From Sphingobacterium sp. (GTDB taxonomy: Bacteria > Bacteroidota > Bacteroidia > Sphingobacteriales > Sphingobacteriaceae): a stretch of DNA of 64,000 bases. The first letter of the stretch is position 1, and each line of letters begins with the position of its first letter. Both the position numbers and the translations under genes were made by a program. Positions 1 through 64,000 of this stretch are shown here, piece after piece. The stretch is taken from contig JAIRVH010000185.1 in assembly GCA_031253985.1 (NCBI GenBank), positions 1-64,000 on the forward strand, given 5' to 3'. Under the pieces are notes generated by a model, which had not been told where the DNA came from, made no database searches, and saw only the letters and a list, made by a program, of their open reading frames with translations.

Positions 1-255
1 CAGATGCGACGTGCACGTGGAGGTGCTGCAGCAAACCAAAAACCCTGGATTACAGGAGCAAATGATACCGGAATCGGTGCCGTAGTCAATCCTATATACG
101 CTGGCGAGGATAATGTAAAACAAGCCGGAGTTGATATTACTTCGCTCACTGGTTCGGCGGGAAAAATCTCAACGAGTGCAGCCACACAATCTTTTGATGA
201 GCCATTATCTGCAGAAGCTGTACTTAATATTGCAGGTTTATTTATTAAAGCTTAA
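1..255 (+). CDS. C-terminal part of a ferritin-like domain protein (5' end outside window)
   Basis: The reading frame is open at base 1, so the gene begins before the window; the listed ATG at base 4 is probably an internal Met. About 84 residues remain, ending in SFDEPLSAEAVLNIAGLFIKA. This ending and the preceding ITGAND and VYAGEDN-like stretches resemble the C-termini of exported ferritin-like (Ferritin_2-type) proteins that are common in Sphingobacteriaceae and often sit beside a SigK/RskA pair, as here. No metal ligands can be checked because the four-helix core lies outside the window. The family call rests on recall of similar tails and is moderate; that it is the true end of a gene is supported by the terminator just downstream. 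Confidence 0.5.
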   Translation, partial: QMRRARGGAAANQKPWITGANDTGIGAVVNPIYAGEDNVKQAGVDITSLTGSAGKISTSAATQSFDEPLSAEAVLNIAGLFIKA

Positions 256-283
256 CAAAAGTCTTAATCTACCTGTGAAAATG

Positions 284-315
284 GCCCCAGTTTGTTTAGC
301 AAATTGGGGCTTTTT
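284..315 (+). terminator. Intrinsic terminator after the ferritin-like gene
   Basis: An 11-bp stem starting GCCCCAG and ending TTGGGGC (one G-T pair) with a 5-nt loop TTTAG is followed by five T. It lies 28 bases after the stop codon and separates this gene from the convergent anti-sigma gene. Confidence 0.85.
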
Positions 316-364
316 CATGATCTAAGTACCTTCATTTCAGTAAAAATAGAAAGAAAATAACATG

Positions 365-1216
365 CTAAATGCTTCCCATAACGCAGAGTTCGGTAAGCGT
401 AGGGGCAGGTTTTCCCCCTTCATCTTCCAACGTAATGGCAAAGGCCTGTGCTTTGGCAACATCAAGCATTTTACTGGCCATCTGTGCTTTGGCAGCCACC
501 GGAAATACACCAGCGCTGACCGGCTTGCCGTCAACCATCGCCCAGAGCTGATATTGTTTGCCCTTTGGAGGGAGAGGCATATGCTCAAGACTCAAGAATA
601 CTGCTTTAGATTGCTGATCCCAATAGACAATTGCATGCAAATCTGGTTTCGACTCTATGCCCTTTAAAGAAATCGTTTTAATGGCTGGATTTTGTACCAG
701 CGTCCATTTGTCCTGTAACACCGCGAGCGTGGCTTGCTGTGAATCCAGTTGAGCATTAGCTTGGGCAAGCATCTGGCTGTTTTCTTTTTGCTGCTGGTAA
801 AAAAACAGGTTGGCACCAGCACTGAGCACAAACAACAAGCTTGCCGCGATTGCCCAACCATAAGTCCTTACCGGTACCATTTCAGTGGGTTTCTCTTCAG
901 CAATTGAGTTTGGCAGTTCGCCAACAGGCTGTTTTGTAACAGTAGGCACTATAGGGCCAAGATCCGACTGTTCATCCTCCGTAATAAGATTCTCGCTTTT
1001 TAGCCTAGTCCAGATCTTTTCTTTCAAAGGCATAGGCATTGCCACCGCCTGGAGCTCAGCTAAGTCCTCGAGCATTTTTTCAGCTTCGGTAATAGCTAGA
1101 TCCACTGCGGAATTATTTTGACGAATACAATTTAGGATACTGACTTCTTCTTCAGAAGCGAGTCCCAATACGTACAATTCAATAATCCCTGACGATATGT
1201 AAGCTTCGATATCCAA
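365..1216 (-). CDS. Anti-sigma factor, RskA family
   Basis: A 283-residue single-pass inner-membrane anti-sigma factor expected to hold the sigma factor encoded just upstream. The N-terminal 90 or so residues form the cytoplasmic anti-sigma part; one hydrophobic segment at about residues 120-140 (starting AIAASLLFVL) is the membrane anchor. After a short coiled-coil-like Q/E-rich stretch comes the RskA extracytoplasmic domain (about 170-283) with the typical KGKQYQLWAMVDGKPVSAGVF-type strand pattern and an ending near LTELCVMGSI. It follows the sigma gene with a 2-base gap, so the two are almost certainly co-translated. The signal sensed is not visible. Pairing of SigK/RskA-type factors with ferritin-like genes is seen in relatives, so the neighbouring gene may be part of the regulon. 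Confidence 0.85.
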   Translation of the reverse strand: MDIEAYISSGIIELYVLGLASEEEVSILNCIRQNNSAVDLAITEAEKMLEDLAELQAVAMPMPLKEKIWTRLKSENLITEDEQSDLGPIVPTVTKQPVGELPNSIAEEKPTEMVPVRTYGWAIAASLLFVLSAGANLFFYQQQKENSQMLAQANAQLDSQQATLAVLQDKWTLVQNPAIKTISLKGIESKPDLHAIVYWDQQSKAVFLSLEHMPLPPKGKQYQLWAMVDGKPVSAGVFPVAAKAQMASKMLDVAKAQAFAITLEDEGGKPAPTLTELCVMGSI

Positions 1217-1218
1217 AA

Positions 1219-1785
1219 TTAACGATAGTCTTTTAACATTGTTTTTAACTGTAAAAAAGCCGCTTTTGTGCGTGTCTTTATTGTACCCAAAGGAATATCA
1301 AGCTGTTGTGCAATCTCCTGTTGAGTATATCCTTCATAGTAGGCCATCTCAATCAAAATGCGGCATTCAGGCTTTAAGTTATCTAAAATATTTTTAAATC
1401 CTATAAAATCTGCCTGTGCATTCCGTTCGTTCTGGCTTCGATCTTGTTCCTCTTCTCTATTTACGATATTTGAGAGTGGTTGGTTTTTCAACTCGTCCTT
1501 TGCACTCTTAGATTTTCGGTAGTCGAGAGCTGCGTTACGAGCAATATTAATCATCCATGTATATAACCTCCCTTTGTCTTCATCAAAAAGATCAATATAT
1601 TTCCAGATCTTAACAAAGACATCCTGAATAACTTCTTCAGCATGCTCAGCAGAATTTACAATACGACAGACTACGCCATAAAGAGAATCCGCATAGTTAT
1701 CATACAAATAACTAAAAGCTTGCTGATTCTTTTTTTTAAGCAAAAGAATCAATGTTTCTTCAGAAAGGTTATGTAATGGACTCAA
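1219..1785 (-). CDS. ECF sigma factor, SigK-like
   Basis: A 188-residue ECF sigma factor. Region 2 is visible at about residues 20-95 (AFSYLYDNYAD, then EVIQDVFVKIW and a GRLYTWMINIARNAALDYRR-like stretch) and region 4 at about 130-185, with the helix-turn-helix YEGYTQQEIAQQLDIPLGTI and the ending KTRTKAAFLQLK. The start must be TTG: the in-frame TAA three codons upstream leaves no ATG. It heads a two-gene operon with the RskA-type anti-sigma gene. A good -7 box lies about 45 bases upstream. The tight coupling and the non-ATG start suggest that low sigma synthesis matters for control; that is inference. Confidence 0.88.
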   Translation of the reverse strand: MSPLHNLSEETLILLLKKKNQQAFSYLYDNYADSLYGVVCRIVNSAEHAEEVIQDVFVKIWKYIDLFDEDKGRLYTWMINIARNAALDYRKSKSAKDELKNQPLSNIVNREEEQDRSQNERNAQADFIGFKNILDNLKPECRILIEMAYYEGYTQQEIAQQLDIPLGTIKTRTKAAFLQLKTMLKDYR

Positions 1786-1830
1786 ATTTAAAGTTTATAG
1801 CATCTAATATCTTTATTAAATCCTATAAAT

Positions 1831-1861
1831 CAAAGCTAATAGCTCAATTCACGTAAAAAAA
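1831..1861 (-). promoter_or_regulatory. Predicted promoter of the SigK-like operon, with a palindrome upstream
   Basis: Read on the minus strand, a perfect Bacteroidota -7 element TAGCTTTG (1838-1831) lies about 45 bases before the TTG start. At the proper 19-base spacing the -33 position reads TTTT instead of TTTG. A perfect 13-bp palindrome ACGCTAATAGCGT (1871-1883) sits just upstream of the -33 position and could be an operator. Confidence 0.5.
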
Positions 1862-1920
1862 CAGTAAAACACGCTAATAGCGTATAAATACCTGGTCATA
1901 AGAAATCTTAAATATATAAA

Positions 1921-2226
1921 TCACAAATTCAGTTTTCCCGCCCTGTATCTTATTGCGCCAAACCATTTTTTCAATAGCGTGGCGTAGACTTTCCTAAAAT
2001 CTTTCGTACACCCAAAATCGCCCTCATTGAGCTGGTTCAGATCAGGTAAATCTTTGAGCAGCCCCTGCTGTTTCAAGGAGTCCGATATAAACAAAAGCTG
2101 ATTGGCTGTTCCATAATCGGTACCATTGCCCTCTAAGGCATCCGGCGAAGTCATCTCCTTCAGCCCCATATCCAGACTTTCCACGATGGCCAGCCGCTGC
2201 AATTTCCCACACTGCAGATTTTTCAT
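1921..2226 (-). pseudogene. Remnant of a DUF1501 protein (C-terminal part only)
   Basis: The 101-residue ORF has no proper N-terminus but matches the last part of DUF1501 proteins: NGTDYGTANQLLF (family form GTDHGTA), then a loop ending in LNEGD, then DFRKVYATLLKKWFGA. In the family these motifs close a sulfatase-fold protein of roughly 400-500 residues that is normally next to a DUF1800 gene. Here nothing else of either gene is present: upstream bases run into a gap and then the divergent lipoprotein. The first 20 or so residues do not look like family sequence, which suggests the break lies about there. I read this as decay after deletion, not a small functional gene. Confidence 0.6.
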
Positions 2227-2322
2227 TAAATTTAGTCAAGTATAGTTGCATGGAAACTTTTTAGAGATCGCCATGCAACGATAACAGCAATCATTTTTAA
2301 GCCTTTTTAAATAAAACTCCAA

Positions 2323-2790
2323 ATGATAAAATTATGCAAGGTGCTCGTCCTTTTATCCATTTCCCTTGTTTTTGTACAATGCATGAGCAGTGAGCACGAC
2401 CCTTCGGACAACTTCGACTGGTTAGTGGGCAAATGGCGGCGTACCAACGAAACCCAGGGTAAAAAGACCTTTGAATATTGGGTTAAAATAAACGAAACTG
2501 AATATGCGGGCCTGGCCTTTACCCTTCACAACAACGATACTGTCAACCAGGAAAAAATGGCACTGTTGAAATCCGACGGAAACTGGCAATTAAAGGTGAA
2601 AACACCCGATGAAAAGGATTTTGTAGCCTTTGAAATGACTACGCAGAAAAACGGGCTATTCGAATGCAATAATGACTCCCTACCCTTCCCTAAAAAGATT
2701 ACCTACTGGCGGGACGGTGAAAAGCTAAGGGCAAATGTAGCTGGCGACAGCCTGCAGATTCCTTTTGAATTCAGTAAAATCAAAAAATAA
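2323..2790 (+). CDS. Lipoprotein with a DUF6265-like domain
   Basis: A 155-residue lipoprotein: a hydrophobic N-terminus followed by the lipobox VFVQC gives Cys20 as the predicted lipidated residue. The mature part, starting with FDWLVGKWRR and then FEYWVKINETEYAG, matches the layout of DUF6265 proteins (a lipocalin-like barrel of unknown function common in Bacteroidota). It stands alone, divergent from the DUF1501 remnant and about 120 bases before the sigma gene of locus A. No function can be assigned from sequence. Confidence 0.7.
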   Translation: MIKLCKVLVLLSISLVFVQCMSSEHDPSDNFDWLVGKWRRTNETQGKKTFEYWVKINETEYAGLAFTLHNNDTVNQEKMALLKSDGNWQLKVKTPDEKDFVAFEMTTQKNGLFECNNDSLPFPKKITYWRDGEKLRANVAGDSLQIPFEFSKIKK

Positions 2791-2912
2791 TTTGCGCCGA
2801 ATACCCGACGGTCAAAAAACCAAACGCATTTTAGATTCATTTTATGTAGAACATAATATTTACTACCTTAGTAGTCTAATGCTAACCATTTTTAATCTGT
2901 CTATGTAAAACC

Positions 2913-3464
2913 ATGCTGGATATTCAAGAATTGAGTGCTGAGGAAAAACAGATGATTGCCATTGGGCGAGATGAAAGAATATTTAAGAAATTTTTCATTC
3001 AAAACTTCGATGGGCTCAAGCAATATGCATTCTCTTTCATCAAAGACGAAGATCTCGCTCAGGATATCTCCTGCCAAATATTATGGAAAATATGGAATCT
3101 TCAGGAAAAACTCCTTGAGATCGAATTACTCGTTCCTTATATACTCCGCGCGGTAAAAAATGGATGCTTAAATCAGATACGAAAGAAAACAATCGAGTAT
3201 TCATTACACGATATGGCCCATGATAATTTTATCGATGACATATCGCCAGAATCGTTACTTATTTCCAAAGAGAAAATTGCCGAAATCGAACATAGCATAT
3301 CCCTGCTACCCGCCAAAACAAAACAAGCCTTTTTATTGGTTAAAGATGAACAGCTGTCTTATAAACAGGCCGCGGCTAAAATGGGAATAGCCATTAACAC
3401 GGTAGACCGACACCTACAGATTGCGCTAAAAAAAATCTATGCTCAGCTAAAACAAAAAAAATAA
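2913..3464 (+). CDS. ECF sigma factor, FecI-like (locus A)
   Basis: A 183-residue Bacteroidota FecI-type sigma factor. Region 2 lies at about residues 25-95 (FDGLKQYAFSFIKDEDLAQDI, then ILWKIW), region 4 at about 125-180 with LSYKQAAAKMGIAINTVDRH as the helix-turn-helix. It is followed after 54 bases by a FecR anti-sigma gene and then by a SusC with an N-terminal STN signalling domain, the standard trans-envelope cascade: substrate-loaded SusC contacts FecR, which frees the sigma factor to transcribe the susCD operon. Confidence in family is high; the inducing substrate is inferred only from the downstream sulfatase. Confidence 0.88.
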   Translation: MLDIQELSAEEKQMIAIGRDERIFKKFFIQNFDGLKQYAFSFIKDEDLAQDISCQILWKIWNLQEKLLEIELLVPYILRAVKNGCLNQIRKKTIEYSLHDMAHDNFIDDISPESLLISKEKIAEIEHSISLLPAKTKQAFLLVKDEQLSYKQAAAKMGIAINTVDRHLQIALKKIYAQLKQKK

Positions 3465-3518
3465 ATTCGGTATTGGTGAGATTTGCTTTTTCATGTGTCT
3501 TATGAATAAAACAACCCC

Positions 3519-4589
3519 ATGTCATCAGAAGATAGTTATTTTTTAGAGCTCATTCAAAAATACCTGGACAAGCGTATCACGGCCACCGAAGAGGAAGAGC
3601 TGTATCATTTGATGACTTTAGAAGAAAGTAGATTAGATCTTTATCTCTATTTGACGCAACAAAATCAATCGTTAAAAAATAGACCCATTACGCTTGACTC
3701 GTTGTTTGAATCGTCCAAAAAGAAGTATAAGACTACGGATAGTACTGCTAGCGAACGAAAAGAAAAAAGAAATACCCTGCTATCATCAAAAAACTATCAG
3801 CGTTTGCTTATTGCCGCCTCTGTTCTTATCATGATATCTTTTGGAGGTTTCTATCTCTTTCAGCACATCCTGCCTGGGCGCATCATCAAGCTTACATCGG
3901 CCAAAGGTGAAAGGAAACATTTTAAATTAGAGGATGGAACTGAAATTTGGCTCAATAGCGGTAGCCAACTCGAGTATGACGTCAAGTATGGCCTATCAAA
4001 TCGAGATGTAACACTGTCTGGAGAAGCTTATTTTAAGGTAACCAAAAATAAAAAATTACCATTTCATGTAAACGCTTATGGTAATACAATCGAAGTGCTT
4101 GGTACGCAGTTTAATGTTCAGGCCTATGCAGAAGAACAAAAAATGGAAACAACACTCTTTGAAGGTAAAGTGAATCTCAAAGTTAAAGATAAAGGATACG
4201 TTCGTGAATTTATTATGCATCCTGGAGAAAAAATAGAGGTAGCGAATAGCCTAGCCACCGGCATGCATATCAGGAAAAGCAACCTCGTTAAAGAATCTAC
4301 AGAAGGGGGAGCAAACTTCAGCCAAATTAATCATGAAAATACCGAACTGTCAGAAGCACTATGGACGAAAAATAAACTGGTTTTTCAGGATGATCCTATA
4401 GATATCATGAGCAGAAAAATAGAACGTTGGTACAATAAAACCATCCGAATTGAAAACAAGAATATTTTGAACCAATCCTATACAGGCGTGTTTCAGGAGA
4501 AAACAGCGCGGGAGGTTTTGGACATTTTGATTAAAACCGGTGCCAACCTTCATTATAAAGAACAACGCGACACCATTATACTGTATTAA
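3519..4589 (+). CDS. FecR-family anti-sigma factor (locus A)
   Basis: A 356-residue transmembrane anti-sigma factor. The cytoplasmic N-terminal segment (1-90) is followed by a membrane helix at about 95-115 (RLLIAASVLIMISF), the periplasmic FecR domain (about 125-240) with the hallmarks LEDGTEIWLNSGSQLEYD, GEAYFKVTKNKKLPFHV and LGTQFNVQAYAE, and a C-terminal DUF4974/STN-like domain (about 285-356) ending in the usual hydrophobic DTIILY. It is expected to bind the STN domain of the SusC encoded next. The gap to susC is 168 bases and contains the candidate antisense RNA described separately. Confidence 0.9.
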   Translation: MSSEDSYFLELIQKYLDKRITATEEEELYHLMTLEESRLDLYLYLTQQNQSLKNRPITLDSLFESSKKKYKTTDSTASERKEKRNTLLSSKNYQRLLIAASVLIMISFGGFYLFQHILPGRIIKLTSAKGERKHFKLEDGTEIWLNSGSQLEYDVKYGLSNRDVTLSGEAYFKVTKNKKLPFHVNAYGNTIEVLGTQFNVQAYAEEQKMETTLFEGKVNLKVKDKGYVREFIMHPGEKIEVANSLATGMHIRKSNLVKESTEGGANFSQINHENTELSEALWTKNKLVFQDDPIDIMSRKIERWYNKTIRIENKNILNQSYTGVFQEKTAREVLDILIKTGANLHYKEQRDTIILY

Positions 4590-4642
4590 AAAAAACTAAA
4601 ATTAGAATCAAATTAACGAACAATAACGACCTGAATATGAAA

Positions 4643-4744
4643 TAAAAAAAACAAACAAAAAAGGGTACATCGCAGCGATATACCCAAAGATGATCAATTG
4701 GCACAAAGCCCTAGGAAAGTTGTTGTGCCCAATTATTTACCTCT
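4643..4744 (-). ncRNA. Candidate cis-antisense RNA in the fecR-susC gap of locus A
   Basis: On the minus strand the gap holds two stem-loops and a terminator. The first stem-loop (4696-4734) pairs AATTGGCACAA with its near-exact complement (one bulged C). The second (4663-4685) pairs GGGTA and ATCGC arms and is followed on the minus strand by a long U-rich tract (TTTTTTGTTTG and on). On the plus strand the same hairpin has no T-tract, so it is a terminator only for antisense transcription. A -7-like box TAATTTTA (minus, 4758-4751) begins exactly at the susC ATG; no -33 element is recognisable. The product would be about 100 nt and complementary to the susC leader. Structure is seen; existence of the RNA is inferred. 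Confidence 0.4.
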
Positions 4745-4757
4745 TATTTTTAAAATT

Positions 4758-7700
4758 ATGAAAAAAAATTCACATGCTCGATGTCATGTGCCGATTCTTT
4801 ATTACCTAAAGTGGCTCTTCATGGTAAAATTTATAATGCTGTTGATTGTAGCATTTGGCTATAACAGCTATGCGACTACAACTTCTGCACAAGAAAATGT
4901 AACACTTAAATACAAAAATATAAAACTTAAAAATCTATTGCAGCTTATTGAAAAACAGACGGATTTGAGATTTGTATACAATAATAATCAAGTAGAAGAA
5001 GTTACGATACAGCAAATTTCTACGACTAATAAGCCCTGGAAAGAATTACTGAGGCCCATTCTGGAAAAAAATGGCTTTCAGATGCAACAGATCGATGGCG
5101 GCCGTATCATTCTTTCCCAGCCGCAAACACAGGAGCTTAAATTTCAAGGGAAAGTATCCAATAGCAAGGGAGAACCGCTACCGGGAGTTTCCATCAAGGA
5201 AAAGGGATCAGACAAAGGTACCTTAACAAATGATAAAGGGGAATTTATGCTCACTGTAAAAAGCACACAAAGCAGCCTATTCATCAGCAGTGTTGGTTTC
5301 GTAAGCTTAGAAGTTCCCTACTCTTCGATATTTCAGACCATTGAACTTAAAGAGGATCTAGCGCAGTTGGAAGAAGTCGTTGTCGTAGGCTACGGTGCAC
5401 AAAAACGCGTCAACTTAACGGGTGCTGTTGCCACAATTGGCGGTAAAGAATTAGAAAACCGGCCTGTTGTGAATGCTACGCAGAGCCTACAGGGTGAAGT
5501 CCCTGGTTTAAACGTCAATGTTGGAGGCAATACCAAGCCAGGACAGAGCTTCAACCTGAATGTACGCGGTGTCGGTAATCTAAGTGGAACCGATGGGCCT
5601 TATGTTCTTGTTGACGGAATGGAAATGTCCTTGGCCGATGTTAATCCCAGCGATATCGACAATATCTCTGTTTTAAAAGATGCATCGGCATCTGCAATCT
5701 ATGGCTCGCGTGCAGCCTATGGTGTCATTCTGGTTACTACAAAAAAAGGTGCCGCTGGAAAGAAGACAATTAATATCAGCACCAACACAGGATTGACCTC
5801 GCCCGTAAAACTGCCCGAAATGGTCAACTCAGTCGACTTTGCAAACTTTTTTAATGCGGCGACTTTTAATGCGCTCGGAACCAAACAATATTCCGATGAT
5901 AAGATCGCCCTACTACAACAATACATCAATGATCCGGGCAGTATATCGATCTTTCCAGAAGTCAATACCAATAACTATGCAAGCTGGGAAAATAGCGCCA
6001 ACGGTGTCGCCAATACAAACTGGTTTGATCTCCATTATAAACCGACCGCATTGCGACAAAATTACAACATCAATATGGGCGGTGGAAATGCAGGAACGCA
6101 ATTCTATGTCTCAGGAGGCTATTATAATGAAGATGGAATTCTACGCTACGCAGACATCGACTATAAGCGCTATAATTTTAATAGCTCTGTTACTTCCGAA
6201 CTGTCTTCATGGATAAAACTCAAAGCTAACGTAAAATACACGCGCAGCAGCAATCAGACACCTTTGGCCGGATTCGAAGGCATGTTTTTCCATAATCTTG
6301 CGCGCATGCGTCCAAATGTATCACCTTATGATTTTTATGGCAACTGGACGGAACAGTCCATGGTACCCTACCTCCAGTCAGGATCCAAAGATCAGTTGAC
6401 AGCGAATACCTTAGCGATATTAGGTGGACTCGAAATAACCCCATTAAAAAACTGGAAAATCTTTGCCGATTTGAATTATCGCTTAGATAATAGCGAAAAT
6501 GATATCCTGAAATTGCCCGGAACAATTTATGGTATTGATGGCACAACATATCTGGTCAACAGGTCAGAATATAACATCCCGCTTGGTGGAAGTTTCGAAC
6601 GCCGGATGAACAATAACAATTATCTAACGCCAAACATCTATACAAACTACAAACTAACTGTTGACAAACATAATTTTGACTTAACAGCTGGATTTCAACA
6701 GGAAGTAAATACTTTCAAGGAGATTTATACCTCTGCAAGCGATCTGATCAGTTTTGACCGTCCGGGCATTGACTTGTCGACAGGAACAAAGAACAGTAAG
6801 GAAGCCCGTAACCATTGGGCTACCCGGGGCATGTTTGCACGTTTAAATTACAATTTCGATCAGAAATACCTATTAGAACTGAATGGCCGATACGATGGCT
6901 CGTCACGATTTGCAGCCGGGCATCGCTGGGGATTTTTCCCCTCGATATCAGCGGCATACAATATCAGCGAAGAATCGTTTTTCAAAGATAATATTTCCTG
7001 GATCAATCAACTAAAAATAAGAGGATCCTATGGCTCTCTGGGAAACCAAGCCGGTGCCGGTCTTTATGCTTACTCCGAAAATATGAGCATTGTAGTCCCT
7101 GGAGCTAACGGTGCAGGAGGACGTTATTACTTTCAAAATGGCCGTGAAAGTTATATAAACGCACCGGGGGCATTCAATCCCCTAATTACCTGGGAAAAAG
7201 TCAGAAGTGCCAACATTGGTCTCGATTTTACTTTATTGAAGTACCGATTAACAGGAACACTAGACCTCTACCAACGCAATACAAAAGATATGCTCGGTCC
7301 TTCCAGAGATGTTGCAGACCTCTTTGGAACGACACCTGCAAAAAGCAATAATGCCGATCTCCGAACGAGAGGCTGGGAACTCAATGTAAAATGGCGAGAT
7401 AAAATTGCCGAGAACTGGAGCTACAACCTCGGAATCATTCTTTCCGATTACCAGTCAATGGTGACCAAATACCAAAATCCAACCAAATTTGACCCTAGCG
7501 GACAGTGGTATGAAGGTAAAATGTCCGGTGAGATTTGGGGATACCAGGCCAATCAGCTAATCCGTACACAAGCAGAAGCCGATGAATACAATAAATTGGA
7601 CCGGTCCTTTATATCTGCACGTAACTGGGTACCAGGAGACGTGATGTACCTTGACATAAATAACGATGGTAAGATAAACAATGGAGCCAATCGTTTGGGT

Positions 7701-8252
7701 GACATGGGCGACATTTCCATTATTGGGAACAGTACTCCCCGCTATAGCTATAGTTTCTCAGCAGGATTGAATTGGAAAGACCTTTCGATGAACATGCTTT
7801 GGCAGGGAATCGCTAAACGAGATTTTAGTCCTGGATTTGCAGATGCTTATTTTTGGGGATCGGGTGCATTGGCACAGGTAACTGTATTCAAGCAGCATCT
7901 CAACTATTTCTCAGAAAGTAATCCGGACGCGTATTATCCGAATCCATACGCCTCGCCGGTAGGTGCCATAAATTCCTACATCAATAAAACACAGCTCGCT
8001 TCTACACGCTATCTTCAAAATGCAGCTTACCTACGGCTCAAAAATCTGACATTAAGCTATAGCCTGCCAAAGAATCTGATCCAACGCTGGAAGTTTGATC
8101 GGCTGAGTGTGTTTCTCAGTGGCGAAAACTTACTGACATTCAGCAGCCTGGCCAAAATGTTTGATCCCGAAACCATAGAAGGTGGATCTGGCATGGGCAA
8201 GATCTACCCATTGAGCAAAGTCTATTCCTTCGGTTTAAATCTTAACTTTTAA
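4758..8252 (+). CDS. SusC/RagA-family TonB-dependent transporter with STN domain (locus A)
   Basis: A 1164-residue outer-membrane TonB-dependent channel. I start it at the ATG giving MKKNSHAR; the ORF-track start is a TTG 60 bases upstream with no signal-peptide logic. Order: long signal sequence (to about 45), STN signalling domain (about 50-120), carboxypeptidase-regulatory-like barrel (about 130-210), EEVVVVGYGAQKR linker, plug with VDGMEMS and VLKDASASAIYGSRAAYGVI, then the 22-strand beta-barrel to the C-terminal aromatic FGLNLNF. The STN domain fits control by the FecI/FecR pair upstream. SusD follows after 9 bases. With the downstream sulfatase the likely substrate is a sulfated oligosaccharide; that is inference. 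Confidence 0.92.
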   Translation: MKKNSHARCHVPILYYLKWLFMVKFIMLLIVAFGYNSYATTTSAQENVTLKYKNIKLKNLLQLIEKQTDLRFVYNNNQVEEVTIQQISTTNKPWKELLRPILEKNGFQMQQIDGGRIILSQPQTQELKFQGKVSNSKGEPLPGVSIKEKGSDKGTLTNDKGEFMLTVKSTQSSLFISSVGFVSLEVPYSSIFQTIELKEDLAQLEEVVVVGYGAQKRVNLTGAVATIGGKELENRPVVNATQSLQGEVPGLNVNVGGNTKPGQSFNLNVRGVGNLSGTDGPYVLVDGMEMSLADVNPSDIDNISVLKDASASAIYGSRAAYGVILVTTKKGAAGKKTINISTNTGLTSPVKLPEMVNSVDFANFFNAATFNALGTKQYSDDKIALLQQYINDPGSISIFPEVNTNNYASWENSANGVANTNWFDLHYKPTALRQNYNINMGGGNAGTQFYVSGGYYNEDGILRYADIDYKRYNFNSSVTSELSSWIKLKANVKYTRSSNQTPLAGFEGMFFHNLARMRPNVSPYDFYGNWTEQSMVPYLQSGSKDQLTANTLAILGGLEITPLKNWKIFADLNYRLDNSENDILKLPGTIYGIDGTTYLVNRSEYNIPLGGSFERRMNNNNYLTPNIYTNYKLTVDKHNFDLTAGFQQEVNTFKEIYTSASDLISFDRPGIDLSTGTKNSKEARNHWATRGMFARLNYNFDQKYLLELNGRYDGSSRFAAGHRWGFFPSISAAYNISEESFFKDNISWINQLKIRGSYGSLGNQAGAGLYAYSENMSIVVPGANGAGGRYYFQNGRESYINAPGAFNPLITWEKVRSANIGLDFTLLKYRLTGTLDLYQRNTKDMLGPSRDVADLFGTTPAKSNNADLRTRGWELNVKWRDKIAENWSYNLGIILSDYQSMVTKYQNPTKFDPSGQWYEGKMSGEIWGYQANQLIRTQAEADEYNKLDRSFISARNWVPGDVMYLDINNDGKINNGANRLGDMGDISIIGNSTPRYSYSFSAGLNWKDLSMNMLWQGIAKRDFSPGFADAYFWGSGALAQVTVFKQHLNYFSESNPDAYYPNPYASPVGAINSYINKTQLASTRYLQNAAYLRLKNLTLSYSLPKNLIQRWKFDRLSVFLSGENLLTFSSLAKMFDPETIEGGSGMGKIYPLSKVYSFGLNLNF

Positions 8253-8261
8253 CTAGCAGTC

Positions 8262-10088
8262 ATGAAATTAAAAAAATTCACATATATCGTTTTGGGACTC
8301 ACTTGCAGTTTTTTGGTAGCCTGCAATAGCAATTTTTTAAATCGGGAACCATTAGATCAGTTATCCACCAGTGGGAGTCTAGCATCAACCAACGAACTGC
8401 GATTATATATCAACCAGTTTTATCAAACCCTCCCCAACCACCCGAGCACAACTGGCGGAAATGGTATTGCATTTGAAGATGCCAAAACAGATAATATGAT
8501 TTTTACCAATGTCGACAATCGCTTAAATGGACAGTTGACCGTATCAAATGCAACATCTATCAGTGAGTATACACAGATCAGATCGCTTAATTTTTTCCTC
8601 AAACAATCCGCTAACGCAAAAGGAAACCAATCAGAAATAAACAGATATCTCGGTGAGGCCTATTTTTTCAGAGCTTGGTACTATTTTGAATTGGTTAAAA
8701 AATATGGCGATGTAACCTGGGTCAACCAGCTTCTAAACTCAGAAGATGAATCTACCTTTTTGGCACGTGATAGCCGAATTGTCATTGTAGACTCCATCCT
8801 CAATGACCTCAACCGATCTGCTGCACTGCTACCCTCGCAGTCGACCAATACCAGCATGCGTCTTCACAAGGACGTTGCATTAACGCTTAAATCACGTGTA
8901 GCACTCTATGAAGGTACTTGGCAACGGTATCACAAATTAAAAGCAACGCCATTTTTCACGCCGACAGTTACTGAAAACAAAATTAAAGATTACTTGACGC
9001 AAGCCCGTGATGCCGCAAAAGAGATTATTGATGGCAATCGATGGAAAATATATAGTACCGGCAGATACAACGATGACTACCGGAACATGTTCAATACGGC
9101 CGATCTCTCGACAAATAGTGAAGTCATGCTTTACCGCCGCTACAACCCTGCCGAAAATATCGGTCACGGTGTATCCAAATATTTATCTACCGGAGGTGGT
9201 GATATCGGACTGACACAGAGCTTAGTCAGTGATTACCTTACTATAGATGGAAAGCCATTTGTCGGAACCTTGCAAAACAGTATCCAACAAGTCTATGGTC
9301 AAGACATGCTGCCAACAGTCCGTGACCCACGCCTATCGCAAACAGCAGTATTGCCACAAGCACCCTTACGTCCTGATGCTGTAGCAGCCAACTTCCCTCC
9401 GATCAACCAGAGTGGATTTAATCGTTCTACTACTGGATACCCCATGTATAAATATGTAGAATACACGAATCTCGCGGCGGTTACCGATGATGGGATGAGT
9501 GCTGCACCTGTGATCTATTTCCGTTATGCGGAGGTCTTACTGAATTATGCCGAAGCGCTTGCCGAACTGAAAGAAGATCCCACTAAAATAGTTCAGGCCA
9601 TACACCCCCTTCGTGCGCGACTGAATCTGCCGGATATGGATTTTGACCGTGAATATAATACTACAGCAAGCTATCCATTTTCAACGTTGGACAAATATAT
9701 TCAGGCAGTACGCCGCGAGCGCCGTGTGGAGATGGTAGCGGAAGGCCAGCGTCTACAGGATATTTTCCGTTGGGCAGCAGCTGACCAGCTCATTGTCGGA
9801 AAACGTCCTTTAGGCATACTGTTCATTGGCAGCAATATTGCACAGGAAAATACGAGCACAGGATTTTACAAAGATAACTTGCTTTACTACGATAATGCTC
9901 CTGCAGGCAAAAGCATTAACTTTTTTCTCTCTGGAAATCCTGGAGATGCCTATAGATATATGGATCCCTATAAAAGTGTATTGCCCTCAGGCTACAAATT
10001 TAGGGTAGAACGGGATTATCTGCTACCTATTCAGCAACGAATGATCGAGTTGACAGGTGGAAAATGGAAACAAAATCCCAATTGGTAA
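8262..10088 (+). CDS. SusD/RagB-family substrate-binding lipoprotein (locus A)
   Basis: A 608-residue surface lipoprotein that forms the lid of the SusC channel. The signal peptide ends in a lipobox (SFLVAC, Cys21). The N-terminal SusD part contains YLGEAYFFRAWYYFELVKKYG, the TPR-like core typical of the family; the C-terminal part has IYFRYAEVLLNYAEALAEL and the RRERRVEMVAEGQRLQDIFRW-type ending that many SusD proteins share. It begins 9 bases after susC and is followed by a small lipoprotein gene and a sulfatase, so all four are likely one transcript. Confidence 0.92.
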   Translation: MKLKKFTYIVLGLTCSFLVACNSNFLNREPLDQLSTSGSLASTNELRLYINQFYQTLPNHPSTTGGNGIAFEDAKTDNMIFTNVDNRLNGQLTVSNATSISEYTQIRSLNFFLKQSANAKGNQSEINRYLGEAYFFRAWYYFELVKKYGDVTWVNQLLNSEDESTFLARDSRIVIVDSILNDLNRSAALLPSQSTNTSMRLHKDVALTLKSRVALYEGTWQRYHKLKATPFFTPTVTENKIKDYLTQARDAAKEIIDGNRWKIYSTGRYNDDYRNMFNTADLSTNSEVMLYRRYNPAENIGHGVSKYLSTGGGDIGLTQSLVSDYLTIDGKPFVGTLQNSIQQVYGQDMLPTVRDPRLSQTAVLPQAPLRPDAVAANFPPINQSGFNRSTTGYPMYKYVEYTNLAAVTDDGMSAAPVIYFRYAEVLLNYAEALAELKEDPTKIVQAIHPLRARLNLPDMDFDREYNTTASYPFSTLDKYIQAVRRERRVEMVAEGQRLQDIFRWAAADQLIVGKRPLGILFIGSNIAQENTSTGFYKDNLLYYDNAPAGKSINFFLSGNPGDAYRYMDPYKSVLPSGYKFRVERDYLLPIQQRMIELTGGKWKQNPNW

Positions 10089-10121
10089 AAAGTACAGGCA
10101 AAAATTAAAGATCCAAAAAAC

Positions 10122-10508
10122 ATGAAGACAGTTGAATTGACTACAAAAAATATTTTTTTCTTATGTTGCATTGTTCTATTATTCTTATTTAATGCATGTA
10201 AGAAGGAAAACCTTCCCGTAAAACCGCAGCCCGGTCCCTTTAGCGTAAGCAGCACATTGACGGCAGAAGTTAGCAAATCTGCGAATACATATACACTTAC
10301 TATCGATGGTCATACCAATGGCTGGTGGATCACCCTGCCCGACAATGTCCAGTGGTATACCGTTGAACGTAAATATGGTTCGGGAAACGTAACTCAAAAA
10401 ATAACAATAAAAGCCAACGACAGTGGCGCCGATCGCCAGGGATGGGTAAAGGTCAGCTCTACCTCAAAAGAAGAAACAACAATCAATTTTAAACAGAAAG
10501 CACAATGA
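10122..10508 (+). CDS. Small lipoprotein, BACON-like fold (locus A)
   Basis: A 128-residue lipoprotein: hydrophobic segment then lipobox FLFNAC (Cys26). The mature part is one beta-rich domain: SANTYTLTIDGHTNGWWITLPDNV is followed by a GNVTQKITIKAND-type strand and a closing ETTINFKQKA. This pattern (aromatic pair, then a V..I.V.AN strand, then a final I.F.Q) resembles BACON domains, which in gut Bacteroidota often sit on glycan-acting proteins. Its stop overlaps the sulfatase ATG by four bases (ATGA), implying translational coupling. A role in surface glycan binding is plausible but unproven; the fold call is moderate. Confidence 0.55.
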   Translation: MKTVELTTKNIFFLCCIVLLFLFNACKKENLPVKPQPGPFSVSSTLTAEVSKSANTYTLTIDGHTNGWWITLPDNVQWYTVERKYGSGNVTQKITIKANDSGADRQGWVKVSSTSKEETTINFKQKAQ

Positions 10509-12040
10509 AACTAAAAACGCTCTTATTTCTATTTTTATTACTTCCGCTATTTAAATATGCTTCTGCGCAAAAAAGGCCGAATATTGTCATTATTATCTCG
10601 GATGACCATGCCTATCAGACGATTGGGGCCTATGGATCGAAATATGGGAAAACGCCGCAGATAGACCGCATCGCGGATCAGGGGGCGATATTCAAAAATG
10701 CATTTGTCAATAATTCCATCTGTGGCCCCTCGCGCGCTACGCTGCTGACCGGAAAATACAGCCACAAGAACGGTTTTAAAGATAATGAAACCTCCGAATT
10801 CGATTTCAGCCAGGATCTCTTTGTGAAGCAATTACAAAAGGTTGGTTATAATACAGCTTGGGTCGGTAAGATCCATTTGGGAGACAAATTGCAGGGCTTC
10901 AACTATTATGATATTCTTGTTGGTCAGGGCACTTATTTTAATCCAGATTTTATCAGTAAGCAGGGACGTAAGCAAGTTGCCGGTTATGTATCTGATATCG
11001 TGACCGAAAAAGCAATGAACTGGCTAGATACCGTGGACGCCAACAAACCTTTCTGTTTGGTCATCGGTCATAAGGCAACACACCGCACATGGATGCCAGA
11101 CCCCAAAGATTTTGGCACCTATGATACTGTAAATTTTACGTTGCCAAAAACTTTCTATGATAACTACCAAAGCAGAGAAGCGGCAGCACTGCAAGAAATG
11201 TCCATTGATAAGGACATGAAGATGGGCTATGATCTAAAGATGTTCAAATCATTGGAAGACATGATGGCTGACGGCAATTTCAAACGGATGAACCAAGCCC
11301 AAAAAGACAGTTATATCGCCTATTACCGTCCTATTTATGAAAGGCTAAAGCAGGATAATCTGACGGGAAAACAGCTTGCCGAATGGAAATTCCAACGATA
11401 TATGATCGATTACCTTAACACAGCTCAGTCGATGGACCGCAATATTGGCAAAGTACTGGATTATCTGGACCAAAAATCACTGACTGAAAATACCATTGTC
11501 ATCTATCTTTCCGACCAAGGTTTCTACATGGGCGAACATGGCTGGTTTGACAAACGCTGGATGTACGAAGAATCATTTCGCACCCCATTGGTCATGCGCT
11601 ATCCAGCACTATTGCATGCGCATTCAACCATTGACGCAAAAGTTGTCAATGCCGATATTGCACCCACATTATTGGAACTCGCAGCGGTCAGGAAACCGAA
11701 AGATATGCAGGGCGAGTCATTTGTCCATGTACTGAAAAATAATACCGAGGAACATCGCAAGGACTTATTCTATCATTACTTTGAAAATGGAGAACATGCC
11801 GTGAGCCCACATTTTGGGGTGCGGGATGACCGCTATAAATTGATCCGCTATTATAAACGTGTAGAAAACTGGGAACTATTTGATCTCGAAAAAGACCCAC
11901 AGGAGCTCCACAATGTATACACCGATCCTGCATACCGTGGCATCGTCAAAATGATGAAAAAGAAACTTGTCAAGCAAATGCGCAAATTTGATGACAAAGA
12001 GGCCGAAGCGATTTATCGTGTAAATATCGACCGCAAATAG
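10505..12040 (+). CDS. Exported S1-family sulfatase (locus A)
   Basis: A 511-residue arylsulfatase-fold enzyme. Signal peptide 1-21 (cleavage after YASA), so periplasmic or surface exposed. The metal site SDDHAYQTIGAYG (Asp33, Asp34) and the activation motif CGPSR at Cys73, followed by ATLLTGKYSHKNG, are intact; Cys73 must be oxidised to formylglycine by an anaerobic or FGE-type maturase not in the window. The second metal motif appears as YLSDQGFYMGEHGW and a GEHGWFDKRWMYEESFRTP block. Overall layout resembles N-acetylglucosamine-6-O-sulfatase-like members of family S1 (S1_11 is my best guess). It is the last gene of the locus A operon, overlapping the lipoprotein gene by four bases. Confidence 0.9.
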   Translation: MKLKTLLFLFLLLPLFKYASAQKRPNIVIIISDDHAYQTIGAYGSKYGKTPQIDRIADQGAIFKNAFVNNSICGPSRATLLTGKYSHKNGFKDNETSEFDFSQDLFVKQLQKVGYNTAWVGKIHLGDKLQGFNYYDILVGQGTYFNPDFISKQGRKQVAGYVSDIVTEKAMNWLDTVDANKPFCLVIGHKATHRTWMPDPKDFGTYDTVNFTLPKTFYDNYQSREAAALQEMSIDKDMKMGYDLKMFKSLEDMMADGNFKRMNQAQKDSYIAYYRPIYERLKQDNLTGKQLAEWKFQRYMIDYLNTAQSMDRNIGKVLDYLDQKSLTENTIVIYLSDQGFYMGEHGWFDKRWMYEESFRTPLVMRYPALLHAHSTIDAKVVNADIAPTLLELAAVRKPKDMQGESFVHVLKNNTEEHRKDLFYHYFENGEHAVSPHFGVRDDRYKLIRYYKRVENWELFDLEKDPQELHNVYTDPAYRGIVKMMKKKLVKQMRKFDDKEAEAIYRVNIDRK

Positions 12041-12050
12041 AAAGTTTAGT

Positions 12051-12092
12051 AAAAAAAGAGGTTATCTGATGAATCAGATAACCTCTTTTTTT
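12051..12092. terminator. Bidirectional intrinsic terminator between loci A and B
   Basis: A 14-bp perfect stem AGAGGTTATCTGAT / ATCAGATAACCTCT with a GA loop, preceded by a run of A and followed by a run of T, so it can end transcription from both the sulfatase (+) and the GH105 gene (-). Confidence 0.92.
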
Positions 12093-12210
12093 GCTAACAA
12101 ACCTAGTATGCTTTAGCCTCTAAACTGCATTGTTTGAAGTTCAAAGGATTACCTAGAGACATAGAAGGGCTTGGAAATTCCACAGAATTAATGTATTCAC
12201 TGGGCAATAT

Positions 12211-13320
12211 CTATTTGGTACTTCCCTCCAACAGCGCATTGACGCACCACATATAAGCCGCCTGCCCGTGGTAATCGCCGGTATGGCGGGGACGGTCATA
12301 GTAATACTGTTTATCATTCTTTTTATTGGTGCCCACACAGATTTCCGACACTGCTCCCTGATCGTCTACATATTTTGCGAGCGCCAGCCAAGCCTTGCGG
12401 GCAACGGGACCATACTGTTTCTCCCCTAGCCAGCCCTGTTTCACCCCCGATATGATCGCATAAGCAAACATCGCTGAACCCGAGGTTTCGGCCCAGCAGT
12501 CTGCTTGGTCGATCAGCTGATTCCACATGCCACTCTTGCGTTGCTCTTTTTTCAGGCTCTTCATCATTGTTAGATATCCCTTTAATATACGCGGCCGATC
12601 CGGGTGGTCCTGTGGAAGCATGCGCAGCAATTCGGTCATACCTGCCGCCATCCAGCCATTGCCTCGCCCCCAGTAGTAAGGAACATCCGGTGCATGATAG
12701 AACAATCCATTGGGACGCTGCAGCTCATCGAGATAAAGCACCATTTCCCGAGCCGCACGGTCCAGGTATTCGGCTTTGCCAGTTGCTTTAAAAGCAGCGG
12801 CCTGCACGATGGTGATCATGTACATATCGTCGATCCAGAGACGCGTCTGCCAGGAGTATCCTTTTTGCGCCCAGTCCTTGGCTTCCTGACTGGCATTTTG
12901 TGGAAGCTCCCATTGTGTGTCGGCGTAGGGCAAGCCCAGGTCGAGATAACTTTTCTCTTTGGTCAGCTGATAAAGCCGCAAAGGCAGGCTACCGAACATA
13001 TTCAAGTCGACGTGGTTTTTAATGGGCAGCAGCTGCGGCTCACTTGCCGTTAATTTGGAGAACCGCGCCTTCATGGCCTGCATCAACTCCTGATCGCCCG
13101 TTAAATGCGCATAATTAATGGCACCCGTCCAATAGAACGTCTCGGGATAACTGATCCATTTCCCGGCATGCAGCATATGTTTGCCTGCGATAAAGCGGTG
13201 TGCAATGCGATGGCCAACCTCCTTCGGGTCTGCCCCAGTAGGAAAATTTGCCAGATCTGTCTGTGCTGTTAAGAATTGAACCGGGAGAAACAATAAAAAC
13301 AAAAAGATTTTCTTGATCAT
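12211..13320 (-). CDS. GH105 unsaturated glucuronyl/galacturonyl hydrolase (locus B)
   Basis: A 369-residue (alpha/alpha)6-barrel hydrolase of the GH88/GH105 type that removes unsaturated uronic acid from lyase-made oligosaccharides. I start it at the ATG of MIKKIFLF, which gives a clean signal peptide (cleavage after LTA, residue 19); the ORF-track start lies 111 bases upstream and would overlap the SusD gene. Visible motifs: WTGAINYAHL, the catalytic-Asp motif WIDDMYM (Asp164/165), PYYWGRGNGWMAAG and the terminal HTGDYHGQAAYMWC. It is the last gene of a susC-susD-GH105 operon; a polysaccharide lyase to feed it is not in the window. Together with the adjacent sulfatase it points to a sulfated uronic-acid polymer. 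Confidence 0.88.
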   Translation of the reverse strand: MIKKIFLFLLFLPVQFLTAQTDLANFPTGADPKEVGHRIAHRFIAGKHMLHAGKWISYPETFYWTGAINYAHLTGDQELMQAMKARFSKLTASEPQLLPIKNHVDLNMFGSLPLRLYQLTKEKSYLDLGLPYADTQWELPQNASQEAKDWAQKGYSWQTRLWIDDMYMITIVQAAAFKATGKAEYLDRAAREMVLYLDELQRPNGLFYHAPDVPYYWGRGNGWMAAGMTELLRMLPQDHPDRPRILKGYLTMMKSLKKEQRKSGMWNQLIDQADCWAETSGSAMFAYAIISGVKQGWLGEKQYGPVARKAWLALAKYVDDQGAVSEICVGTNKKNDKQYYYDRPRHTGDYHGQAAYMWCVNALLEGSTK

Positions 13321-13391
13321 ACGAACTGGTTTAATGTAATTACGAAATGGTTTTGTAGTATAAATAAGGTGTTTAAAAAATCCTGAACGGC

Positions 13392-15419
13392 CTATTCTGT
13401 TTTGGTTTCGTCCGCTACGGCGTCCTCCCATATATCCCAGACGGGAGTGGTGGGATCATAACCATCATAGCCATAATTTTGCTTTAGTTGTCCTTTAATA
13501 TTGGAGGTAATCGCGACATTGGGGATCGGCCAGTACATATTCTTTTTATCCATTGTATATTTGATATCGCTTAGTCCAGTAGCATTGACATGAATGACGC
13601 CTTTGTTGTAGAGGCTATAATGCATGATGCGCTGGTACCAGTAACTTCCGCCATTGGCATCTGTACCGCTTTGTTTGTCAAAATTGTCCAGATTGTACAC
13701 ATTTCCCCATTCATCCGGTTTACCACTGCGTGCCAGGCAGAGGGACACCCGTTTCAATTCCACATTGCGCCATTCTTCCCAGTAGAGCTCACGCGCCCTT
13801 TCGTTCATAATATCACCGATGCTTACCGATCCCTGGTAGAGCTCGGTACATTTTGCACGCTGACGGACAGCATTTAAATCATCTTTTATTGTTCCATCGG
13901 CCGGATTAATATAATACTTCGCTTCGGCGCGCAAGAGGTAAGCTTCCGCCAGGCGATACAGGTACCAGTCGGCGATACCGCCGTTGGTCGCACCCCGTGA
14001 ACCGTCTGAACCGCTGATATTGGCCTCACTTACGGGGTCATCCAGGAAAAATTTATAATGTGGCACATCGTACCAGCGGCGAATGGTATCGCTGCAAAGG
14101 AGTTTACCCGTTGCGGGATCTTTCAGTGTGACCGGTTTCCCAAAATCTTTGGAAGCCTTATTGTTTACTTTGTAATCTTCCATGCGCACCCAGTTTCCTA
14201 CCTTTGAACTATGGCGCAGGTCGCCTTCATCCGGCTTGCCATTGACAGACCATAGCCCCTGGGTCTGGAAAGATGTAGGGCGGAAAGTCGCGATCCCGCG
14301 GCCAAAGGCGCGCATGTAGTCATATTTTGCATTGTAATCTCCACTGTTCCGTTTGATGTTCAACAGGGCCTGTTTACCATCCGTTGTCTGTATGCGACTG
14401 TCAAAGACAAAGGGATATAAGATCCGCATGGTCAGCATTTTTACGAAAGATTCCGCATCGGCACCGCGATTGGGCATGCCCATGATTACCTCGCGGTTGC
14501 TGGCAATCAGTTTGTTTTCGGGGCGGTGCATATCCCAGATGACGTTACGTGTAATGGGCCAGGTCTGCGCCTCGCCCCCATCGTTAAAGGTTCCGAAGCT
14601 TTCGGTCATCAAAGCATAGCCCGACTGGTCAATTAGGATATCCGTCTGCTCTTTGGCTTTCTGATACTCACCTATGGCCAAGTAACATTTTGCCAGCAGC
14701 ATGCGGCAGGCCCCCTTATTGATCAGACCGATCAGGCTCATATTTTTCTGATCAGGCACCCATTGCACAGCAAACTCCATGTCCTTGGTAATCATCTGCA
14801 AAATGGCATCACGTCTGGTGCTCCGATAATTTTGCTTGGGCACATCGATGATGGTCGTCACCAAAGGCACGTCGCCGTATTCAAAGACCAATGCCATATA
14901 GCGAAAAGCCCGATGAAAATAAGCGCGACCTTTGTAGGCATTTCTATCCTGCTCGCTCAAGGCCTGCACCTGGTCCACATATTTGATAATGGTATTAGCA
15001 TAACTGATCCCTTTGTAGGTTTCATCCCACAGATACCAAAGGCTGTTGGAGCGGTCGAGGTTCTGCAAGCTGGAGTTGTCACTTGTAGGAGTCAGCATGT
15101 TAGCCACATCCGCCAGCATGCTGCGTTTATCAGTATTGCTGGCCACCATCAGTTCGGAGAAGATATACTCCGTACCCAAGGTCAGCATCTCGTTATTGTC
15201 CGTGGCCCAATAGCCCTTGAGGTGGCGGTCACAGATAGCCATGGCCGAAAGCAGGCCCGATTCTGTATTGAAGGTTTCATTGGGTATATAGATAGATAAT
15301 GGATCGGGCCGCAGAAATTCCTTCGAACAGCTGCTTATCGCTAGCGTACCGGCGAGCAAAAAGGCTACGCCCCTGCCGACGGATTTATTTTTTTTTATTA
15401 TATCGTTCATGTACATCAT
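13392..15419 (-). CDS. SusD/RagB-family lipoprotein (locus B)
   Basis: A large SusD homologue, 675 residues from the MMYMNDII start (672 if the third Met is used). The ORF-track start 57 bases further upstream would run into susC and lacks a signal-peptide layout. The lipobox AISSC precedes SKEFLRPDPLS. Family blocks are present: AYFHRAFRYMALVFEYGDVPL, ACRMLLAKCYLAIGEYQKAKE, YRLAEAYLLRAEAKYYI and NERARELYWEEWRNVELKR. It follows susC after 11 bases. The length and the WP-rich end (MYWPIPNVAI) fit the SusD subgroup that accompanies large polysaccharide channels. No TPR anomaly or break is seen. Confidence 0.92.
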   Translation of the reverse strand: MMYMNDIIKKNKSVGRGVAFLLAGTLAISSCSKEFLRPDPLSIYIPNETFNTESGLLSAMAICDRHLKGYWATDNNEMLTLGTEYIFSELMVASNTDKRSMLADVANMLTPTSDNSSLQNLDRSNSLWYLWDETYKGISYANTIIKYVDQVQALSEQDRNAYKGRAYFHRAFRYMALVFEYGDVPLVTTIIDVPKQNYRSTRRDAILQMITKDMEFAVQWVPDQKNMSLIGLINKGACRMLLAKCYLAIGEYQKAKEQTDILIDQSGYALMTESFGTFNDGGEAQTWPITRNVIWDMHRPENKLIASNREVIMGMPNRGADAESFVKMLTMRILYPFVFDSRIQTTDGKQALLNIKRNSGDYNAKYDYMRAFGRGIATFRPTSFQTQGLWSVNGKPDEGDLRHSSKVGNWVRMEDYKVNNKASKDFGKPVTLKDPATGKLLCSDTIRRWYDVPHYKFFLDDPVSEANISGSDGSRGATNGGIADWYLYRLAEAYLLRAEAKYYINPADGTIKDDLNAVRQRAKCTELYQGSVSIGDIMNERARELYWEEWRNVELKRVSLCLARSGKPDEWGNVYNLDNFDKQSGTDANGGSYWYQRIMHYSLYNKGVIHVNATGLSDIKYTMDKKNMYWPIPNVAITSNIKGQLKQNYGYDGYDPTTPVWDIWEDAVADETKTE

Positions 15420-15430
15420 AATTAATCGAA

Positions 15431-18400
15431 TTATAAAGATAAATTCACACCGAAAGTAAAGACCCTTGAGGCCCACGACCCCGTCTCCGGATCGCCGTAT
15501 TCCCAGTCTTTGGTCCAGGTGGCCACATTGCGCACCGTACCGTAGAGCCTGACGCGGTTAAGGTTGTACTTGGAAGTCAAGGAAACCGGCAACGTATAGC
15601 CCACCGAGATATTGTCGAGCCGGATAAATGAGCGGTCATACAGCCGCTCTGCCCCCTCCGCTCCGATTGGTCCTTTTGCCTCGATACGGCCATAGCGGTT
15701 CGTCGGATTGGCCGGCGTCCAGTATTCCTTTGCCGGCAGATTAGCCAGTCCATAAGCCATGCGCCCGCCATCATCATCGTTATTCAGGTAATTGCCCGAG
15801 AGGCTTTTGTGCCCCATGTACGAATAAATATTAAACGAAAAGCTGAGGTCTTTCCAAAGGGTAAATTCATTGCGCATCGACCAGCGGAAACGCGGATCCG
15901 TCTGCCCCAGAAAGACCTTATCATTATTATTATACACAGGCTTTCTGCTATCCCCATTTACTGCATCATCTGCCGTATATACATTGGCCACTCTCGGGTC
16001 ACCAGGAGCCTGCCCGTATTTTGCAGCCTCTGCAGCTTCATTGGCCTGCCAGATGCCGGTAACCTGGTAATTCCAGATTGCGCCGATGGGCTGCCCAATA
16101 AACCAGCCATTCGAGATCTCGTCCATTTCCTTGCGGCCAACCACATTTCCATCGGCATCCAGCACATCCTGGTAGTTCTTATAGAGGTGTACAATCTGAT
16201 TTTTGTTGTAGGAGAAATTGAACGTGGTAGACCATTGCAGATTTTCCTTTTTCAGGTTGACGGTATTTAAGGTCAATTCAATCCCCTTATTATCCACTTG
16301 CCCCAGGTTGGTGGTGATGCTGCTGAATCCTGTAAAATTGGGCAGCTTCTGTTCCATGATCATGTCGTGAGTCTGCATCAGGTAATATTCGAGCGTACCT
16401 GAAATGCGGTTTTTTAGGAACCCAAAATCCAATCCGAAGTTCCATGCTGTAGTTTTTTCCCATTGCAAGTTCGGGTTAGCCAGACGGTCTACCATCAGGT
16501 AGCGGTATTGGACCAGTTCACCCGCCGAGTTGAGGTAACCATGCATCTTGCCACTGCCCGAATACAAGTTGGCGAGCGCCAGATTAGGATCTGCCAGCTG
16601 CCGATTTCCGTTTTTACCGTAGGAAACACGCAGCTTACCATAATCCATTACATCCGTCCATTTGAAGAATTTCTCTTTGGTAAAATTCCAAGCCAGGGCC
16701 ACAGAGGGGAAAGTCGCATAAGGATTGGACGTTCCAAAAGCCGAATATCCATCCCGGCGGATCGAAGTCGTCAGCATATAACGGTCATCGTAGGAATAAA
16801 ATAACCGGGCCAGCAAGGCATCCGCTGTCTGATGGGTATCGTAACTATCAAAGGAGCTGTTTTCCTTCGAACCATTTTTGGTATTGTGAAAGCCAAGGGC
16901 ATCCGAAGGTAAAATATTGCGTGCTTCAATGCGGTCTTTCCAGGACTGCTGTTCCTCCGCCTCCTGTACCAAGGTTACCATCAGGCGATGCTTGTCCGCA
17001 AAGGTCTGTTCCCAGCTGATGGTGTTGTTGAGCGACCAGTCGAACCGTTTGGTCTGCTCGCGGTTCGCACCCCGGTCGGCCGGATTAGAACCCGGCAGTT
17101 CGGCCGACATAAAGTAACGGTCGTGGAAATACTGCAGGCGCGGTGAAGCGTTAAAGGAATAGGTAATGTTAAAGGGGAGTTTTATTTTCGCATTGAAAAT
17201 GGAATTGAAGACCGTATAGCCCTTGTCCAGCTCCAGGTATTTCCGCTGAAAATCATAATTATAACCCCGCTGACTGAATTGCTCACTGAGCGGATATTGT
17301 AAGGGGTTGCCATCGGCATCGGCATAATCCGCATAAGGGCTATTGCGCAATGTCTGGTCTATATCGATGTCTATATTGCCGTCGGAGCGATCCTGAAAAT
17401 TTACATTGGCACCTAACTCCAGCCAGTTGGTCACATGCGCGTTGATCTTCATATTTGCCCGCACAGCCTTGTAGGTATCGCTGACAACAGTTCCCTCATT
17501 TTTAAGATAGCCCATAGACAGGTAATAATTGACCCTATCGCTCGCACCGCTGATGCTCGCGTTGTAATCCTGATTAAAGCCCGTTCGGAAGGTATGATCG
17601 GCCCAGTCAACCGTTTTTCCATCCAGAAAGTTCTGCAGGGCATTTCCCTGCAGGCCCAAGCGGCGGCCCCAGATGCTCCGATCAGACTCCCCCTTCTCAT
17701 TGGTCGACTGCGCGCGCCAGGTATCCAGCGATAAAGACGAAGGCAGCTGATCGGGGTTAATGTAAAAGCCATAAGGTACGGTAAGGTTGCCGTTATCGTC
17801 CCGTGTCTGGTAAGCCTCATATAATCCCGTTGTCGGATTGACGCCATAGGTATTTTTGGTATACCAGTCCTCGCGGTGCTGCAAGTAAGCTTCGGGGCTG
17901 AATCTTTTGCGATACTCGCTCAGTTGCGTTGCACCGGCATTCATAGTCATATTGATCGTCGGTTTGCCCTGTTTCCCCTTTTTTGTACTGATGATAATCA
18001 CACCACTAGCCGCCTTCGAACCGTAGATAGCCGCAGCCGAAGCATCTTTTAGCACATCAATCTGCTCGATGTCATCCGGATTTATTTCAGAAAGCTCACC
18101 GTAGAAAATCATGCCATCGAGCACCAGCAAAGGGTTGTTGTGCCCGCTGTTGCTATCGTAGACCGAGCGTTTACCCCTTACTTCGATGGAGCCACCGCCT
18201 TTTGCCGAGGCATCGTAACCAATATTCAGTCCTGCCGAGCCACGGAGAATATCTTGTACGGTTTTGGGGTTTTCATTGGCGATGTGGTCTGGGTGGATCT
18301 GTGTCACCGAACCCGTCAGATCCTTTTTGCGCATGGTACCATAGCCCACCACCACCACTTCGTCCAGTTCATCAGTCGCCGGACTGAGGACCACGTTGAT

Positions 18401-18766
18401 GACCTTGGCCGGTGTAAGCTCAATCTCTTGGCTCTTGTAGCCCAAAAGTTTGAATACCAGCTTTTTTGCTCCTATAGGCACCGAAATTGCATAGGTACCA
18501 TCAGCCTTTGAGGCTGCACTGACCTTGCTGTCCGGTACGCTAACCGTCACGGAAGCCAGGGGTTGACCATTGCCATCCGATATTTTACCTGTGATTTCGC
18601 GATTCTGTAACGTCCCCTCTGTCGCCGATACAAGGGGTACATTGGCTTTTAATGGAGCGGCAGGACTAGCCAGAGCCACCAGGCAAACCAGACAAGAACA
18701 GGGTATCCATTTGCCGGCGCTAAAGCTATAAAAGCGGCTTTGTTTTAGTTTACAATTGTTTCTCAT
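15431..18766 (-). CDS. SusC/RagA-family TonB-dependent transporter without STN domain (locus B)
   Basis: A 1111-residue SusC channel. After a signal sequence (to about 42) it goes straight into the carboxypeptidase-regulatory-like domain (TGKISDGNGQPLASVTVSV), then DEVVVVGYGTMRKKDLTG, the plug (LVLDGMIFYGEL, DVLKDASAAAIYGSKAASGV) and the barrel ending FTFGVNLSL. There is no STN domain and no FecI/FecR pair belongs to it, so control must come from elsewhere, perhaps from the unusual 500-base upstream region that it shares with the divergent locus C sigma gene. GC content in sampled 60-base lines of this gene is about 62-65%, against about 45% in the SusC of locus A. Confidence 0.92.
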   Translation of the reverse strand: MRNNCKLKQSRFYSFSAGKWIPCSCLVCLVALASPAAPLKANVPLVSATEGTLQNREITGKISDGNGQPLASVTVSVPDSKVSAASKADGTYAISVPIGAKKLVFKLLGYKSQEIELTPAKVINVVLSPATDELDEVVVVGYGTMRKKDLTGSVTQIHPDHIANENPKTVQDILRGSAGLNIGYDASAKGGGSIEVRGKRSVYDSNSGHNNPLLVLDGMIFYGELSEINPDDIEQIDVLKDASAAAIYGSKAASGVIIISTKKGKQGKPTINMTMNAGATQLSEYRKRFSPEAYLQHREDWYTKNTYGVNPTTGLYEAYQTRDDNGNLTVPYGFYINPDQLPSSLSLDTWRAQSTNEKGESDRSIWGRRLGLQGNALQNFLDGKTVDWADHTFRTGFNQDYNASISGASDRVNYYLSMGYLKNEGTVVSDTYKAVRANMKINAHVTNWLELGANVNFQDRSDGNIDIDIDQTLRNSPYADYADADGNPLQYPLSEQFSQRGYNYDFQRKYLELDKGYTVFNSIFNAKIKLPFNITYSFNASPRLQYFHDRYFMSAELPGSNPADRGANREQTKRFDWSLNNTISWEQTFADKHRLMVTLVQEAEEQQSWKDRIEARNILPSDALGFHNTKNGSKENSSFDSYDTHQTADALLARLFYSYDDRYMLTTSIRRDGYSAFGTSNPYATFPSVALAWNFTKEKFFKWTDVMDYGKLRVSYGKNGNRQLADPNLALANLYSGSGKMHGYLNSAGELVQYRYLMVDRLANPNLQWEKTTAWNFGLDFGFLKNRISGTLEYYLMQTHDMIMEQKLPNFTGFSSITTNLGQVDNKGIELTLNTVNLKKENLQWSTTFNFSYNKNQIVHLYKNYQDVLDADGNVVGRKEMDEISNGWFIGQPIGAIWNYQVTGIWQANEAAEAAKYGQAPGDPRVANVYTADDAVNGDSRKPVYNNNDKVFLGQTDPRFRWSMRNEFTLWKDLSFSFNIYSYMGHKSLSGNYLNNDDDGGRMAYGLANLPAKEYWTPANPTNRYGRIEAKGPIGAEGAERLYDRSFIRLDNISVGYTLPVSLTSKYNLNRVRLYGTVRNVATWTKDWEYGDPETGSWASRVFTFGVNLSL

Positions 18767-18771
18767 AAAGA

Positions 18772-18850
18772 AATATTCACTATGGGTGATTTAGTAATTT
18801 TATAATTGGCTTCCTTTGATAAAGGAATTTTAACTGTAAAAGTGAATATT
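18772..18850 (-). promoter_or_regulatory. Dyad-flanked leader element directly before the locus B susC
   Basis: Perfect 10-bp inverted repeats AATATTCACT (18772-18781) and AGTGAATATT (18841-18850) enclose 59 bases, which themselves hold a perfect 7-bp hairpin TTCCTTT-GAT-AAAGGAA (18811-18827). The element ends five bases before the susC start codon, so in the mRNA the closing stem would sit beside the initiation site. It could be a structured leader, or the outer repeats could be a protein-binding dyad. No known riboswitch class is recognised. Confidence 0.45.
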
Positions 18851-19206
18851 AGCAATTAGAAAAACAGAACTAGATCGTATCAAAAAAGTGCTATTTTGTC
18901 TCAATAACACGATATTCAATATAAAAAAATGGGTAAGTGTATGAGGAAATGATCGAAATTAGGCGAGGGTTCCTAAAAATCACTAACAGGCGAAATTTAA
19001 CTACAACGTTTTCGTAATTTAACTATAACGTTTTCGTATTTTTTATATTACAAATTTTCGTAGCCAAAAAAATCATCCTTTTTCAGAGTGTAATTCTTTT
19101 TTTATAGAAAAAAGACTGAGTTTTTCCCCTTACAGGTCGGCAACTTGAATTGCGAACAAAAGCCGGATCTTCTTCGAAGTAAATTACATGTCCAATCCTT
19201 TAGCCG
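18851..19206. other. Intergenic region between divergent locus B susC and locus C sigma gene
   Basis: This A/T-rich stretch holds no ORF. It contains a tandem 22-bp repeat (listed separately) and a degenerate third half-copy TACAAATTTTCGTA (19049-19062). I could not find a convincing TTTG/TAnnTTTG promoter for the minus-strand susC here. Confidence 0.6.
18994..19037. repeat. 22-bp tandem repeat, two copies
   Basis: Two head-to-tail 22-bp copies of AATTTAACTAyAACGTTTTCGT differ at one base (C versus T). The period equals about two helical turns, so the CGTTTTCG cores fall on the same DNA face, as in tandem operators. The repeat lies about 170 bases upstream of the locus C sigma promoter and about 230 bases upstream of the locus B susC. 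Confidence 0.8.
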
Positions 19207-19238
19207 TTTGGATTTTATGCATATTAAATTTACATTTG
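19207..19238 (+). promoter_or_regulatory. Predicted Bacteroidota promoter of the locus C sigma gene
   Basis: Both elements are perfect: TTTG (19207-19210), 20 bases, then TACATTTG (19231-19238), matching the TTTG/TAnnTTTG consensus. The predicted start site falls about 25 bases before the TTG start codon. Confidence 0.75.
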
Positions 19239-19269
19239 ACACATCTACTGCAATAGAATACTAACAAAT

Positions 19270-19839
19270 TTGAACAATTACCAGGCTATATCGGATATTG
19301 AACTGCTTCATCTTGCCGCACAGGATGATCAGACCGCTTTCGCTGAGTTGTTTAACCGCTACAGAGTTTCAATCTTCCAGCATGCCTTTTTATTTTATCA
19401 GGATTATGATAAAGCGCAGGATGTGGTTCAGGAACTTTTCTTAAAACTCTGGCAAAAACGGACAGAGATCAATGTGCAGTCATCGTTGAAGGGATATATC
19501 CATAAGGCAACCCGGCATCTTATCCTTAACCAGCTTGCACACGTCGACGTGGTGGAAAAATTTAACAGCTATTATCTCGATGCCCATGCTGAGGGGGTAA
19601 ATGAAGTCGAAGAAAAACTGCAGGAGAAAGAGCTTCTTGAGATCCTACAGCAAAAAATAGACTCCATGCCCAGAAAGATGCAGCAGATTTTCAAGATGAG
19701 TCGTGAGGAAGAGCTTTCCCATAAGGAAATCAGCGAAAAATTGAATATCGCTCCGAAAACAGTCAGACAACAGATATACAATGCCTTACTCTTATTAAAG
19801 AGCAATCTGAAATATCTTTTTTTATTTTTTTTCCATTAA
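19270..19839 (+). CDS. ECF sigma factor, FecI-like, TTG start (locus C)
   Basis: A 189-residue FecI-type sigma factor: N-terminal SDIELLHLAAQDDQTAFAELFNRY (helical region 2 start), QDVVQELFLKLWQKR, and region 4 with LSHKEISEKLNIAPKTVRQQIYNALLLLKSNL. The only plausible start is TTG: an in-frame TGA lies ten codons upstream, inside the -7 box, and no ATG follows it before the conserved sequence. The C-terminus is a phenylalanine run (LFLFFFH), common in this group. The FecR gene follows after 75 bases and an STN-type SusC follows that, so this is the third component of a trans-envelope signalling cascade. Confidence 0.9.
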   Translation: MNNYQAISDIELLHLAAQDDQTAFAELFNRYRVSIFQHAFLFYQDYDKAQDVVQELFLKLWQKRTEINVQSSLKGYIHKATRHLILNQLAHVDVVEKFNSYYLDAHAEGVNEVEEKLQEKELLEILQQKIDSMPRKMQQIFKMSREEELSHKEISEKLNIAPKTVRQQIYNALLLLKSNLKYLFLFFFH

Positions 19840-19914
19840 TCTAAAATTTATTTGAGACAATCATCCCTTTGACCTGTCTTATAATCAAAGGGGAAAATTA
19901 CGCCGCCCAAAAAA

Positions 19915-21003
19915 ATGGATAAACACGAATTACAAGATCTATTGGCACGCTACACATCCAACTCACTTACAACAGTTGAGCGGGAGCGCCTTTTTTCCTA
20001 TTATAATGAACTTTTGTCCAAAAATTCGCTTGACGATCTCGACGAAAACTTGCTTCAGGAAAAGCTGAAGCAGATCGATCTCAGCAAGATAACAGCACTT
20101 GATAAAGCCCCTCGCCCTGCCCGTTGGAAGTATGTAGCAGTTGCCGCCGCTTCCCTCCTGCTGTTTGCCTTTGTGGGTAAGATTTTATGGCATGACGCTG
20201 TCCAAAACAAAAACGCGACCAAGGCCACAGCGCGTATTTTGATGGTACCGGACCGGGCGTATGCCCTGTTGCCAAATGGCGATAGTATTCTTCTCGAAGG
20301 CCATGGCGAAAATTTAAAAGAACGCTTAGGCAACAAGCTAACGAAAGCTGAAAAAACGCAGCTCATTACGATTCGTACACCGCGTGCTGGCAGGTATAAT
20401 TTTGTGTTGCCCGATGGCTCCAAAGTATGGCTCAATTCAGCCTCCGAGCTCCGCTATCCTTCTACCTTTGATCGTGTTGGCCGCGAAGTCCAACTCGAGG
20501 GCGAAGGCTATTTCGAAATTGCAAAGTTGACCCGAAACAACCTTAGGGTACCATTCCGTGTTCAATCCCGCGATCAGGAAGTGAAAGTCCTCGGGACAAA
20601 GTTCAACGTCAGCAACTATGCGAATGAACTGAACTGTACAACGACCCTCGTTGAAGGTTCAGTGCGTGTAATCAACAAAACAGACAACAAACAGACCCTG
20701 TTAAAACCCGATGAGCAATTAAAATTGGCAGGTTCGGAATCTATATTGCAAAAGGTCGACGCTGCAGAATCCATCGGCTGGAAAGATGGTGTGCTGGTAC
20801 TCGATAAAATGGACTTCCCGGAGATAGCCCGTATCATTGAGCGCAATTATGATGTCAACTTTGTTGGATCCTTGCCAAAAGGCTTTAAATTAAACGGTGA
20901 ACTGCAGACTAATGTTGATCTAAAAGAACTATTGAAATCACTTGAACTATATACCAATGTAAGATTTAATATAAATGGGAGGAACATTATGATAAAAAAC
21001 TAA
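19915..21003 (+). CDS. FecR-family anti-sigma factor (locus C)
   Basis: A 362-residue anti-sigma factor with the cytoplasmic part at 1-60, one membrane helix at about 62-85 (YVAVAAASLLLFAFVGKI), the FecR domain at about 140-250 (VLPDGSKVWLNSASELRYPS, GEGYFEIAKLTR, LGTKFNVSNYANE) and a C-terminal DUF4974 domain at about 290-362 with LDKMDFPEIARIIERNYDV. Relative to the FecR of locus A it has an extra loop after the helix (YALLPNGDSILLEG). It is expected to relay the state of the SusC encoded 106 bases downstream to the sigma factor upstream. Confidence 0.9.
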   Translation: MDKHELQDLLARYTSNSLTTVERERLFSYYNELLSKNSLDDLDENLLQEKLKQIDLSKITALDKAPRPARWKYVAVAAASLLLFAFVGKILWHDAVQNKNATKATARILMVPDRAYALLPNGDSILLEGHGENLKERLGNKLTKAEKTQLITIRTPRAGRYNFVLPDGSKVWLNSASELRYPSTFDRVGREVQLEGEGYFEIAKLTRNNLRVPFRVQSRDQEVKVLGTKFNVSNYANELNCTTTLVEGSVRVINKTDNKQTLLKPDEQLKLAGSESILQKVDAAESIGWKDGVLVLDKMDFPEIARIIERNYDVNFVGSLPKGFKLNGELQTNVDLKELLKSLELYTNVRFNINGRNIMIKN

Positions 21004-21017
21004 ACTAACCCTGCCCT

Positions 21018-21096
21018 AAAAAAAACAGGGATGTTTGCCCATCCCTGTCATTAACATTAGGCATTACTCTTTTCGAATTCAAAAATTACTAACCTA
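21018..21096 (-). ncRNA. Candidate cis-antisense RNA in the fecR-susC gap of locus C
   Basis: On the minus strand a 9-bp stem ACAGGGATG / CATCCCTGT with a 6-nt loop (21025-21048) is followed by eight T: a strong intrinsic terminator that acts only on antisense transcription. A matching antisense promoter lies at the other end of the gap (next entry). The predicted RNA is about 78 nt and complementary to the susC leader, ending about 15 bases short of the start codon. Its body has inverted ends (ATTAGG / CCTAAT) and so can fold. Position next to fecR, direction, size and terminator all match the DonS type of PUL-repressing RNA known from Bacteroides fragilis. Existence of the RNA is inferred. 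Confidence 0.5.
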
Positions 21097-21101
21097 ATCA
21101 T

Positions 21102-21132
21102 CAAATGTATGAATAATCCAGTTGATACTAAA
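21102..21132 (-). promoter_or_regulatory. Predicted antisense promoter over the locus C susC start codon
   Basis: Read on the minus strand: TTTA (21132-21129), 19 bases, TACATTTG (21109-21102). The -7 box is a perfect consensus and its first base pairs with the A of the susC ATG; the -33 box differs from TTTG at one base. Confidence 0.5.
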
Positions 21133-24100
21133 CGTTGGGGTGGATCTTTATACCCCGATTTTTGTAAAAACTACAGTATTTTACCTAAATCTTTACTAAA
21201 AATGCGTTTGGCCGCTTATCTTGTATTGGGAACAAGTCTACAGTTGTCCGCCAATACCTATGCCCAAAAAGTAAATCTCAAGTTTGAAAAGAGCTCTCTT
21301 GAAACTGTATTCAAAGAAATCCGGAAACAGAGTGGCTATTCTTTTTTGTATAACAATGAGTTGCTAAAAAAAGGACAGAAAATTTCAGTACATCTTTCCA
21401 ATGCAAATGTGGAGCAGGCACTTGATATTTTACTCAAGGACCAGCCCCTGGAATACCATATTAATGGTAAGATCATCTCGCTGATACCGAAGGCTGGTCC
21501 GATCAGAAGTAAGGACAACCCTTCCGCTACAATTACCATACAAAAGAAATTGAACGGTTACGTCAGAAACGAAAAAGGCGAACCGCTGCAGAATGCCACT
21601 GTTTCGCTAAAAGGAACACTGGTATCCACTTCGACAAACAGCAGCGGCTATTTTGAGCTCACCAACGCGCCAGCTAAAGGCTCTTTGCTCATTTCTTATG
21701 TTGGCTATCAAACCCAGGAAGTTTCCATCGCGGCCGATCTCAACAATATCAGGCTCGTTAGCGAAACAAAGGCTTTGGCAGAAGTCGTCGTCAGCACCGG
21801 TTTTCAGACGATCAATGCCGAAAGAGCAACCGGTTCTTTCGGACGTGTTTCACAGGAGCAGATCGAAAAGCCGAGCACCAATATTGCACAGCGTATTATT
21901 GGTACCACGGCGGGAGTTCAGGCAACGCTGGATGTGGACGGAAATCCGCGCTTTGAAATCCGTGGACAGACCAGCTTAAATATCCGGGATGCTGCCGGGA
22001 ATCTCACAGCCAATGCTTCGCCCTTAGTGGTGGTGGATGGCTTTGCCATACAGGGTGATTTCAAGTCCATCAACCCCAACGACGTAGAGAGTATCAACAT
22101 CCTCAAAGATGCGGCAGCAGCATCCATCTGGGGAGCCCGGGCCGCCAATGGTGTCATTGTCATTGTCACTAAAAAAGCCCGGCAAGGGACACCACTCCGT
22201 GTTGACTTTCAAGCCTTCACCCAGATAGGACAAAAATTCGATCTGTCGTATGTCAATCCGCTGGCCTCTTCCAAAGAGACTATTGACTATGAAAAAATGG
22301 CCTTCAATAAATGGAGTGCGGTAGAGAATTCAGGCTCTCTGGAGTCCAATTATGATAAAGTCTGGTCACAGGGACTTGTCGCATTGAGCGAAAACCACCT
22401 GGGCTTTCTCTCGGATACAGAGCGCGATGCCCAACTCGCACGACTGTCTACACTTGACAATCGGCAACAGATCAAAGATCTGCTCCTGGCGGCTCCCAAC
22501 AGTCAGCAATACAACATCAGCATGCAGGGCAGCTCGGGCCGGATGAACAATCTATTTTCCCTGATGCACGAGCGCAACCAGTCTAATTTTCAGGAAACCA
22601 AAAACCAGAAATATATGCTGAATTACCGGACTTCGGTCAACCTCTTCAGCTGGCTTGACTTCAATGCATCCACGATGTTGCAGTATAATAACTACGACAA
22701 AAACGGCGTTACACTCGCCGATATCCAGGGCCTATCGCCCTACGATATGCTGACCGATGCAGATGGTTCCTTTACCAATATCAGCCAATATTACTGGCCA
22801 CTTTTGGAACGTTCTGTTCCAATGAACAAATTTCCGTACGCTGACTGGACCTACAATCCGGCCCGGGAAATTCATGCGCGAAACAAAACTTCAAAGGAGC
22901 TGAATGCACGTTTTATGGGCGGACTGACGTTTAAACTGATGAAAGGTCTGTCATTCGACACCAAGCTTCAATATGAACTTTTTAATACCAACAACCGTTA
23001 TCTCTACAACGAAGATTCCTTTTATGTCCGTAAAAAGGTAAACCAGGCTACCAGTTGGGATACCAAAACAGGCACGCTGGTATCCAATTTGCCTAAAGGC
23101 GGAATTATCGAACAACCTTTAAGCAGTCCAAGCGAGTGGAATCAGGTGCGTGTGCACGCCTACAGCTTCCGTAACCAGGTCAATTTCAACCGTATCTTTA
23201 ATGGAAAGCATGAGATCAATGCCATTGCGGGATCCGAAATCAGCAACCAGGTATCCGAGCAATTCTACCATCCCACCGTGTTTGGCTACAACGATGCCAC
23301 ATTAACCGTGGGTTCTTTTCCGAATGGCCCTGGGGGAACATTTGCGCCCATCAAAGACTGGATGGGTAAAAATCAGACTTTTACTTATAGCAATGCCTTT
23401 GGCTACCGAACAGAAAGATTCTTTTCCCTTTACGGAAACGCAGCTTACACCTACCTGAACAAATATACCTTATCGGGAAGCATACGTACAGACGCCTCGA
23501 ATATGATCACCGATGACCCGGCATATCGTTATGCACCATTCTGGTCTTTGGGGGGATCCTATCAGATCAAACGTGAGCCCTTTATGCAGGCTGCAAACTG
23601 GCTGGACAAACTAAACTTGAGACTGACCTATGGCTTCAATGGTAATGTGGACCGGTCTACCTCATTTCGCCCACTGGTGGCTTTGGGCACGCTGCCCAAT
23701 ATTTATACCAACGATAATACAGCGCGAATCTCAAGCTATGGAAATCCGTCGCTGCGCTGGGAACGAACGGGCACCTGGAATGCGGGTATCGATTACTCCC
23801 TTTGGCAAGGCAAACTCTACGGAAAGATTGACGTATACAACAAACAGGGAAAAGATCTGATCGCAGAGCTCTCGATTCCTGCCATCAATGGTGTCACCAA
23901 GCAAAAGCTCAACAATGCTGAAATTAACAACAAAGGTATCGAACTGGAGTTTGGCACGACCCTGCCCCTTAAAGGCTCGGACATTACATGGCGCGGAAAC
24001 CTCAACTTTTCGTACAACAAGAATAAGGTGACCAAATTATTTGTCGCCAACTACGTCGCCTACGATCTCTATGGCTATGGGCAGAATTACGGGGCCTATG

Positions 24101-24741
24101 TACAGGGCTATGATGCCAATTCGATGTGGATGTTCGACTATGCAGGAGTGCATAATAATCAACCCATGGTTAATGGTGCAAATGGGGACCGCTATGATTT
24201 CGGTGCCTGGTCTCCGGGCGACGGCCGCGATTACCTGGTCAATGTCGGAACGCGGGTAGCACCTTATACACTTGGTTTCAGCAATACATTCGACATCTAT
24301 GATTTCAGCCTGTCTTTTATCCTTACAGGAAAACTGGGGCACGTCTTCAAAACCCTGCCGTTCGATTATCCTGCTGTTGGCTACGACCGTTTGCTACCAA
24401 ACAAAAAACTGAGCGACGTGATCAATGGCGATCCCAATCAGATCGTTCCGCTACCACTCAACGACATCGAACCGCGTTATTATTTCTGGGATCGTTATAC
24501 CCAATATTTAAGTTACCTGTCGGCCAATGCCTCGCATCTGCGCATGCAGGAGGTCAATGCCAGCTATCGTTTACCGACTAAAAAATGGAGTATACTGAAA
24601 AAGAGCGATGCGATGGTCTATCTACAGGGAAATGATCTTTTCACCGTACTGTTTAACAAACAGGGTGAGGATCCTGAATTCCCATTGGGCACCATGAAAC
24701 CGCGCCCGCGTTTCACTTTTGGATTTAAGGTCGGATTTTAA
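21109..24741 (+). CDS. SusC/RagA-family TonB-dependent transporter with STN domain (locus C)
   Basis: A 1210-residue channel. Order: signal sequence ending near SANTYAQ (about 45), STN domain (about 48-125), a linker, a carboxypeptidase-regulatory-like domain (GYVRNEKGEPLQNATVSLKG, about 150-225), then the linker AEVVVSTGFQTINAERATGSF instead of the more common VVVVGYG. This STGxQ...ERATGSF form marks a SusC subgroup that I associate with TlpA-type and peptidase neighbours. The plug has VDGFAIQGDF and ILKDAAAASIWGARAANGV (Ile-Trp replacing the usual Ile-Tyr). The barrel ends FTFGFKVGF. SusD and a TlpA-family gene follow on the same strand. Confidence 0.92.
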   Translation: MNNPVDTKRWGGSLYPDFCKNYSILPKSLLKMRLAAYLVLGTSLQLSANTYAQKVNLKFEKSSLETVFKEIRKQSGYSFLYNNELLKKGQKISVHLSNANVEQALDILLKDQPLEYHINGKIISLIPKAGPIRSKDNPSATITIQKKLNGYVRNEKGEPLQNATVSLKGTLVSTSTNSSGYFELTNAPAKGSLLISYVGYQTQEVSIAADLNNIRLVSETKALAEVVVSTGFQTINAERATGSFGRVSQEQIEKPSTNIAQRIIGTTAGVQATLDVDGNPRFEIRGQTSLNIRDAAGNLTANASPLVVVDGFAIQGDFKSINPNDVESINILKDAAAASIWGARAANGVIVIVTKKARQGTPLRVDFQAFTQIGQKFDLSYVNPLASSKETIDYEKMAFNKWSAVENSGSLESNYDKVWSQGLVALSENHLGFLSDTERDAQLARLSTLDNRQQIKDLLLAAPNSQQYNISMQGSSGRMNNLFSLMHERNQSNFQETKNQKYMLNYRTSVNLFSWLDFNASTMLQYNNYDKNGVTLADIQGLSPYDMLTDADGSFTNISQYYWPLLERSVPMNKFPYADWTYNPAREIHARNKTSKELNARFMGGLTFKLMKGLSFDTKLQYELFNTNNRYLYNEDSFYVRKKVNQATSWDTKTGTLVSNLPKGGIIEQPLSSPSEWNQVRVHAYSFRNQVNFNRIFNGKHEINAIAGSEISNQVSEQFYHPTVFGYNDATLTVGSFPNGPGGTFAPIKDWMGKNQTFTYSNAFGYRTERFFSLYGNAAYTYLNKYTLSGSIRTDASNMITDDPAYRYAPFWSLGGSYQIKREPFMQAANWLDKLNLRLTYGFNGNVDRSTSFRPLVALGTLPNIYTNDNTARISSYGNPSLRWERTGTWNAGIDYSLWQGKLYGKIDVYNKQGKDLIAELSIPAINGVTKQKLNNAEINNKGIELEFGTTLPLKGSDITWRGNLNFSYNKNKVTKLFVANYVAYDLYGYGQNYGAYVQGYDANSMWMFDYAGVHNNQPMVNGANGDRYDFGAWSPGDGRDYLVNVGTRVAPYTLGFSNTFDIYDFSLSFILTGKLGHVFKTLPFDYPAVGYDRLLPNKKLSDVINGDPNQIVPLPLNDIEPRYYFWDRYTQYLSYLSANASHLRMQEVNASYRLPTKKWSILKKSDAMVYLQGNDLFTVLFNKQGEDPEFPLGTMKPRPRFTFGFKVGF

Positions 24742-24751
24742 GCCTCAAACA

Positions 24752-26290
24752 ATGAAAAACATACATAATCATATAAAAAGCATGGCTACATTTGCTATAT
24801 GCAGTAGCCTATTCCTATCCGGATGCAATAAATTTCTCGATGAGAAGCCTTCCAAGTCTAGCGATCTCGTGGTGACCACAACAGCTGAACTTGACGCATT
24901 ATTGAATAATTACACTACATTCTACCAAGAAGGAAATCGCAGCACCATCTATGGTACCGATGACTACGGATTCACGAAGCAAATCTATGATGCCCGTCCC
25001 GGCACATTCAGTATGGCCGCGGTGGAGTTTGCATTGTGGGATATCGACTTTGTACAGGACGACACACGGGAGAATTTTTGGAAAAATGAATATAACAAGA
25101 TCTTTAATGCCAATATGGTACTCGAAAACCTCGACAAGGTAAGCGGTAACCAGCAGGATAAAGATCGGCTGCGCGCCGATGCACATTTTATTCGTGCTTA
25201 TAGCTACCTCAATCTGGTCAACACCTATTGTCTCCCCTATACCGACGCCAATAAAAATGAACTTGGACTTCCGATCAAGAATAGTACCTCATTCGACGAG
25301 TCTGCAGTCCGCAAACCTCTGGCTGAGGTATACCAGCTGATCGAATCGGATCTGGCCGAAGCGCAAAAGACAAGTAGCCCGCTGATTCAGTCGGGCACAG
25401 CAAAACATTGGCGTGCCAATACAGCTGCCGTAAACGGCTTTGCTGCCCGCTATTACCTGATTCGCAACAATTATCAGCTTGCGTTGAACTATGCAAATAA
25501 GGCACTGGCCGAATACAGCACCCTTGTTGACTACAACAAAGACATGCGCTATGGCCGCAGTTCGACCATCAGTATCAATACTGGCACGCCCGATGCGAAG
25601 GTGGTTACACTGCAATTTCCATACACACACGACAACAACACCGACTTCACTGACATGATCCAATGGAAAGAATTTTTATACTTCCGGATGCTTTATCATG
25701 AGTCCTGGTGGTATGTGCCAAGTCAGGAGCTGATTGATCTGTATGACCACGATCATGACTTACGGTACGAATACAACTTTGTTGAAGGCTACTCCTACGA
25801 TCGCGGAATGACCAAACCCGCCTATGACTGGCCCGGCTACGTGTTCTTCTACAAAGACCGCATTCCTTCAGGCCCTACCGTGGCGGAAATGTTATTGATC
25901 AAAGCAGAAGCCCATGCCCGGTTAGGTCAGGTGACAGAAGCCATCAATGCCGTTAATCAATTGCGCACCAAACGCTTGAAACCGGGCGCATGGGTAAACC
26001 TGCAAGCCGGTAGCAAAGACGAAGCCATCAAGAAGATTCTGGAGGAAAGACGTCGCGAGCTCCCTTATACCCAACGCTGGTCCGATATCCGCAGGTTCAA
26101 CAACAACGACTATGCAGGAGATGATGTGGAATTGAAACGTACATTCTATCCCTATACCGTGTCAAATGTCAGTACAACGGAGCCGACCAAGGTTTATACA
26201 CTACCCAAACAGTCGCGGCGATTTGCAGCACCGATCCCAAGGACGGAGCTGATTTCCAGTCAGGGCGCAATTGTACAAAATAGCTATTAA
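24752..26290 (+). CDS. SusD/RagB-family lipoprotein (locus C)
   Basis: A 512-residue SusD homologue starting at the ATG of MKNIHNH (the ORF-track start lies inside susC). The signal peptide has a lipobox LFLSGC followed by NKFLDEKPSK. Family blocks: DAHFIRAYSYLNLVNTYCLPY, AVNGFAARYYLIRNNYQLALNYANKAL, MLLIKAEAHARLGQVTEAINAVNQLRT and LEERRRELPYTQRWSDIRRFN. It starts 10 bases after the susC stop and is followed after 12 bases by a TlpA gene. A well-formed SusD with no sign of decay. Confidence 0.92.
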   Translation: MKNIHNHIKSMATFAICSSLFLSGCNKFLDEKPSKSSDLVVTTTAELDALLNNYTTFYQEGNRSTIYGTDDYGFTKQIYDARPGTFSMAAVEFALWDIDFVQDDTRENFWKNEYNKIFNANMVLENLDKVSGNQQDKDRLRADAHFIRAYSYLNLVNTYCLPYTDANKNELGLPIKNSTSFDESAVRKPLAEVYQLIESDLAEAQKTSSPLIQSGTAKHWRANTAAVNGFAARYYLIRNNYQLALNYANKALAEYSTLVDYNKDMRYGRSSTISINTGTPDAKVVTLQFPYTHDNNTDFTDMIQWKEFLYFRMLYHESWWYVPSQELIDLYDHDHDLRYEYNFVEGYSYDRGMTKPAYDWPGYVFFYKDRIPSGPTVAEMLLIKAEAHARLGQVTEAINAVNQLRTKRLKPGAWVNLQAGSKDEAIKKILEERRRELPYTQRWSDIRRFNNNDYAGDDVELKRTFYPYTVSNVSTTEPTKVYTLPKQSRRFAAPIPRTELISSQGAIVQNSY

Positions 26291-26302
26291 AAATTAGAAA
26301 AA

Positions 26303-27310
26303 ATGAAAAAAACAATACTCGCAGGTTTGGCGGCGCTACTTAGCCTTTCAGCTTTCGCCCAACAGAAAATAACGTTTAAGGGTAAAGTGGAGGATATTCC
26401 TTCGGGCTATACCGTATACCTATACAATAATGTACTCGGTGTGACAGATTCGTCGAAAGTCGAAAACGGAAAATTTGAAATAGCTGTTCCATTTCAGCAT
26501 CCATCCAGGTACCTTTTTTATTCGAGCTACGACATAAAAGTAAAGAAAGGACATGTTCCTTTTGGTATTCTGATCGACAAGCCAATGACGGTAGACATTG
26601 TCTTAAAGTTGGCTGAAGGTTTCTCGACATCGAAGGTCAGTGGCTCAGCACCACAGACCTTGTATGCGGAGTTAACAGAGAAATTGGAAAAAGGCCAGGA
26701 CAAAGGTGCCTTATTAGCCGACTTCGTTTCAACGCATGCCCAGTCCTATGCTGCCGCATTTGCTCTGGACCGACTCGGAGAGTATCTCCCTGCAGAACAG
26801 CGCAAAACGCTTTATGATAAATTCCCTAGCACCCTGCAACAGGGCTATGAAGGAAAACGGATTGCCGACCGCATTCATGGTGAGCTGGGATCAAAGGTCG
26901 GCGGCATTGCACCCAGCTTTATTTTGAAAGATCAAAACGACAAAGACGTATCGCTCGCGCAATTCAAGGGGAAATATGTGTTTTTAGACTTTTGGGCCAG
27001 CTGGTGCGGCCCATGCCGGGAAGAATTTCCTTTTATTAAAAAAGCTTATGTCAAATATAAAGGTAAAAACTTTGAAGTGATCGGCGTATCGACAGACAAG
27101 AACCACAAGGCCTGGATCAAGGCCATCGGCGACCTCGAATTGCCCTGGCAACTGCTGATCGACAATCCGGGCGACAAAGCTATTGCCCTTTCAAAATATG
27201 CCGTATCGGTGTTACCGACCTCCTTTCTGATCGATCCAGATGGCAAGATCATCGCCAAGGACCTACGTGGTGAGCAGCTGGAAAAAGAACTGGACCAATT
27301 GTTGAAATAG
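26303..27310 (+). CDS. TlpA/ResA-family thiol-disulfide oxidoreductase with DUF4369-like N-domain (locus C)
   Basis: A 335-residue exported protein. Signal peptide to about residue 19 (SAFAQ). The N-terminal domain (about 22-110) is DUF4369-like: KGKVEDIPSGYTVYLYN then DSSKVENGKFEI. A helical linker leads into the thioredoxin fold (about 198-335) with FWASWCGPCREEFP (Cys235, Cys238) and the cis-proline loop VLPTSF. Both active-site cysteines are present, so it should be a periplasmic or surface reductase. It is the last gene of the locus C operon. The link between SusCD and TlpA recurs three times in this window; the reason is unknown, perhaps handling of thiol-containing ligands or protein folding. 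Confidence 0.88.
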   Translation: MKKTILAGLAALLSLSAFAQQKITFKGKVEDIPSGYTVYLYNNVLGVTDSSKVENGKFEIAVPFQHPSRYLFYSSYDIKVKKGHVPFGILIDKPMTVDIVLKLAEGFSTSKVSGSAPQTLYAELTEKLEKGQDKGALLADFVSTHAQSYAAAFALDRLGEYLPAEQRKTLYDKFPSTLQQGYEGKRIADRIHGELGSKVGGIAPSFILKDQNDKDVSLAQFKGKYVFLDFWASWCGPCREEFPFIKKAYVKYKGKNFEVIGVSTDKNHKAWIKAIGDLELPWQLLIDNPGDKAIALSKYAVSVLPTSFLIDPDGKIIAKDLRGEQLEKELDQLLK

Positions 27311-27352
27311 CCGTAAAAGCAAAATAATAGAAGCTACCCGTAAAACAGCAAA

Positions 27353-27390
27353 AGTAAAAAGGTGATCTCCTCAGAGATCACCTTTTTACT
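27353..27390. terminator. Bidirectional intrinsic terminator
   Basis: A 17-bp stem begins AGTAAAAAGG and closes with its exact complement around a CTCA loop; A-run and T-run flank the G/C core on both sides. It separates the locus C operon from the convergent TPR-TlpA gene. Confidence 0.9.
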
Positions 27391-28914
27391 TTATATTTTC
27401 AATGCTTCCTTGATCATCAGTTCAAGCTCATCTTCATTGTTCTGATCGGTTCTGAAATTAGCAAAAATAATCCGCCCCTGTTTATCAAGCAGGAAATTTA
27501 CGGGCGCCGCGCCCCTATTATCCAGATTGCCTTTTACGCGACCCTCCTTTTCTTCCAAGGGATAAAAGGAATATTTAGTTGACTTCATAAAGGGCAGCAC
27601 ATACTCGTTCTGCTCAGGAACAATATTGATCCCCACATACGACAGCTGATCTTTTGTAAACTTATCAACTACAGTCTGAAAATGAGGAAATTCACCACGA
27701 CAAGGACCACAGCCCGGGAACCAATAGGTCAACAGCACCACCTTTCCTTTCAAATCTTCCAATTTTGTCGTTCCGCCTTCGTAATTTTTCAATTCAAAAC
27801 CGGCAGCCGGTACCGCATTGCTGACGATAGCCTGCATAATATCCTGATCAAGACTAGTCTTTCCTAATTTGCCAGCTACCGCAGCAATCTTAGCACGAAG
27901 TTCGTTGGACGGGCTTTTGGCGTAGAAGCCCAGTAACTGCTCATAAGCCGCTGTACCTTTACCCTGCGACACAAGGATATCTGCCCTATAGATCGGCAAC
28001 ATGCGGTACAATGGAGCATACTTACTCACTTTGATCTGATCCAATAAAGTCAAAGCCTGTGCGTGGTTGCCCTTTTCAAATGCTGTTCTATATTGGATCA
28101 GCTGAACAGCATTCTGCTCTTTTTCTTTCCATCCATCCTGTCCAGTTTTCACAAGCATTTCCCCTGCCAGCGATTTTGCTTCAGCAAAACGCATCTGTCC
28201 TACAAGAAGATCAAAATAGGCATTCATACCGCTGGAAGACCAGCCAAATTTTTGTGGATCAAATTGTGTTTTTAATTGTTTAAATACGCTTTCCTTGTAA
28301 TCGTCTCCGGGAGAACGGACCGCAAGCCAGTATAGTGCCTGCGCACCGCGCTCACTCGTATTGAATTTTTTGGCGACGTCCTGACTCAGTACCTTATACT
28401 TTTCCATGTCGATGTTTGAAAAAGAGCTGGCATAATAAAAGGCATAATTGGGATTGGATGGATCCGAATCGACCGCTTTTTTTAGGTAATCCAATGCCAG
28501 TTTATTATCTCCCCAGCGTTCGGCGTCTATCCAGAGTCCGCCCCAGGCCTCGGTAAATTTGGGATTGATATCCACAGCCTTAAGCAGGTATGTTTTTGCC
28601 TTTGGGCTCTCCTCATTCTCATAAGCTTCGCCCAGTGCAAACGGAATATTGGCATTATTGGGGTGGGCTTTCATCCATTTATCATAATAAGCGATCAATT
28701 TGGGGTTGCTGGTCCCCATTCCTTCGATCAGTTCTTTATGAAAACTCAGGCTATCAAAGTTATGCTCTACTTTAGTGACCAGCTCTTTAAGGATCTTTTC
28801 ATCAGTTATGACTGCCTTTTTGCGCACCTGGGCGTAGGCATCGGTATGGACGGCCAGTGTTAGCGAAACACCGATTACAGCCCAGAATAATTTGTTCTTT
28901 TTGCTATTTTTCAT
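27391..28914 (-). CDS. Exported TPR protein with C-terminal TlpA thioredoxin domain
   Basis: A 507-residue exported protein. Signal peptide to about residue 29 (TDAYAQ). The middle (about 60-340) is a helical TPR-type solenoid (IPFALGEAYENEESPKAKTY, NPKFTEAWGGLWIDAERWGD, NYAFYYASSFSN). The C-terminal thioredoxin fold (about 370-507) has YWFPGCGPCRGEFP with Cys402 and Cys405 and the cis-Pro loop GAAPVNFLLD. It faces locus C tail to tail across a shared terminator and has no SusCD of its own strand, but its architecture is like the TPR-TlpA protein at the end of locus D. Function beyond disulfide exchange is not known. Confidence 0.85.
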   Translation of the reverse strand: MKNSKKNKLFWAVIGVSLTLAVHTDAYAQVRKKAVITDEKILKELVTKVEHNFDSLSFHKELIEGMGTSNPKLIAYYDKWMKAHPNNANIPFALGEAYENEESPKAKTYLLKAVDINPKFTEAWGGLWIDAERWGDNKLALDYLKKAVDSDPSNPNYAFYYASSFSNIDMEKYKVLSQDVAKKFNTSERGAQALYWLAVRSPGDDYKESVFKQLKTQFDPQKFGWSSSGMNAYFDLLVGQMRFAEAKSLAGEMLVKTGQDGWKEKEQNAVQLIQYRTAFEKGNHAQALTLLDQIKVSKYAPLYRMLPIYRADILVSQGKGTAAYEQLLGFYAKSPSNELRAKIAAVAGKLGKTSLDQDIMQAIVSNAVPAAGFELKNYEGGTTKLEDLKGKVVLLTYWFPGCGPCRGEFPHFQTVVDKFTKDQLSYVGINIVPEQNEYVLPFMKSTKYSFYPLEEKEGRVKGNLDNRGAAPVNFLLDKQGRIIFANFRTDQNNEDELELMIKEALKI

Positions 28915-29216
28915 CTTACGATTAAGTTGGAAAGTTTATAATTCATCTACTTAATAGACAGGTAAGTGAACACTATGTCTTAGATTTTTTTTAGAATAAT
29001 AGATGGCATGCGGTAACTTTTCCCTTTGCATGACAAGGACTCCCCTTTTCGGATGATCAGGACAAAGTGAACCTGGGTTACAACCTGGGTGCCGTGCCAG
29101 ACGAAAAAATCACTCCGATCGAACGAGATAAAACAAGAAAAGCGCAAACCAAACCGTTAACTATAAATTAAACCAACTACACATTTAATCGATATGACAG
29201 GGTCATTTTGTGCTAC

Positions 29217-29278
29217 CCTACAGATCCAGTACAGATATAGTACAGATAAAGCACAGATATAGTACGGATATAGTACTG
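29217..29278. repeat. 11-bp tandem repeat, about 5.5 copies
   Basis: Head-to-tail copies of AGTACAGATAT (variants AGTACAGATAA, AGCACAGATAT, AGTACGGATAT), with a degenerate first copy CCTACAGATCC and a last part copy AGTACTG. The period is close to one helical turn, so all copies face the same side of the DNA. Too short for CRISPR and without spacers. Confidence 0.85.
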
Positions 29279-29312
29279 TTTAGGAACAAGGCGAAAGTGC
29301 CTTAACAGTGCT
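29272..29312. repeat. Nested hairpin adjoining the 11-bp repeat
   Basis: AGTACTGTT (29272-29280) pairs with AACAGTGCT (29304-29312, one mismatch), enclosing a second stem AAGGC-GAAAGT-GCCTT. The last part copy of the tandem repeat forms the outer arm, so repeat and hairpin are one composite element. There is no T-run, hence no terminator. Confidence 0.55.
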
Positions 29313-29538
29313 TTAAACCTATTTGAGAACGGGTTGATTTCGTCATTTTTTGCTCTCCAATACTTTCTGTTCAATTTAATTTTAAAGAAACTATGGATCT
29401 AATTTCAGCCACTTTCCTGGGCTTGGCCTCCAACAGTTGAGTAAGGTAATCTTCCCCGATATTAGATATCACGCTTCACATCAGGGCAACCACAGTTCCT
29501 ATTTCAGATCTTTAAAACCTCCCCTTCCGCGCGTGTAG

Positions 29539-29997
29539 CTATGCAAGAAACTTCCGAATGCTCATCATATACCCCAAGTGTAGTCCTTCATGAAAATTGT
29601 TCCATTCGAAGGCGTCGTATATCGAAGTAAGATGAAATCCCGTCCCGGTTGTCCGTTCCTGATAGCTGACAAATTTTTTGTTGTTAAAATCCCGGATGGT
29701 CGGCTCAATTTGTTCAAGGAGCAGGCTTTTCAGCGCGTCTGCCTCCTGTTGGGATACAGGTGCCGTCGGTTTTGTTCCGGACTGGTACCTGTTAAAGATT
29801 TCTTCGGGAATATGCCCTTTTAACCCGGATCCGATATAAATCAATTTATGCTGTGTGGCAACGATGTGCCCAATATTCCATATCAGATTATTGCTGAAAC
29901 CTTCGGGAATACGATTGAGCTCCTCCAATGAATAGTTATCAAAAAATCTGAGGCAAGCCTTTCGGCTCGTTTTCCATGCGCTAAAGAGTGATTCCAT
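29539..29997 (-). CDS. DinB-family putative metalloenzyme
   Basis: A 152-residue four-helix-bundle protein of the DinB/YfiT superfamily. The three metal-binding histidines of the family are visible: His44 in WNIGHIVATQH, and His136 and His140 in NFHEGLHLGYM. The length is normal and the start at ATG gives MESLFSAWKTSR, the usual first helix. No signal peptide, so cytoplasmic. In Bacteroidota such proteins are thought to act as thiol-dependent or nickel/zinc enzymes, but the substrate is unknown. It appears to be a single-gene unit, with 460 bases to the next plus-strand gene. Confidence 0.85.
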   Translation of the reverse strand: MESLFSAWKTSRKACLRFFDNYSLEELNRIPEGFSNNLIWNIGHIVATQHKLIYIGSGLKGHIPEEIFNRYQSGTKPTAPVSQQEADALKSLLLEQIEPTIRDFNNKKFVSYQERTTGTGFHLTSIYDAFEWNNFHEGLHLGYMMSIRKFLA

Positions 29998-30462
29998 GTA
30001 TCGAAGTTTATTTATTATAAACAGTTTTGCAAGACAACTGTATCAGTGATCAAGAAAACCATGTTAGTCAAAAATAATGAACTTTCAATAAACTTCTACG
30101 CCATTCAATTTAACAGCCATTTTAGCAAGCACAAAACAAGCTTTTTAAAATTTTTAGACCTATTTTTCCAATTACTGGAATTTTCCCGCTTATGCCTTTA
30201 ACAAAGGCTACGCCGCTGTTATCGCCAAAAGTATATTAAGTTCATATTAAATCACATAAAATTTGATTTAGCAAGAAAACAAAAACAACTAAAATTTAGT
30301 TTATTATAAAGATCTTAATTTTCTTAATTGACAAATAGGAGCTTTTACCGCAATTATTTATTGTTTATTGACAAATAAAACACATTACTGAATTTAACAC
30401 CTAACCTAGCTTTAATTAACGTTCTTAAAAAGTATAATCACTAAATATCTAAAAACAACGTC
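29998..30462. other. 465-base upstream region of the fimbrillin cluster
   Basis: No ORF. It holds small hairpins GCCTTT-AAC-AAAGGC (30194-30208) and TTCCA-ATTAC-TGGAA (about 30167-30181), and two exact 11-bp direct copies of ATTGACAAATA (30327-30337 and 30367-30377) spaced exactly 40 bases. A weak -7-like box TAGCTTTA lies at 30407-30414. The length of the region suggests regulated expression of the downstream genes. Confidence 0.5.
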
Positions 30463-30639
30463 ATGGAAACAAAGAAAAACCAAACTAAAAAACGAGAAGT
30501 GTTAAAACGTTATCTGACACCCAAAGTAGAAATGGTTACCATAGTGAGTGAAAATAGTATCGCAGCGGGTTCTACAGTACAGGGTAATATGCAACAAGAA
30601 CATACAGAAGAAAGCAGATCTCAAAATGTGGAGTGGTAA
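30463..30639 (+). CDS. 58-residue small protein, not in the ORF track
   Basis: ATG at 30463 to TAA at 30639. The sequence is strongly charged, starts METKKNQTKKREVLKRY and continues LTPKVEMVTIVSENSIAAGS before a polar tail. The core Y(L/I)xPxxE...ENSIAAGS is like the short proteins of Bacteroidota (form: KYIxPxxEVxxxxxExxIAAGS) that recur before fimbrillin and other surface-protein genes. There is no signal peptide or membrane segment. The next gene begins 21 bases after the stop, so the two are probably one transcript. The role is unknown; a secreted peptide precursor with processing at the AAGS step, or a leader/regulatory peptide, are options. Confidence 0.7.
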   Translation: METKKNQTKKREVLKRYLTPKVEMVTIVSENSIAAGSTVQGNMQQEHTEESRSQNVEW

Positions 30640-30660
30640 CCTCAATTAACCGATTTAATT

Positions 30661-32271
30661 ATGAAACAATACTTTATTGAAAAAGATATCCGAAATTCAT
30701 TTCGGATCATTTTTGTTGTGCTCCTTTTCACAGTTTTTTCCTGCTCCAAGGAAAAAAATACCCCAACAGAAAATGGGAAGACTGTTGTAAAAATCAATAT
30801 GGGAGGATCCAATTTTGGTACGGACGTGGTGAAAAAAGGAAATACAGAACAGTCTGACCGCCGGATCACGAATCTTATTATTCCGCTTACAGATAAATTT
30901 GACATCGTGGCGACGTTGAGGCCTGAAAACGCAGCCCCTGTTAATGATCCCATTATTAGCCGCAAAGAGGGACTTCTAGCCGCTACCCCTGTGCTTACTC
31001 CCCTCCCCATCGGGACAAAGTACAGCATCGCGGCATACAATAACGCCGGAGACTATGTAACGCATCAAAATTATACCTATTCAGCCGGACAGGTTCCAGA
31101 ACTCAGTCTCGCAGCAGGCGATTACCAATTTATAGTCGTTGCTTCGGGCAACAATACCCTTCCCACCATCAATTTCAATCAGGCGCTGTCCAGTATTAAT
31201 TTTGACGTACAGAATGCCGACATGGATTTTATGTATTTTAAGCAAACTATGACGGTGCAATCGGGCCAGACAAATGAGTTAAATGTGGTTTTGAAACACC
31301 TTTTTACTCAAGTTATCATGACTTTAAACACAGAGGCTATAGGTGCAGTCGGATCTATTGGTCAGGCTACCATAACGCCAAATTATTCTGTTGTCAGCGT
31401 TTCTCTCAGCGACGGAAGTTTAAGTTATCCGCCCACCGCGACAGCCAGTTCCAAAAACCTTGCTTTTGCCAATAGCACAGGCGAGGTTCTTGTGTCCAAC
31501 CCGGTTTTCATTTTTCCTAATGGCACAAGCACAGGCTCCATAACCATAGCAAATCTACAGATAGGCGACATCACCAAGCCATTAACGCTCAGCAATCTGC
31601 CTCTTCTGGATGGTGTAAAGTACAAGCTGGAATTTGTGATACAGGCCGCGGGTATCAATATCGGCAATGAAATATGGTCCGACGGAAATCTGATCTATGA
31701 CCCCGGAGACAATAGATATGGATTTACCGCCTCAGACAATGACTACGGGAATTATTGGTTTGCGGGATACACTTTGCCGAAACTCCTGGACGGAACCAAC
31801 CAGGGACCTAGTACAGCAATCAATGGAGCAGCCGGTGACCCATGTGCGTTAGTCGCCCCCGCTGGAACATGGCGATTGCCGACCGAAGCTGAAGCAACGC
31901 AGTTAATCGACCGCACTGGCCCCAATGGATCGGACAATCCCCACAATATCAATGCCTATGATCCGGCACGCTACGTGGATACTTTTGATGGTGGCACTTC
32001 AGCGACCAATGTGGGCATGTTTTTTGGCGTTCAGGGCAACCCAGGAGCCACAAGACACGACTACCTATTCTGTGTATATGCCGGTGCCTATCACAATGAG
32101 AATACACCCGGACCAACAATAGGAAACGAAGGCAACTATTTGTTGAGTGGAACAAGTGGGGGCTATCGCGAACTACATCTCACTGGAGCCGCGGGCGACG
32201 TTGGCTATGGAATTAATATTGGCCAAGCTGAGGCAAATACAGCCTATCAAATACGCTGTGTGAAGCAATAG
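30661..32271 (+). CDS. Fimbrillin-family-like surface lipoprotein with a C-terminal FISUMP-like domain
   Basis: A 536-residue lipoprotein with lipobox TVFSC (Cys28). The N-terminal half has the two-domain layout of Mfa/FimA-like fimbrillins: DRRITNLIIPLTD, TKYSIAAYNNAGDYV, LAAGDYQFIVVAS and a later FKQTMTVQSGQTNELNVVLKH that opens the second beta-sandwich. From about residue 340 the sequence changes to a domain with GNYWFAGYTLPKLL, APAGTWRLPTEAEA and the ending YQIRCVKQ, typical of FISUMP (major paralogous) domains. Such proteins are usually surface or fimbrial tip components. It sits between the 58-residue gene and an exported amidase with gaps of 21 and 64 bases, suggesting a three-gene unit. 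Confidence 0.75.
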   Translation: MKQYFIEKDIRNSFRIIFVVLLFTVFSCSKEKNTPTENGKTVVKINMGGSNFGTDVVKKGNTEQSDRRITNLIIPLTDKFDIVATLRPENAAPVNDPIISRKEGLLAATPVLTPLPIGTKYSIAAYNNAGDYVTHQNYTYSAGQVPELSLAAGDYQFIVVASGNNTLPTINFNQALSSINFDVQNADMDFMYFKQTMTVQSGQTNELNVVLKHLFTQVIMTLNTEAIGAVGSIGQATITPNYSVVSVSLSDGSLSYPPTATASSKNLAFANSTGEVLVSNPVFIFPNGTSTGSITIANLQIGDITKPLTLSNLPLLDGVKYKLEFVIQAAGINIGNEIWSDGNLIYDPGDNRYGFTASDNDYGNYWFAGYTLPKLLDGTNQGPSTAINGAAGDPCALVAPAGTWRLPTEAEATQLIDRTGPNGSDNPHNINAYDPARYVDTFDGGTSATNVGMFFGVQGNPGATRHDYLFCVYAGAYHNENTPGPTIGNEGNYLLSGTSGGYRELHLTGAAGDVGYGINIGQAEANTAYQIRCVKQ

Positions 32272-32335
32272 ATTGAAAGAACACAAAAGGACCAGATTTG
32301 TAAACTAAACGTTATTAAAAGTAAAATTTTAAAAA

Positions 32336-33376
32336 ATGAAAAGATGCTTTATTGTTTTAATGTTTCTGTTTTGCCTTGTCTATCGCAAAGCTGATGCATG
32401 CACCAGGGTTGTATATAAGGGACCCAATCAAACTGTCCTCACCGCAAGGAGCATGGACTGGCGGGATGAAATCCCCGTGAATTTATGGGTCTTTCCAAAA
32501 GGAATGCAACGAAATGGCGAAGTCGGTCCCAGTTCAGTTAAATGGACTTCAAAATATGGCAGTGTCATTGCTAGCGGCTGGGACATGGGTACAACGGATG
32601 GCATGAACGAGGTTGGCCTAGTTGCTAATGTGCTTTGGCTGGCCGAATCGCAGTATCCTAAGTTTGATCCAAAAGGACAGAAGCCCGGCCTGAGCATTGC
32701 CGCTTGGGCACAGTATGTACTGGATAACTATGGTAGCGTTGCTGAAGCGGTGGAAGCTCTCAAGGGTGAGCCATTTACCTTGGTCAGTGATTACATTCCA
32801 GGTACGGACCGCTTTACAACGCTCCATCTATCGCTGTCTGATAAATCTGGCGACAATGCCATATTCGAATATATCAATGGACGGCTCGTAATACACCACG
32901 ATCCGAAATATGTCGTTATGACAAACTCACCGGTATTTGATGAGCAGCTGGCGCTTAATAACTATTGGCGCGGAATTCCCGGTACGATCATGCTTCCCGG
33001 CACAAACCGCGCAGCAGACCGATTTGTGCGGGCATCCTTTTATATCGATGCTATTCCACAGACGGATGATGTACGGACAGCAGTTGCAAGCGTCTTTAGT
33101 GTAATCCGCAACTGCTCTGTCCCCTATGGAATTTCATCCAAAGAAGAACCCAATATCTCCACAACAAGATGGCGCTCGGTAGCCGATCACAAAGATTTGG
33201 TTTACTATTTTGAAACAGTGACCAGTCCCGGGACTTTCTGGATCAATCTAAAAGATCTGGATCTGAGCGAGAAAGGCAAAGTTCTCAAACTTGATGTTGA
33301 GCAAAACAAAACTTACACTGGACTGAGCAATGGGCACCTAAAAAAAGCAGAACCTTTTAAATTCATGGGACTGTGA
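32336..33376 (+). CDS. Exported choloylglycine-hydrolase-family (linear amide C-N) hydrolase
   Basis: A 346-residue Ntn-type hydrolase. The signal peptide ends at ADA, placing the nucleophile Cys22 (CTRVVY) at the new N-terminus, which is what this family needs; no separate propeptide processing is required. Other family landmarks are seen: SMDWRDE (Asp), NAIFEYINGRLVIHH, VMTNSPVFDEQL (Asn) and the PGTNRAADRFVRA block with the Arg. Family members cleave bile-salt conjugates, penicillin V or acyl-homoserine lactones; sequence alone does not say which. An exported form in a free-living-type genome favours a penicillin V or acylase role over bile salts. It follows the fimbrillin-like gene after 64 bases. 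Confidence 0.85.
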   Translation: MKRCFIVLMFLFCLVYRKADACTRVVYKGPNQTVLTARSMDWRDEIPVNLWVFPKGMQRNGEVGPSSVKWTSKYGSVIASGWDMGTTDGMNEVGLVANVLWLAESQYPKFDPKGQKPGLSIAAWAQYVLDNYGSVAEAVEALKGEPFTLVSDYIPGTDRFTTLHLSLSDKSGDNAIFEYINGRLVIHHDPKYVVMTNSPVFDEQLALNNYWRGIPGTIMLPGTNRAADRFVRASFYIDAIPQTDDVRTAVASVFSVIRNCSVPYGISSKEEPNISTTRWRSVADHKDLVYYFETVTSPGTFWINLKDLDLSEKGKVLKLDVEQNKTYTGLSNGHLKKAEPFKFMGL

Positions 33377-33448
33377 TCCAGAGGTCGTCGTAATTGCCGA
33401 AGTTGCTGTCAGCACTTTTTCGTATCTTATGACGATCTATTTATAAAA

Positions 33449-33494
33449 AGCTATTTCTGGCACCTACGCCAGAAATAGCTGATTTGTTTTTTGT
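33449..33494 (+). terminator. Intrinsic terminator after the amidase gene
   Basis: A perfect 13-bp stem AGCTATTTCTGGC / GCCAGAAATAGCT with a 6-nt loop (33449-33480) is followed after four bases by a T-rich stretch (TTGTTTTTTG). Confidence 0.75.
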
Positions 33495-33540
33495 TGAACT
33501 TTTTTGAAGGGAACTTTGTTCAATTCTTAAAAAAGAAGAA

Positions 33541-33837
33541 ATGAAAGCACAAATCGGACTCGTTATCACGGCAGTTGCTGGAGCAGCACTGCTCGTATAT
33601 AGACGTTGGAAACAACGTTCTGTACAAGAATCAACCGAACAGACAGATCGTAAAAACACGGGTAACCTCACGAACCCACCTTCCTGGTACCGCCCGCTTA
33701 AAATGCCCGAAATCGATACCACTGATATTGTATCTTTGCAGTATGCTCCCGCAGTGGCATCACCTGATAGAAATGATTCGGCGCAGGGGATTAACAAAAA
33801 TATTTCTTATTACCATAAAGGCAATAGACATCAATGA
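33541..33837 (+). CDS. Small single-pass membrane protein, unknown function
   Basis: A 98-residue ORF with an A/G-rich upstream region (AAAAAAGAAGAA) directly before the ATG. Residues 3-20 (AQIGLVITAVAGAALLVYRRW) form one membrane helix followed by a basic stop-transfer, then a polar tail rich in Asn, Ser and Asp with NPPSWYRPLKMPE. It is preferred over overlapping ORFs in two other frames because of this layout and the start region. Its stop codon lies inside a perfect inverted repeat. No family is recognised. It has its own terminator signals on both sides, so it is likely a single-gene unit. Confidence 0.5.
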   Translation: MKAQIGLVITAVAGAALLVYRRWKQRSVQESTEQTDRKNTGNLTNPPSWYRPLKMPEIDTTDIVSLQYAPAVASPDRNDSAQGINKNISYYHKGNRHQ

Positions 33838-33862
33838 GGTAGTGATATAGCTACCTCATTGA
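33831..33862 (+). terminator. Inverted repeat over the stop codon of the small membrane protein
   Basis: A perfect 12-bp stem TCAATGAGGTAG / CTACCTCATTGA with an 8-nt loop; the TGA stop is in the left arm. There is no T-run directly after, so it may stabilise the 3' end rather than terminate. Confidence 0.45.
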
Positions 33863-33888
33863 TACATCACAATGATGAATAGTTATCG

Positions 33889-33914
33889 GCGCAGCAGCCA
33901 TTTGCGCTTTTTTT
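33889..33914 (+). terminator. Weak intrinsic terminator
   Basis: A short stem GCGCA / TGCGC with a 9-nt loop is followed by seven T. Together with the preceding inverted repeat it probably ends the transcript of the small membrane protein. Confidence 0.5.
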
Positions 33915-33968
33915 ATTGCTTTACTTTGAATCAGGCGCAGATGAGCTGACTACTGTAAAAACAGCCCA

Positions 33969-35885
33969 TTACTGCTCCAGTTCTTTCAGATATTCGATCA
34001 TGGCATCGAGGCTCTGCAGCAGCTTTTCACCTTCAAAACCCACCTTCCGAAAACGTATATTCCCTTTTTTGTCCAGGATCAATGTCGTCGGAATGGAAGT
34101 TATTTCCAGCTTGCTGCTGAGCTTTTTATCTTGGTTGTAATAAAATGGAAAGTCAAACTCCGTATTAGCCTGAACCCATTTGTAGGCATCTTCCCAACTA
34201 TTTCCACTTCCCGAATTGAGCACAACAAATTTCACCTGAGGGTCGCTCGCGTATTTTTTATACACCTGATGTAAATAAGGAAAAGATGCAATACAAGGTT
34301 TGCACCAAGTAGCCCAAAAATCAATGATGACAATTTTGTCTTTGAGTTCCCCTTGAACTAATGGTTTCTTGTTCATATCCACTATGCTGAAGTCCTCTGG
34401 AAATGGCGCATTCCCTATTATTTTCTCAAACTCCTGGTAATACTCTTGTTTCCATTGCCTGTCAAGTTTATTAAAATAGGCCTGTCTTTCCGCGGCCTTG
34501 TCAATACCCTTTTTCTCGATCGCGCTGTCCAGTAGCTGTCTGATCTGAGGGTCAAAAGGGGCATAACGATAGGCGGCTTCCAACATCGGCATCGCGCTGT
34601 CTATATCATTCCACCGCTGATACTGCATGGCAATGGCCCTTAGCAGTGCCGCCGATCTGAGTGTAGGCATGCTTTTGGCAAACCATCCTCGGGCATCTTC
34701 GGGCCGATTTAACTGCGCGCTTATCAGTCCCTGATTGGCCATGATTTCAGCTTTTATCGCAGTGAGCTTATCGGCCCTGGCCGGGTCATGGGCAACCAGA
34801 TAACCCGTCTCGGGGAAATAGCGGATTAAACTTACGGGGTATGCCGACACGCTGTCGAGCAGATATAAATTAAGTTTGGATGCATCGTGGAGCATCAGCT
34901 TATGATCCAATAGCAGCTGCACATACTGATTGTAAGCGCGCCATTTGTAGGGATCTTGTTCCCAACGCGTAATCAGGGGCAGATACTTCTGAGCCTGTAC
35001 ACTGTCGTGGTGCCGCACATAGTAGGTAAAAAGATATTCGTAAGCACTACCGTAAGCCGCTTCGTTATCGGCTGTTTTGAGGGAAAGAAGCTCCCCTATC
35101 TTGGCGACCACAGCGGTGGAGTCCGGCTCACGGAACAACTTATTGAGCCGATATGATATCCCGATCTTCTTGTTGGGAAACTCTTTTATCACCACTTGGC
35201 GGATGGAGTCCACCTTTTGGTTCTGTCCGAGTATCAGATAACCCATGGTCACCTTGTTGAGATTCCCTTCAAAAAGCGGATTGCTTCTGAATTTTTTCTC
35301 CACCACCGCTAAGCCTTTGTTCAACAGCTGTGCTTGCCGGGCCGGACTGCTATTTTTCATCTGCAAGACGATCAGACGAAGCTGTGCCTCATAGTTGTCG
35401 GGGTACAAGCTCAGCTCTTTTTTGAGGTAATATTCCTGTGTTGCAACGATATGATCTGAGTTTTTATCCTGGACGGGTACGCTGTACGATTTTCCCAGGT
35501 AATTACCGGCGATCAGTTTCCCCTGCTTGTAGACGTAGATCTCATACTGACTGCTATCGCTCGCCTGCTGCACAAATTTCTTGTCCCTGTCGGCGATCGT
35601 AAAACAGGAAAAGTTGGCATAAGCAGGCAGTTTAAACCGTACGCGCCACAGTCCGCCTTCCAGCTCCATGGGCATCCGGCTCGGAAATTCATAAAAATTT
35701 GAATAATTGAAATCCACGAAAAATGGCCCTGTACAAGTGAAAGCATCAGATTTACCCGGATCAAAACTGATGGTCACGGTGTCACCAGCCGCTGCTTTTT
35801 CCGGGAGGATGCTGACTTGCGCCTGCAGTATAAAGGTTGCCTGTAGCAATAGAAGCAGCAACACATGTTTGAATAGCTTAATCAT
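33969..35885 (-). CDS. Exported TPR protein with C-terminal TlpA domain (locus D)
   Basis: A 638-residue exported protein. I use the ATG of MIKLFKH, which overlaps the end of susD by eight bases (ATGATTAA); the signal peptide ends near LQAQ. A beta-rich N-domain (about 20-120, EKAAAGDTVTISFDPG) leads into a long helical TPR region (about 140-470), then a thioredoxin fold with FWATWCKPCIASFP (Cys528, Cys531) and the cis-Pro loop SIPTTL. It is translationally coupled to susD and is the last gene of the sigma-FecR-SusC-SusD-TlpA operon. The architecture is like the protein at 27.4-28.9 kb but with an extra N-domain. Confidence 0.87.
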   Translation of the reverse strand: MIKLFKHVLLLLLLQATFILQAQVSILPEKAAAGDTVTISFDPGKSDAFTCTGPFFVDFNYSNFYEFPSRMPMELEGGLWRVRFKLPAYANFSCFTIADRDKKFVQQASDSSQYEIYVYKQGKLIAGNYLGKSYSVPVQDKNSDHIVATQEYYLKKELSLYPDNYEAQLRLIVLQMKNSSPARQAQLLNKGLAVVEKKFRSNPLFEGNLNKVTMGYLILGQNQKVDSIRQVVIKEFPNKKIGISYRLNKLFREPDSTAVVAKIGELLSLKTADNEAAYGSAYEYLFTYYVRHHDSVQAQKYLPLITRWEQDPYKWRAYNQYVQLLLDHKLMLHDASKLNLYLLDSVSAYPVSLIRYFPETGYLVAHDPARADKLTAIKAEIMANQGLISAQLNRPEDARGWFAKSMPTLRSAALLRAIAMQYQRWNDIDSAMPMLEAAYRYAPFDPQIRQLLDSAIEKKGIDKAAERQAYFNKLDRQWKQEYYQEFEKIIGNAPFPEDFSIVDMNKKPLVQGELKDKIVIIDFWATWCKPCIASFPYLHQVYKKYASDPQVKFVVLNSGSGNSWEDAYKWVQANTEFDFPFYYNQDKKLSSKLEITSIPTTLILDKKGNIRFRKVGFEGEKLLQSLDAMIEYLKELEQ

Positions 35886-37242
35886 TCTGTTGGAGGTTAG
35901 CATTTGTTATTAAAATAGCACTCGCAATCGGTATTTTGATGTCACTTTCACTAAAGTCTGTTTTGGTCTTTGAAAGTACAGGCAGGGCTCTGTTGGTGCG
36001 AACCAGGTCAAACCAACGGTGTCCCCATTCTCCGAGCAGTTCCAGCTGGCGTTCTTTTTCAAGCGCCAGGGCAATTCCTGCTTTGTCCATCGTTTGTGGC
36101 AGCGCAGCAAGGCCGGCTCGCTCGCGCATCTGATTGATATCCTGCAGTGCTGCCTGCAATTTATTTTGGTTCAGCCGCGCTTCGGCACGGATCAGATACT
36201 GCTCAGCAAGGCGCAGCACAGTATTATATTCGGTAACAGGTGCACCCGTGCGCAACTTATACTTGTACGGCATATAAAGCGTCTTATTACTTACCGTATA
36301 AGGTTTTAACCACATTGTTTTACGTAAGTCATTCTCTTCATAGGCCGCCACCGTACTATCATATACCTGATAGTAACTCCGTGCTGTAGCTACTGCCGGA
36401 ACGATGCTGAAACCTTCCCAGGTATTGACCCCGGCAGTAGAAAGATTAACGGTCTGTAGTTGCCAGATCGCTTCTTTGCTCGTTTTCAAAAAAACAGTAT
36501 TTAGATCACGCGCCAGTTCGTAGCGATTGTCGGCGATGACTTTGTCGGCCATCGCCTCAGCATTGGCCCAGTCGGCGTGATAAAGATATACCCTGGCTAA
36601 GAGCGCATCAACCGCTTTTCTGTTTGGACGGGTACGTTCGTTGCCCTGATAGTTATCAGAAATATCGACTGCCGCTTTTTTCAGATCCTCCACCATAAAC
36701 GTATACAGTTCATCCTTGGAGGCAGGGCCTTTTTTATTGTTGGCATCCAGATCTTTGGTGTCCGTTATCAAGGGCACTTTATGGAACAGGTTGCTCAGGT
36801 AAAAATAATTGAACACCCGTGTAAAACGGGCCTCTGCCGATAGCTGCGCTTTTACAGTGCTGCTGAGTGCCGAAGCTTCAACTCCCTCAATAATCTTATT
36901 GCTGTGATTGATATAGCTATAAGGTTGCGACCAGAGCCGATCGAGATAAGAGGTCGCAGGACTCAGTTTATTATACTTGTACTCATCATAGCTTGTAAAA
37001 GCCGAGTTATAATCGTCGGCCAGGCTGGACAGTACAATCGTCATCAGTCCGCTGGCAAACTGGTTGTTGTAGTTATTCATACTGGTATAAAGTCCGCCTA
37101 TGGTTGCTGTGGCAGTTTTTTCATCACTGAAAGCCGACTCTGCCGCCACTTCTGTCTTGGGCGGGTCGACATCGAGAAATTTACTGCAGGAAATGTTCAT
37201 CAGTGGAGTGGCAAAAAGGCTGTAGATGATATATTTGTTCAT
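35878..37242 (-). CDS. SusD/RagB-family lipoprotein (locus D)
   Basis: A 454-residue SusD homologue. Start chosen at MNKYIIYSL, giving a short signal peptide with lipobox MNISC and the family phrase SKFLDVDPPKTEV; the alternative ATG ten codons upstream overlaps the susC stop codon (TAATG) and cannot be excluded. Blocks visible: AEARFTRVFNYFYLSNLFHKV, VDALLARVYLYHADWANAEAMAD, LRLAEQYLIRAEARLNQNK and LEKERQLELLGEWGHRWFDLVRTN. At about 450 residues it belongs to the smaller SusD group. The end overlaps the TlpA gene by eight bases. Confidence 0.9.
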   Translation of the reverse strand: MNKYIIYSLFATPLMNISCSKFLDVDPPKTEVAAESAFSDEKTATATIGGLYTSMNNYNNQFASGLMTIVLSSLADDYNSAFTSYDEYKYNKLSPATSYLDRLWSQPYSYINHSNKIIEGVEASALSSTVKAQLSAEARFTRVFNYFYLSNLFHKVPLITDTKDLDANNKKGPASKDELYTFMVEDLKKAAVDISDNYQGNERTRPNRKAVDALLARVYLYHADWANAEAMADKVIADNRYELARDLNTVFLKTSKEAIWQLQTVNLSTAGVNTWEGFSIVPAVATARSYYQVYDSTVAAYEENDLRKTMWLKPYTVSNKTLYMPYKYKLRTGAPVTEYNTVLRLAEQYLIRAEARLNQNKLQAALQDINQMRERAGLAALPQTMDKAGIALALEKERQLELLGEWGHRWFDLVRTNRALPVLSKTKTDFSESDIKIPIASAILITNANLQQND

Positions 37243-37271
37243 GGGATAATTCTTTAGTCGTTTTATGATCA

Positions 37272-40200
37272 TTAAAAAGTAAGCTGAACAGCAAAAGTAT
37301 AGGTCCGCATCGAAGGCGTAGCGCTGTTCCGAACCGAACCAAATGGATTGACATCGGAGAGATACGTTCGGTCAAAACCGGGCATCTCGGGATCCATACC
37401 CCTGAAGCTTGTCCAAGTTAAGAGGTTCTGGGCATTAAACTGCAGCAGCGCCCGGCTGATGTTGATCTTCTGTGTCCATTTGGAGATGTCGTAACTGAGC
37501 GATACATTTTTTAAGCGGATGAAAGAAGCATCGTCCCATACGGCTGATGAATAGCGGTAGTAATTGCGATAAGCTACGTTGGCATCGTTGGCGCTGTTAG
37601 CGGTAGCGCGCGGCACATCCGTCACATCGCCCGGCTGCTGCCAACGGTTTAACACAAATTCATCCAGATTGCTTAATCCCCCAATGGTCGTTGCCTGGGG
37701 GCCATAACCTACGGAAGGTCCCTCCTGTTTGACAAACTGAAACATAAATCCTAGGCTCACATTGCCATAACTCAGATTGTTTCCGATACCACCATAGTAT
37801 CTGGGCAGCAGTGATCCCAAGGTCACATAGTCATTGAAATCACTGATCTTACCGTCGCCATCCACATCCCGGAATTGGGCAATTCCGCTCTGTGGATCCA
37901 CTCCAGTAAACTGAAATCCACGGACGATACGCGTAGACTCTCCGATAACGTATCGCCTCGCATCACTGCTACTCCCAAGCCCGGGATATTCCAGCAGGGT
38001 ATTTGATGGAAAAGTAATATTGAAATTGGTTTTCCAGCTGAACTTTTCTTTTTGGATATTCAGACTGCTCAGCTCAATCTCCCAGCCCTTATTTTCAATC
38101 AGTGCCGGGGTATTGCCAAAATAGGAATTATAGCCCGTCTGCGGTGCCAGCACGATATTGATCAACTGGTTATCCGATCTATTGTTGTAATAATTGGCTG
38201 TCAGGAAAATACGGTCCCTGAAAAAGCCAAGATCAAGGCCCAGTTCTTTCTTTTTAATTTCTTCCCATCCAAAATTTGGATTAAACACCCGTGTCGGATA
38301 AAGCCCCGTGATGCTCTGGTAGGGAAAGCCTGTTCCCCAGGTATCCAGATACTGGTAATCTCCGATCTGGTCGTTGCCCGTCACCCCCCAGCTGGCACGT
38401 AATTTCCCGAAGCTAAGGATAGACTGATCCTGTAAAAATTCCTCACTGCTGAACACCCAGGCGGCACCGATCGATCCAAAATTCCCGTACTTATTGTTGG
38501 GGCCGAAGCGGGACGAACCATCCCTTCGGTAGCTGACATTCACAAGGTACCTATCTGCGTACGCATAATTGATACGACCAAATGCCGACTGGTAGCGGTA
38601 GTCCGCATACTGGTTGTTGCGGATCGCGATGACGCCCGCGGCAGCGAGGTTTCCCAACTGGGAATCACTTGGATAACTGCTACCGTCTATATATTTACCT
38701 TCGCTGACCCTTTGCTGCCAAGTACCGCCCAAAAGGAATCTGAAATCATGTTTGCCAATGGTTTTGCTATAATTTAATTGCGGCTCAACGATGTAGGACT
38801 GATAATCTGAATTCCCGTAAGAGGCCGTCGACCCGGCACTGGTCAATGGATTAAATCCGGCATTAGGCAGCAGGCGCGTCTGGTCCATACTTTTGAGGTT
38901 ATAACCCACGCTAATTTTAGCGACCAATTCAGGTAAAATTGCGTACTCGGCAGACATATTGGCCAGCAGGGATTTGGATTTAGAGATGCTCGATCGCTCC
39001 ATGTAGGCAGCAGGATTCTGCAAGCTCTGCTGAAACCAGTAATAGTCGCCCTTTTCATCGTATAAAGGATAATTGGGTGCCAGATTATAAAACTGAGCAA
39101 TATCCGTCGGCACCGTATTGTTACGGTCCAGATTGAGGTTGAAACTGCTAGTGAGTTTAAATCGCTGATCTTTGGACTGCGTAGAAAGATTCAACAGCGC
39201 ACCGCCACGCTGATAATTTTGATTGCCGGGCAAGGGATCACCCTGGCGATTGAAATTGGCACTGGCCAGGTATTGGATATATTCGTTTCCACCGGAAAAT
39301 GACAGCTGATATGTTGAGAAAGGAGCACTTGCGCCATAAAATTCTTTCTGCCAGTCACTGTAAGCGGACTGATCCCAGGTCAGTAGGTCGGGCGCATTAT
39401 CTGCCGTCGCTGTCCAATTATCGTTTTTAAATCCTTCCTTCCGGATTTCCAAATATTGAGCAGTATTGAGCATCTTCAGGTTCCGAATGGCTTTACCAGA
39501 ACCAATATTGGTATTAAAATCGATTTTAAGTCCGCTCTTGTTGCCCTTTTTCGTTGTGATCAGGATCACTCCGTTCCCACCCCGGGAGCCATAAATAGCT
39601 GTGGCATCGGCGTCCTTAAGGACATCGATCCGTTCGATATCCCTGGGATTGATCAGGCTTAACGGGCTTTGGTTCCCATTGGCGGAGGTAAACTGATTCA
39701 TGCTTTCGTCTGAAAATGGAATTCCGTCGATAATATACAGTGGGCTACTGCCATTGCTCAGTGAATTGACACCACGCAGTTGCACCTGAAAAGAGCTGCC
39801 CGGCAAGCCGGAATTAGATGCGATATTGAGCCCGGCAACACGGCCCTGCAATGCAGCCAATGGATCCAGCACCGGCTGCGTCTCGATCTCCTTGCCGGTA
39901 ACGCTGGATACGGATCCCGTATTTTTGCGTATCGAAGATGTGCCGTAACCGATGACGACCACTTCATCCAGGTTGCCTGGATCCATCTCAAGATTTATAT
40001 CCATGATGCCGCCGCCCGCGACTTTAACTTCCTTGCTGCGATAACCCACATAGCTCAACAACAAAACATCGTCCTGCTGAAGCCCATTTAAACTAAAACG
40101 GCCACTGGCATCGGTGACTGTACTGGCTACCTTGCTCTTAACATGTATACTTACCCCTTCGATCGCCGAACCGGCAGCATCGGTAACCCGACCACTGATA

Positions 40201-40517
40201 GTCGTCTGCTGGGGCTTGCCAATAGCTTTCCCCTGGAGCACGATGGTGTTTTTCACAATCTGATAGCGAATGCCTTTGGCCGAGAAAGCCTGTTTAAGTA
40301 GTTCGGGGATATTGGCATTGGACAAGTTGACATCGACAAGCAGATCGGGATTAATTTCATGGGGATCATACACAAAGCGATAATCGCTGCGCTGTTCGAT
40401 GGATTTGACGAGCTGTTTAAACTGAACATGGTCGGACGGCTTGTCTCCCTGCTGGCTAAAGGCATAGCCATTGACATGCATGAGCATAAATAGCAGTGTT
40501 TTTACGGACTGTTTCAT
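37272..40517 (-). CDS. SusC/RagA-family TonB-dependent transporter with STN domain (locus D)
   Basis: A 1081-residue channel. Short signal peptide (to about 21), STN domain (about 30-100: SIEQRSDYRFVYDPHEI, LSNANIPELLKQAF), carboxypeptidase-regulatory-like domain (ISGRVTDAAGSAIEGVSIHV, about 105-185), DEVVVIGYGTSSIRKNTGS, plug (IIDGIPFSDESM, DVLKDADATAIYGSRGGNGV) and barrel to the terminal FAVQLTF. The STN domain fits the FecI/FecR pair encoded upstream. Unlike loci A and C the gap to fecR is only 39 bases and has no hairpin. Confidence 0.92.
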   Translation of the reverse strand: MKQSVKTLLFMLMHVNGYAFSQQGDKPSDHVQFKQLVKSIEQRSDYRFVYDPHEINPDLLVDVNLSNANIPELLKQAFSAKGIRYQIVKNTIVLQGKAIGKPQQTTISGRVTDAAGSAIEGVSIHVKSKVASTVTDASGRFSLNGLQQDDVLLLSYVGYRSKEVKVAGGGIMDINLEMDPGNLDEVVVIGYGTSSIRKNTGSVSSVTGKEIETQPVLDPLAALQGRVAGLNIASNSGLPGSSFQVQLRGVNSLSNGSSPLYIIDGIPFSDESMNQFTSANGNQSPLSLINPRDIERIDVLKDADATAIYGSRGGNGVILITTKKGNKSGLKIDFNTNIGSGKAIRNLKMLNTAQYLEIRKEGFKNDNWTATADNAPDLLTWDQSAYSDWQKEFYGASAPFSTYQLSFSGGNEYIQYLASANFNRQGDPLPGNQNYQRGGALLNLSTQSKDQRFKLTSSFNLNLDRNNTVPTDIAQFYNLAPNYPLYDEKGDYYWFQQSLQNPAAYMERSSISKSKSLLANMSAEYAILPELVAKISVGYNLKSMDQTRLLPNAGFNPLTSAGSTASYGNSDYQSYIVEPQLNYSKTIGKHDFRFLLGGTWQQRVSEGKYIDGSSYPSDSQLGNLAAAGVIAIRNNQYADYRYQSAFGRINYAYADRYLVNVSYRRDGSSRFGPNNKYGNFGSIGAAWVFSSEEFLQDQSILSFGKLRASWGVTGNDQIGDYQYLDTWGTGFPYQSITGLYPTRVFNPNFGWEEIKKKELGLDLGFFRDRIFLTANYYNNRSDNQLINIVLAPQTGYNSYFGNTPALIENKGWEIELSSLNIQKEKFSWKTNFNITFPSNTLLEYPGLGSSSDARRYVIGESTRIVRGFQFTGVDPQSGIAQFRDVDGDGKISDFNDYVTLGSLLPRYYGGIGNNLSYGNVSLGFMFQFVKQEGPSVGYGPQATTIGGLSNLDEFVLNRWQQPGDVTDVPRATANSANDANVAYRNYYRYSSAVWDDASFIRLKNVSLSYDISKWTQKINISRALLQFNAQNLLTWTSFRGMDPEMPGFDRTYLSDVNPFGSVRNSATPSMRTYTFAVQLTF

Positions 40518-40556
40518 AGGGTATTTAGATTGAATATTCGTTTGTTTCGAGTTAGG

Positions 40557-41609
40557 TTAGGGAACAAGTGAGAGTCGGTCCTTGTCGATTTTATAATTTA
40601 TACCGGCAAACCGCAGTATTTTAAGCACTTCCTCAAAAGACTCTTTTTTGCTGATTTTTCCGCTAAGGACTTTATTTTTATAGACAGGCGACAGGCTATA
40701 GGTAAAATTATACCACCGGGCTAGATCGGCCAAAATATCAGGGAGCGGTGTCTGATCAAATTCAAAGTAACCGTCTTTCCAGTTGGCAAGATCCGGGTTT
40801 TTATTGTCCTGCTGCAGCTGAAAGGCCCCATCCAGCACATTCAGCTGGATCATCTGTCCGGGTAGCAGAATCTCCTCGAGACCGGCATTGCTGACACGTA
40901 TTTTTCCTTCGTCAAGCTGTGTCGTGAGAAGCTGACTATCGTTTGGATATAATTTCACGTTGAAAGCTGTTCCCAATGCTTCAATGCTTGTCTTTCCGAC
41001 ATGAACAATAAAGGGCTTGGCTTTATTTTTAGCTACTTTAAAATAAGCTTCACCGACCAGAAATACCGAGCGCTCCCGTAAATTGTATCCCGGCCCTATT
41101 TCCAGCCTGCTGTCGGCATTTAACCACACCAGCGTACCATCCGGAAGCTCCATCCTGAATTCTTGTCCTTTTTTGGTCTTTATCGCTACTTTATCGCCCT
41201 TCTGTTGCTCTAGATAGCCGGGACTGAACTGCTTCGTTTCGTCTAGGCTCACCACCTGGTTTCCGATCAGCAGTTCTGCCTGAAATTGACCGACACTAAA
41301 AGGTAGATTTTGCGGAGGTAGGTGGCGTTCAGAAAAGAAGTAAATAGCGGCGCCTGCCATCAAAAAGAATACAATACTGGCCGCGACTTTCAGATAGGCT
41401 TTTCTATGACGGTGGGCGCGCAATTCGGAACCGAAAATATGCTGTTGGAAATACCTGTCTTCGGCAGCCAGATCAAGTTCGGGAATCTCTCTTTCGTTGT
41501 TTTTCCGGCTGAGTTGATTGTACCAACTCTCAACAAGCGCAATTTCCTCGGCGCTGCACATCCCCTGCTGATACTTGTGCAGTAATTGTTTCGATAATCG
41601 TTGCTTCAT
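40557..41609 (-). CDS. FecR-family anti-sigma factor (locus D)
   Basis: A 350-residue anti-sigma factor: cytoplasmic N-part (1-75, starting KQLLHKYQQGMCSAEEIALVE), membrane helix at about 78-97 (VAASIVFFLMAGAAIYFF), FecR domain at about 140-245 (ELPDGTLVWLNADSRLEIG, GEAYFKVAKNKAKPFIV, LGTAFNVKLYPND) and C-terminal DUF4974 domain at about 275-350 (FDQTPLPDILADLARWYNF). It begins 44 bases after the sigma gene stop. Function: couples the state of SusC D to its sigma factor. Confidence 0.9.
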   Translation of the reverse strand: MKQRLSKQLLHKYQQGMCSAEEIALVESWYNQLSRKNNEREIPELDLAAEDRYFQQHIFGSELRAHRHRKAYLKVAASIVFFLMAGAAIYFFSERHLPPQNLPFSVGQFQAELLIGNQVVSLDETKQFSPGYLEQQKGDKVAIKTKKGQEFRMELPDGTLVWLNADSRLEIGPGYNLRERSVFLVGEAYFKVAKNKAKPFIVHVGKTSIEALGTAFNVKLYPNDSQLLTTQLDEGKIRVSNAGLEEILLPGQMIQLNVLDGAFQLQQDNKNPDLANWKDGYFEFDQTPLPDILADLARWYNFTYSLSPVYKNKVLSGKISKKESFEEVLKILRFAGINYKIDKDRLSLVP

Positions 41610-41653
41610 AGGTTCTATCCTGTTTACAGCTTAGAAGACAGGATAGGACGGGC

Positions 41654-42181
41654 TTAGTGGTAGAAAAAAATGAAAATAGTTCGTATTTTTTTTTTCAAAA
41701 CCGTCAAAGCATTGTAAATCTGCTTTTTGACAGTCTGTTCAGAGATTTCAAGTTCGTCGGCGATCTCCCGATAACTCCGTTGTTCGAAACGACTTTTTTT
41801 GAAGATCAAAGCCATTTTGCGCGGCAGCTTTTCGATCGCCTTATCGATCTGCTCTGCTAATTCTTTCTCCCGCAATAACTCATCGGGCATTATTTCTGCA
41901 TTTGGGACAGCATGCTCCAGATAATTTTCATATTTCCGGCCCACATCCTGGCTGGCGATGCGATTAATCACCAGATTGCGGGCCGAACGAAAAAGATAAG
42001 CCTGATAAGAATGCTCAATTTCCAGTCGCTCCATGCGGTCCCAGAGGTTGGTAAAAATCTCCTGCACAATATCACGGGCCTCGTCACGGTCATCTAACAT
42101 CCGGAAAACATGTACATACAATTTGCCCCAATTTTCTTCGTAAAGTTGGGTAAACAATTGCCTGACAGGTGTTACACTCAT
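41654..42181 (-). CDS. ECF sigma factor, FecI-like (locus D)
   Basis: A 175-residue FecI-type sigma factor starting at ATG. Region 2: FTQLYEENWGKLYVHVFRML, ARDIVQEIFTNLWDR; region 4: RSYREIADELEISEQTVKKQIYNALTVLKKKI as the helix-turn-helix. The C-terminal IRTIFIFFYH tail is like that of the locus C factor. It heads the operon sigma-FecR-SusC-SusD-TlpA, all on the minus strand, and has a clear promoter about 30 bases upstream. Confidence 0.9.
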   Translation of the reverse strand: MSVTPVRQLFTQLYEENWGKLYVHVFRMLDDRDEARDIVQEIFTNLWDRMERLEIEHSYQAYLFRSARNLVINRIASQDVGRKYENYLEHAVPNAEIMPDELLREKELAEQIDKAIEKLPRKMALIFKKSRFEQRSYREIADELEISEQTVKKQIYNALTVLKKKIRTIFIFFYH

Positions 42182-42209
42182 TCTGATGGTTTAGTTATTG
42201 TTGATTAAT

Positions 42210-42241
42210 CAAAATTAGCTTTTATTTTTAGGAAAGTCAAT
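42210..42241 (-). promoter_or_regulatory. Predicted Bacteroidota promoter of the locus D sigma gene
   Basis: Read on the minus strand: ATTG (42241-42238), 20 bases, TAATTTTG (42217-42210). The -7 box is perfect, the -33 box differs from TTTG at one base. The 5' leader would be about 20 bases. Confidence 0.6.
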
Positions 42242-42301
42242 TTATGATGGATTTCTAGTGAAACCTGTAAGATAACGCAAAAACAAGATGCTCCTGTATC
42301 C

Positions 42302-42703
42302 CTATCGTTTTCCGTCTAACACATTCAGTTGGCAATAGTTATTGTCTGTCGTTTTCCATTTTAGTCCCCAGTGGTGCAGGTCCAGGATAATCTTTAGCAG
42401 TTCTCTTCCTTTTTCTGTTGGTCTATAGCGGATCTGAGGCGGTACGGTACTTTCGATATCCTCGGTAAAGACCAGCGATTCTTCTTTCAGCTCCTTTAAA
42501 CGTTTGCTCAACACCTGATCTGAAAGCGTTGGAAACATTTTTTTTAACGTACTAAATTGCGATACATCATCTGCAATGCAATATAAAATCTGCATTTTCC
42601 AACGCAATGATATTTGTAGGAGCACTTCATTCACATCGCAGGCCTGTGCCAAGGTCTGCAGATTTTCCGTGTTAGTCGATTGTTCTTTTCGGGGTGTTGC
42701 CAT
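42302..42703 (-). CDS. HxlR-family transcription regulator
   Basis: A 133-residue winged-helix regulator. The ATG of MATPRKEQST is chosen; the longer ORF-track start lies within the intergenic promoter region. Family sequence: RWKMQILYCIADDVSQFSTLKKMFP, then LSDQVLSKRLKELKEESLV as the recognition part, and the wing PPQIRYRPTEKGREL. It is divergent from an exported alpha/beta hydrolase with 105 bases between the starts, the common layout in which an HxlR protein controls its neighbour in response to an electrophile or small ligand. The conserved early cysteine of redox-sensing members may be Cys in AQACDVN. Confidence 0.88.
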   Translation of the reverse strand: MATPRKEQSTNTENLQTLAQACDVNEVLLQISLRWKMQILYCIADDVSQFSTLKKMFPTLSDQVLSKRLKELKEESLVFTEDIESTVPPQIRYRPTEKGRELLKIILDLHHWGLKWKTTDNNYCQLNVLDGKR

Positions 42704-42808
42704 TTTAAATATCAATTTATAGCCACTCACTTCAGGATGAGTCATTGTAAGGATAAAAGCATGCCTATACCTTTGTCAGGTATTAAAAACTATCTAAAAT
42801 TAAAAAAA

Positions 42809-43600
42809 ATGAAACAATTGAACACTTTATTTCTATTGCTCCTGCTATTTGGCAGTATGCTATCAAGTAAGGCACAACACCACGATCGCCGGCCTACCTA
42901 TGTGCTGGTACATGGCGCCTGGCATGGCGGCTGGTGCTGGCAGGACGTCGCACAACGGCTAACTGATGCTCACTACAAAGTCTACGCACCTACATTGACT
43001 GGACTTGGCGAACGCAAACATCTGATCGAGCCCTCAATAGATATCGACACCCATATCCAGGACATCGTCAACCTGATCGAGATGGAAGATCTGCATGATG
43101 TCTATCTCGTAGGGCACAGTTATGCAGGTGCCGTAATTGCCGGAGTTGCCGATCGCATGCCATCGAGACTGCACAAATTGATTTTCCTGGACGCTATGAT
43201 CGTTGAAGACGGCCAGAGTCCTATTTCGCTGCAACCCAAAGCTGTGCAAGAACTCCAGGTCAAAAACATTCAGCGGAAAGAAAATTTCGCGCCTTTTGAT
43301 GTCGCTTTGTTTGGTGTTACCGCACCCAGCATGGTCTCCTGGGTTAAGGAAAGGCTCAGCCCACAACCCTTTGGCACATTCGCACAGCCGCTGCACTTAA
43401 AAAATCAATATGGCAATGGATTACCCATGGTTTATATCGCGTGCACGGATCCGCAGCTGCCCATTATGAAAGAAATGAGCCAAAAGGTACGCGCCGACAA
43501 AAAGCTCAGCTGGAAATACCTGGAGATCGCTACCGGGCATGATGCGATGCTCACAGAACCAAAAAAATTAGCCGATATGCTTACGGAACTAGTAGATTAA
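42809..43600 (+). CDS. Exported alpha/beta hydrolase
   Basis: A 263-residue alpha/beta hydrolase starting at MKQLNTLFLLLLLFG (the ORF-track start lies 129 bases upstream within the divergent promoter region). Signal peptide ends near SSKAQ. The fold is clear: YVLVHGAWHGGWCW (oxyanion hole), LTGLGERKHL, the nucleophile elbow VGHSYAGAVI (Ser), FLDAMIVEDG, and the catalytic His in ATGHDAM close to the C-terminus. The sequence is of the MenH/hydroxynitrile-lyase-like esterase type often encoded beside HxlR regulators. The substrate is unknown; a role in detoxifying esters or lactones is inferred from the neighbour. Confidence 0.86.
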   Translation: MKQLNTLFLLLLLFGSMLSSKAQHHDRRPTYVLVHGAWHGGWCWQDVAQRLTDAHYKVYAPTLTGLGERKHLIEPSIDIDTHIQDIVNLIEMEDLHDVYLVGHSYAGAVIAGVADRMPSRLHKLIFLDAMIVEDGQSPISLQPKAVQELQVKNIQRKENFAPFDVALFGVTAPSMVSWVKERLSPQPFGTFAQPLHLKNQYGNGLPMVYIACTDPQLPIMKEMSQKVRADKKLSWKYLEIATGHDAMLTEPKKLADMLTELVD

Positions 43601-43605
43601 ATGCT

Positions 43606-43641
43606 GGTTGATTGCCGAGAAAATAAACTTGGCAATCAACC
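43606..43641 (+). terminator. Inverted repeat after the hydrolase gene
   Basis: An 11-bp stem GGTTGATTGCC / GGCAATCAACC with a 14-nt loop starts six bases after the stop codon. No T-run follows, so terminator activity is uncertain; it lies between convergent genes. Confidence 0.45.
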
Positions 43642-43721
43642 AAGCTAACAACTAGTGATAAAGTTTTATAGCTTCAACACACAAGTTTGGATACGCTATG
43701 ATCACCATTAAGCATCAAAAA

Positions 43722-45896
43722 TCAATGGCGATACCGTTCGAAAAACTCATAAGTTCGCAACAGCTGATCGATGCGTTGACCGACATCGCCGGAGCGTGTG
43801 ATTTCATGATCTGCCCGTGGGTGCCGAACATATTCCGTATCGCGTCCCAAATATTTGAGCTGCTTGTATAGAAAATCACTCTGCACAGGACCTGTACGAT
43901 TGTCCTGCTCTCCATGAAAAATAAGCAATGGTGTTTTTATGTTTTCGGCATAGGTTGTAGGCGATTGTGCTAAGAGGATATCCCGCATACCCTTCTCCCA
44001 TGGAAATCCATCAAAATATCGTTTCAACATGGGCCATACATTGGCGCTACCAAAAAAAACATACAGGTCATATACCCCACGCTGACTGGATGCTGCACGG
44101 AATCGACTGTCATTCGTCAATATCCAGGTAGTTAAATACGCGCCATAGGATCCCCCTGTAATAAACAACTGCGCAGTGTCGACTATCCCTGTTGCAAGCG
44201 ATCGATCAAGGGCTTCCTGGACATCGCGTGATGGCCCAGGCCCCCAGTCTTTAAAATTTGCCTTTAAAAAATCTTCCCCGTAACCGCTCGAACCACGCGG
44301 ATTGGAAAACAATACCGCATAGCCACGGGCACGAAAGTACTGGTACTCGTGCCACATACTGGCGTCCGCAGGGCCGAACATTGAAGCCGGCCCACCATGT
44401 ATCTCAACCAACAGCGGATAACGTTGCCCCGGCTGGTAATTTACCGGCTTCAATAACCAATAATCAACCTCAAGTCCCTTCTCATTTCGAAAACTATTTT
44501 TTTGCGCAAGACCAATATTCTTTCCCGATAGCCATCCTGAATTGACCTCACTTATGATCGTACTATTTTTAAAATTCGCATCTGCTCGATACAGTTCTGA
44601 TGGATTTCCAAAAGTCGTTTTTGTATAGTAGGCCCTCTCACCGCTTACCCAGTAGTCGCCGATCCCCTCGTCTACCGAACTTAACACCTGGATATTTCGG
44701 GTTTTGATATCGGCACGATTTATGGTGCGCCCACCTCTATCAGCCGCAATAAAATAGACTGATTTTTCATCCGGTGAAAACTGCACATTGCTCAGGCTTC
44801 GGTCTATGGCCAAACGATTACCCTTCCAGTTTTGGGTATCATAGATAAAGAGTTCACCGACCGTCAATGAATTCTGTCGACTGCGATTCACGGCAACCCA
44901 TTTTCCCGATGCCGATACCGCAGCCACCTGAAAACGATGTATGCTATCACTCAAGACTGCTTGGCTTTTTCTGGTGGACAGGCCGATTAAGACAAGATCT
45001 GTCGATGCCACCCGGTCTGGGTGAAGGCCATTTTCACTCTCCACGCTAAAAAGCACGTTATTATTTCCTAAAAATTCAGCTCCTGAATAGCTCCGAAAGC
45101 CTTGGGTCAATGCCACGGGCGACGTTTTCGCAGCGAGGTCAAGGATATACCAATGGGTAAATCGGATTTCCCCCGTTGTCGAATTTTCCGTCTGAAACTG
45201 CAACTTGTTGGTTACTTTGGCGATACCCTGCTGTTCATCCTGTTTGAGATAGGCAATGATCTCCGGCAGGCTGCCGTCACGATCTTCTTGTGCTGACCCG
45301 ACTAGTAAGGATGCATTATGGCTATCTCCGGGTTTTTCCAAGGACCAGTGCGGCACTTGCCCGGCAGCATTGAAATCTTTACTTTTTACCAGCTCACCGA
45401 GCGTAAGGCTACTTGATAATAGTACTTTCGAACCGTCCGGGCTAAATCGTACAGTGCCCACCCCCCGCTCCAGCGTCGTTACCTGTTGAGGCTCCTGACC
45501 GCCGGATGGAAATAAAAAAAGCTGCGACTGTTTATTGCGATCTTTCCCAACAGCCCATCTACGTCCATCTGGGCTGTACAAGATTTGTGTAAATTGCGGG
45601 TCCACCTTCAGAGGATCAACCTTTGCTGTCGATATCGTTTTTTTTACATACCAGTTCGTTTCATAGTTAAAACTTGCATGTTTGGCCGTATCAACAATAA
45701 TTCCGCGCACAGCATAAGCCAATTCGCTTCCATCCGGTTTCACCTGTAGATCAACAATATTTTTTATTCGAACCAGATCACTGGCCACGATCAAACTATC
45801 CGAAGCCGATGCACCGGCAAAAGCCGGCGCAATGCTTCCCAGCAGCAACAGGCAGATGAGGTTGTACTTCCAACCTTTGTATTGACTAGCTTTCAT
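43722..45896 (-). CDS. Exported S9-family (prolyl-oligopeptidase type) serine peptidase (locus E)
   Basis: A 724-residue peptidase with a signal peptide ending near APAFAG (about 28). A beta-propeller (about 40-460; repeats such as FSPDGSKVLLSSS and FSPDEKSVYFIAAD) precedes the alpha/beta hydrolase domain (about 480-724) with HGGPASMFG (oxyanion region), the nucleophile elbow GGSYGAY (Ser583), Asp665 in HGEQDNR and His697 in RADHEI. All three catalytic residues are present. Its ATG overlaps the end of the TlpA-M14 gene by 11 bases. As the last gene of a SusCD operon it probably cleaves imported or surface-bound peptides. Confidence 0.88.
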   Translation of the reverse strand: MKASQYKGWKYNLICLLLLGSIAPAFAGASASDSLIVASDLVRIKNIVDLQVKPDGSELAYAVRGIIVDTAKHASFNYETNWYVKKTISTAKVDPLKVDPQFTQILYSPDGRRWAVGKDRNKQSQLFLFPSGGQEPQQVTTLERGVGTVRFSPDGSKVLLSSSLTLGELVKSKDFNAAGQVPHWSLEKPGDSHNASLLVGSAQEDRDGSLPEIIAYLKQDEQQGIAKVTNKLQFQTENSTTGEIRFTHWYILDLAAKTSPVALTQGFRSYSGAEFLGNNNVLFSVESENGLHPDRVASTDLVLIGLSTRKSQAVLSDSIHRFQVAAVSASGKWVAVNRSRQNSLTVGELFIYDTQNWKGNRLAIDRSLSNVQFSPDEKSVYFIAADRGGRTINRADIKTRNIQVLSSVDEGIGDYWVSGERAYYTKTTFGNPSELYRADANFKNSTIISEVNSGWLSGKNIGLAQKNSFRNEKGLEVDYWLLKPVNYQPGQRYPLLVEIHGGPASMFGPADASMWHEYQYFRARGYAVLFSNPRGSSGYGEDFLKANFKDWGPGPSRDVQEALDRSLATGIVDTAQLFITGGSYGAYLTTWILTNDSRFRAASSQRGVYDLYVFFGSANVWPMLKRYFDGFPWEKGMRDILLAQSPTTYAENIKTPLLIFHGEQDNRTGPVQSDFLYKQLKYLGRDTEYVRHPRADHEITRSGDVGQRIDQLLRTYEFFERYRH

Positions 45897-48039
45897 TTAG
45901 TTTCTTGATTAGTTTTTGTGCAGAAATACGGGCTTTGCGCTGGATAAAATCAGCGTCGGTATTGTCGCCAATTTCATAGACCAATGCTTCGGCGTTATAC
46001 GTTTTATACAAATAACTATAGGCCGTGAATGTTGGCCCGCCTAAATATAGGGGCTTGACCAACGGTTCATACCCTGGAATAGCTTCCTTGACGCTAGTGA
46101 TCCAATTGGAGACAAAGCCGGGAAACCGGCTTGGCAAAGAAGGATCCACTGTGTAGTAAATATCACTTCCTGTCGAATGAAAATCGATGGCGAAATAAAG
46201 CTCGCGGTTCTGCTGCTCAATTTCATGCTTAAAGTATTCGCGAAGCGCCACCGTCTCTGGTTGGTTAAATTCAGCCCAGTCACGGTTGAGATCGACCCCA
46301 TTTGCATTGGCACGCCAATGCCCAAGGTCCACGCCATCGGGATTGACGATGGGGGTCAGATAAATACGATATTTCTCACGAAACCGTTTTGCATCCTCAC
46401 TATTGCCCAAGAGGTAGTCAACAAAGCTGACATAAGCATAATGCCCTGTAATTTCAGGTGGATGCTGCCTCCCCAGGACAGCAATAGCCCTTTTGCTTTG
46501 TGGATTGCCCGCCACATATACGTTAATTGGCTTGCCAAGTGCCGTTTTACCCACTTCCTGTTTTTGTATGTGAACAGCAGGATTTACCTGTTCAATCCAG
46601 CTATATACAGCTTTTGTGGGAATATTTGCCTGGGCCGAAATCCATGTCCTCTTACTGGAGATCGGCAGGTCAAAAGAAGCACCACTGAGCTTATTCCAGT
46701 TCGTTCCGTCTATGCTCACTTTCGGATCATAGCGATGACGTACCCCAGCAGGATAGTCGAGCTGGATTTTTATCGTCGTATCGCGGGCCGACCATACCTC
46801 AAAGCCATACCAGGGACTAGGATTGATCGGGGAGCGTTCCGGAGCGATTTGTAGATGGTATACACCATCATTGGATCTAGTAAGGCCATTCAGTCTTGCG
46901 CCGTCGTAATCGTTGGAAAAATAGACCCTTTGGTCCACAGTGAAAGTGCCGCGTTCCTGTTTTACGATAACTTGGGATTGGGTCGATTCGTAACTAATCG
47001 GGTTCTGCCCTTTAAAATCCTTTTTCAGGCCGCCGATCTCAGTTTTCCCCGGATTGAACAAACTATCCAACACCTTTCCAAGTTCTTCACCACGGATATT
47101 CCTGGCAATGATGGTCCCCTTATCGTCCACTAAAAAATTGGCTGGGATGGCGCGGACAGCATAGCTGGCAGCAATCTCACTATTCCAATAGTTCAGTTCT
47201 GACACGTGCTGCCAGGTCAGGTGGTCGTCCGCAATACCTTTTAGCCAAGCTTCTTTCTTTTTGTCCAAAGAAATGGCAAAAATCTCGAAACCCTGGGATT
47301 TATATTTTTGATAATTGGCGACGATATTTGGATTCTCCTTCCGGCAAGGCGGACACCATGAAGCCCAAAAATCAATCAATGTATATTTTCCCAAATGGTC
47401 GTAAAGAGCCTGCGGTTTGCCATCAGGATCATTGGCGACAATGGCTGGGGCTTTCTTACCTACAGCTACCTGCCGCGTGACGGCAATAATTTTGCGGAGA
47501 TCCTGTATATAACGCGATTGCTGCTGCCGCCCGGAGAGCAGTGCAATATTCGCTTCCAGTTCTTCCGGCGACAATCGATAAGACCATTCCCTGTAAAGGA
47601 GGTAACTTGACACGATATTATCCGGATATTTTTGAATAAAGGATCGTATATCGGGTTTGCGCTGTGCCCTATATTCTTCAAAGAGCTCCTGGCTTTTCGA
47701 CCCAGATAAAGACACCTGCAATCTATTATCATCTTTAGCATCGATCGTTACTTGGTTATCGCCGGTATCCAGAAAAACATAACTTGGAACGACATCACGC
47801 TGTGTGGAAATCCCATACAGGTCAGGAAGCGGAAGTTGCTTCCGGAAAGAAAAAGAACCCTTTTTCACCTGAGCAGAATCAATCACTGTAAATATTTTAT
47901 TTTCAAAGCGTTGCAGATAAACAACCGTCACATCACCGGTCTTGACCGTCCCTTTAAGTGAAAGTGTCTGTTGTTGAGCCCGTAAGGATCCTCCACTGAC
48001 TAGCAGTAGAGGAATAAGGAGTTTACTTGTCTTATTCAT
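45886..48039 (-). CDS. TlpA thioredoxin domain fused to an M14 zinc carboxypeptidase (locus E)
   Basis: A 717-residue fusion. Signal peptide to about 21 (SLRAQ), DUF4369-like domain (about 25-110), then a thioredoxin fold (about 193-330) with FWASWCPPCRKENP (Cys229, Cys232) and cis-Pro loop AIPANF, a beta-rich linker (about 340-490), and a C-terminal M14 peptidase (about 495-717) with the zinc ligands in HPPE (His526, Glu529) and DFHST (His621), the substrate-binding NRD motif in GVDLNRD, and the catalytic Glu689 in VYEIGD. Both active sites look complete. This reductase-peptidase union is unusual and points to disulfide-bonded peptide substrates. It starts 11 bases after susD and overlaps the S9 gene. 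Confidence 0.86.
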   Translation of the reverse strand: MNKTSKLLIPLLLVSGGSLRAQQQTLSLKGTVKTGDVTVVYLQRFENKIFTVIDSAQVKKGSFSFRKQLPLPDLYGISTQRDVVPSYVFLDTGDNQVTIDAKDDNRLQVSLSGSKSQELFEEYRAQRKPDIRSFIQKYPDNIVSSYLLYREWSYRLSPEELEANIALLSGRQQQSRYIQDLRKIIAVTRQVAVGKKAPAIVANDPDGKPQALYDHLGKYTLIDFWASWCPPCRKENPNIVANYQKYKSQGFEIFAISLDKKKEAWLKGIADDHLTWQHVSELNYWNSEIAASYAVRAIPANFLVDDKGTIIARNIRGEELGKVLDSLFNPGKTEIGGLKKDFKGQNPISYESTQSQVIVKQERGTFTVDQRVYFSNDYDGARLNGLTRSNDGVYHLQIAPERSPINPSPWYGFEVWSARDTTIKIQLDYPAGVRHRYDPKVSIDGTNWNKLSGASFDLPISSKRTWISAQANIPTKAVYSWIEQVNPAVHIQKQEVGKTALGKPINVYVAGNPQSKRAIAVLGRQHPPEITGHYAYVSFVDYLLGNSEDAKRFREKYRIYLTPIVNPDGVDLGHWRANANGVDLNRDWAEFNQPETVALREYFKHEIEQQNRELYFAIDFHSTGSDIYYTVDPSLPSRFPGFVSNWITSVKEAIPGYEPLVKPLYLGGPTFTAYSYLYKTYNAEALVYEIGDNTDADFIQRKARISAQKLIKKLNES

Positions 48040-48050
48040 ATTGAACTAAT

Positions 48051-49502
48051 TTAGTTAAAAAGCTTATTGGTCGCCAATTCCGTATTTGGCGCTGGAAAAA
48101 TATAGTTCTGCGCGTTTGTAGGCACCGAAGGTGTCTGTATATTCGCATCGCCTTTTGCAGGCAGCTCTTTCAGTTGACGGAGCAGATCATGCCCCCGCAA
48201 CCCCTCTCCGAGCAATTCGATTCGTCGTTCTTTGGCAATGGCTTCCAAGATGGCTGTTTTGCTAGACAACGACGTACCTGGAAATTCAAAACTCGCATCA
48301 GACCGCTGGTGCACAGCCTTTAAGAGTGAGCCCGCGATCGCAAGCTGTTCAGACTGCGCAGCGGCTTCGGCATAATTTAACAAAACCTCAGCGTAGCGAA
48401 TAACTGGGATATAATCTATGTAAGGTGAAGCCTTAGCATACTTTTTAAGGTACTGTTTGTCAGCATTGACCTGAAGGAGACCGCGCCGTTTGTCTGCCTT
48501 CCCCCACTGCGTATCATTGAGGATACCATTTGGATTAAGATAATACTCTCTATTGACCAGATAGACATATCCTATTGCAGATTGTCCTGAAAGCGCATCC
48601 GTTGTGCTCGCCGGCATACTGAGAATGGACTCTGTTGTCGTATAATTACCTCCAAAAATAGTCGTGATATCTGTCTGTAGCTCATGAGCAACACCTTGCT
48701 GCGCCTTAAATGGTGCAATTTGCTGCGGGACGATCTTTTTTGCTTCCTCCAGTACCTTTGCATAATTACTGATGGTCAGATAAACTCTGGTTTTGAATGC
48801 CCTGGCCGTATTTTTATGTGCCCTCGTCGTATTGAGCTGTGCGGTAGAATAGTTGTCTGGCAGATCCTTTTCAGCCTCATCGAGATCGCTCAGGATCTGT
48901 TTGTACACCTGTGCAACCGTACTGCGGGCCAGATCGTTATTATTTCCGTCGACCTCAGCCTTCAGGCGTAAAGGTAGCCCAGCCGATGCACCCTGATCTT
49001 TGTTGTAGGGTTGCGCAAATACCGTTACTAGACTAAAATAAGATACCGCACGCAAGAACTTCGCTTCCGCAATATAAGCCTTGGAAAGTTCCGTACTGAT
49101 GACTTCAGTACCCGGGCTAAGGGCATTAATCAGGATATTTGCGCCATTAATAGTGGTATAGGCCGCAGACCAGAGGTTGTTGACATCATTGGATCCCGAG
49201 CTATAGGAATTATTCCAGCTTTCATAGGCTGTATAGCTGTTGGCCGTGACGTTGATAAAATCCTCGCCACGGACATCCTGGTAAAGGAGATAACGTCCAC
49301 CATACAAACTGGCCGCTTTTAAACTTTTATAAATGCCATTGACCACACCTTCGATCCGCGCAGGCGTATCAAAGACATTTTTATCGGATATAGATGTCGT
49401 CGGCACAGGATATAATCCGTCATCCCTTTTACAGGAGTTGAGGGTGGATACCAGTAATAATGTGCTGACCAAGTATAGATTTCTTTTCGTATTAATTTTC
49501 AT
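48051..49502 (-). CDS. SusD/RagB-family lipoprotein (locus E)
   Basis: A 483-residue SusD homologue with lipobox STLNSC followed by KRDDGLYPVPTTSIS. Blocks: KAYIAEAKFLRAVSYFSLVTVFAQPY, TARAFKTRVYLTISNYAKVLEEAKKI, PVIRYAEVLLNYAEAAAQSEQ and IAKERRIELLGEGLRGHDLLRQ. It follows the frameshifted susC after 12 bases. The smaller size and partner peptidases suggest a peptide-binding SusD like RagB of Porphyromonas, though RagB-like function cannot be read from sequence alone. Confidence 0.9.
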   Translation of the reverse strand: MKINTKRNLYLVSTLLLVSTLNSCKRDDGLYPVPTTSISDKNVFDTPARIEGVVNGIYKSLKAASLYGGRYLLYQDVRGEDFINVTANSYTAYESWNNSYSSGSNDVNNLWSAAYTTINGANILINALSPGTEVISTELSKAYIAEAKFLRAVSYFSLVTVFAQPYNKDQGASAGLPLRLKAEVDGNNNDLARSTVAQVYKQILSDLDEAEKDLPDNYSTAQLNTTRAHKNTARAFKTRVYLTISNYAKVLEEAKKIVPQQIAPFKAQQGVAHELQTDITTIFGGNYTTTESILSMPASTTDALSGQSAIGYVYLVNREYYLNPNGILNDTQWGKADKRRGLLQVNADKQYLKKYAKASPYIDYIPVIRYAEVLLNYAEAAAQSEQLAIAGSLLKAVHQRSDASFEFPGTSLSSKTAILEAIAKERRIELLGEGLRGHDLLRQLKELPAKGDANIQTPSVPTNAQNYIFPAPNTELATNKLFN

Positions 49503-49514
49503 GTTTTCAGATTT

Positions 49515-52500
49515 TTAGAATGAGACATTTAAACCAGCTGTCCAGGTACGCCCCTGTCCGATCGAATTCTTTTCTACACCGATGGAGGTATTGGAATTTC
49601 CGTTGGAAGAAGACTCCGGATCCGTACCCGAATAACCCGTGATCAAAAAGAGATTCGATGCCTGGCCATACACCCTGATACTGGAAAGACCGATCTTATT
49701 AAACAGGTTACCCCGAAATGTGTAGCCCAGTGTTAGCTGTTGCAAACGTAAGAAATCAGCCTTCTCGGCATTTTGGTCGATGGAAAATCCGGCAGAACCG
49801 TTTGAGATCACATCATTATAGACCAGCCGAGGGATATGCGTTTCTTGGCCCGGTGTAGTCCATCGATTGAGTACTTCGACCGAATTGTTGTAAAACCGCT
49901 GGTCCAGTAGTGTACCTCTCGTGCCATTCATGACTTTGTTACCACCTGCAAAGGTGAAATTGACCGCAGCATCAAAGGCTTTATAACGGAATGAATTATT
50001 AAAGCCGCCATAATAAGTTGGCAGTGCCGTCCCCAAGACCTGATAGTCGGATACGGTGATCGGACTGGCAGCGCTACCATCCAGATGCGTCCAGTTGCTT
50101 TGTCCTGAAGCCACCGCAGCACTGTATTGTACACGCTCGCCATTTTTATTGATAAATATCCGCTGACCGTTTTCAGGATTTACGCCATCCGTTACAGCAC
50201 CGTACAAACTTCCCACCGCATAACCGACACGGGTAATGTTGTTGGCTTCAGTGGTGGTATGCGTATAGCCTATGATATCAGCATTGCCGTCCGACAGCGC
50301 TGTCACCTTGTTTTTGACATGCGTAAAATTAAGCGAGGAATTCCAGGTAAAATCCCTCTTTTTGATGATATCACCACTGATACCAAATTCGACCCCGCGG
50401 TTATACATGCTACCGACATTTTTAAGAATGCTATTGCCGGGAATACCTTTTGATGGTGACTGTGGCACATCCAAAATAAGTCCATTCACATTGTTTCTAA
50501 AATAATCAATATCCACATGCAGGCGTTTATGGGCAAGGTCTAAGCTTAAGCCAAAATTGGTCTGTTCCGAAGTCTCCCAGCCTAGGTTCGGATCGCCCGC
50601 CTGCGACATGCTCCATGTCGGTACCGTTCCATAGAGCGATGAGCTATAGAGATTGAGTGATTCATAAGCCGAGAGATTTCCATTGCCGACCTTACCCCAG
50701 CTCCCCCGAAAACGGAGGTCACCCAAGAGATTTGCCAAGCTGCTATTCTTATAGAAATTCTCTTCAAAAACGGACCAGCCCAGGGACACGCCACCAAAAT
50801 CACCATACTTGCTGTTGGCTCCCAAAGCGGAATTACCATCTCTTCTAAAATTAGCCGTCAGGAAATAGCGCTTATTGTAGTTGTAGGTGGCGCGGACAAA
50901 AGTAGAGCGATAAAAGCGTTCAGTAACGCTGCCGCCAGCCCCCGATAGGGTTGTCCAATTGCCTTGGAAATTTTCAAAAAACGGATCAGATGCGTTGTTT
51001 TGCGATGCATTCCAGCTATCGTTGTCGTATTTTTGGATATCGTAACCTGCTAACAATGTTAGCGCATGCTTTTCGGCAAATACCCGATCATAGCTGAGGC
51101 TGTTGGTAAAGTTCCAGTTGTTGCGCAGACTGCTCACATTGGTAACCGATCCACCATTGGTATAACCCGATGAGCCCAGATTTGGGCTCAAATAAGTCTT
51201 GGTAGTCGACAGGTTACGGTCTACTGCATAGGTGGTGGTGAATTTTAAGTTTTTCAACAGACTGATCGAGGCGTGCAGGTTTCCCAAGATATGATCATTA
51301 CCGGTCGTGTATTTGCTGTAGGCAAATAATGCATCAGGATTATACAGTGTATTCGTAAATAAGTTGGCTCCAGGGCCTAATAAACCTGTGCTGCTTAAAT
51401 TGTAGCTGCCGTCATCTTTGTAAGCTGAAACATTTGGTGGCAACACCAGCGCCAATCGAGCGCCACCTATCAACAGTAGCTGGCTGCTTGGCAATGAACC
51501 CGAATTTTTGGCGTCATTGAAGGTATTGTTATAGGTCAGGTTGCTACCGAGTGAGAACCAATCGTTTACTTTATGCTCTATATTAAACCGCAGGCCTTTG
51601 CGGTCAAAACTGTTTTTTGCAAAAAAACCTTCCTGGTCGGAGTAATTTCCCGAAAAATAATATTGTGTATTTGCGGTGGCTCCACTTACGGCCAGGCTAT
51701 GGTTGTGACTATAACCGGTGTTATAGACATGATCATACCAATTCGTTTCAACCAGCTTACCATTGACATCATACTGCGGGAAGAAAAGCTCACTGGCCAC
51801 CTTATCGTTGCTAGCGTTTCCGGACAAGATCTTATTATTCAACACAGCTTCATTTTTGATAGCTATATACTGACTGGCATTCAGCAGCTTGGGCAAGCGA
51901 GTCGCCGATACCGCAGATCCCCAGACGTCGTAAGTGACTTTGGGACGGCCCTGTTTACCTTTTTTGGTCGTTACGATCAATACGCCCCCCCGCTGCCCTC
52001 GAACCGTAAATTGAAGTAGAGGCCGCATCTTTCAAGACATCAATAGATTCGATATCTGATGGATTGATATCCGCAAGTGGATTGTTGGCAACGTTAGAGG
52101 TGCCAATATTGCCCGTATTGACGGGAATACCGTCGATGACAATCAAGGGATACGAACTTAGGGATATCGAATTGAGGCCCCGCACCCGTATAACTGGGGG
52201 ATTATTAAGCAATCCATTGGGTAAAGATATACTTACCCCCGAGGCTTTTCCCGCCAGAGCCTGGTCAAAACTCTGTACAGGGATATCTTTGATTGCTTCA
52301 GCGGAAATCGTGGACGCTGCACCAGTAAAATCTTTCCTTTTTTGGGTACCATATCCCACGACGACGACTTCCTCCATCGTGCGGTCCTCACGCGTCAAGC
52401 GTACCGTATCCCCCTGCTCTTCGATAAGGGCAATTTGCTCCTTATAGCCCAGGGATGATACGACGACACGTGCCGGTAGCTTTTGTCCGGTGACAAAAGC

Positions 52501-52722
52501 AAAGTTGCCCTTCTGGTCTGTGGTCACAGCGTGCGTAACGCCATAGAGCTTAACCGTAGCGCCTTCGATAGGCTGGCCATTCTCGGCGTCAATCACCTGC
52601 CCCCGGAAGGATGCATTTATAATCGTTTTTGGGGTTTCTTGTGCGTAAGTTAACAATGGTAGTTCTGCCAGGCCAGCCAATAATAGATAGGCCGAATAGC
52701 GTCGAATTCTTCTCTTATTCAT
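49515..52722 (-). pseudogene. SusC/RagA-family transporter broken by a +1 frameshift in a 7-G run (locus E)
   Basis: Two ORFs, 52722-51955 and 52028-49515, are the two halves of one SusC of about 1068 residues. The first has signal peptide, carboxypeptidase-like domain (GQVIDAENGQPIEGATVKLYG), EEVVVVGYGTQKRKDFTG and plug up to DVLKDAASTSIYGSRAAGG, then runs out of frame. The second resumes at GGVLIVTTKKGKQGRPK and continues to the barrel end WTAGLNVSF. The break is a run of seven G on the coding strand (C7 at 51985-51991); six G would give an unbroken GSRAAGGVLIVTTKKG. There is no STN domain and no FecI/FecR pair. All other parts look under selection, so the gene is either a recent or reversible mutant or a sequencing error. 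Confidence 0.88.
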
Positions 52723-53133
52723 AGGTAGAATCGTTTAGTTTAAAAAATAGATGTACTAGCCATAAACATATTATTTATAGCAAATGGATAGCGGGCAATA
52801 CCGTAATTATTGCCCCAATTATCACAAGTTTGGAGAATTTTGCTAGCTACACATTCGTGACGCAGGGAACGCCTTATGAGCTGTTGGAAAAGATTGCGTA
52901 TTTACTTGGAAAAGGTGGTTTAGATAATGCTGTTTCATTTTTACTTTGTTTAGATAGTGATTAAATCGTGGCCAACGCCAATTGAAACTACGATTAAACA
53001 AATGTAAGCATTAAAACAAAATAATGTATACTAAATTAGTAGATTTTTTTATTATACCCCCTTTTGATCTAAACTGTAAGCATGGTAAGAGATAGGTATT
53101 TTAACATGGCGGTGGTGCAATTTGATTATATCT
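52723..53133. other. 411-base region between locus E and the flavodoxin-like gene
   Basis: It must hold the promoter of the locus E operon, but I see no clear TTTG/TAnnTTTG match on the minus strand. A plus-strand frame from about 52830 to 52964 (..FVTQGTPYELLEKIAYLLGK.., ending at TAA) is open for about 45 codons with no start codon; it may be a gene relic or chance. Confidence 0.45.
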
Positions 53134-53706
53134 TTAAACAAGATCAATCCGACCAAACCGGGCGAGTTTATCAGCCCATTTGGCACTATAGGAATTGTTG
53201 AGCTGATGGAGCTCTCCCATGGCTGATGTACGCACAGGAGAAATATGACATCGCTCAAAAACATCTTTCTTAACACTCATAAAGTTTGTTTTTTTGTACA
53301 AGCTATATTCATGAAAGAGATCCTGATCCAATATACTGACGATCCGGGCAGATTTTCCATAAAAGTTATTATCGATGCGATTGATATCGAGACTACTTTG
53401 ATAAGGAAGAAATAAGCGGTCGAAAAAGCCTTTGATCTTAGAGGGAATATACGACCGGTATACGGGACAAAACAGGACAATATGCTTGGCCCAGTGGAGA
53501 CGCCTCAAGGCAAACTGAAGATCAGCTTCCAAAGGTCTTGTATACAGTGAAGGAAGTTTGATATTATAATTAAAAAGTAAATCAGCAATCTGCAGATCCT
53601 GCACAATGCCATCCGCCTGCTTTACGCCAATCCGATAAGCATCCATTAGGAAATCAGTAGACGCTGTTTTAAAAAGATCCCCATTAATTAATAAAACATT
53701 CTTCAT
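53134..53706 (-). CDS. Flavodoxin-like-fold NAD(P)H oxidoreductase
   Basis: A 190-residue cytoplasmic flavoprotein of the Flavodoxin_2 type (NAD(P)H:quinone or kefF/MdaB-like reductases). The first strand VLLINGDLFK (family form INGHP), the later IVLFCPVYRSYIPSKIKGFFDRLF (family form PLWWxxxPAxLKGxFDRVF) and a C-terminal FERCHISPVRTSAMGEL region fit the fold. The phosphate-binding loop SRTAST-like segment appears as FKTASTDFL. It is next to, and on the same strand as, tssK with a 58-base gap but has no known role in type VI secretion, so the link is probably accidental. Confidence 0.7.
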   Translation of the reverse strand: MKNVLLINGDLFKTASTDFLMDAYRIGVKQADGIVQDLQIADLLFNYNIKLPSLYTRPLEADLQFALRRLHWAKHIVLFCPVYRSYIPSKIKGFFDRLFLPYQSSLDINRIDNNFYGKSARIVSILDQDLFHEYSLYKKTNFMSVKKDVFERCHISPVRTSAMGELHQLNNSYSAKWADKLARFGRIDLV

Positions 53707-53764
53707 CTTTTGCTAACATAAGCAAAAAAAATGAATGATATGCCGACAAGCCGTAATAAATCTA

Positions 53765-54910
53765 TTAATCCAGCAAAGACCAAGTCCGTCTGGTCTGTAC
53801 TTCCTGAACAACCTTTTGTTCGGCAACGACAATATTTTCACGTCGTTGACCAATATATTCCAGTGTTGCCAATTTACCCCATAAAGAAACCATCACATTC
53901 ATAAAATCAGTCACGCATTCCATTGCTTCAGCAATTTCAAAATGATCGTACCGCATTTCGATAAGGTTTGACAGGCGCTCTTCAAAATTACCCGGAGTTA
54001 CATCTTTCCATTCATAGAAATATTTCAGCATCTCTTCACGCTCAGCAGATTCCACCAGCCTCACCGCATTAAAAAACACATGAGCAAAGTCGGAAAAATA
54101 TTTTAAAAGATAAATGGGTGCTTTCTGCGGAAGAATAGAGCGGTACTCAAAGAAAGAGCTGGCCATATATTCTAAAATTCTTTCCGTGATCAGGCGGATA
54201 TTGAGTCCGAGTTCTGTGATCTTGGGTCTATTCACCGTCTTGTCCATAATCCGATATGCCGCTGATTGAAACTCGTTCAATGATCGGTAAAGGCTGTTAT
54301 GGAAGTCCATCAACTGTGGATGACTTTCGATATACACACTCGGCATGATATAATGTGGTACCAATACGGCCTCCTGACCTTCGTTTACAAGCTTGCCAAT
54401 AGGAATAAACGAACCGCTAACCTGCCGCTGCTGGACAGCAGACTTGCTCACGATATCAATAGTATATTCCTTTTTTACAAAAGGATAACGCAGTGGGGAT
54501 TCTTCGGGATTGGGTTCACCAAATGCTGACTTTTTAAATGAATGCACGTATAAAACCACATAATGTTCTCCAACAGATAGTTTGGATACGTCCATGAAAG
54601 CGCTGAAACTAGCCTCCACAGCTCCCTGTTGGTAAGCGATATTGATCCGGCTACCGTCGTTGGTCACCGCATTGCAGAAACGGACCTCGACTTCCAGATA
54701 ATTCGTATTTTTTTTAATAAGGGATATATCAAAAGAACGATCATAACCCGCAAAAGCCGGTAACAATCCAAAATTCGAATGATGGATCCCGACCGAGATA
54801 CTATCGCGGACAAGATCTTGCGTATATAGATCCGTGTGGACAAAATCACCACTGGAGAGCTTCATCCCGTCCACCCAATTGATACCTTCGTAATTTAATG
54901 GTTTTTGCAT
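53765..54910 (-). CDS. tssK: T6SS baseplate protein TssK
   Basis: A 381-residue protein matching Bacteroidota TssK: N-terminal INWVDGMKLSSGDF (family form WxxGMxLxxxHF), then a beta-rich head, the PRLTELGLNIRLITERI-like segment and a helical C-terminal part with LVESAEREEMLKYFYEW. In the machine, TssK trimers connect the baseplate wedge (TssE, F, G) to the membrane complex. It lies 10 bases after tssN in the same direction and closes the locus. Shorter than the approximately 440 residues of Proteobacterial TssK, as expected for subtype iii. Confidence 0.78.
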   Translation of the reverse strand: MQKPLNYEGINWVDGMKLSSGDFVHTDLYTQDLVRDSISVGIHHSNFGLLPAFAGYDRSFDISLIKKNTNYLEVEVRFCNAVTNDGSRINIAYQQGAVEASFSAFMDVSKLSVGEHYVVLYVHSFKKSAFGEPNPEESPLRYPFVKKEYTIDIVSKSAVQQRQVSGSFIPIGKLVNEGQEAVLVPHYIMPSVYIESHPQLMDFHNSLYRSLNEFQSAAYRIMDKTVNRPKITELGLNIRLITERILEYMASSFFEYRSILPQKAPIYLLKYFSDFAHVFFNAVRLVESAEREEMLKYFYEWKDVTPGNFEERLSNLIEMRYDHFEIAEAMECVTDFMNVMVSLWGKLATLEYIGQRRENIVVAEQKVVQEVQTRRTWSLLD

Positions 54911-54920
54911 AGCTTATGAG

Positions 54921-55778
54921 TTATCCTATAGTTTCTGAAACACGCTTGGCGTGTATGGTCATTTTCTCTGTAATCTGATTGCCTGAAATATCCGCGTCGG
55001 GATCTATGTAAACATTTCTTCTAAAAATAGATCTTTTCACGACAAATATCCAACGTTGGTGTTCGCCCTGCTCATCGACATACCGCACTGGCGTATTGGG
55101 AAATTTGGTATTATAATCTTCGATAAATTTCTGAAACCAAAGTCCAAAGTTCATCTTTTCCGGTGCCTTTACTTTCACGCGCAGCGGCTCTACATCTTTG
55201 CTGTCTTTGTACAACTCCAGTTCCAACACCAGGAGTTTATCAAAATCGAGATGATCCAGATTGATCTCCTCCGGAAATCGAGGATACTCCCAGACCCGAT
55301 GTATTTCCATTGGGATGGATAAGAGTGCAATATAGGTCCACCAAAAAAACATGGGTATCATGAAGATAAAAATACTGGTTGCAGCCCACCAGCCCAAACG
55401 AAATGGACTCATCCAGTCGAAAAATAGCTTATAAATATATAGTCCAAGTAAGAGCATGACAAACATGACGAAAAACACGAATAACTTTTTGTTTTCCAAT
55501 GTATTTAAATCCCACTTACTCAACAGATACACCCAAAGTACCCCGCATCCCAAGGCATACATCATGGTCATAAAATAGCCCCATGGCATGTAACCAAAGC
55601 CTAAAAAACCGAAAAAACCAGGCAAAGCCAAAGCCAGTCCACCCAGCAGGATCGAAATAATAAGCTTCTTGTTGCTAAGAAGGGAATTTTTCTTATTCCA
55701 GACCGATAATACAATCGTCGAAATAAATACTAATAAAGGTGCAAGTATGTACCTAAAAAAAACTGTTTGAACTTCCAT
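54921..55778 (-). CDS. tssN: T6SSiii membrane protein TssN
   Basis: A 285-residue membrane protein from the ATG of MEVQTVFF (the longer ORF start adds 21 residues and intrudes on the promoter region). Five or so membrane helices occupy the first 175 residues (ILAPLLVFISTIVLSV, LIISILLGGLALALPGFFGF, WGYFMTMMYALGCGVLWVYL, LFVFFVMFVMLLLGLYIY, ATSIFIFMIPMFFWWTY), followed by a soluble cytoplasmic domain of about 110 residues (IPMEIHRVWEYPRFPEEI). This layout is that of TssN, one of the proteins that in Bacteroidota T6SS take the place of TssJLM. It is divergent from tssG and followed by tssK. Confidence 0.75.
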   Translation of the reverse strand: MEVQTVFFRYILAPLLVFISTIVLSVWNKKNSLLSNKKLIISILLGGLALALPGFFGFLGFGYMPWGYFMTMMYALGCGVLWVYLLSKWDLNTLENKKLFVFFVMFVMLLLGLYIYKLFFDWMSPFRLGWWAATSIFIFMIPMFFWWTYIALLSIPMEIHRVWEYPRFPEEINLDHLDFDKLLVLELELYKDSKDVEPLRVKVKAPEKMNFGLWFQKFIEDYNTKFPNTPVRYVDEQGEHQRWIFVVKRSIFRRNVYIDPDADISGNQITEKMTIHAKRVSETIG

Positions 55779-55802
55779 TTCAGCTGTTGCACTATTCACA
55801 AA

Positions 55803-55810
55803 CAAATATA
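55803..55810 (-). promoter_or_regulatory. Possible -7 box of the tssN-tssK operon
   Basis: Read on the minus strand TATATTTG, a perfect TAnnTTTG, about 25 bases before the tssN start in the 117-base gap to the divergent tssG. No TTTG is found at the right spacing. Confidence 0.4.
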
Positions 55811-55895
55811 CTATCTTTAAATAAAATAATTTACAATACAAATCAGTAGTTGAAACAATCTACTGAGGTTAACTATTCAAGAAATAATTCTTTCA

Positions 55896-56846
55896 ATGAA
55901 AAAAAAGGACGGTTTATTTTCAAGCGGCACCACGGGCTCAGACATCAAGGCCAGCCAAAAGGCGGCTGATCTCATCCAGCATGGTGTAGATCCGGATCAT
56001 ATCATTTTTAACTGTGATGGTTCAAGCCGTCGCCCATTTTCTACAGAGATTCAGTCAATCAACACTTATCTATCAGAAACGAGTAATGAAGAATTTGTGC
56101 GTATCAACATGAACCGCGAGGGTTTCTATGATATGCTCCCAGAAGGGCTCTTCCACTCACTTCATGCTGGCAGTGAAATCCTCGACGAAGATGTCATGAT
56201 CCAGGATGTTCGCAACAAACGGCGTCAGGAGCAAAATGCCCGCAAGTTCTTCGCTCCATTTGAAAATGAGCTATTTCATTTGCGCACCCAATTGGACCAA
56301 TATGAAAGCCGTCTTGATATGCAGACCAGCTTTCAGGACATGAGTAATCTGCTGCTCTCCAATTTCCCCGAATTACACCGGCTCAGCCCACGCCAACGGG
56401 TCATCTGGATGCATTTTATTCCAGAAATTCAGAGCCATAAAAACGACATCACTTATGCCCAACAGCTGTTACGCAATCTCCTGAATATCCCGATTGAAAT
56501 CAAGCAATTGACACATGACCGCAAAATCGACTGGCAAGAAATTGGCTTACCACCAAGTACATTGGGCAACTGTCAACTCGGAGTCGACAGCTTGACGAAC
56601 ATGGCCTATGAACTCAATGAAGCTTATCTTGCCATTACAATAGGCCCATCCTATCCTCAACTTTTAAAGAACTATCTTCCCAATTCCAAAGACGAATATA
56701 TTATTCATCTGGTACTGGATCACCTATTCCCCGCTCATTTAAACAGACACCTTCGTTATGAACTTCTACCGGAGGTGAAACACAGCTATTTAAGCGACGA
56801 TCAGCATAAAAACCATACGGTATTGGGGCATACCTCTTATCTCTAA
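55896..56846 (+). CDS. tssG: T6SS baseplate protein TssG (on the opposite strand to the rest)
   Basis: A 316-residue protein. The N-terminal third is helical (KAADLIQHGVDPDHIIFNCDG). The C-terminal part shows the TssG signature: LGNCQLGVDSLTNMAYELNEAYLAITIGPSYPQLLKNYLP (family form LG...LG......F.I..GP......LP). In the machine TssG joins two TssF copies and TssK2-3 in the wedge. Here it is the only plus-strand gene in the locus, tail to tail with tssF (16 bases apart) and head to head with tssN. The family call is moderate because the N-terminus is divergent. Confidence 0.68.
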   Translation: MKKKDGLFSSGTTGSDIKASQKAADLIQHGVDPDHIIFNCDGSSRRPFSTEIQSINTYLSETSNEEFVRINMNREGFYDMLPEGLFHSLHAGSEILDEDVMIQDVRNKRRQEQNARKFFAPFENELFHLRTQLDQYESRLDMQTSFQDMSNLLLSNFPELHRLSPRQRVIWMHFIPEIQSHKNDITYAQQLLRNLLNIPIEIKQLTHDRKIDWQEIGLPPSTLGNCQLGVDSLTNMAYELNEAYLAITIGPSYPQLLKNYLPNSKDEYIIHLVLDHLFPAHLNRHLRYELLPEVKHSYLSDDQHKNHTVLGHTSYL

Positions 56847-56862
56847 GTTCTCCCCAAACGCA

Positions 56863-58722
56863 CTAACCGGCCTTGACAAGCAAGCGATAGTGCACCTCCA
56901 TACTGCTGCGTACCTGGAGCTTGCTCAATACTTGCTCCAACAATTCATCCCATTCGGAGTTTTCCAGCTCAAAAGTCGCGTTTGGCTCCACATAAATATC
57001 GGTAGTCTTTTGAAATCCTTTTCTCGGATCAGTATCCATCATCACGCCTGGCTTTATTTCAATACGTTTAACAACCTGGCCAAGTTCAAGTTTAATAAAA
57101 TTAATGATATCATTCTTGCTGACGATACGATCGCCTGTAGTCACGTTGTATTTGAAAGCCTGTAAGCTATCCCTTCTATTCAGTCGGGAACGCCCACCTT
57201 TGCTGTTGGTCAAGAAGACAAGTTGTTCATAATTTTTCACTGCTCCCACCTGAATCTGCAAGGGTGTACCTACACCTATCCCATTGGCCAGCTCTGCATG
57301 TGTCATCCACATTTTTGTAAACAGAAGGTCGCCATCGTTTTTTGGATTCATGACAATATACTGTTTAAAATCATTCTGCCTGAGATGCAAGGCTTTTCCT
57401 TTCTGTTGTATCATCGCTAAGTTTTTATCTAACTCACGCAATATAGCGTTCAAAAAATCAGCGTTATAAGATGCAAAAGCAGCCTTCTCATCCCGTATCA
57501 GTTCAAACAGATAATCCAGTAGATCTTTCGCGGTGCGGTTGTCCAGCCGCTCGACCCCACCTTGTCGTACGGTATAAAAGCCTGCTTCGGCATGTACACC
57601 TGATCTGTTGTAGGGCACCTCACTATATTTTTCACCCTCTTGGTCTACAACCTCCTCTACTGTGAGCAATTGTTCAAGTTGGGCTGTCTCAATACCGACG
57701 ATATTTTTGAGGGCTTTAACCCGGTGTTTGCCTTCCACCAAGCGCTTATTGACGACTGGAAAGGCATTGATCTGCACATGCAGTTCATCGAGCAACTGGA
57801 TTGGCATTGAGGTCGGCATATCAATTCTGATCCAGTCCAGGTGTTGATCCAGTCTATCTGTCATCTGTTGTTCAAAATGAGCTACAACCCCTTCCGGCAA
57901 GGGTGGCTTTTCCATAAAACATTCCTCAGCGAGGTTATCGTCCAGTGTCAGGAAATGCTGCTGATAGTAACCTTCTATATCCTGGCTCAGGTTGAAGAGG
58001 TAATTTTTACGGTCAAACAGCTCATCCACTAAACGCTCATTGGGTTTTAAAAACCTATTCTGATGATGTTTTATGGGAACTCCATTCAGATGCCACTTAC
58101 CAAGGTTTAACACTTTGTACATTTCCCGGTTGACCTGATAGTTTCCCCAGTCAAAATAAAAATTGAGTCCCTCAAAAGCCTTCTTCCGATCTTCCTCCAT
58201 ACATTTTACACCGAGGTAGATCGCATGCTGGGTGTTGATATGAATTGATTTTCCCAGCGATCGCTTCACATTAGGCTGTACCTCGTATAACTGCCTTGGT
58301 GTAGCTATGTAACGAATCTTTCCATAAAAGAGATTTACTTTTTCCAGGCTGGAAAAATTCATTTCTACCATTTTTTCTTCCTTGGATGTTCCTACCGCTG
58401 CGATTTTCTTCTTCATGTTCAGATGAAGGTAAGGACTCACATTAACCTCAGATTCACTAGGTTGATAAAGCAAAATGGCATGAGCTGGAAGAGGTGCCAC
58501 CAAATAATCTGGCGCTAACAATCGGCCGATCTTATCAAAGATCCGGTTTTCAAAATCACGTACATCATTGGACACCTGAAAAATCTCACTGCTCAGCACC
58601 TCCATAAGTAAAAGAACCACCGGATCAAAATCGAAGACCTTTTGGATCCCCCAAAGTTCCTGTGCTTTCTTTATGATCCTGTTTCTAATCTCTTCTTTAC
58701 TGGAATAAAAAATATCGTTCAT
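56863..58722 (-). CDS. tssF: T6SS baseplate protein TssF
   Basis: A 619-residue protein of the TssF/VasA family. The N-terminus is typical: RNRIIKKAQELWG, FDPVVLLLMEVLSSEIFQVSNDVRDFENRIFDKIGRLLAPDYL, then PLPAHAILLYQP, where the family has a conserved hydrophobic proline-rich strand. Later blocks include QIQVGAVKNYEQLVFLTNSKGGRS and GDRIVSKNDIINFIKLELGQ. TssF pairs lie at the core of the wedge. It begins 14 bases after tssE and is in the same operon as tssB, C and E. Confidence 0.83.
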   Translation of the reverse strand: MNDIFYSSKEEIRNRIIKKAQELWGIQKVFDFDPVVLLLMEVLSSEIFQVSNDVRDFENRIFDKIGRLLAPDYLVAPLPAHAILLYQPSESEVNVSPYLHLNMKKKIAAVGTSKEEKMVEMNFSSLEKVNLFYGKIRYIATPRQLYEVQPNVKRSLGKSIHINTQHAIYLGVKCMEEDRKKAFEGLNFYFDWGNYQVNREMYKVLNLGKWHLNGVPIKHHQNRFLKPNERLVDELFDRKNYLFNLSQDIEGYYQQHFLTLDDNLAEECFMEKPPLPEGVVAHFEQQMTDRLDQHLDWIRIDMPTSMPIQLLDELHVQINAFPVVNKRLVEGKHRVKALKNIVGIETAQLEQLLTVEEVVDQEGEKYSEVPYNRSGVHAEAGFYTVRQGGVERLDNRTAKDLLDYLFELIRDEKAAFASYNADFLNAILRELDKNLAMIQQKGKALHLRQNDFKQYIVMNPKNDGDLLFTKMWMTHAELANGIGVGTPLQIQVGAVKNYEQLVFLTNSKGGRSRLNRRDSLQAFKYNVTTGDRIVSKNDIINFIKLELGQVVKRIEIKPGVMMDTDPRKGFQKTTDIYVEPNATFELENSEWDELLEQVLSKLQVRSSMEVHYRLLVKAG

Positions 58723-58736
58723 CTCTATATCGCTCG

Positions 58737-59168
58737 TTATTTCGATAATGGGCTCAAAAATAATGAAGTACTGAATGCATATCGTTCACCGGTTTCCACC
58801 ATTTTCCCCTCCACATAAATCATTACCTTCTTCTTAATCTCAGCCACCTTACGCTTTGGAAAAAATGTCTCCACTTCAGAAATATTTACCTTGACAACTA
58901 CCTGCGTTATACGCCATTCGTAACGCGTAATGGAATCCAACAGAGACTTTCTGAACTTTTCTTCCCAAAGACTCTCACTGACGATCAATTCAAAATCCAG
59001 GTCCCAAATGGCACAGCCAAAATCTCTATTGAAGCGGTGTTCCCCCTTGCGTGTAAATATGATCAGCTCCAGATAATTCGAAATGGATTTACCCAGATCT
59101 GACTCTTTGAGCCGCTGATTTTCCACCGGAAGGTTCAGCTGCAATGGCTTATCTAGGTAAAATTCCAT
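58737..59168 (-). CDS. tssE: T6SS baseplate protein TssE (gp25-like)
   Basis: A 143-residue gp25/TssE-type protein. The conserved lysozyme-like baseplate motif is seen as GEHRFNRDFGCAIWDLDFE, preceded by an N-terminal SISNYLELIIFTRKG strand, and the C-terminal beta part RITQVVVKVNISEVE. In phage and T6SS alike, gp25 links the wedge to the sheath. It lies between tssC and tssF with gaps of 10 and 14 bases. Confidence 0.82.
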   Translation of the reverse strand: MEFYLDKPLQLNLPVENQRLKESDLGKSISNYLELIIFTRKGEHRFNRDFGCAIWDLDFELIVSESLWEEKFRKSLLDSITRYEWRITQVVVKVNISEVETFFPKRKVAEIKKKVMIYVEGKMVETGERYAFSTSLFLSPLSK

Positions 59169-59178
59169 CCTTACTCAA

Positions 59179-60564
59179 TTATTGCTGATTATATTCACTC
59201 GCCCACGTGGTGCTTTCATCTTCTCCTTTGTATCCATCCAATTTTACCATAAAACTTTTAGCCGGGAAAAATGGGGTAATGTGGATATCGAGATGAATTT
59301 TATCTTTCTGTTGATCGTCGCGCTCAAAACGCATGATTTTAAAGCGCTCGATTAATCTGTCCGGCCCCTGAATACTGTCCAAAAACTTGACAATCTGCGC
59401 CCGCAGATCTTTTTCCGTTTTGGTCGTCCAGTTTTCGAAAGCTCTGCGGTTTAGAAAATCGAAGAGTACTTTGGTCACATAGTCGAATACACGAACCACA
59501 GAATAAGTCTGCAAACCGATATTATCACCGTTAAATAAAGTTTTGGCAGAGAATGCCATTACTTTTCCGTATTCATTAACCATCGGCACCAAACCTATAC
59601 GTTCAAGATGCGATATTTCACTTTTCTTTAGATCAAATTTAACGCCGTCTACTTCATTGATTGTACCGTGTTTCTTTCCAGCAGTCACCTGTGACATGAG
59701 TGTGTAATACATCTTGCCTGCCAATGCCGCGGATCCCGGTACAGTAAGGTCTTCCTCCTCGCCTACGGTAACATTTTTTTCGCGGCCGATCAACCAGTTG
59801 GTGGTCATGATGACATTGGATTTGTACGCTTCAGCACTGGTATAATTACCAGAAGTAAATAAGTCGATAACGTCATCCGGTTGCTCCAGATCCGCAAAAT
59901 CCGTAACCAGCATGGCTTTATTGGCATTGGCAATTTTTGCCCAGCGGTCTAACACTTTGTTTGAACCCAAGTAGCCCGGAAGGACCAATAAAGAATAGTT
60001 GTCGCGCAGGTCGAGCCGGTCGTAATTTTGTTTGAATTCCTCAGACACATACTCGATAAACCTAGGATTGTCAAGGTCTGTCAGCTGATCCATGCTGGCA
60101 TTCATGACGACCACATTGTCCACCTTGTCGGCCTCTGTATTCTTATAAAATAAGTGGACCGAGCGGTAAGATTGCTCAAGCTCACGGGTCGCTTCCAGAG
60201 CCGTTCCCAAATTGCGGTTTAGCGTTTCCTCGGCAACCTTCAACTTTTCGGCGCTTTTATCTACCATTGCAGCGACAGAATCCGAATTTTCCAGCAGGTC
60301 TACCCAGAGTTCCATCTTCTTTTTGAGCTGTTCCCGTTCTTTCTTCTTTTGGTCATCGCTTAAAAAAATCTGTTTCCGCGCCTTGCGTTCCGGATTTAGA
60401 TTTTGGATGCCATCAACCGAGGCTTCCAACAGATCAAATCCCCCGACACGTACCAGTTTATCTAAACTTTCCTGCAAGCTTTCCTTAGCCGCTCTATCTT
60501 TTACTTCTTTATATCCGGCTGCGCTGCCCGCCTGTGCCGCTTTTTCTTCTTGTGTATTTGCCAT
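59179..60564 (-). CDS. tssC: T6SS sheath protein TssC (DUF5458 type)
   Basis: A 461-residue large sheath subunit of the form long annotated DUF5458 in Bacteroidota. Visible: a charged helical N-terminus (KARKQIFLSDDQKKKEREQ), SYRSVHLFYKNTEADKVDNVVVMNASMDQL, LVLPGYLGSNKVLDRWAKIANANKAMLVTDF, and a helical C-part with FDYVTKVLFDFLNRRAFENW and the ending LDIHITPFFPAKSFMVKLDG. It forms the contractile sheath with TssB, whose gene ends five bases upstream. Confidence 0.88.
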   Translation of the reverse strand: MANTQEEKAAQAGSAAGYKEVKDRAAKESLQESLDKLVRVGGFDLLEASVDGIQNLNPERKARKQIFLSDDQKKKEREQLKKKMELWVDLLENSDSVAAMVDKSAEKLKVAEETLNRNLGTALEATRELEQSYRSVHLFYKNTEADKVDNVVVMNASMDQLTDLDNPRFIEYVSEEFKQNYDRLDLRDNYSLLVLPGYLGSNKVLDRWAKIANANKAMLVTDFADLEQPDDVIDLFTSGNYTSAEAYKSNVIMTTNWLIGREKNVTVGEEEDLTVPGSAALAGKMYYTLMSQVTAGKKHGTINEVDGVKFDLKKSEISHLERIGLVPMVNEYGKVMAFSAKTLFNGDNIGLQTYSVVRVFDYVTKVLFDFLNRRAFENWTTKTEKDLRAQIVKFLDSIQGPDRLIERFKIMRFERDDQQKDKIHLDIHITPFFPAKSFMVKLDGYKGEDESTTWASEYNQQ

Positions 60565-60569
60565 GGGTC

Positions 60570-61016
60570 CTATTTATTAGCTTCTAATTCAGCGATAAAA
60601 TTCTTCAGCACATTGATAAACGCAGCTTTGGTCTCTGCATTTTCAATAGCAGATTTCAAGGTTTTATTTGATTTCAGTTGTTTAATCACACTTGCAGACA
60701 GATCTTTTTGTACACTTAGATTAGACAAAAAGTCACTTTGCATCGTGAGGTTTTTAGCTGAAAAATCACCAAGGTTCTGAAATTTTAGTTCCTCATGGAC
60801 GCTGCTACCATCTTCATCCTCAAAAGCCACTCCCACACTTGGCTTGAAATGAGCAAATACATCTTCTACTTTTTTCAGGCCTTCGACCTTTTCCGGACGT
60901 AAAGGCTCGTTATCTGTCAGTTTCTGAATAAACATCGTTTTATTGAACGAGATGTCAACAATGGATTCCGAGGTCTCTACTTTTCTTTCGTTTCCACCAA
61001 TTTCGTACTCAAACAT
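60570..61016 (-). CDS. tssB: T6SS sheath protein TssB
   Basis: A 148-residue small sheath subunit. The sequence starts MFEYEIGGNERKVE and contains EKVEGLKKVEDVFAHFKPSVGVAFEDEDG and LGDFSAKNLTMQSDFLSNLSVQKDL, matching the Bacteroidota TssB form. It precedes tssC by five bases, the invariant TssB-TssC order. A gap of 123 bases separates it from clpV, long enough for its own promoter, though no TAnnTTTG box was found. Confidence 0.87.
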   Translation of the reverse strand: MFEYEIGGNERKVETSESIVDISFNKTMFIQKLTDNEPLRPEKVEGLKKVEDVFAHFKPSVGVAFEDEDGSSVHEELKFQNLGDFSAKNLTMQSDFLSNLSVQKDLSASVIKQLKSNKTLKSAIENAETKAAFINVLKNFIAELEANK

Positions 61017-61139
61017 ATATCTAAAAATTAAGTTTATACTCTAATTAACTTATCCTATTTTCCTTACAATATACTAAAATATTTCCAAATAGCCGTTGAA
61101 TACAGCCCGCTAGTACACTGTATTAAAACAACATACATT

Positions 61140-63647
61140 CTATTTCTGTTTTATATCCCATAGTAGGTTTTCCTGGTCTGCGTTCCAATCGACCGTCAAT
61201 ACATCCCCCTTTTTAAGGTCTCCGGCAATTAGCATTTTTGAAATCGGCCGGCGCAGTTCATTTCGAATACCTGCTGCCAGCTGCCGGGCACCGTATTTTG
61301 GCGTGAAGCCTTTCAGTGCAATCGCTTTCTTGGCGTCCTCGGTCAGGAAAAGATCCACCCCCTGCTTTTCTAGCAACTGAATCAGCTGCTGGAGCTGAAT
61401 GTCAAAGATCTTCACCACGTTTTCTTCGGAAATCGGTGCGAAGGGAACAATTTCCGCAATACGGGCTAAAAATTCGGGCCTGAAATGGGCAGTCATGACT
61501 TCCATCAGTTGATTATGCGTCGGGAAGCCCTTACCCGCATCAATTTGTCCGGCAATCCATTCACTCCCGATATTAGAAGTAAATAAAATCAAGGAGTTGC
61601 TAAAATCACCCGCTTTTCCCAAGCGGTCGTGCATTATCCCTTCGTCCAAAATTTGTAGGAACGTGTCGAATACGGAAGGATGCGCTTTCTCGATCTCGTC
61701 AAACAGCAGTACAGTGTAAGGCTGCTGTCTAATTTTATTGACCAATAGTCCGCCCTCTTCGTAGCCTACATATCCGGGAGGCGCACCGTACAAAAGTGCT
61801 GCACTGTGTTCCTCCTTGAATTCCGACATATCAAAACGGATCATTGCTTTCTCGTCATTAAACAGAAATTCGGCGATCGATTTGGCGAGCTCCGTTTTCC
61901 CCGTACCCGTAGGTCCCAAAAGAAAAAATGACCCGATGGGCTGTCCCTTTTTATTTAAGCCACTTCTTGATTCCAATATTGCATCGGCGACAGCTTTTAC
62001 AGCCTGATCCTGGCCCACTACCCGTTTTTGAAGGTGACTCTCGATCTGCATCAATTTCTCTTTTTCTCCTGCCTGCAGTTTTCCCATTGGAATTCCAGTT
62101 TTATGCGCCATGACAGCAACAACGTCCTGTGTAGTAAGGGCCTCCGACAGCTGGCCTGCCTGCTCTTTTAGCACTGGGATAATGCGTACCAAAAAATCGG
62201 CGTATTGTTCAGCAAACTCAAATTCTTCATAGCGGTCTTCCTCACTTAATAAGCCTAGCAGAATCGGACTTAGTTTATTAAAAAAAGCTTCTGTAAGCCA
62301 CCTGTATGCATTGAACAGGTCCATTTCACTGTGTTGCTGCTGTGCTGCTTTTAGGCGCTGAAATTCCTCGTCAGCTTTTTCAAGGATGGCTAAAGAGCCA
62401 CTATGAGCTAGCTTTAGCGCGGCCATACTACGGTCCATCAGGTCGAAGGCCGAATCTGGCAGATGCCTATCCTTCATATACCTTTTTGACAGCGAAACGA
62501 TTATCGGAAGAGCCGCTGGGTCCAGTTTCAATCCGTGGTGCTGCTCGTATTTATCCAGCACCTTTTCAAGCATCTTAACCGCTCTTTCCTCCGAAGGTTC
62601 CGTGATTTGCAGCAGTTCAAAACGTCTACTGAATGCTTGTTCAGGTTCAATAATCTTTCGATACTCTTCAAGTGTCGTGGCCCCTATAACCGTAATCTCA
62701 CCCCTGGTCAATTCGGGTTTGAGTAAATTTCCCGCCCCCGAACCAATCGGTCCTTTGCTATCTAAAAGTGTATGTATTTCATCAATAAATAAAATTGCCT
62801 TATCAAAGCCTTTGATTTCGGCAATAATTTTCTTCAGTCGGTCTTCAATTTCACCCTTGTAACTAGCGCCTGCTATCAGGGCTCCGAGGTCAAGTTCAAA
62901 TAACTGCGCCGCCTTGAGCTGCTCCGGCACGTCACCATTGACAATATCGATGGCAAAACCGTCTACTAACGCCGTCTTACCCACACCTGCTTCCCCCGCG
63001 ATAATGACGTTGGGCTTGTTGCGCCGACAGAGAATTTCGAGCATCATCCGTATTTCGCGATCGCGGCCCACGATTGGATCTGCCTTTCCCTCGCGCACAA
63101 GCTGCAGCCGATCAATACAATACTGATGCAGTGCATTTTTTATTCCGCTTTGCTCACCGGTCTGGCCGATGTGGGTTTCAGCACTCCCCGATACAGCCTG
63201 CTTAATCTGATTTTGATCAATATACAGGTCATATATCTCTTTCTCTTTGATCGGAAAGGATTTTAACTGATTGACATCAAAAGCAATGCCCGCCTTGGCT
63301 ATTGCGGCCAATAGGCATATGGGTGTAATGAGATCCAAGCCCAATTTAATCCGTACGAGATCCGCCTCGTCCAATAACCGGATGACAGCTTCATTTCCTT
63401 TGATTTCTTCGGCCGGCAGGAGGTTTCTTGATCGCTCCAGCTCATCCATACGTACTTCGGCCCATTCGGCGATATATTGGTCATCCTTTTGGATCGACTG
63501 CACAAATTGTCGTAAGCCCACATCTTTATGCATCAGGGCTTTTAATAGATGTGCGGGGCCAAACTGGCTCTGATGGTATTCCTCAGCCAGGGCCTGCGCA
63601 ATATGAATTGCTAATTTGACCGATTCACTGAAATTACTGACCGTCAT
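61140..63647 (-). CDS. clpV: T6SS sheath-recycling ATPase ClpV/TssH
   Basis: An 835-residue Clp-type AAA+ ATPase. N-domain (1-150) of ClpB/ClpV type; first AAA+ module with Walker A GEAGVGKT (218-225) and Walker B ILFIDEIH; a middle domain shorter than that of ClpB; second AAA+ module with Walker A GPTGTGKTE (around 570), LFDEIEKAHPSVFD and the sensor GARQLAAGIRNELRR. The shortened coiled-coil middle domain and the T6SS context favour ClpV (sheath disassembly) over ClpB. Its ATG overlaps the stop of the preceding gene by four bases (ATGA), and it precedes tssB. Confidence 0.87.
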   Translation of the reverse strand: MTVSNFSESVKLAIHIAQALAEEYHQSQFGPAHLLKALMHKDVGLRQFVQSIQKDDQYIAEWAEVRMDELERSRNLLPAEEIKGNEAVIRLLDEADLVRIKLGLDLITPICLLAAIAKAGIAFDVNQLKSFPIKEKEIYDLYIDQNQIKQAVSGSAETHIGQTGEQSGIKNALHQYCIDRLQLVREGKADPIVGRDREIRMMLEILCRRNKPNVIIAGEAGVGKTALVDGFAIDIVNGDVPEQLKAAQLFELDLGALIAGASYKGEIEDRLKKIIAEIKGFDKAILFIDEIHTLLDSKGPIGSGAGNLLKPELTRGEITVIGATTLEEYRKIIEPEQAFSRRFELLQITEPSEERAVKMLEKVLDKYEQHHGLKLDPAALPIIVSLSKRYMKDRHLPDSAFDLMDRSMAALKLAHSGSLAILEKADEEFQRLKAAQQQHSEMDLFNAYRWLTEAFFNKLSPILLGLLSEEDRYEEFEFAEQYADFLVRIIPVLKEQAGQLSEALTTQDVVAVMAHKTGIPMGKLQAGEKEKLMQIESHLQKRVVGQDQAVKAVADAILESRSGLNKKGQPIGSFFLLGPTGTGKTELAKSIAEFLFNDEKAMIRFDMSEFKEEHSAALLYGAPPGYVGYEEGGLLVNKIRQQPYTVLLFDEIEKAHPSVFDTFLQILDEGIMHDRLGKAGDFSNSLILFTSNIGSEWIAGQIDAGKGFPTHNQLMEVMTAHFRPEFLARIAEIVPFAPISEENVVKIFDIQLQQLIQLLEKQGVDLFLTEDAKKAIALKGFTPKYGARQLAAGIRNELRRPISKMLIAGDLKKGDVLTVDWNADQENLLWDIKQK

Positions 63648-64000
63648 TTGTTTTCCGTTTGAATGGTGTTCATATTAAAAAAACTGCCCCGGACGCGGTA
63701 ATATTGTTCACCATTAGAGAAAAACTTACCTTGGTTTTGAGCGTAAGAACGCGTCATAGCCATCACCTTTTGCAGGTATACGATATACTCTTCAAAGGAC
63801 GGCAAAGACATTTCCTTTTTATTCTTCAATGCTTCCACTTTCATATCCGTAAAAGTATTGTGTAGAATTGGCAGCCCCAGCATCACCGAAAAATACTTCC
63901 CTAAAGTCCATTTGTCCACATCCCGGGCTGAATACATCGGCCACTTTTTCTTATATTCCTCGATATAGTTATCGTACAGTTTCTTGCGGAACGAATTATC
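63644..64000 (-). CDS. C-terminal part of a T6SSiii component, possibly TssR (start outside window)
   Basis: The frame is open to the last base of the window, so the listed 97-residue start at 63937 is internal; about 118 residues are visible. Sequence such as YIEEYKKKWPMYSARDVDKW, YFSVMLGLPIL and SNGEQYYRVRGSFF at the end resembles the C-terminus of the large T6SSiii protein TssR, but this is from recall and the diagnostic part lies outside. It is translationally coupled to clpV by a four-base overlap, so a T6SS role is likely whatever the family. Confidence 0.5.
   Translation of the reverse strand, partial: DNSFRKKLYDNYIEEYKKKWPMYSARDVDKWTLGKYFSVMLGLPILHNTFTDMKVEALKNKKEMSLPSFEEYIVYLQKVMAMTRSYAQNQGKFFSNGEQYYRVRGSFFNMNTIQTENK

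Follow-up and report, generated by a model that had tools for sequence, protein, structure and literature searches.

Among the regulators of susC genes described so far, the closest to the element analysed here are the cis-antisense RNAs of Bacteroides. DonS is the prototype of a group of cis-antisense RNAs of 78-128 nt found at susC homologs (PMC7366714); how it brings about repression of its PUL in B. fragilis has been termed unknown (PMC11697453). According to a figure cited in a passage of PMC9723704, such RNAs are present at 15 PULs of B. fragilis, while in B. thetaiotaomicron 32 PUL-associated asRNAs have been reported, whose correlations with the PULs are both negative and positive (PMC10994844). 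Promoters of this phylum use a TAnnTTTG box at -7, the additional -33 element (TTTG) being absent from the findings in Flavobacterium, and the mRNAs of Bacteroidetes lack SD sequences (PMC7366714).

A layout of the same kind has been identified at a fecR-susC junction, here called locus C, in the window, i.e. the whole 64-kb stretch of Sphingobacterium DNA that was analysed. The features shared with DonS and the other Bacteroides PUL asRNAs are the position opposite the susC leader, the length class, an intrinsic terminator, a TAnnTTTG-type box and the presence of many copies per genome, as well as, for DonS-type loci, sigma/anti-sigma genes upstream of susC (here an ECF sigma factor and FecR). 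However, the host belongs to a different family (Sphingobacteriaceae), the RNA is predicted from sequence alone, locus C has no Rfam match and no obvious polysaccharide enzyme, and the surveyed boxes show no -33 motif signal. The likeness to DonS is one of layout. Plasmid CopA and RNA-OUT are likewise cis-antisense RNAs directed against mRNA leaders, and they share with the predicted RNA a short, structured form and complementarity to a leader beside the translation start; unlike them, the type of RNA predicted at locus C is chromosomal and occurs in many paralogous versions, none of which matches any susC leader but its own.

Predicted antisense RNA gene at locus C

The features of locus C, together with a second antisense terminator in the window, are listed in Table 1. 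The first-pass annotation, which ascribed the logic of DonS to this locus, finds agreement in the literature on 78-128 nt cis-antisense RNAs at susC homologs, and the parallel holds for position, length class, box and intrinsic terminator. Its label 'PUL' is doubtful for locus C, because a Pfam analysis of the operon found no carbohydrate-active enzyme among its genes, which encode SusC, SusD and a thioredoxin-like protein.

Table 1. Annotated and predicted features in and around locus C (positions in the window)
Feature	Position	Strand	Basis or remark
ECF sigma factor gene	19270-19839	+	Pfam Sigma70_r2, r4_2
fecR anti-sigma factor gene	19915-21003	+	Pfam FecR, FecR_C
susC, TonB-dependent transducer with STN domain, presumed target	21109-24741	+	Pfam STN, CarbopepD_reg_2, Plug
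susD gene	24719-26290	+	Pfam SusD-like_3, SusD_RagB
Thioredoxin-like gene, last of the operon	26303-27310	+	Pfam AhpC-TSA, DUF4369
TACATTTG, candidate sigma-fecR operon promoter box	19231-19238	+	only basis: position ~30 nt before the sigma gene
Predicted antisense RNA, ~80 nt	21018-21097	-	fold in two hairpins, box and terminator; 5' end put near 21097 from the box position
-7 promoter box TACATTTG (predicted), consensus TAnnTTTG	21102-21109	-	overlaps susC ATG; kept in 6/6 orthologs
TTTA, proposed -33 element	21129-21132	-	19 nt upstream of the TACATTTG box; inside susC codons
5' hairpin of the predicted RNA, closed by a UUAGGU...GCCUAA stem	21057-21097	-	folds in window and orthologs
Intrinsic terminator stem-loop, 10 pairs, loop GGCAAA	21024-21049	-	stem pairs all kept in orthologs
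Terminator T-run, eight T	21018-21025	-	kept in orthologs
Second antisense terminator	4663-4685	-	fecR 3519-4589, susC ATG 4758
GGGAGG then ATG ATA AAA AAC TAA, window variant of the AAGGAGG/mini-ORF element	20977-21003	+	inside fecR 3' end

The TACATTTG box is present where it had been reported, read on the minus strand from 21109 to 21102, so that its first base is the complement of the A in the susC start codon (21109). TTTA does occur at the distance given for it, but it is probably not meaningful, as it lies in susC codons and a logo of 64 boxes from the survey described below revealed no signal for a -33 element. The terminator has the form GACAGGGATG-GGCAAA-CATCCCTGTT and, as had been noted, is followed by the run of T; the 9-bp stem of the earlier description corresponds to nine Watson-Crick pairs, to which one G-U pair has to be added. 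It had been placed just inside the fecR stop, while the stem in fact starts ~20 bp past it, inside the fecR-susC gap. For the RNA, which had been estimated at about 78 nt, a length of 75-85 nt is predicted (81 nt assuming a start 5 nt past the box), with the 3' end placed in the T-run.

The antisense strand folds with -25.3 kcal/mol (z = -4.1; none of 200 shuffles was as good), and the two-hairpin fold of the predicted RNA has z between -4.1 and -4.9; an Rfam search gave no match at E up to 1. As a word, TACATTTG occurs 6 times in the 64-kb window versus 3.2 expected, and TTTA-N19-TAnnTTTG once versus 0.35 expected, hence the promoter match is by itself weak evidence. What gives locus C its significance is that the box recurs where other susC genes start and that the terminators are asymmetric between the strands. 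The copy of TACATTTG on the plus strand before the sigma gene is probably the promoter of the sigma-fecR operon.

Recurrence in Sphingobacterium and other genomes

The Sphingobacterium genome (5.98 Mb) contains 40 FecR genes, and 38 junctions between fecR and the next gene were read; the control consisted of co-directional gaps of 60-250 bp from 464 kb of its sequence, a total that includes the window. A strong antisense intrinsic terminator was found in 16 of the 24 fecR-susC gaps of 60-250 bp, and a sense-oriented one in 0/24. The 70 control gaps yielded three antisense terminators, two of which lie in fecR-susC gaps, while the third precedes a susC-like gene; the comparison is thus 16/24 fecR-susC gaps versus 1/68 other gaps (Fisher p = 3.6e-11, not weighted for shared ancestry). 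TAnnTTTG was found on the antisense strand near the ATG at 8/16 junctions with a terminator, at 3/22 without one and at 9/362 control gene starts. Several observations count against reading these junctions as RNA genes: about one third of the 60-250 bp gaps have no detected terminator, 14 of the 38 junctions have gaps of less than 50 bp, too short for a terminator, and the context of the susC start codon constrains part of the box.

In other Sphingobacteriaceae, where the gap is 50 bp or longer, 17/39 junctions carry an antisense terminator, 0/39 a sense terminator and 25/39 a box beside the susC start, and in one genome of another family of the same class (G334) the corresponding numbers are 9/16, 0/16 and 11/16. 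In a wider sample of the phylum fecR mostly abuts the next gene and the antisense pattern was seen in four junctions, so the layout is widespread but not universal. Across the survey, 64 of 80 boxes lie at most 6 nt from the susC ATG, and the RNA lengths predicted for 45 comparable loci with an assumed start site are 71-126 nt, which fits the published 78-128 nt (PMC7366714). All junction and locus counts are phylogenetically unweighted and the loci share ancestry. The predicted layout is placed at dozens of susC genes in Sphingobacterium and its relatives, which carries over to environmental bacteria an arrangement known previously from gut Bacteroides.

The first fecR-susC junction of the window (gap ~4590-4758) has a near-match box, TAATTTTA, at 4751-4758 on the minus strand, at the susC ATG, and 4590-4758 (minus) is predicted to be a second antisense RNA gene with the same layout. 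At L075 (16892-17047) an antisense terminator precedes a susC-like gene that has no fecR upstream, and the layout may accordingly extend beyond sigma/anti-sigma loci. The antisense RNAs of L005, L006 and L015 have a common 5' hairpin, the loop of which contains similar CTTTCCTAGGG-like sequences, which suggests that they form a subfamily.

Strand polarity and conservation of the terminators

Hairpins were also searched for in a strand-neutral manner, by Watson-Crick pairing with at most two other positions and with T-run and strand ignored, in 112 junctions from several genera. Among the 55 hairpins found, the T-run lies on the antisense side only in 48 cases, on the sense side only in none and on both sides in one (p = 7e-15 for the 112 junctions, unweighted for ancestry), and the non-Watson-Crick stem positions comprise 31 G-U pairs in the antisense strand, 4 in the sense strand and 3 other (p = 3e-6). 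Both biases argue that the stems are maintained as antisense RNA. The stem keeps an almost fixed distance of 95 +/- 13 nt from the susC ATG, whereas its distance from the fecR stop varies with the size of the gap (sd 29 versus 13); this agrees with a gene whose start is the susC ATG and not with a terminator owned by fecR.

At locus C, conservation was analysed in six orthologs of SusC (97, 89, 71, 70, 70 and 68% identity). All six retain the stem, the box at the susC start and the initial bases of the predicted RNA, and the TTTA region is conserved as TTTAGTA. The first-pass annotation had regarded it as evidence against the RNA if relatives retaining the genes lacked the stem and the T-run; both persist in the six orthologs. 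The covariation it had proposed to look for in related genomes was found in the form of compensatory changes: among five distinct ortholog sequences 100% of the stem pairs are kept and three are changed on both sides, and slid pairing registers gave none near the true register in these five. With five sequences in the sample and a modest outcome of the shuffle control for compensatory pairs (21/500), covariation weighs less than the polarity test. All seven antisense RNAs, from the window and the orthologs, fold into a 5' hairpin followed by a terminator (z = -4.0 to -5.4), with the pairing of the 5' hairpin kept less strictly than that of the terminator. The sense strand of the same DNA folds worse (z = -2.2 to -2.7), and in it the antisense G-U pairs become A.C mismatches.

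With respect to U-turn (YUNR) loops, which serve kissing interactions, the antisense terminators are not clearly different from ordinary ones. Their apical loops often end with AA and are closed by G-C (CGTCAA, CTCCAA, CTCGAA); such AA-ending loops, noticed post hoc, occur in about 1/3 of the antisense terminators versus 1/25 of ordinary terminators.

Proposed function and competing explanations

Recurrence, strand polarity, position and conservation in orthologs together make it very likely that an antisense RNA gene exists at locus C. That this gene specifies an ~80-nt cis-antisense RNA acting as a DonS-like repressor of susC is the interpretation we favour, and we hold it to be probable; transcription, the start site and repression with its route are what we infer, the repression by analogy with DonS. 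The housekeeping sigma factor, recognizing the TAnnTTTG box, would start the antisense RNA at the susC start codon; the RNA would cover the susC 5' leader from the opposite strand, form two hairpins and end at the intrinsic terminator that closely follows fecR. On the model of DonS, susC would be held low as long as the cognate sigma factor is inactive, either because the RNA pairs beside the translation start with leader RNA derived from fecR read-through or leaky susC transcripts, or because antisense transcription opposes that of susC, or both, and strong sigma-driven transcription of susC would override the antisense RNA.

An antisense RNA that is real but exerts its effect mainly through transcriptional interference, or even favours expression, instead of repressing by pairing, is less probable: the antisense promoter would overlap the susC start and point into the susC control region, some asRNA-PUL pairs of B. 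thetaiotaomicron correlate positively (PMC10994844) and the mechanism of DonS itself is termed unknown (PMC11697453), while the folded and conserved RNA suggests that the product itself matters. It is improbable that the stem is merely an insulating terminator, which protects fecR from stray antisense transcription out of susC and has neither a dedicated promoter nor a regulator as its partner. Such an insulator would explain the antisense polarity with no RNA product, and several junctions do have a terminator with only a degenerate box; against it speak the fixed spacing of the terminator from the susC ATG rather than from fecR, the recurrence of TAnnTTTG at susC starts and the folding of the box-to-stem RNA, which beats shuffles in all orthologs. 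A hairpin acting in the sense strand, as an attenuator of the susC leader or a 3' terminator of fecR, is largely refuted and very improbable, for although the complement folds to some extent as well, sense terminators are missing from the gaps of the own genome and of the family survey alike, no junction has its T-run on the sense side only, and the G-U positions of the orthologs are mismatched in that strand.

If the proposed repression by an antisense RNA is true, such control of susC is no peculiarity of gut Bacteroides; it would be a common layer on top of nutrient-uptake loci with sigma/anti-sigma genes, both in Sphingobacteriaceae and in one or more further families of the class, and the Sphingobacterium genome alone would have between one and two dozen separate RNAs of this type. 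DonS-type repression would then be open to comparative study over many natural pairs instead of one. The conserved position and covarying stems indicate the exact places for transcriptome studies to look.

AAGGAGG element at fecR 3' ends

A second element was found at the same junctions. Of the 91 Sphingobacteriaceae junctions with a gap of 50 bp or more, 43 have AGGAGG close to the fecR 3' end; it is missing from all 26 with a shorter gap and from all 21 of two further families, and its background in the Sphingobacterium genome is 0.015 per interval of this kind. In these 91 junctions, Arg-Arg at the end of FecR is encoded by AGGAGG in 33/39 cases, versus 1/205 Arg-Arg pairs elsewhere among the genes of the Sphingobacterium genome, and AGGAGG also occurs in the other two reading frames and past the fecR stop. 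Judging from these sequences, AAGGAGG at fecR 3' ends is selected at the nucleotide level, although it belongs to a phylum in which Shine-Dalgarno sequences are seldom used. Examples include L009, L020, L041, L068, L189, L004, L172, L003 and others.

AAGGAGG was considered as a -35 element of a sense promoter and rejected, because it has no conserved partner at a fixed spacing downstream; a search for sense-promoter dyads upstream of the terminators revealed nothing above shuffles. The element and the antisense RNA occur independently of each other, with no association between AGGAGG and the antisense terminator (23 junctions with and 20 without a terminator where AGGAGG is present, 23 and 25 where it is absent). 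We tentatively consider a two-part control of the leader at Sphingobacteriaceae fecR-susC junctions, in which a per-locus antisense RNA would be combined with the AAGGAGG element, the latter taking part in translation-linked control of susC or in a sigma-specific promoter; this is possible but less than even in our estimation.

A start codon 4-11 nt after AGGAGG with a stop within 7 codons was found in 30/43 cases versus 13/48 matched places without AGGAGG (p = 6e-5), and the mini-ORF headed by AAGGAGG often has 2-4 codons. In the orthologs L093, L094 and L095, a mini-ORF encoding M-D/E-K/R-K/R-stop lies 29 nt past the fecR stop and has its own AGGAGG. In the window the mini-ORF overlaps the end of fecR, and in comparison with L093-L095 its stop codon is kept through TAG/TAA changes.
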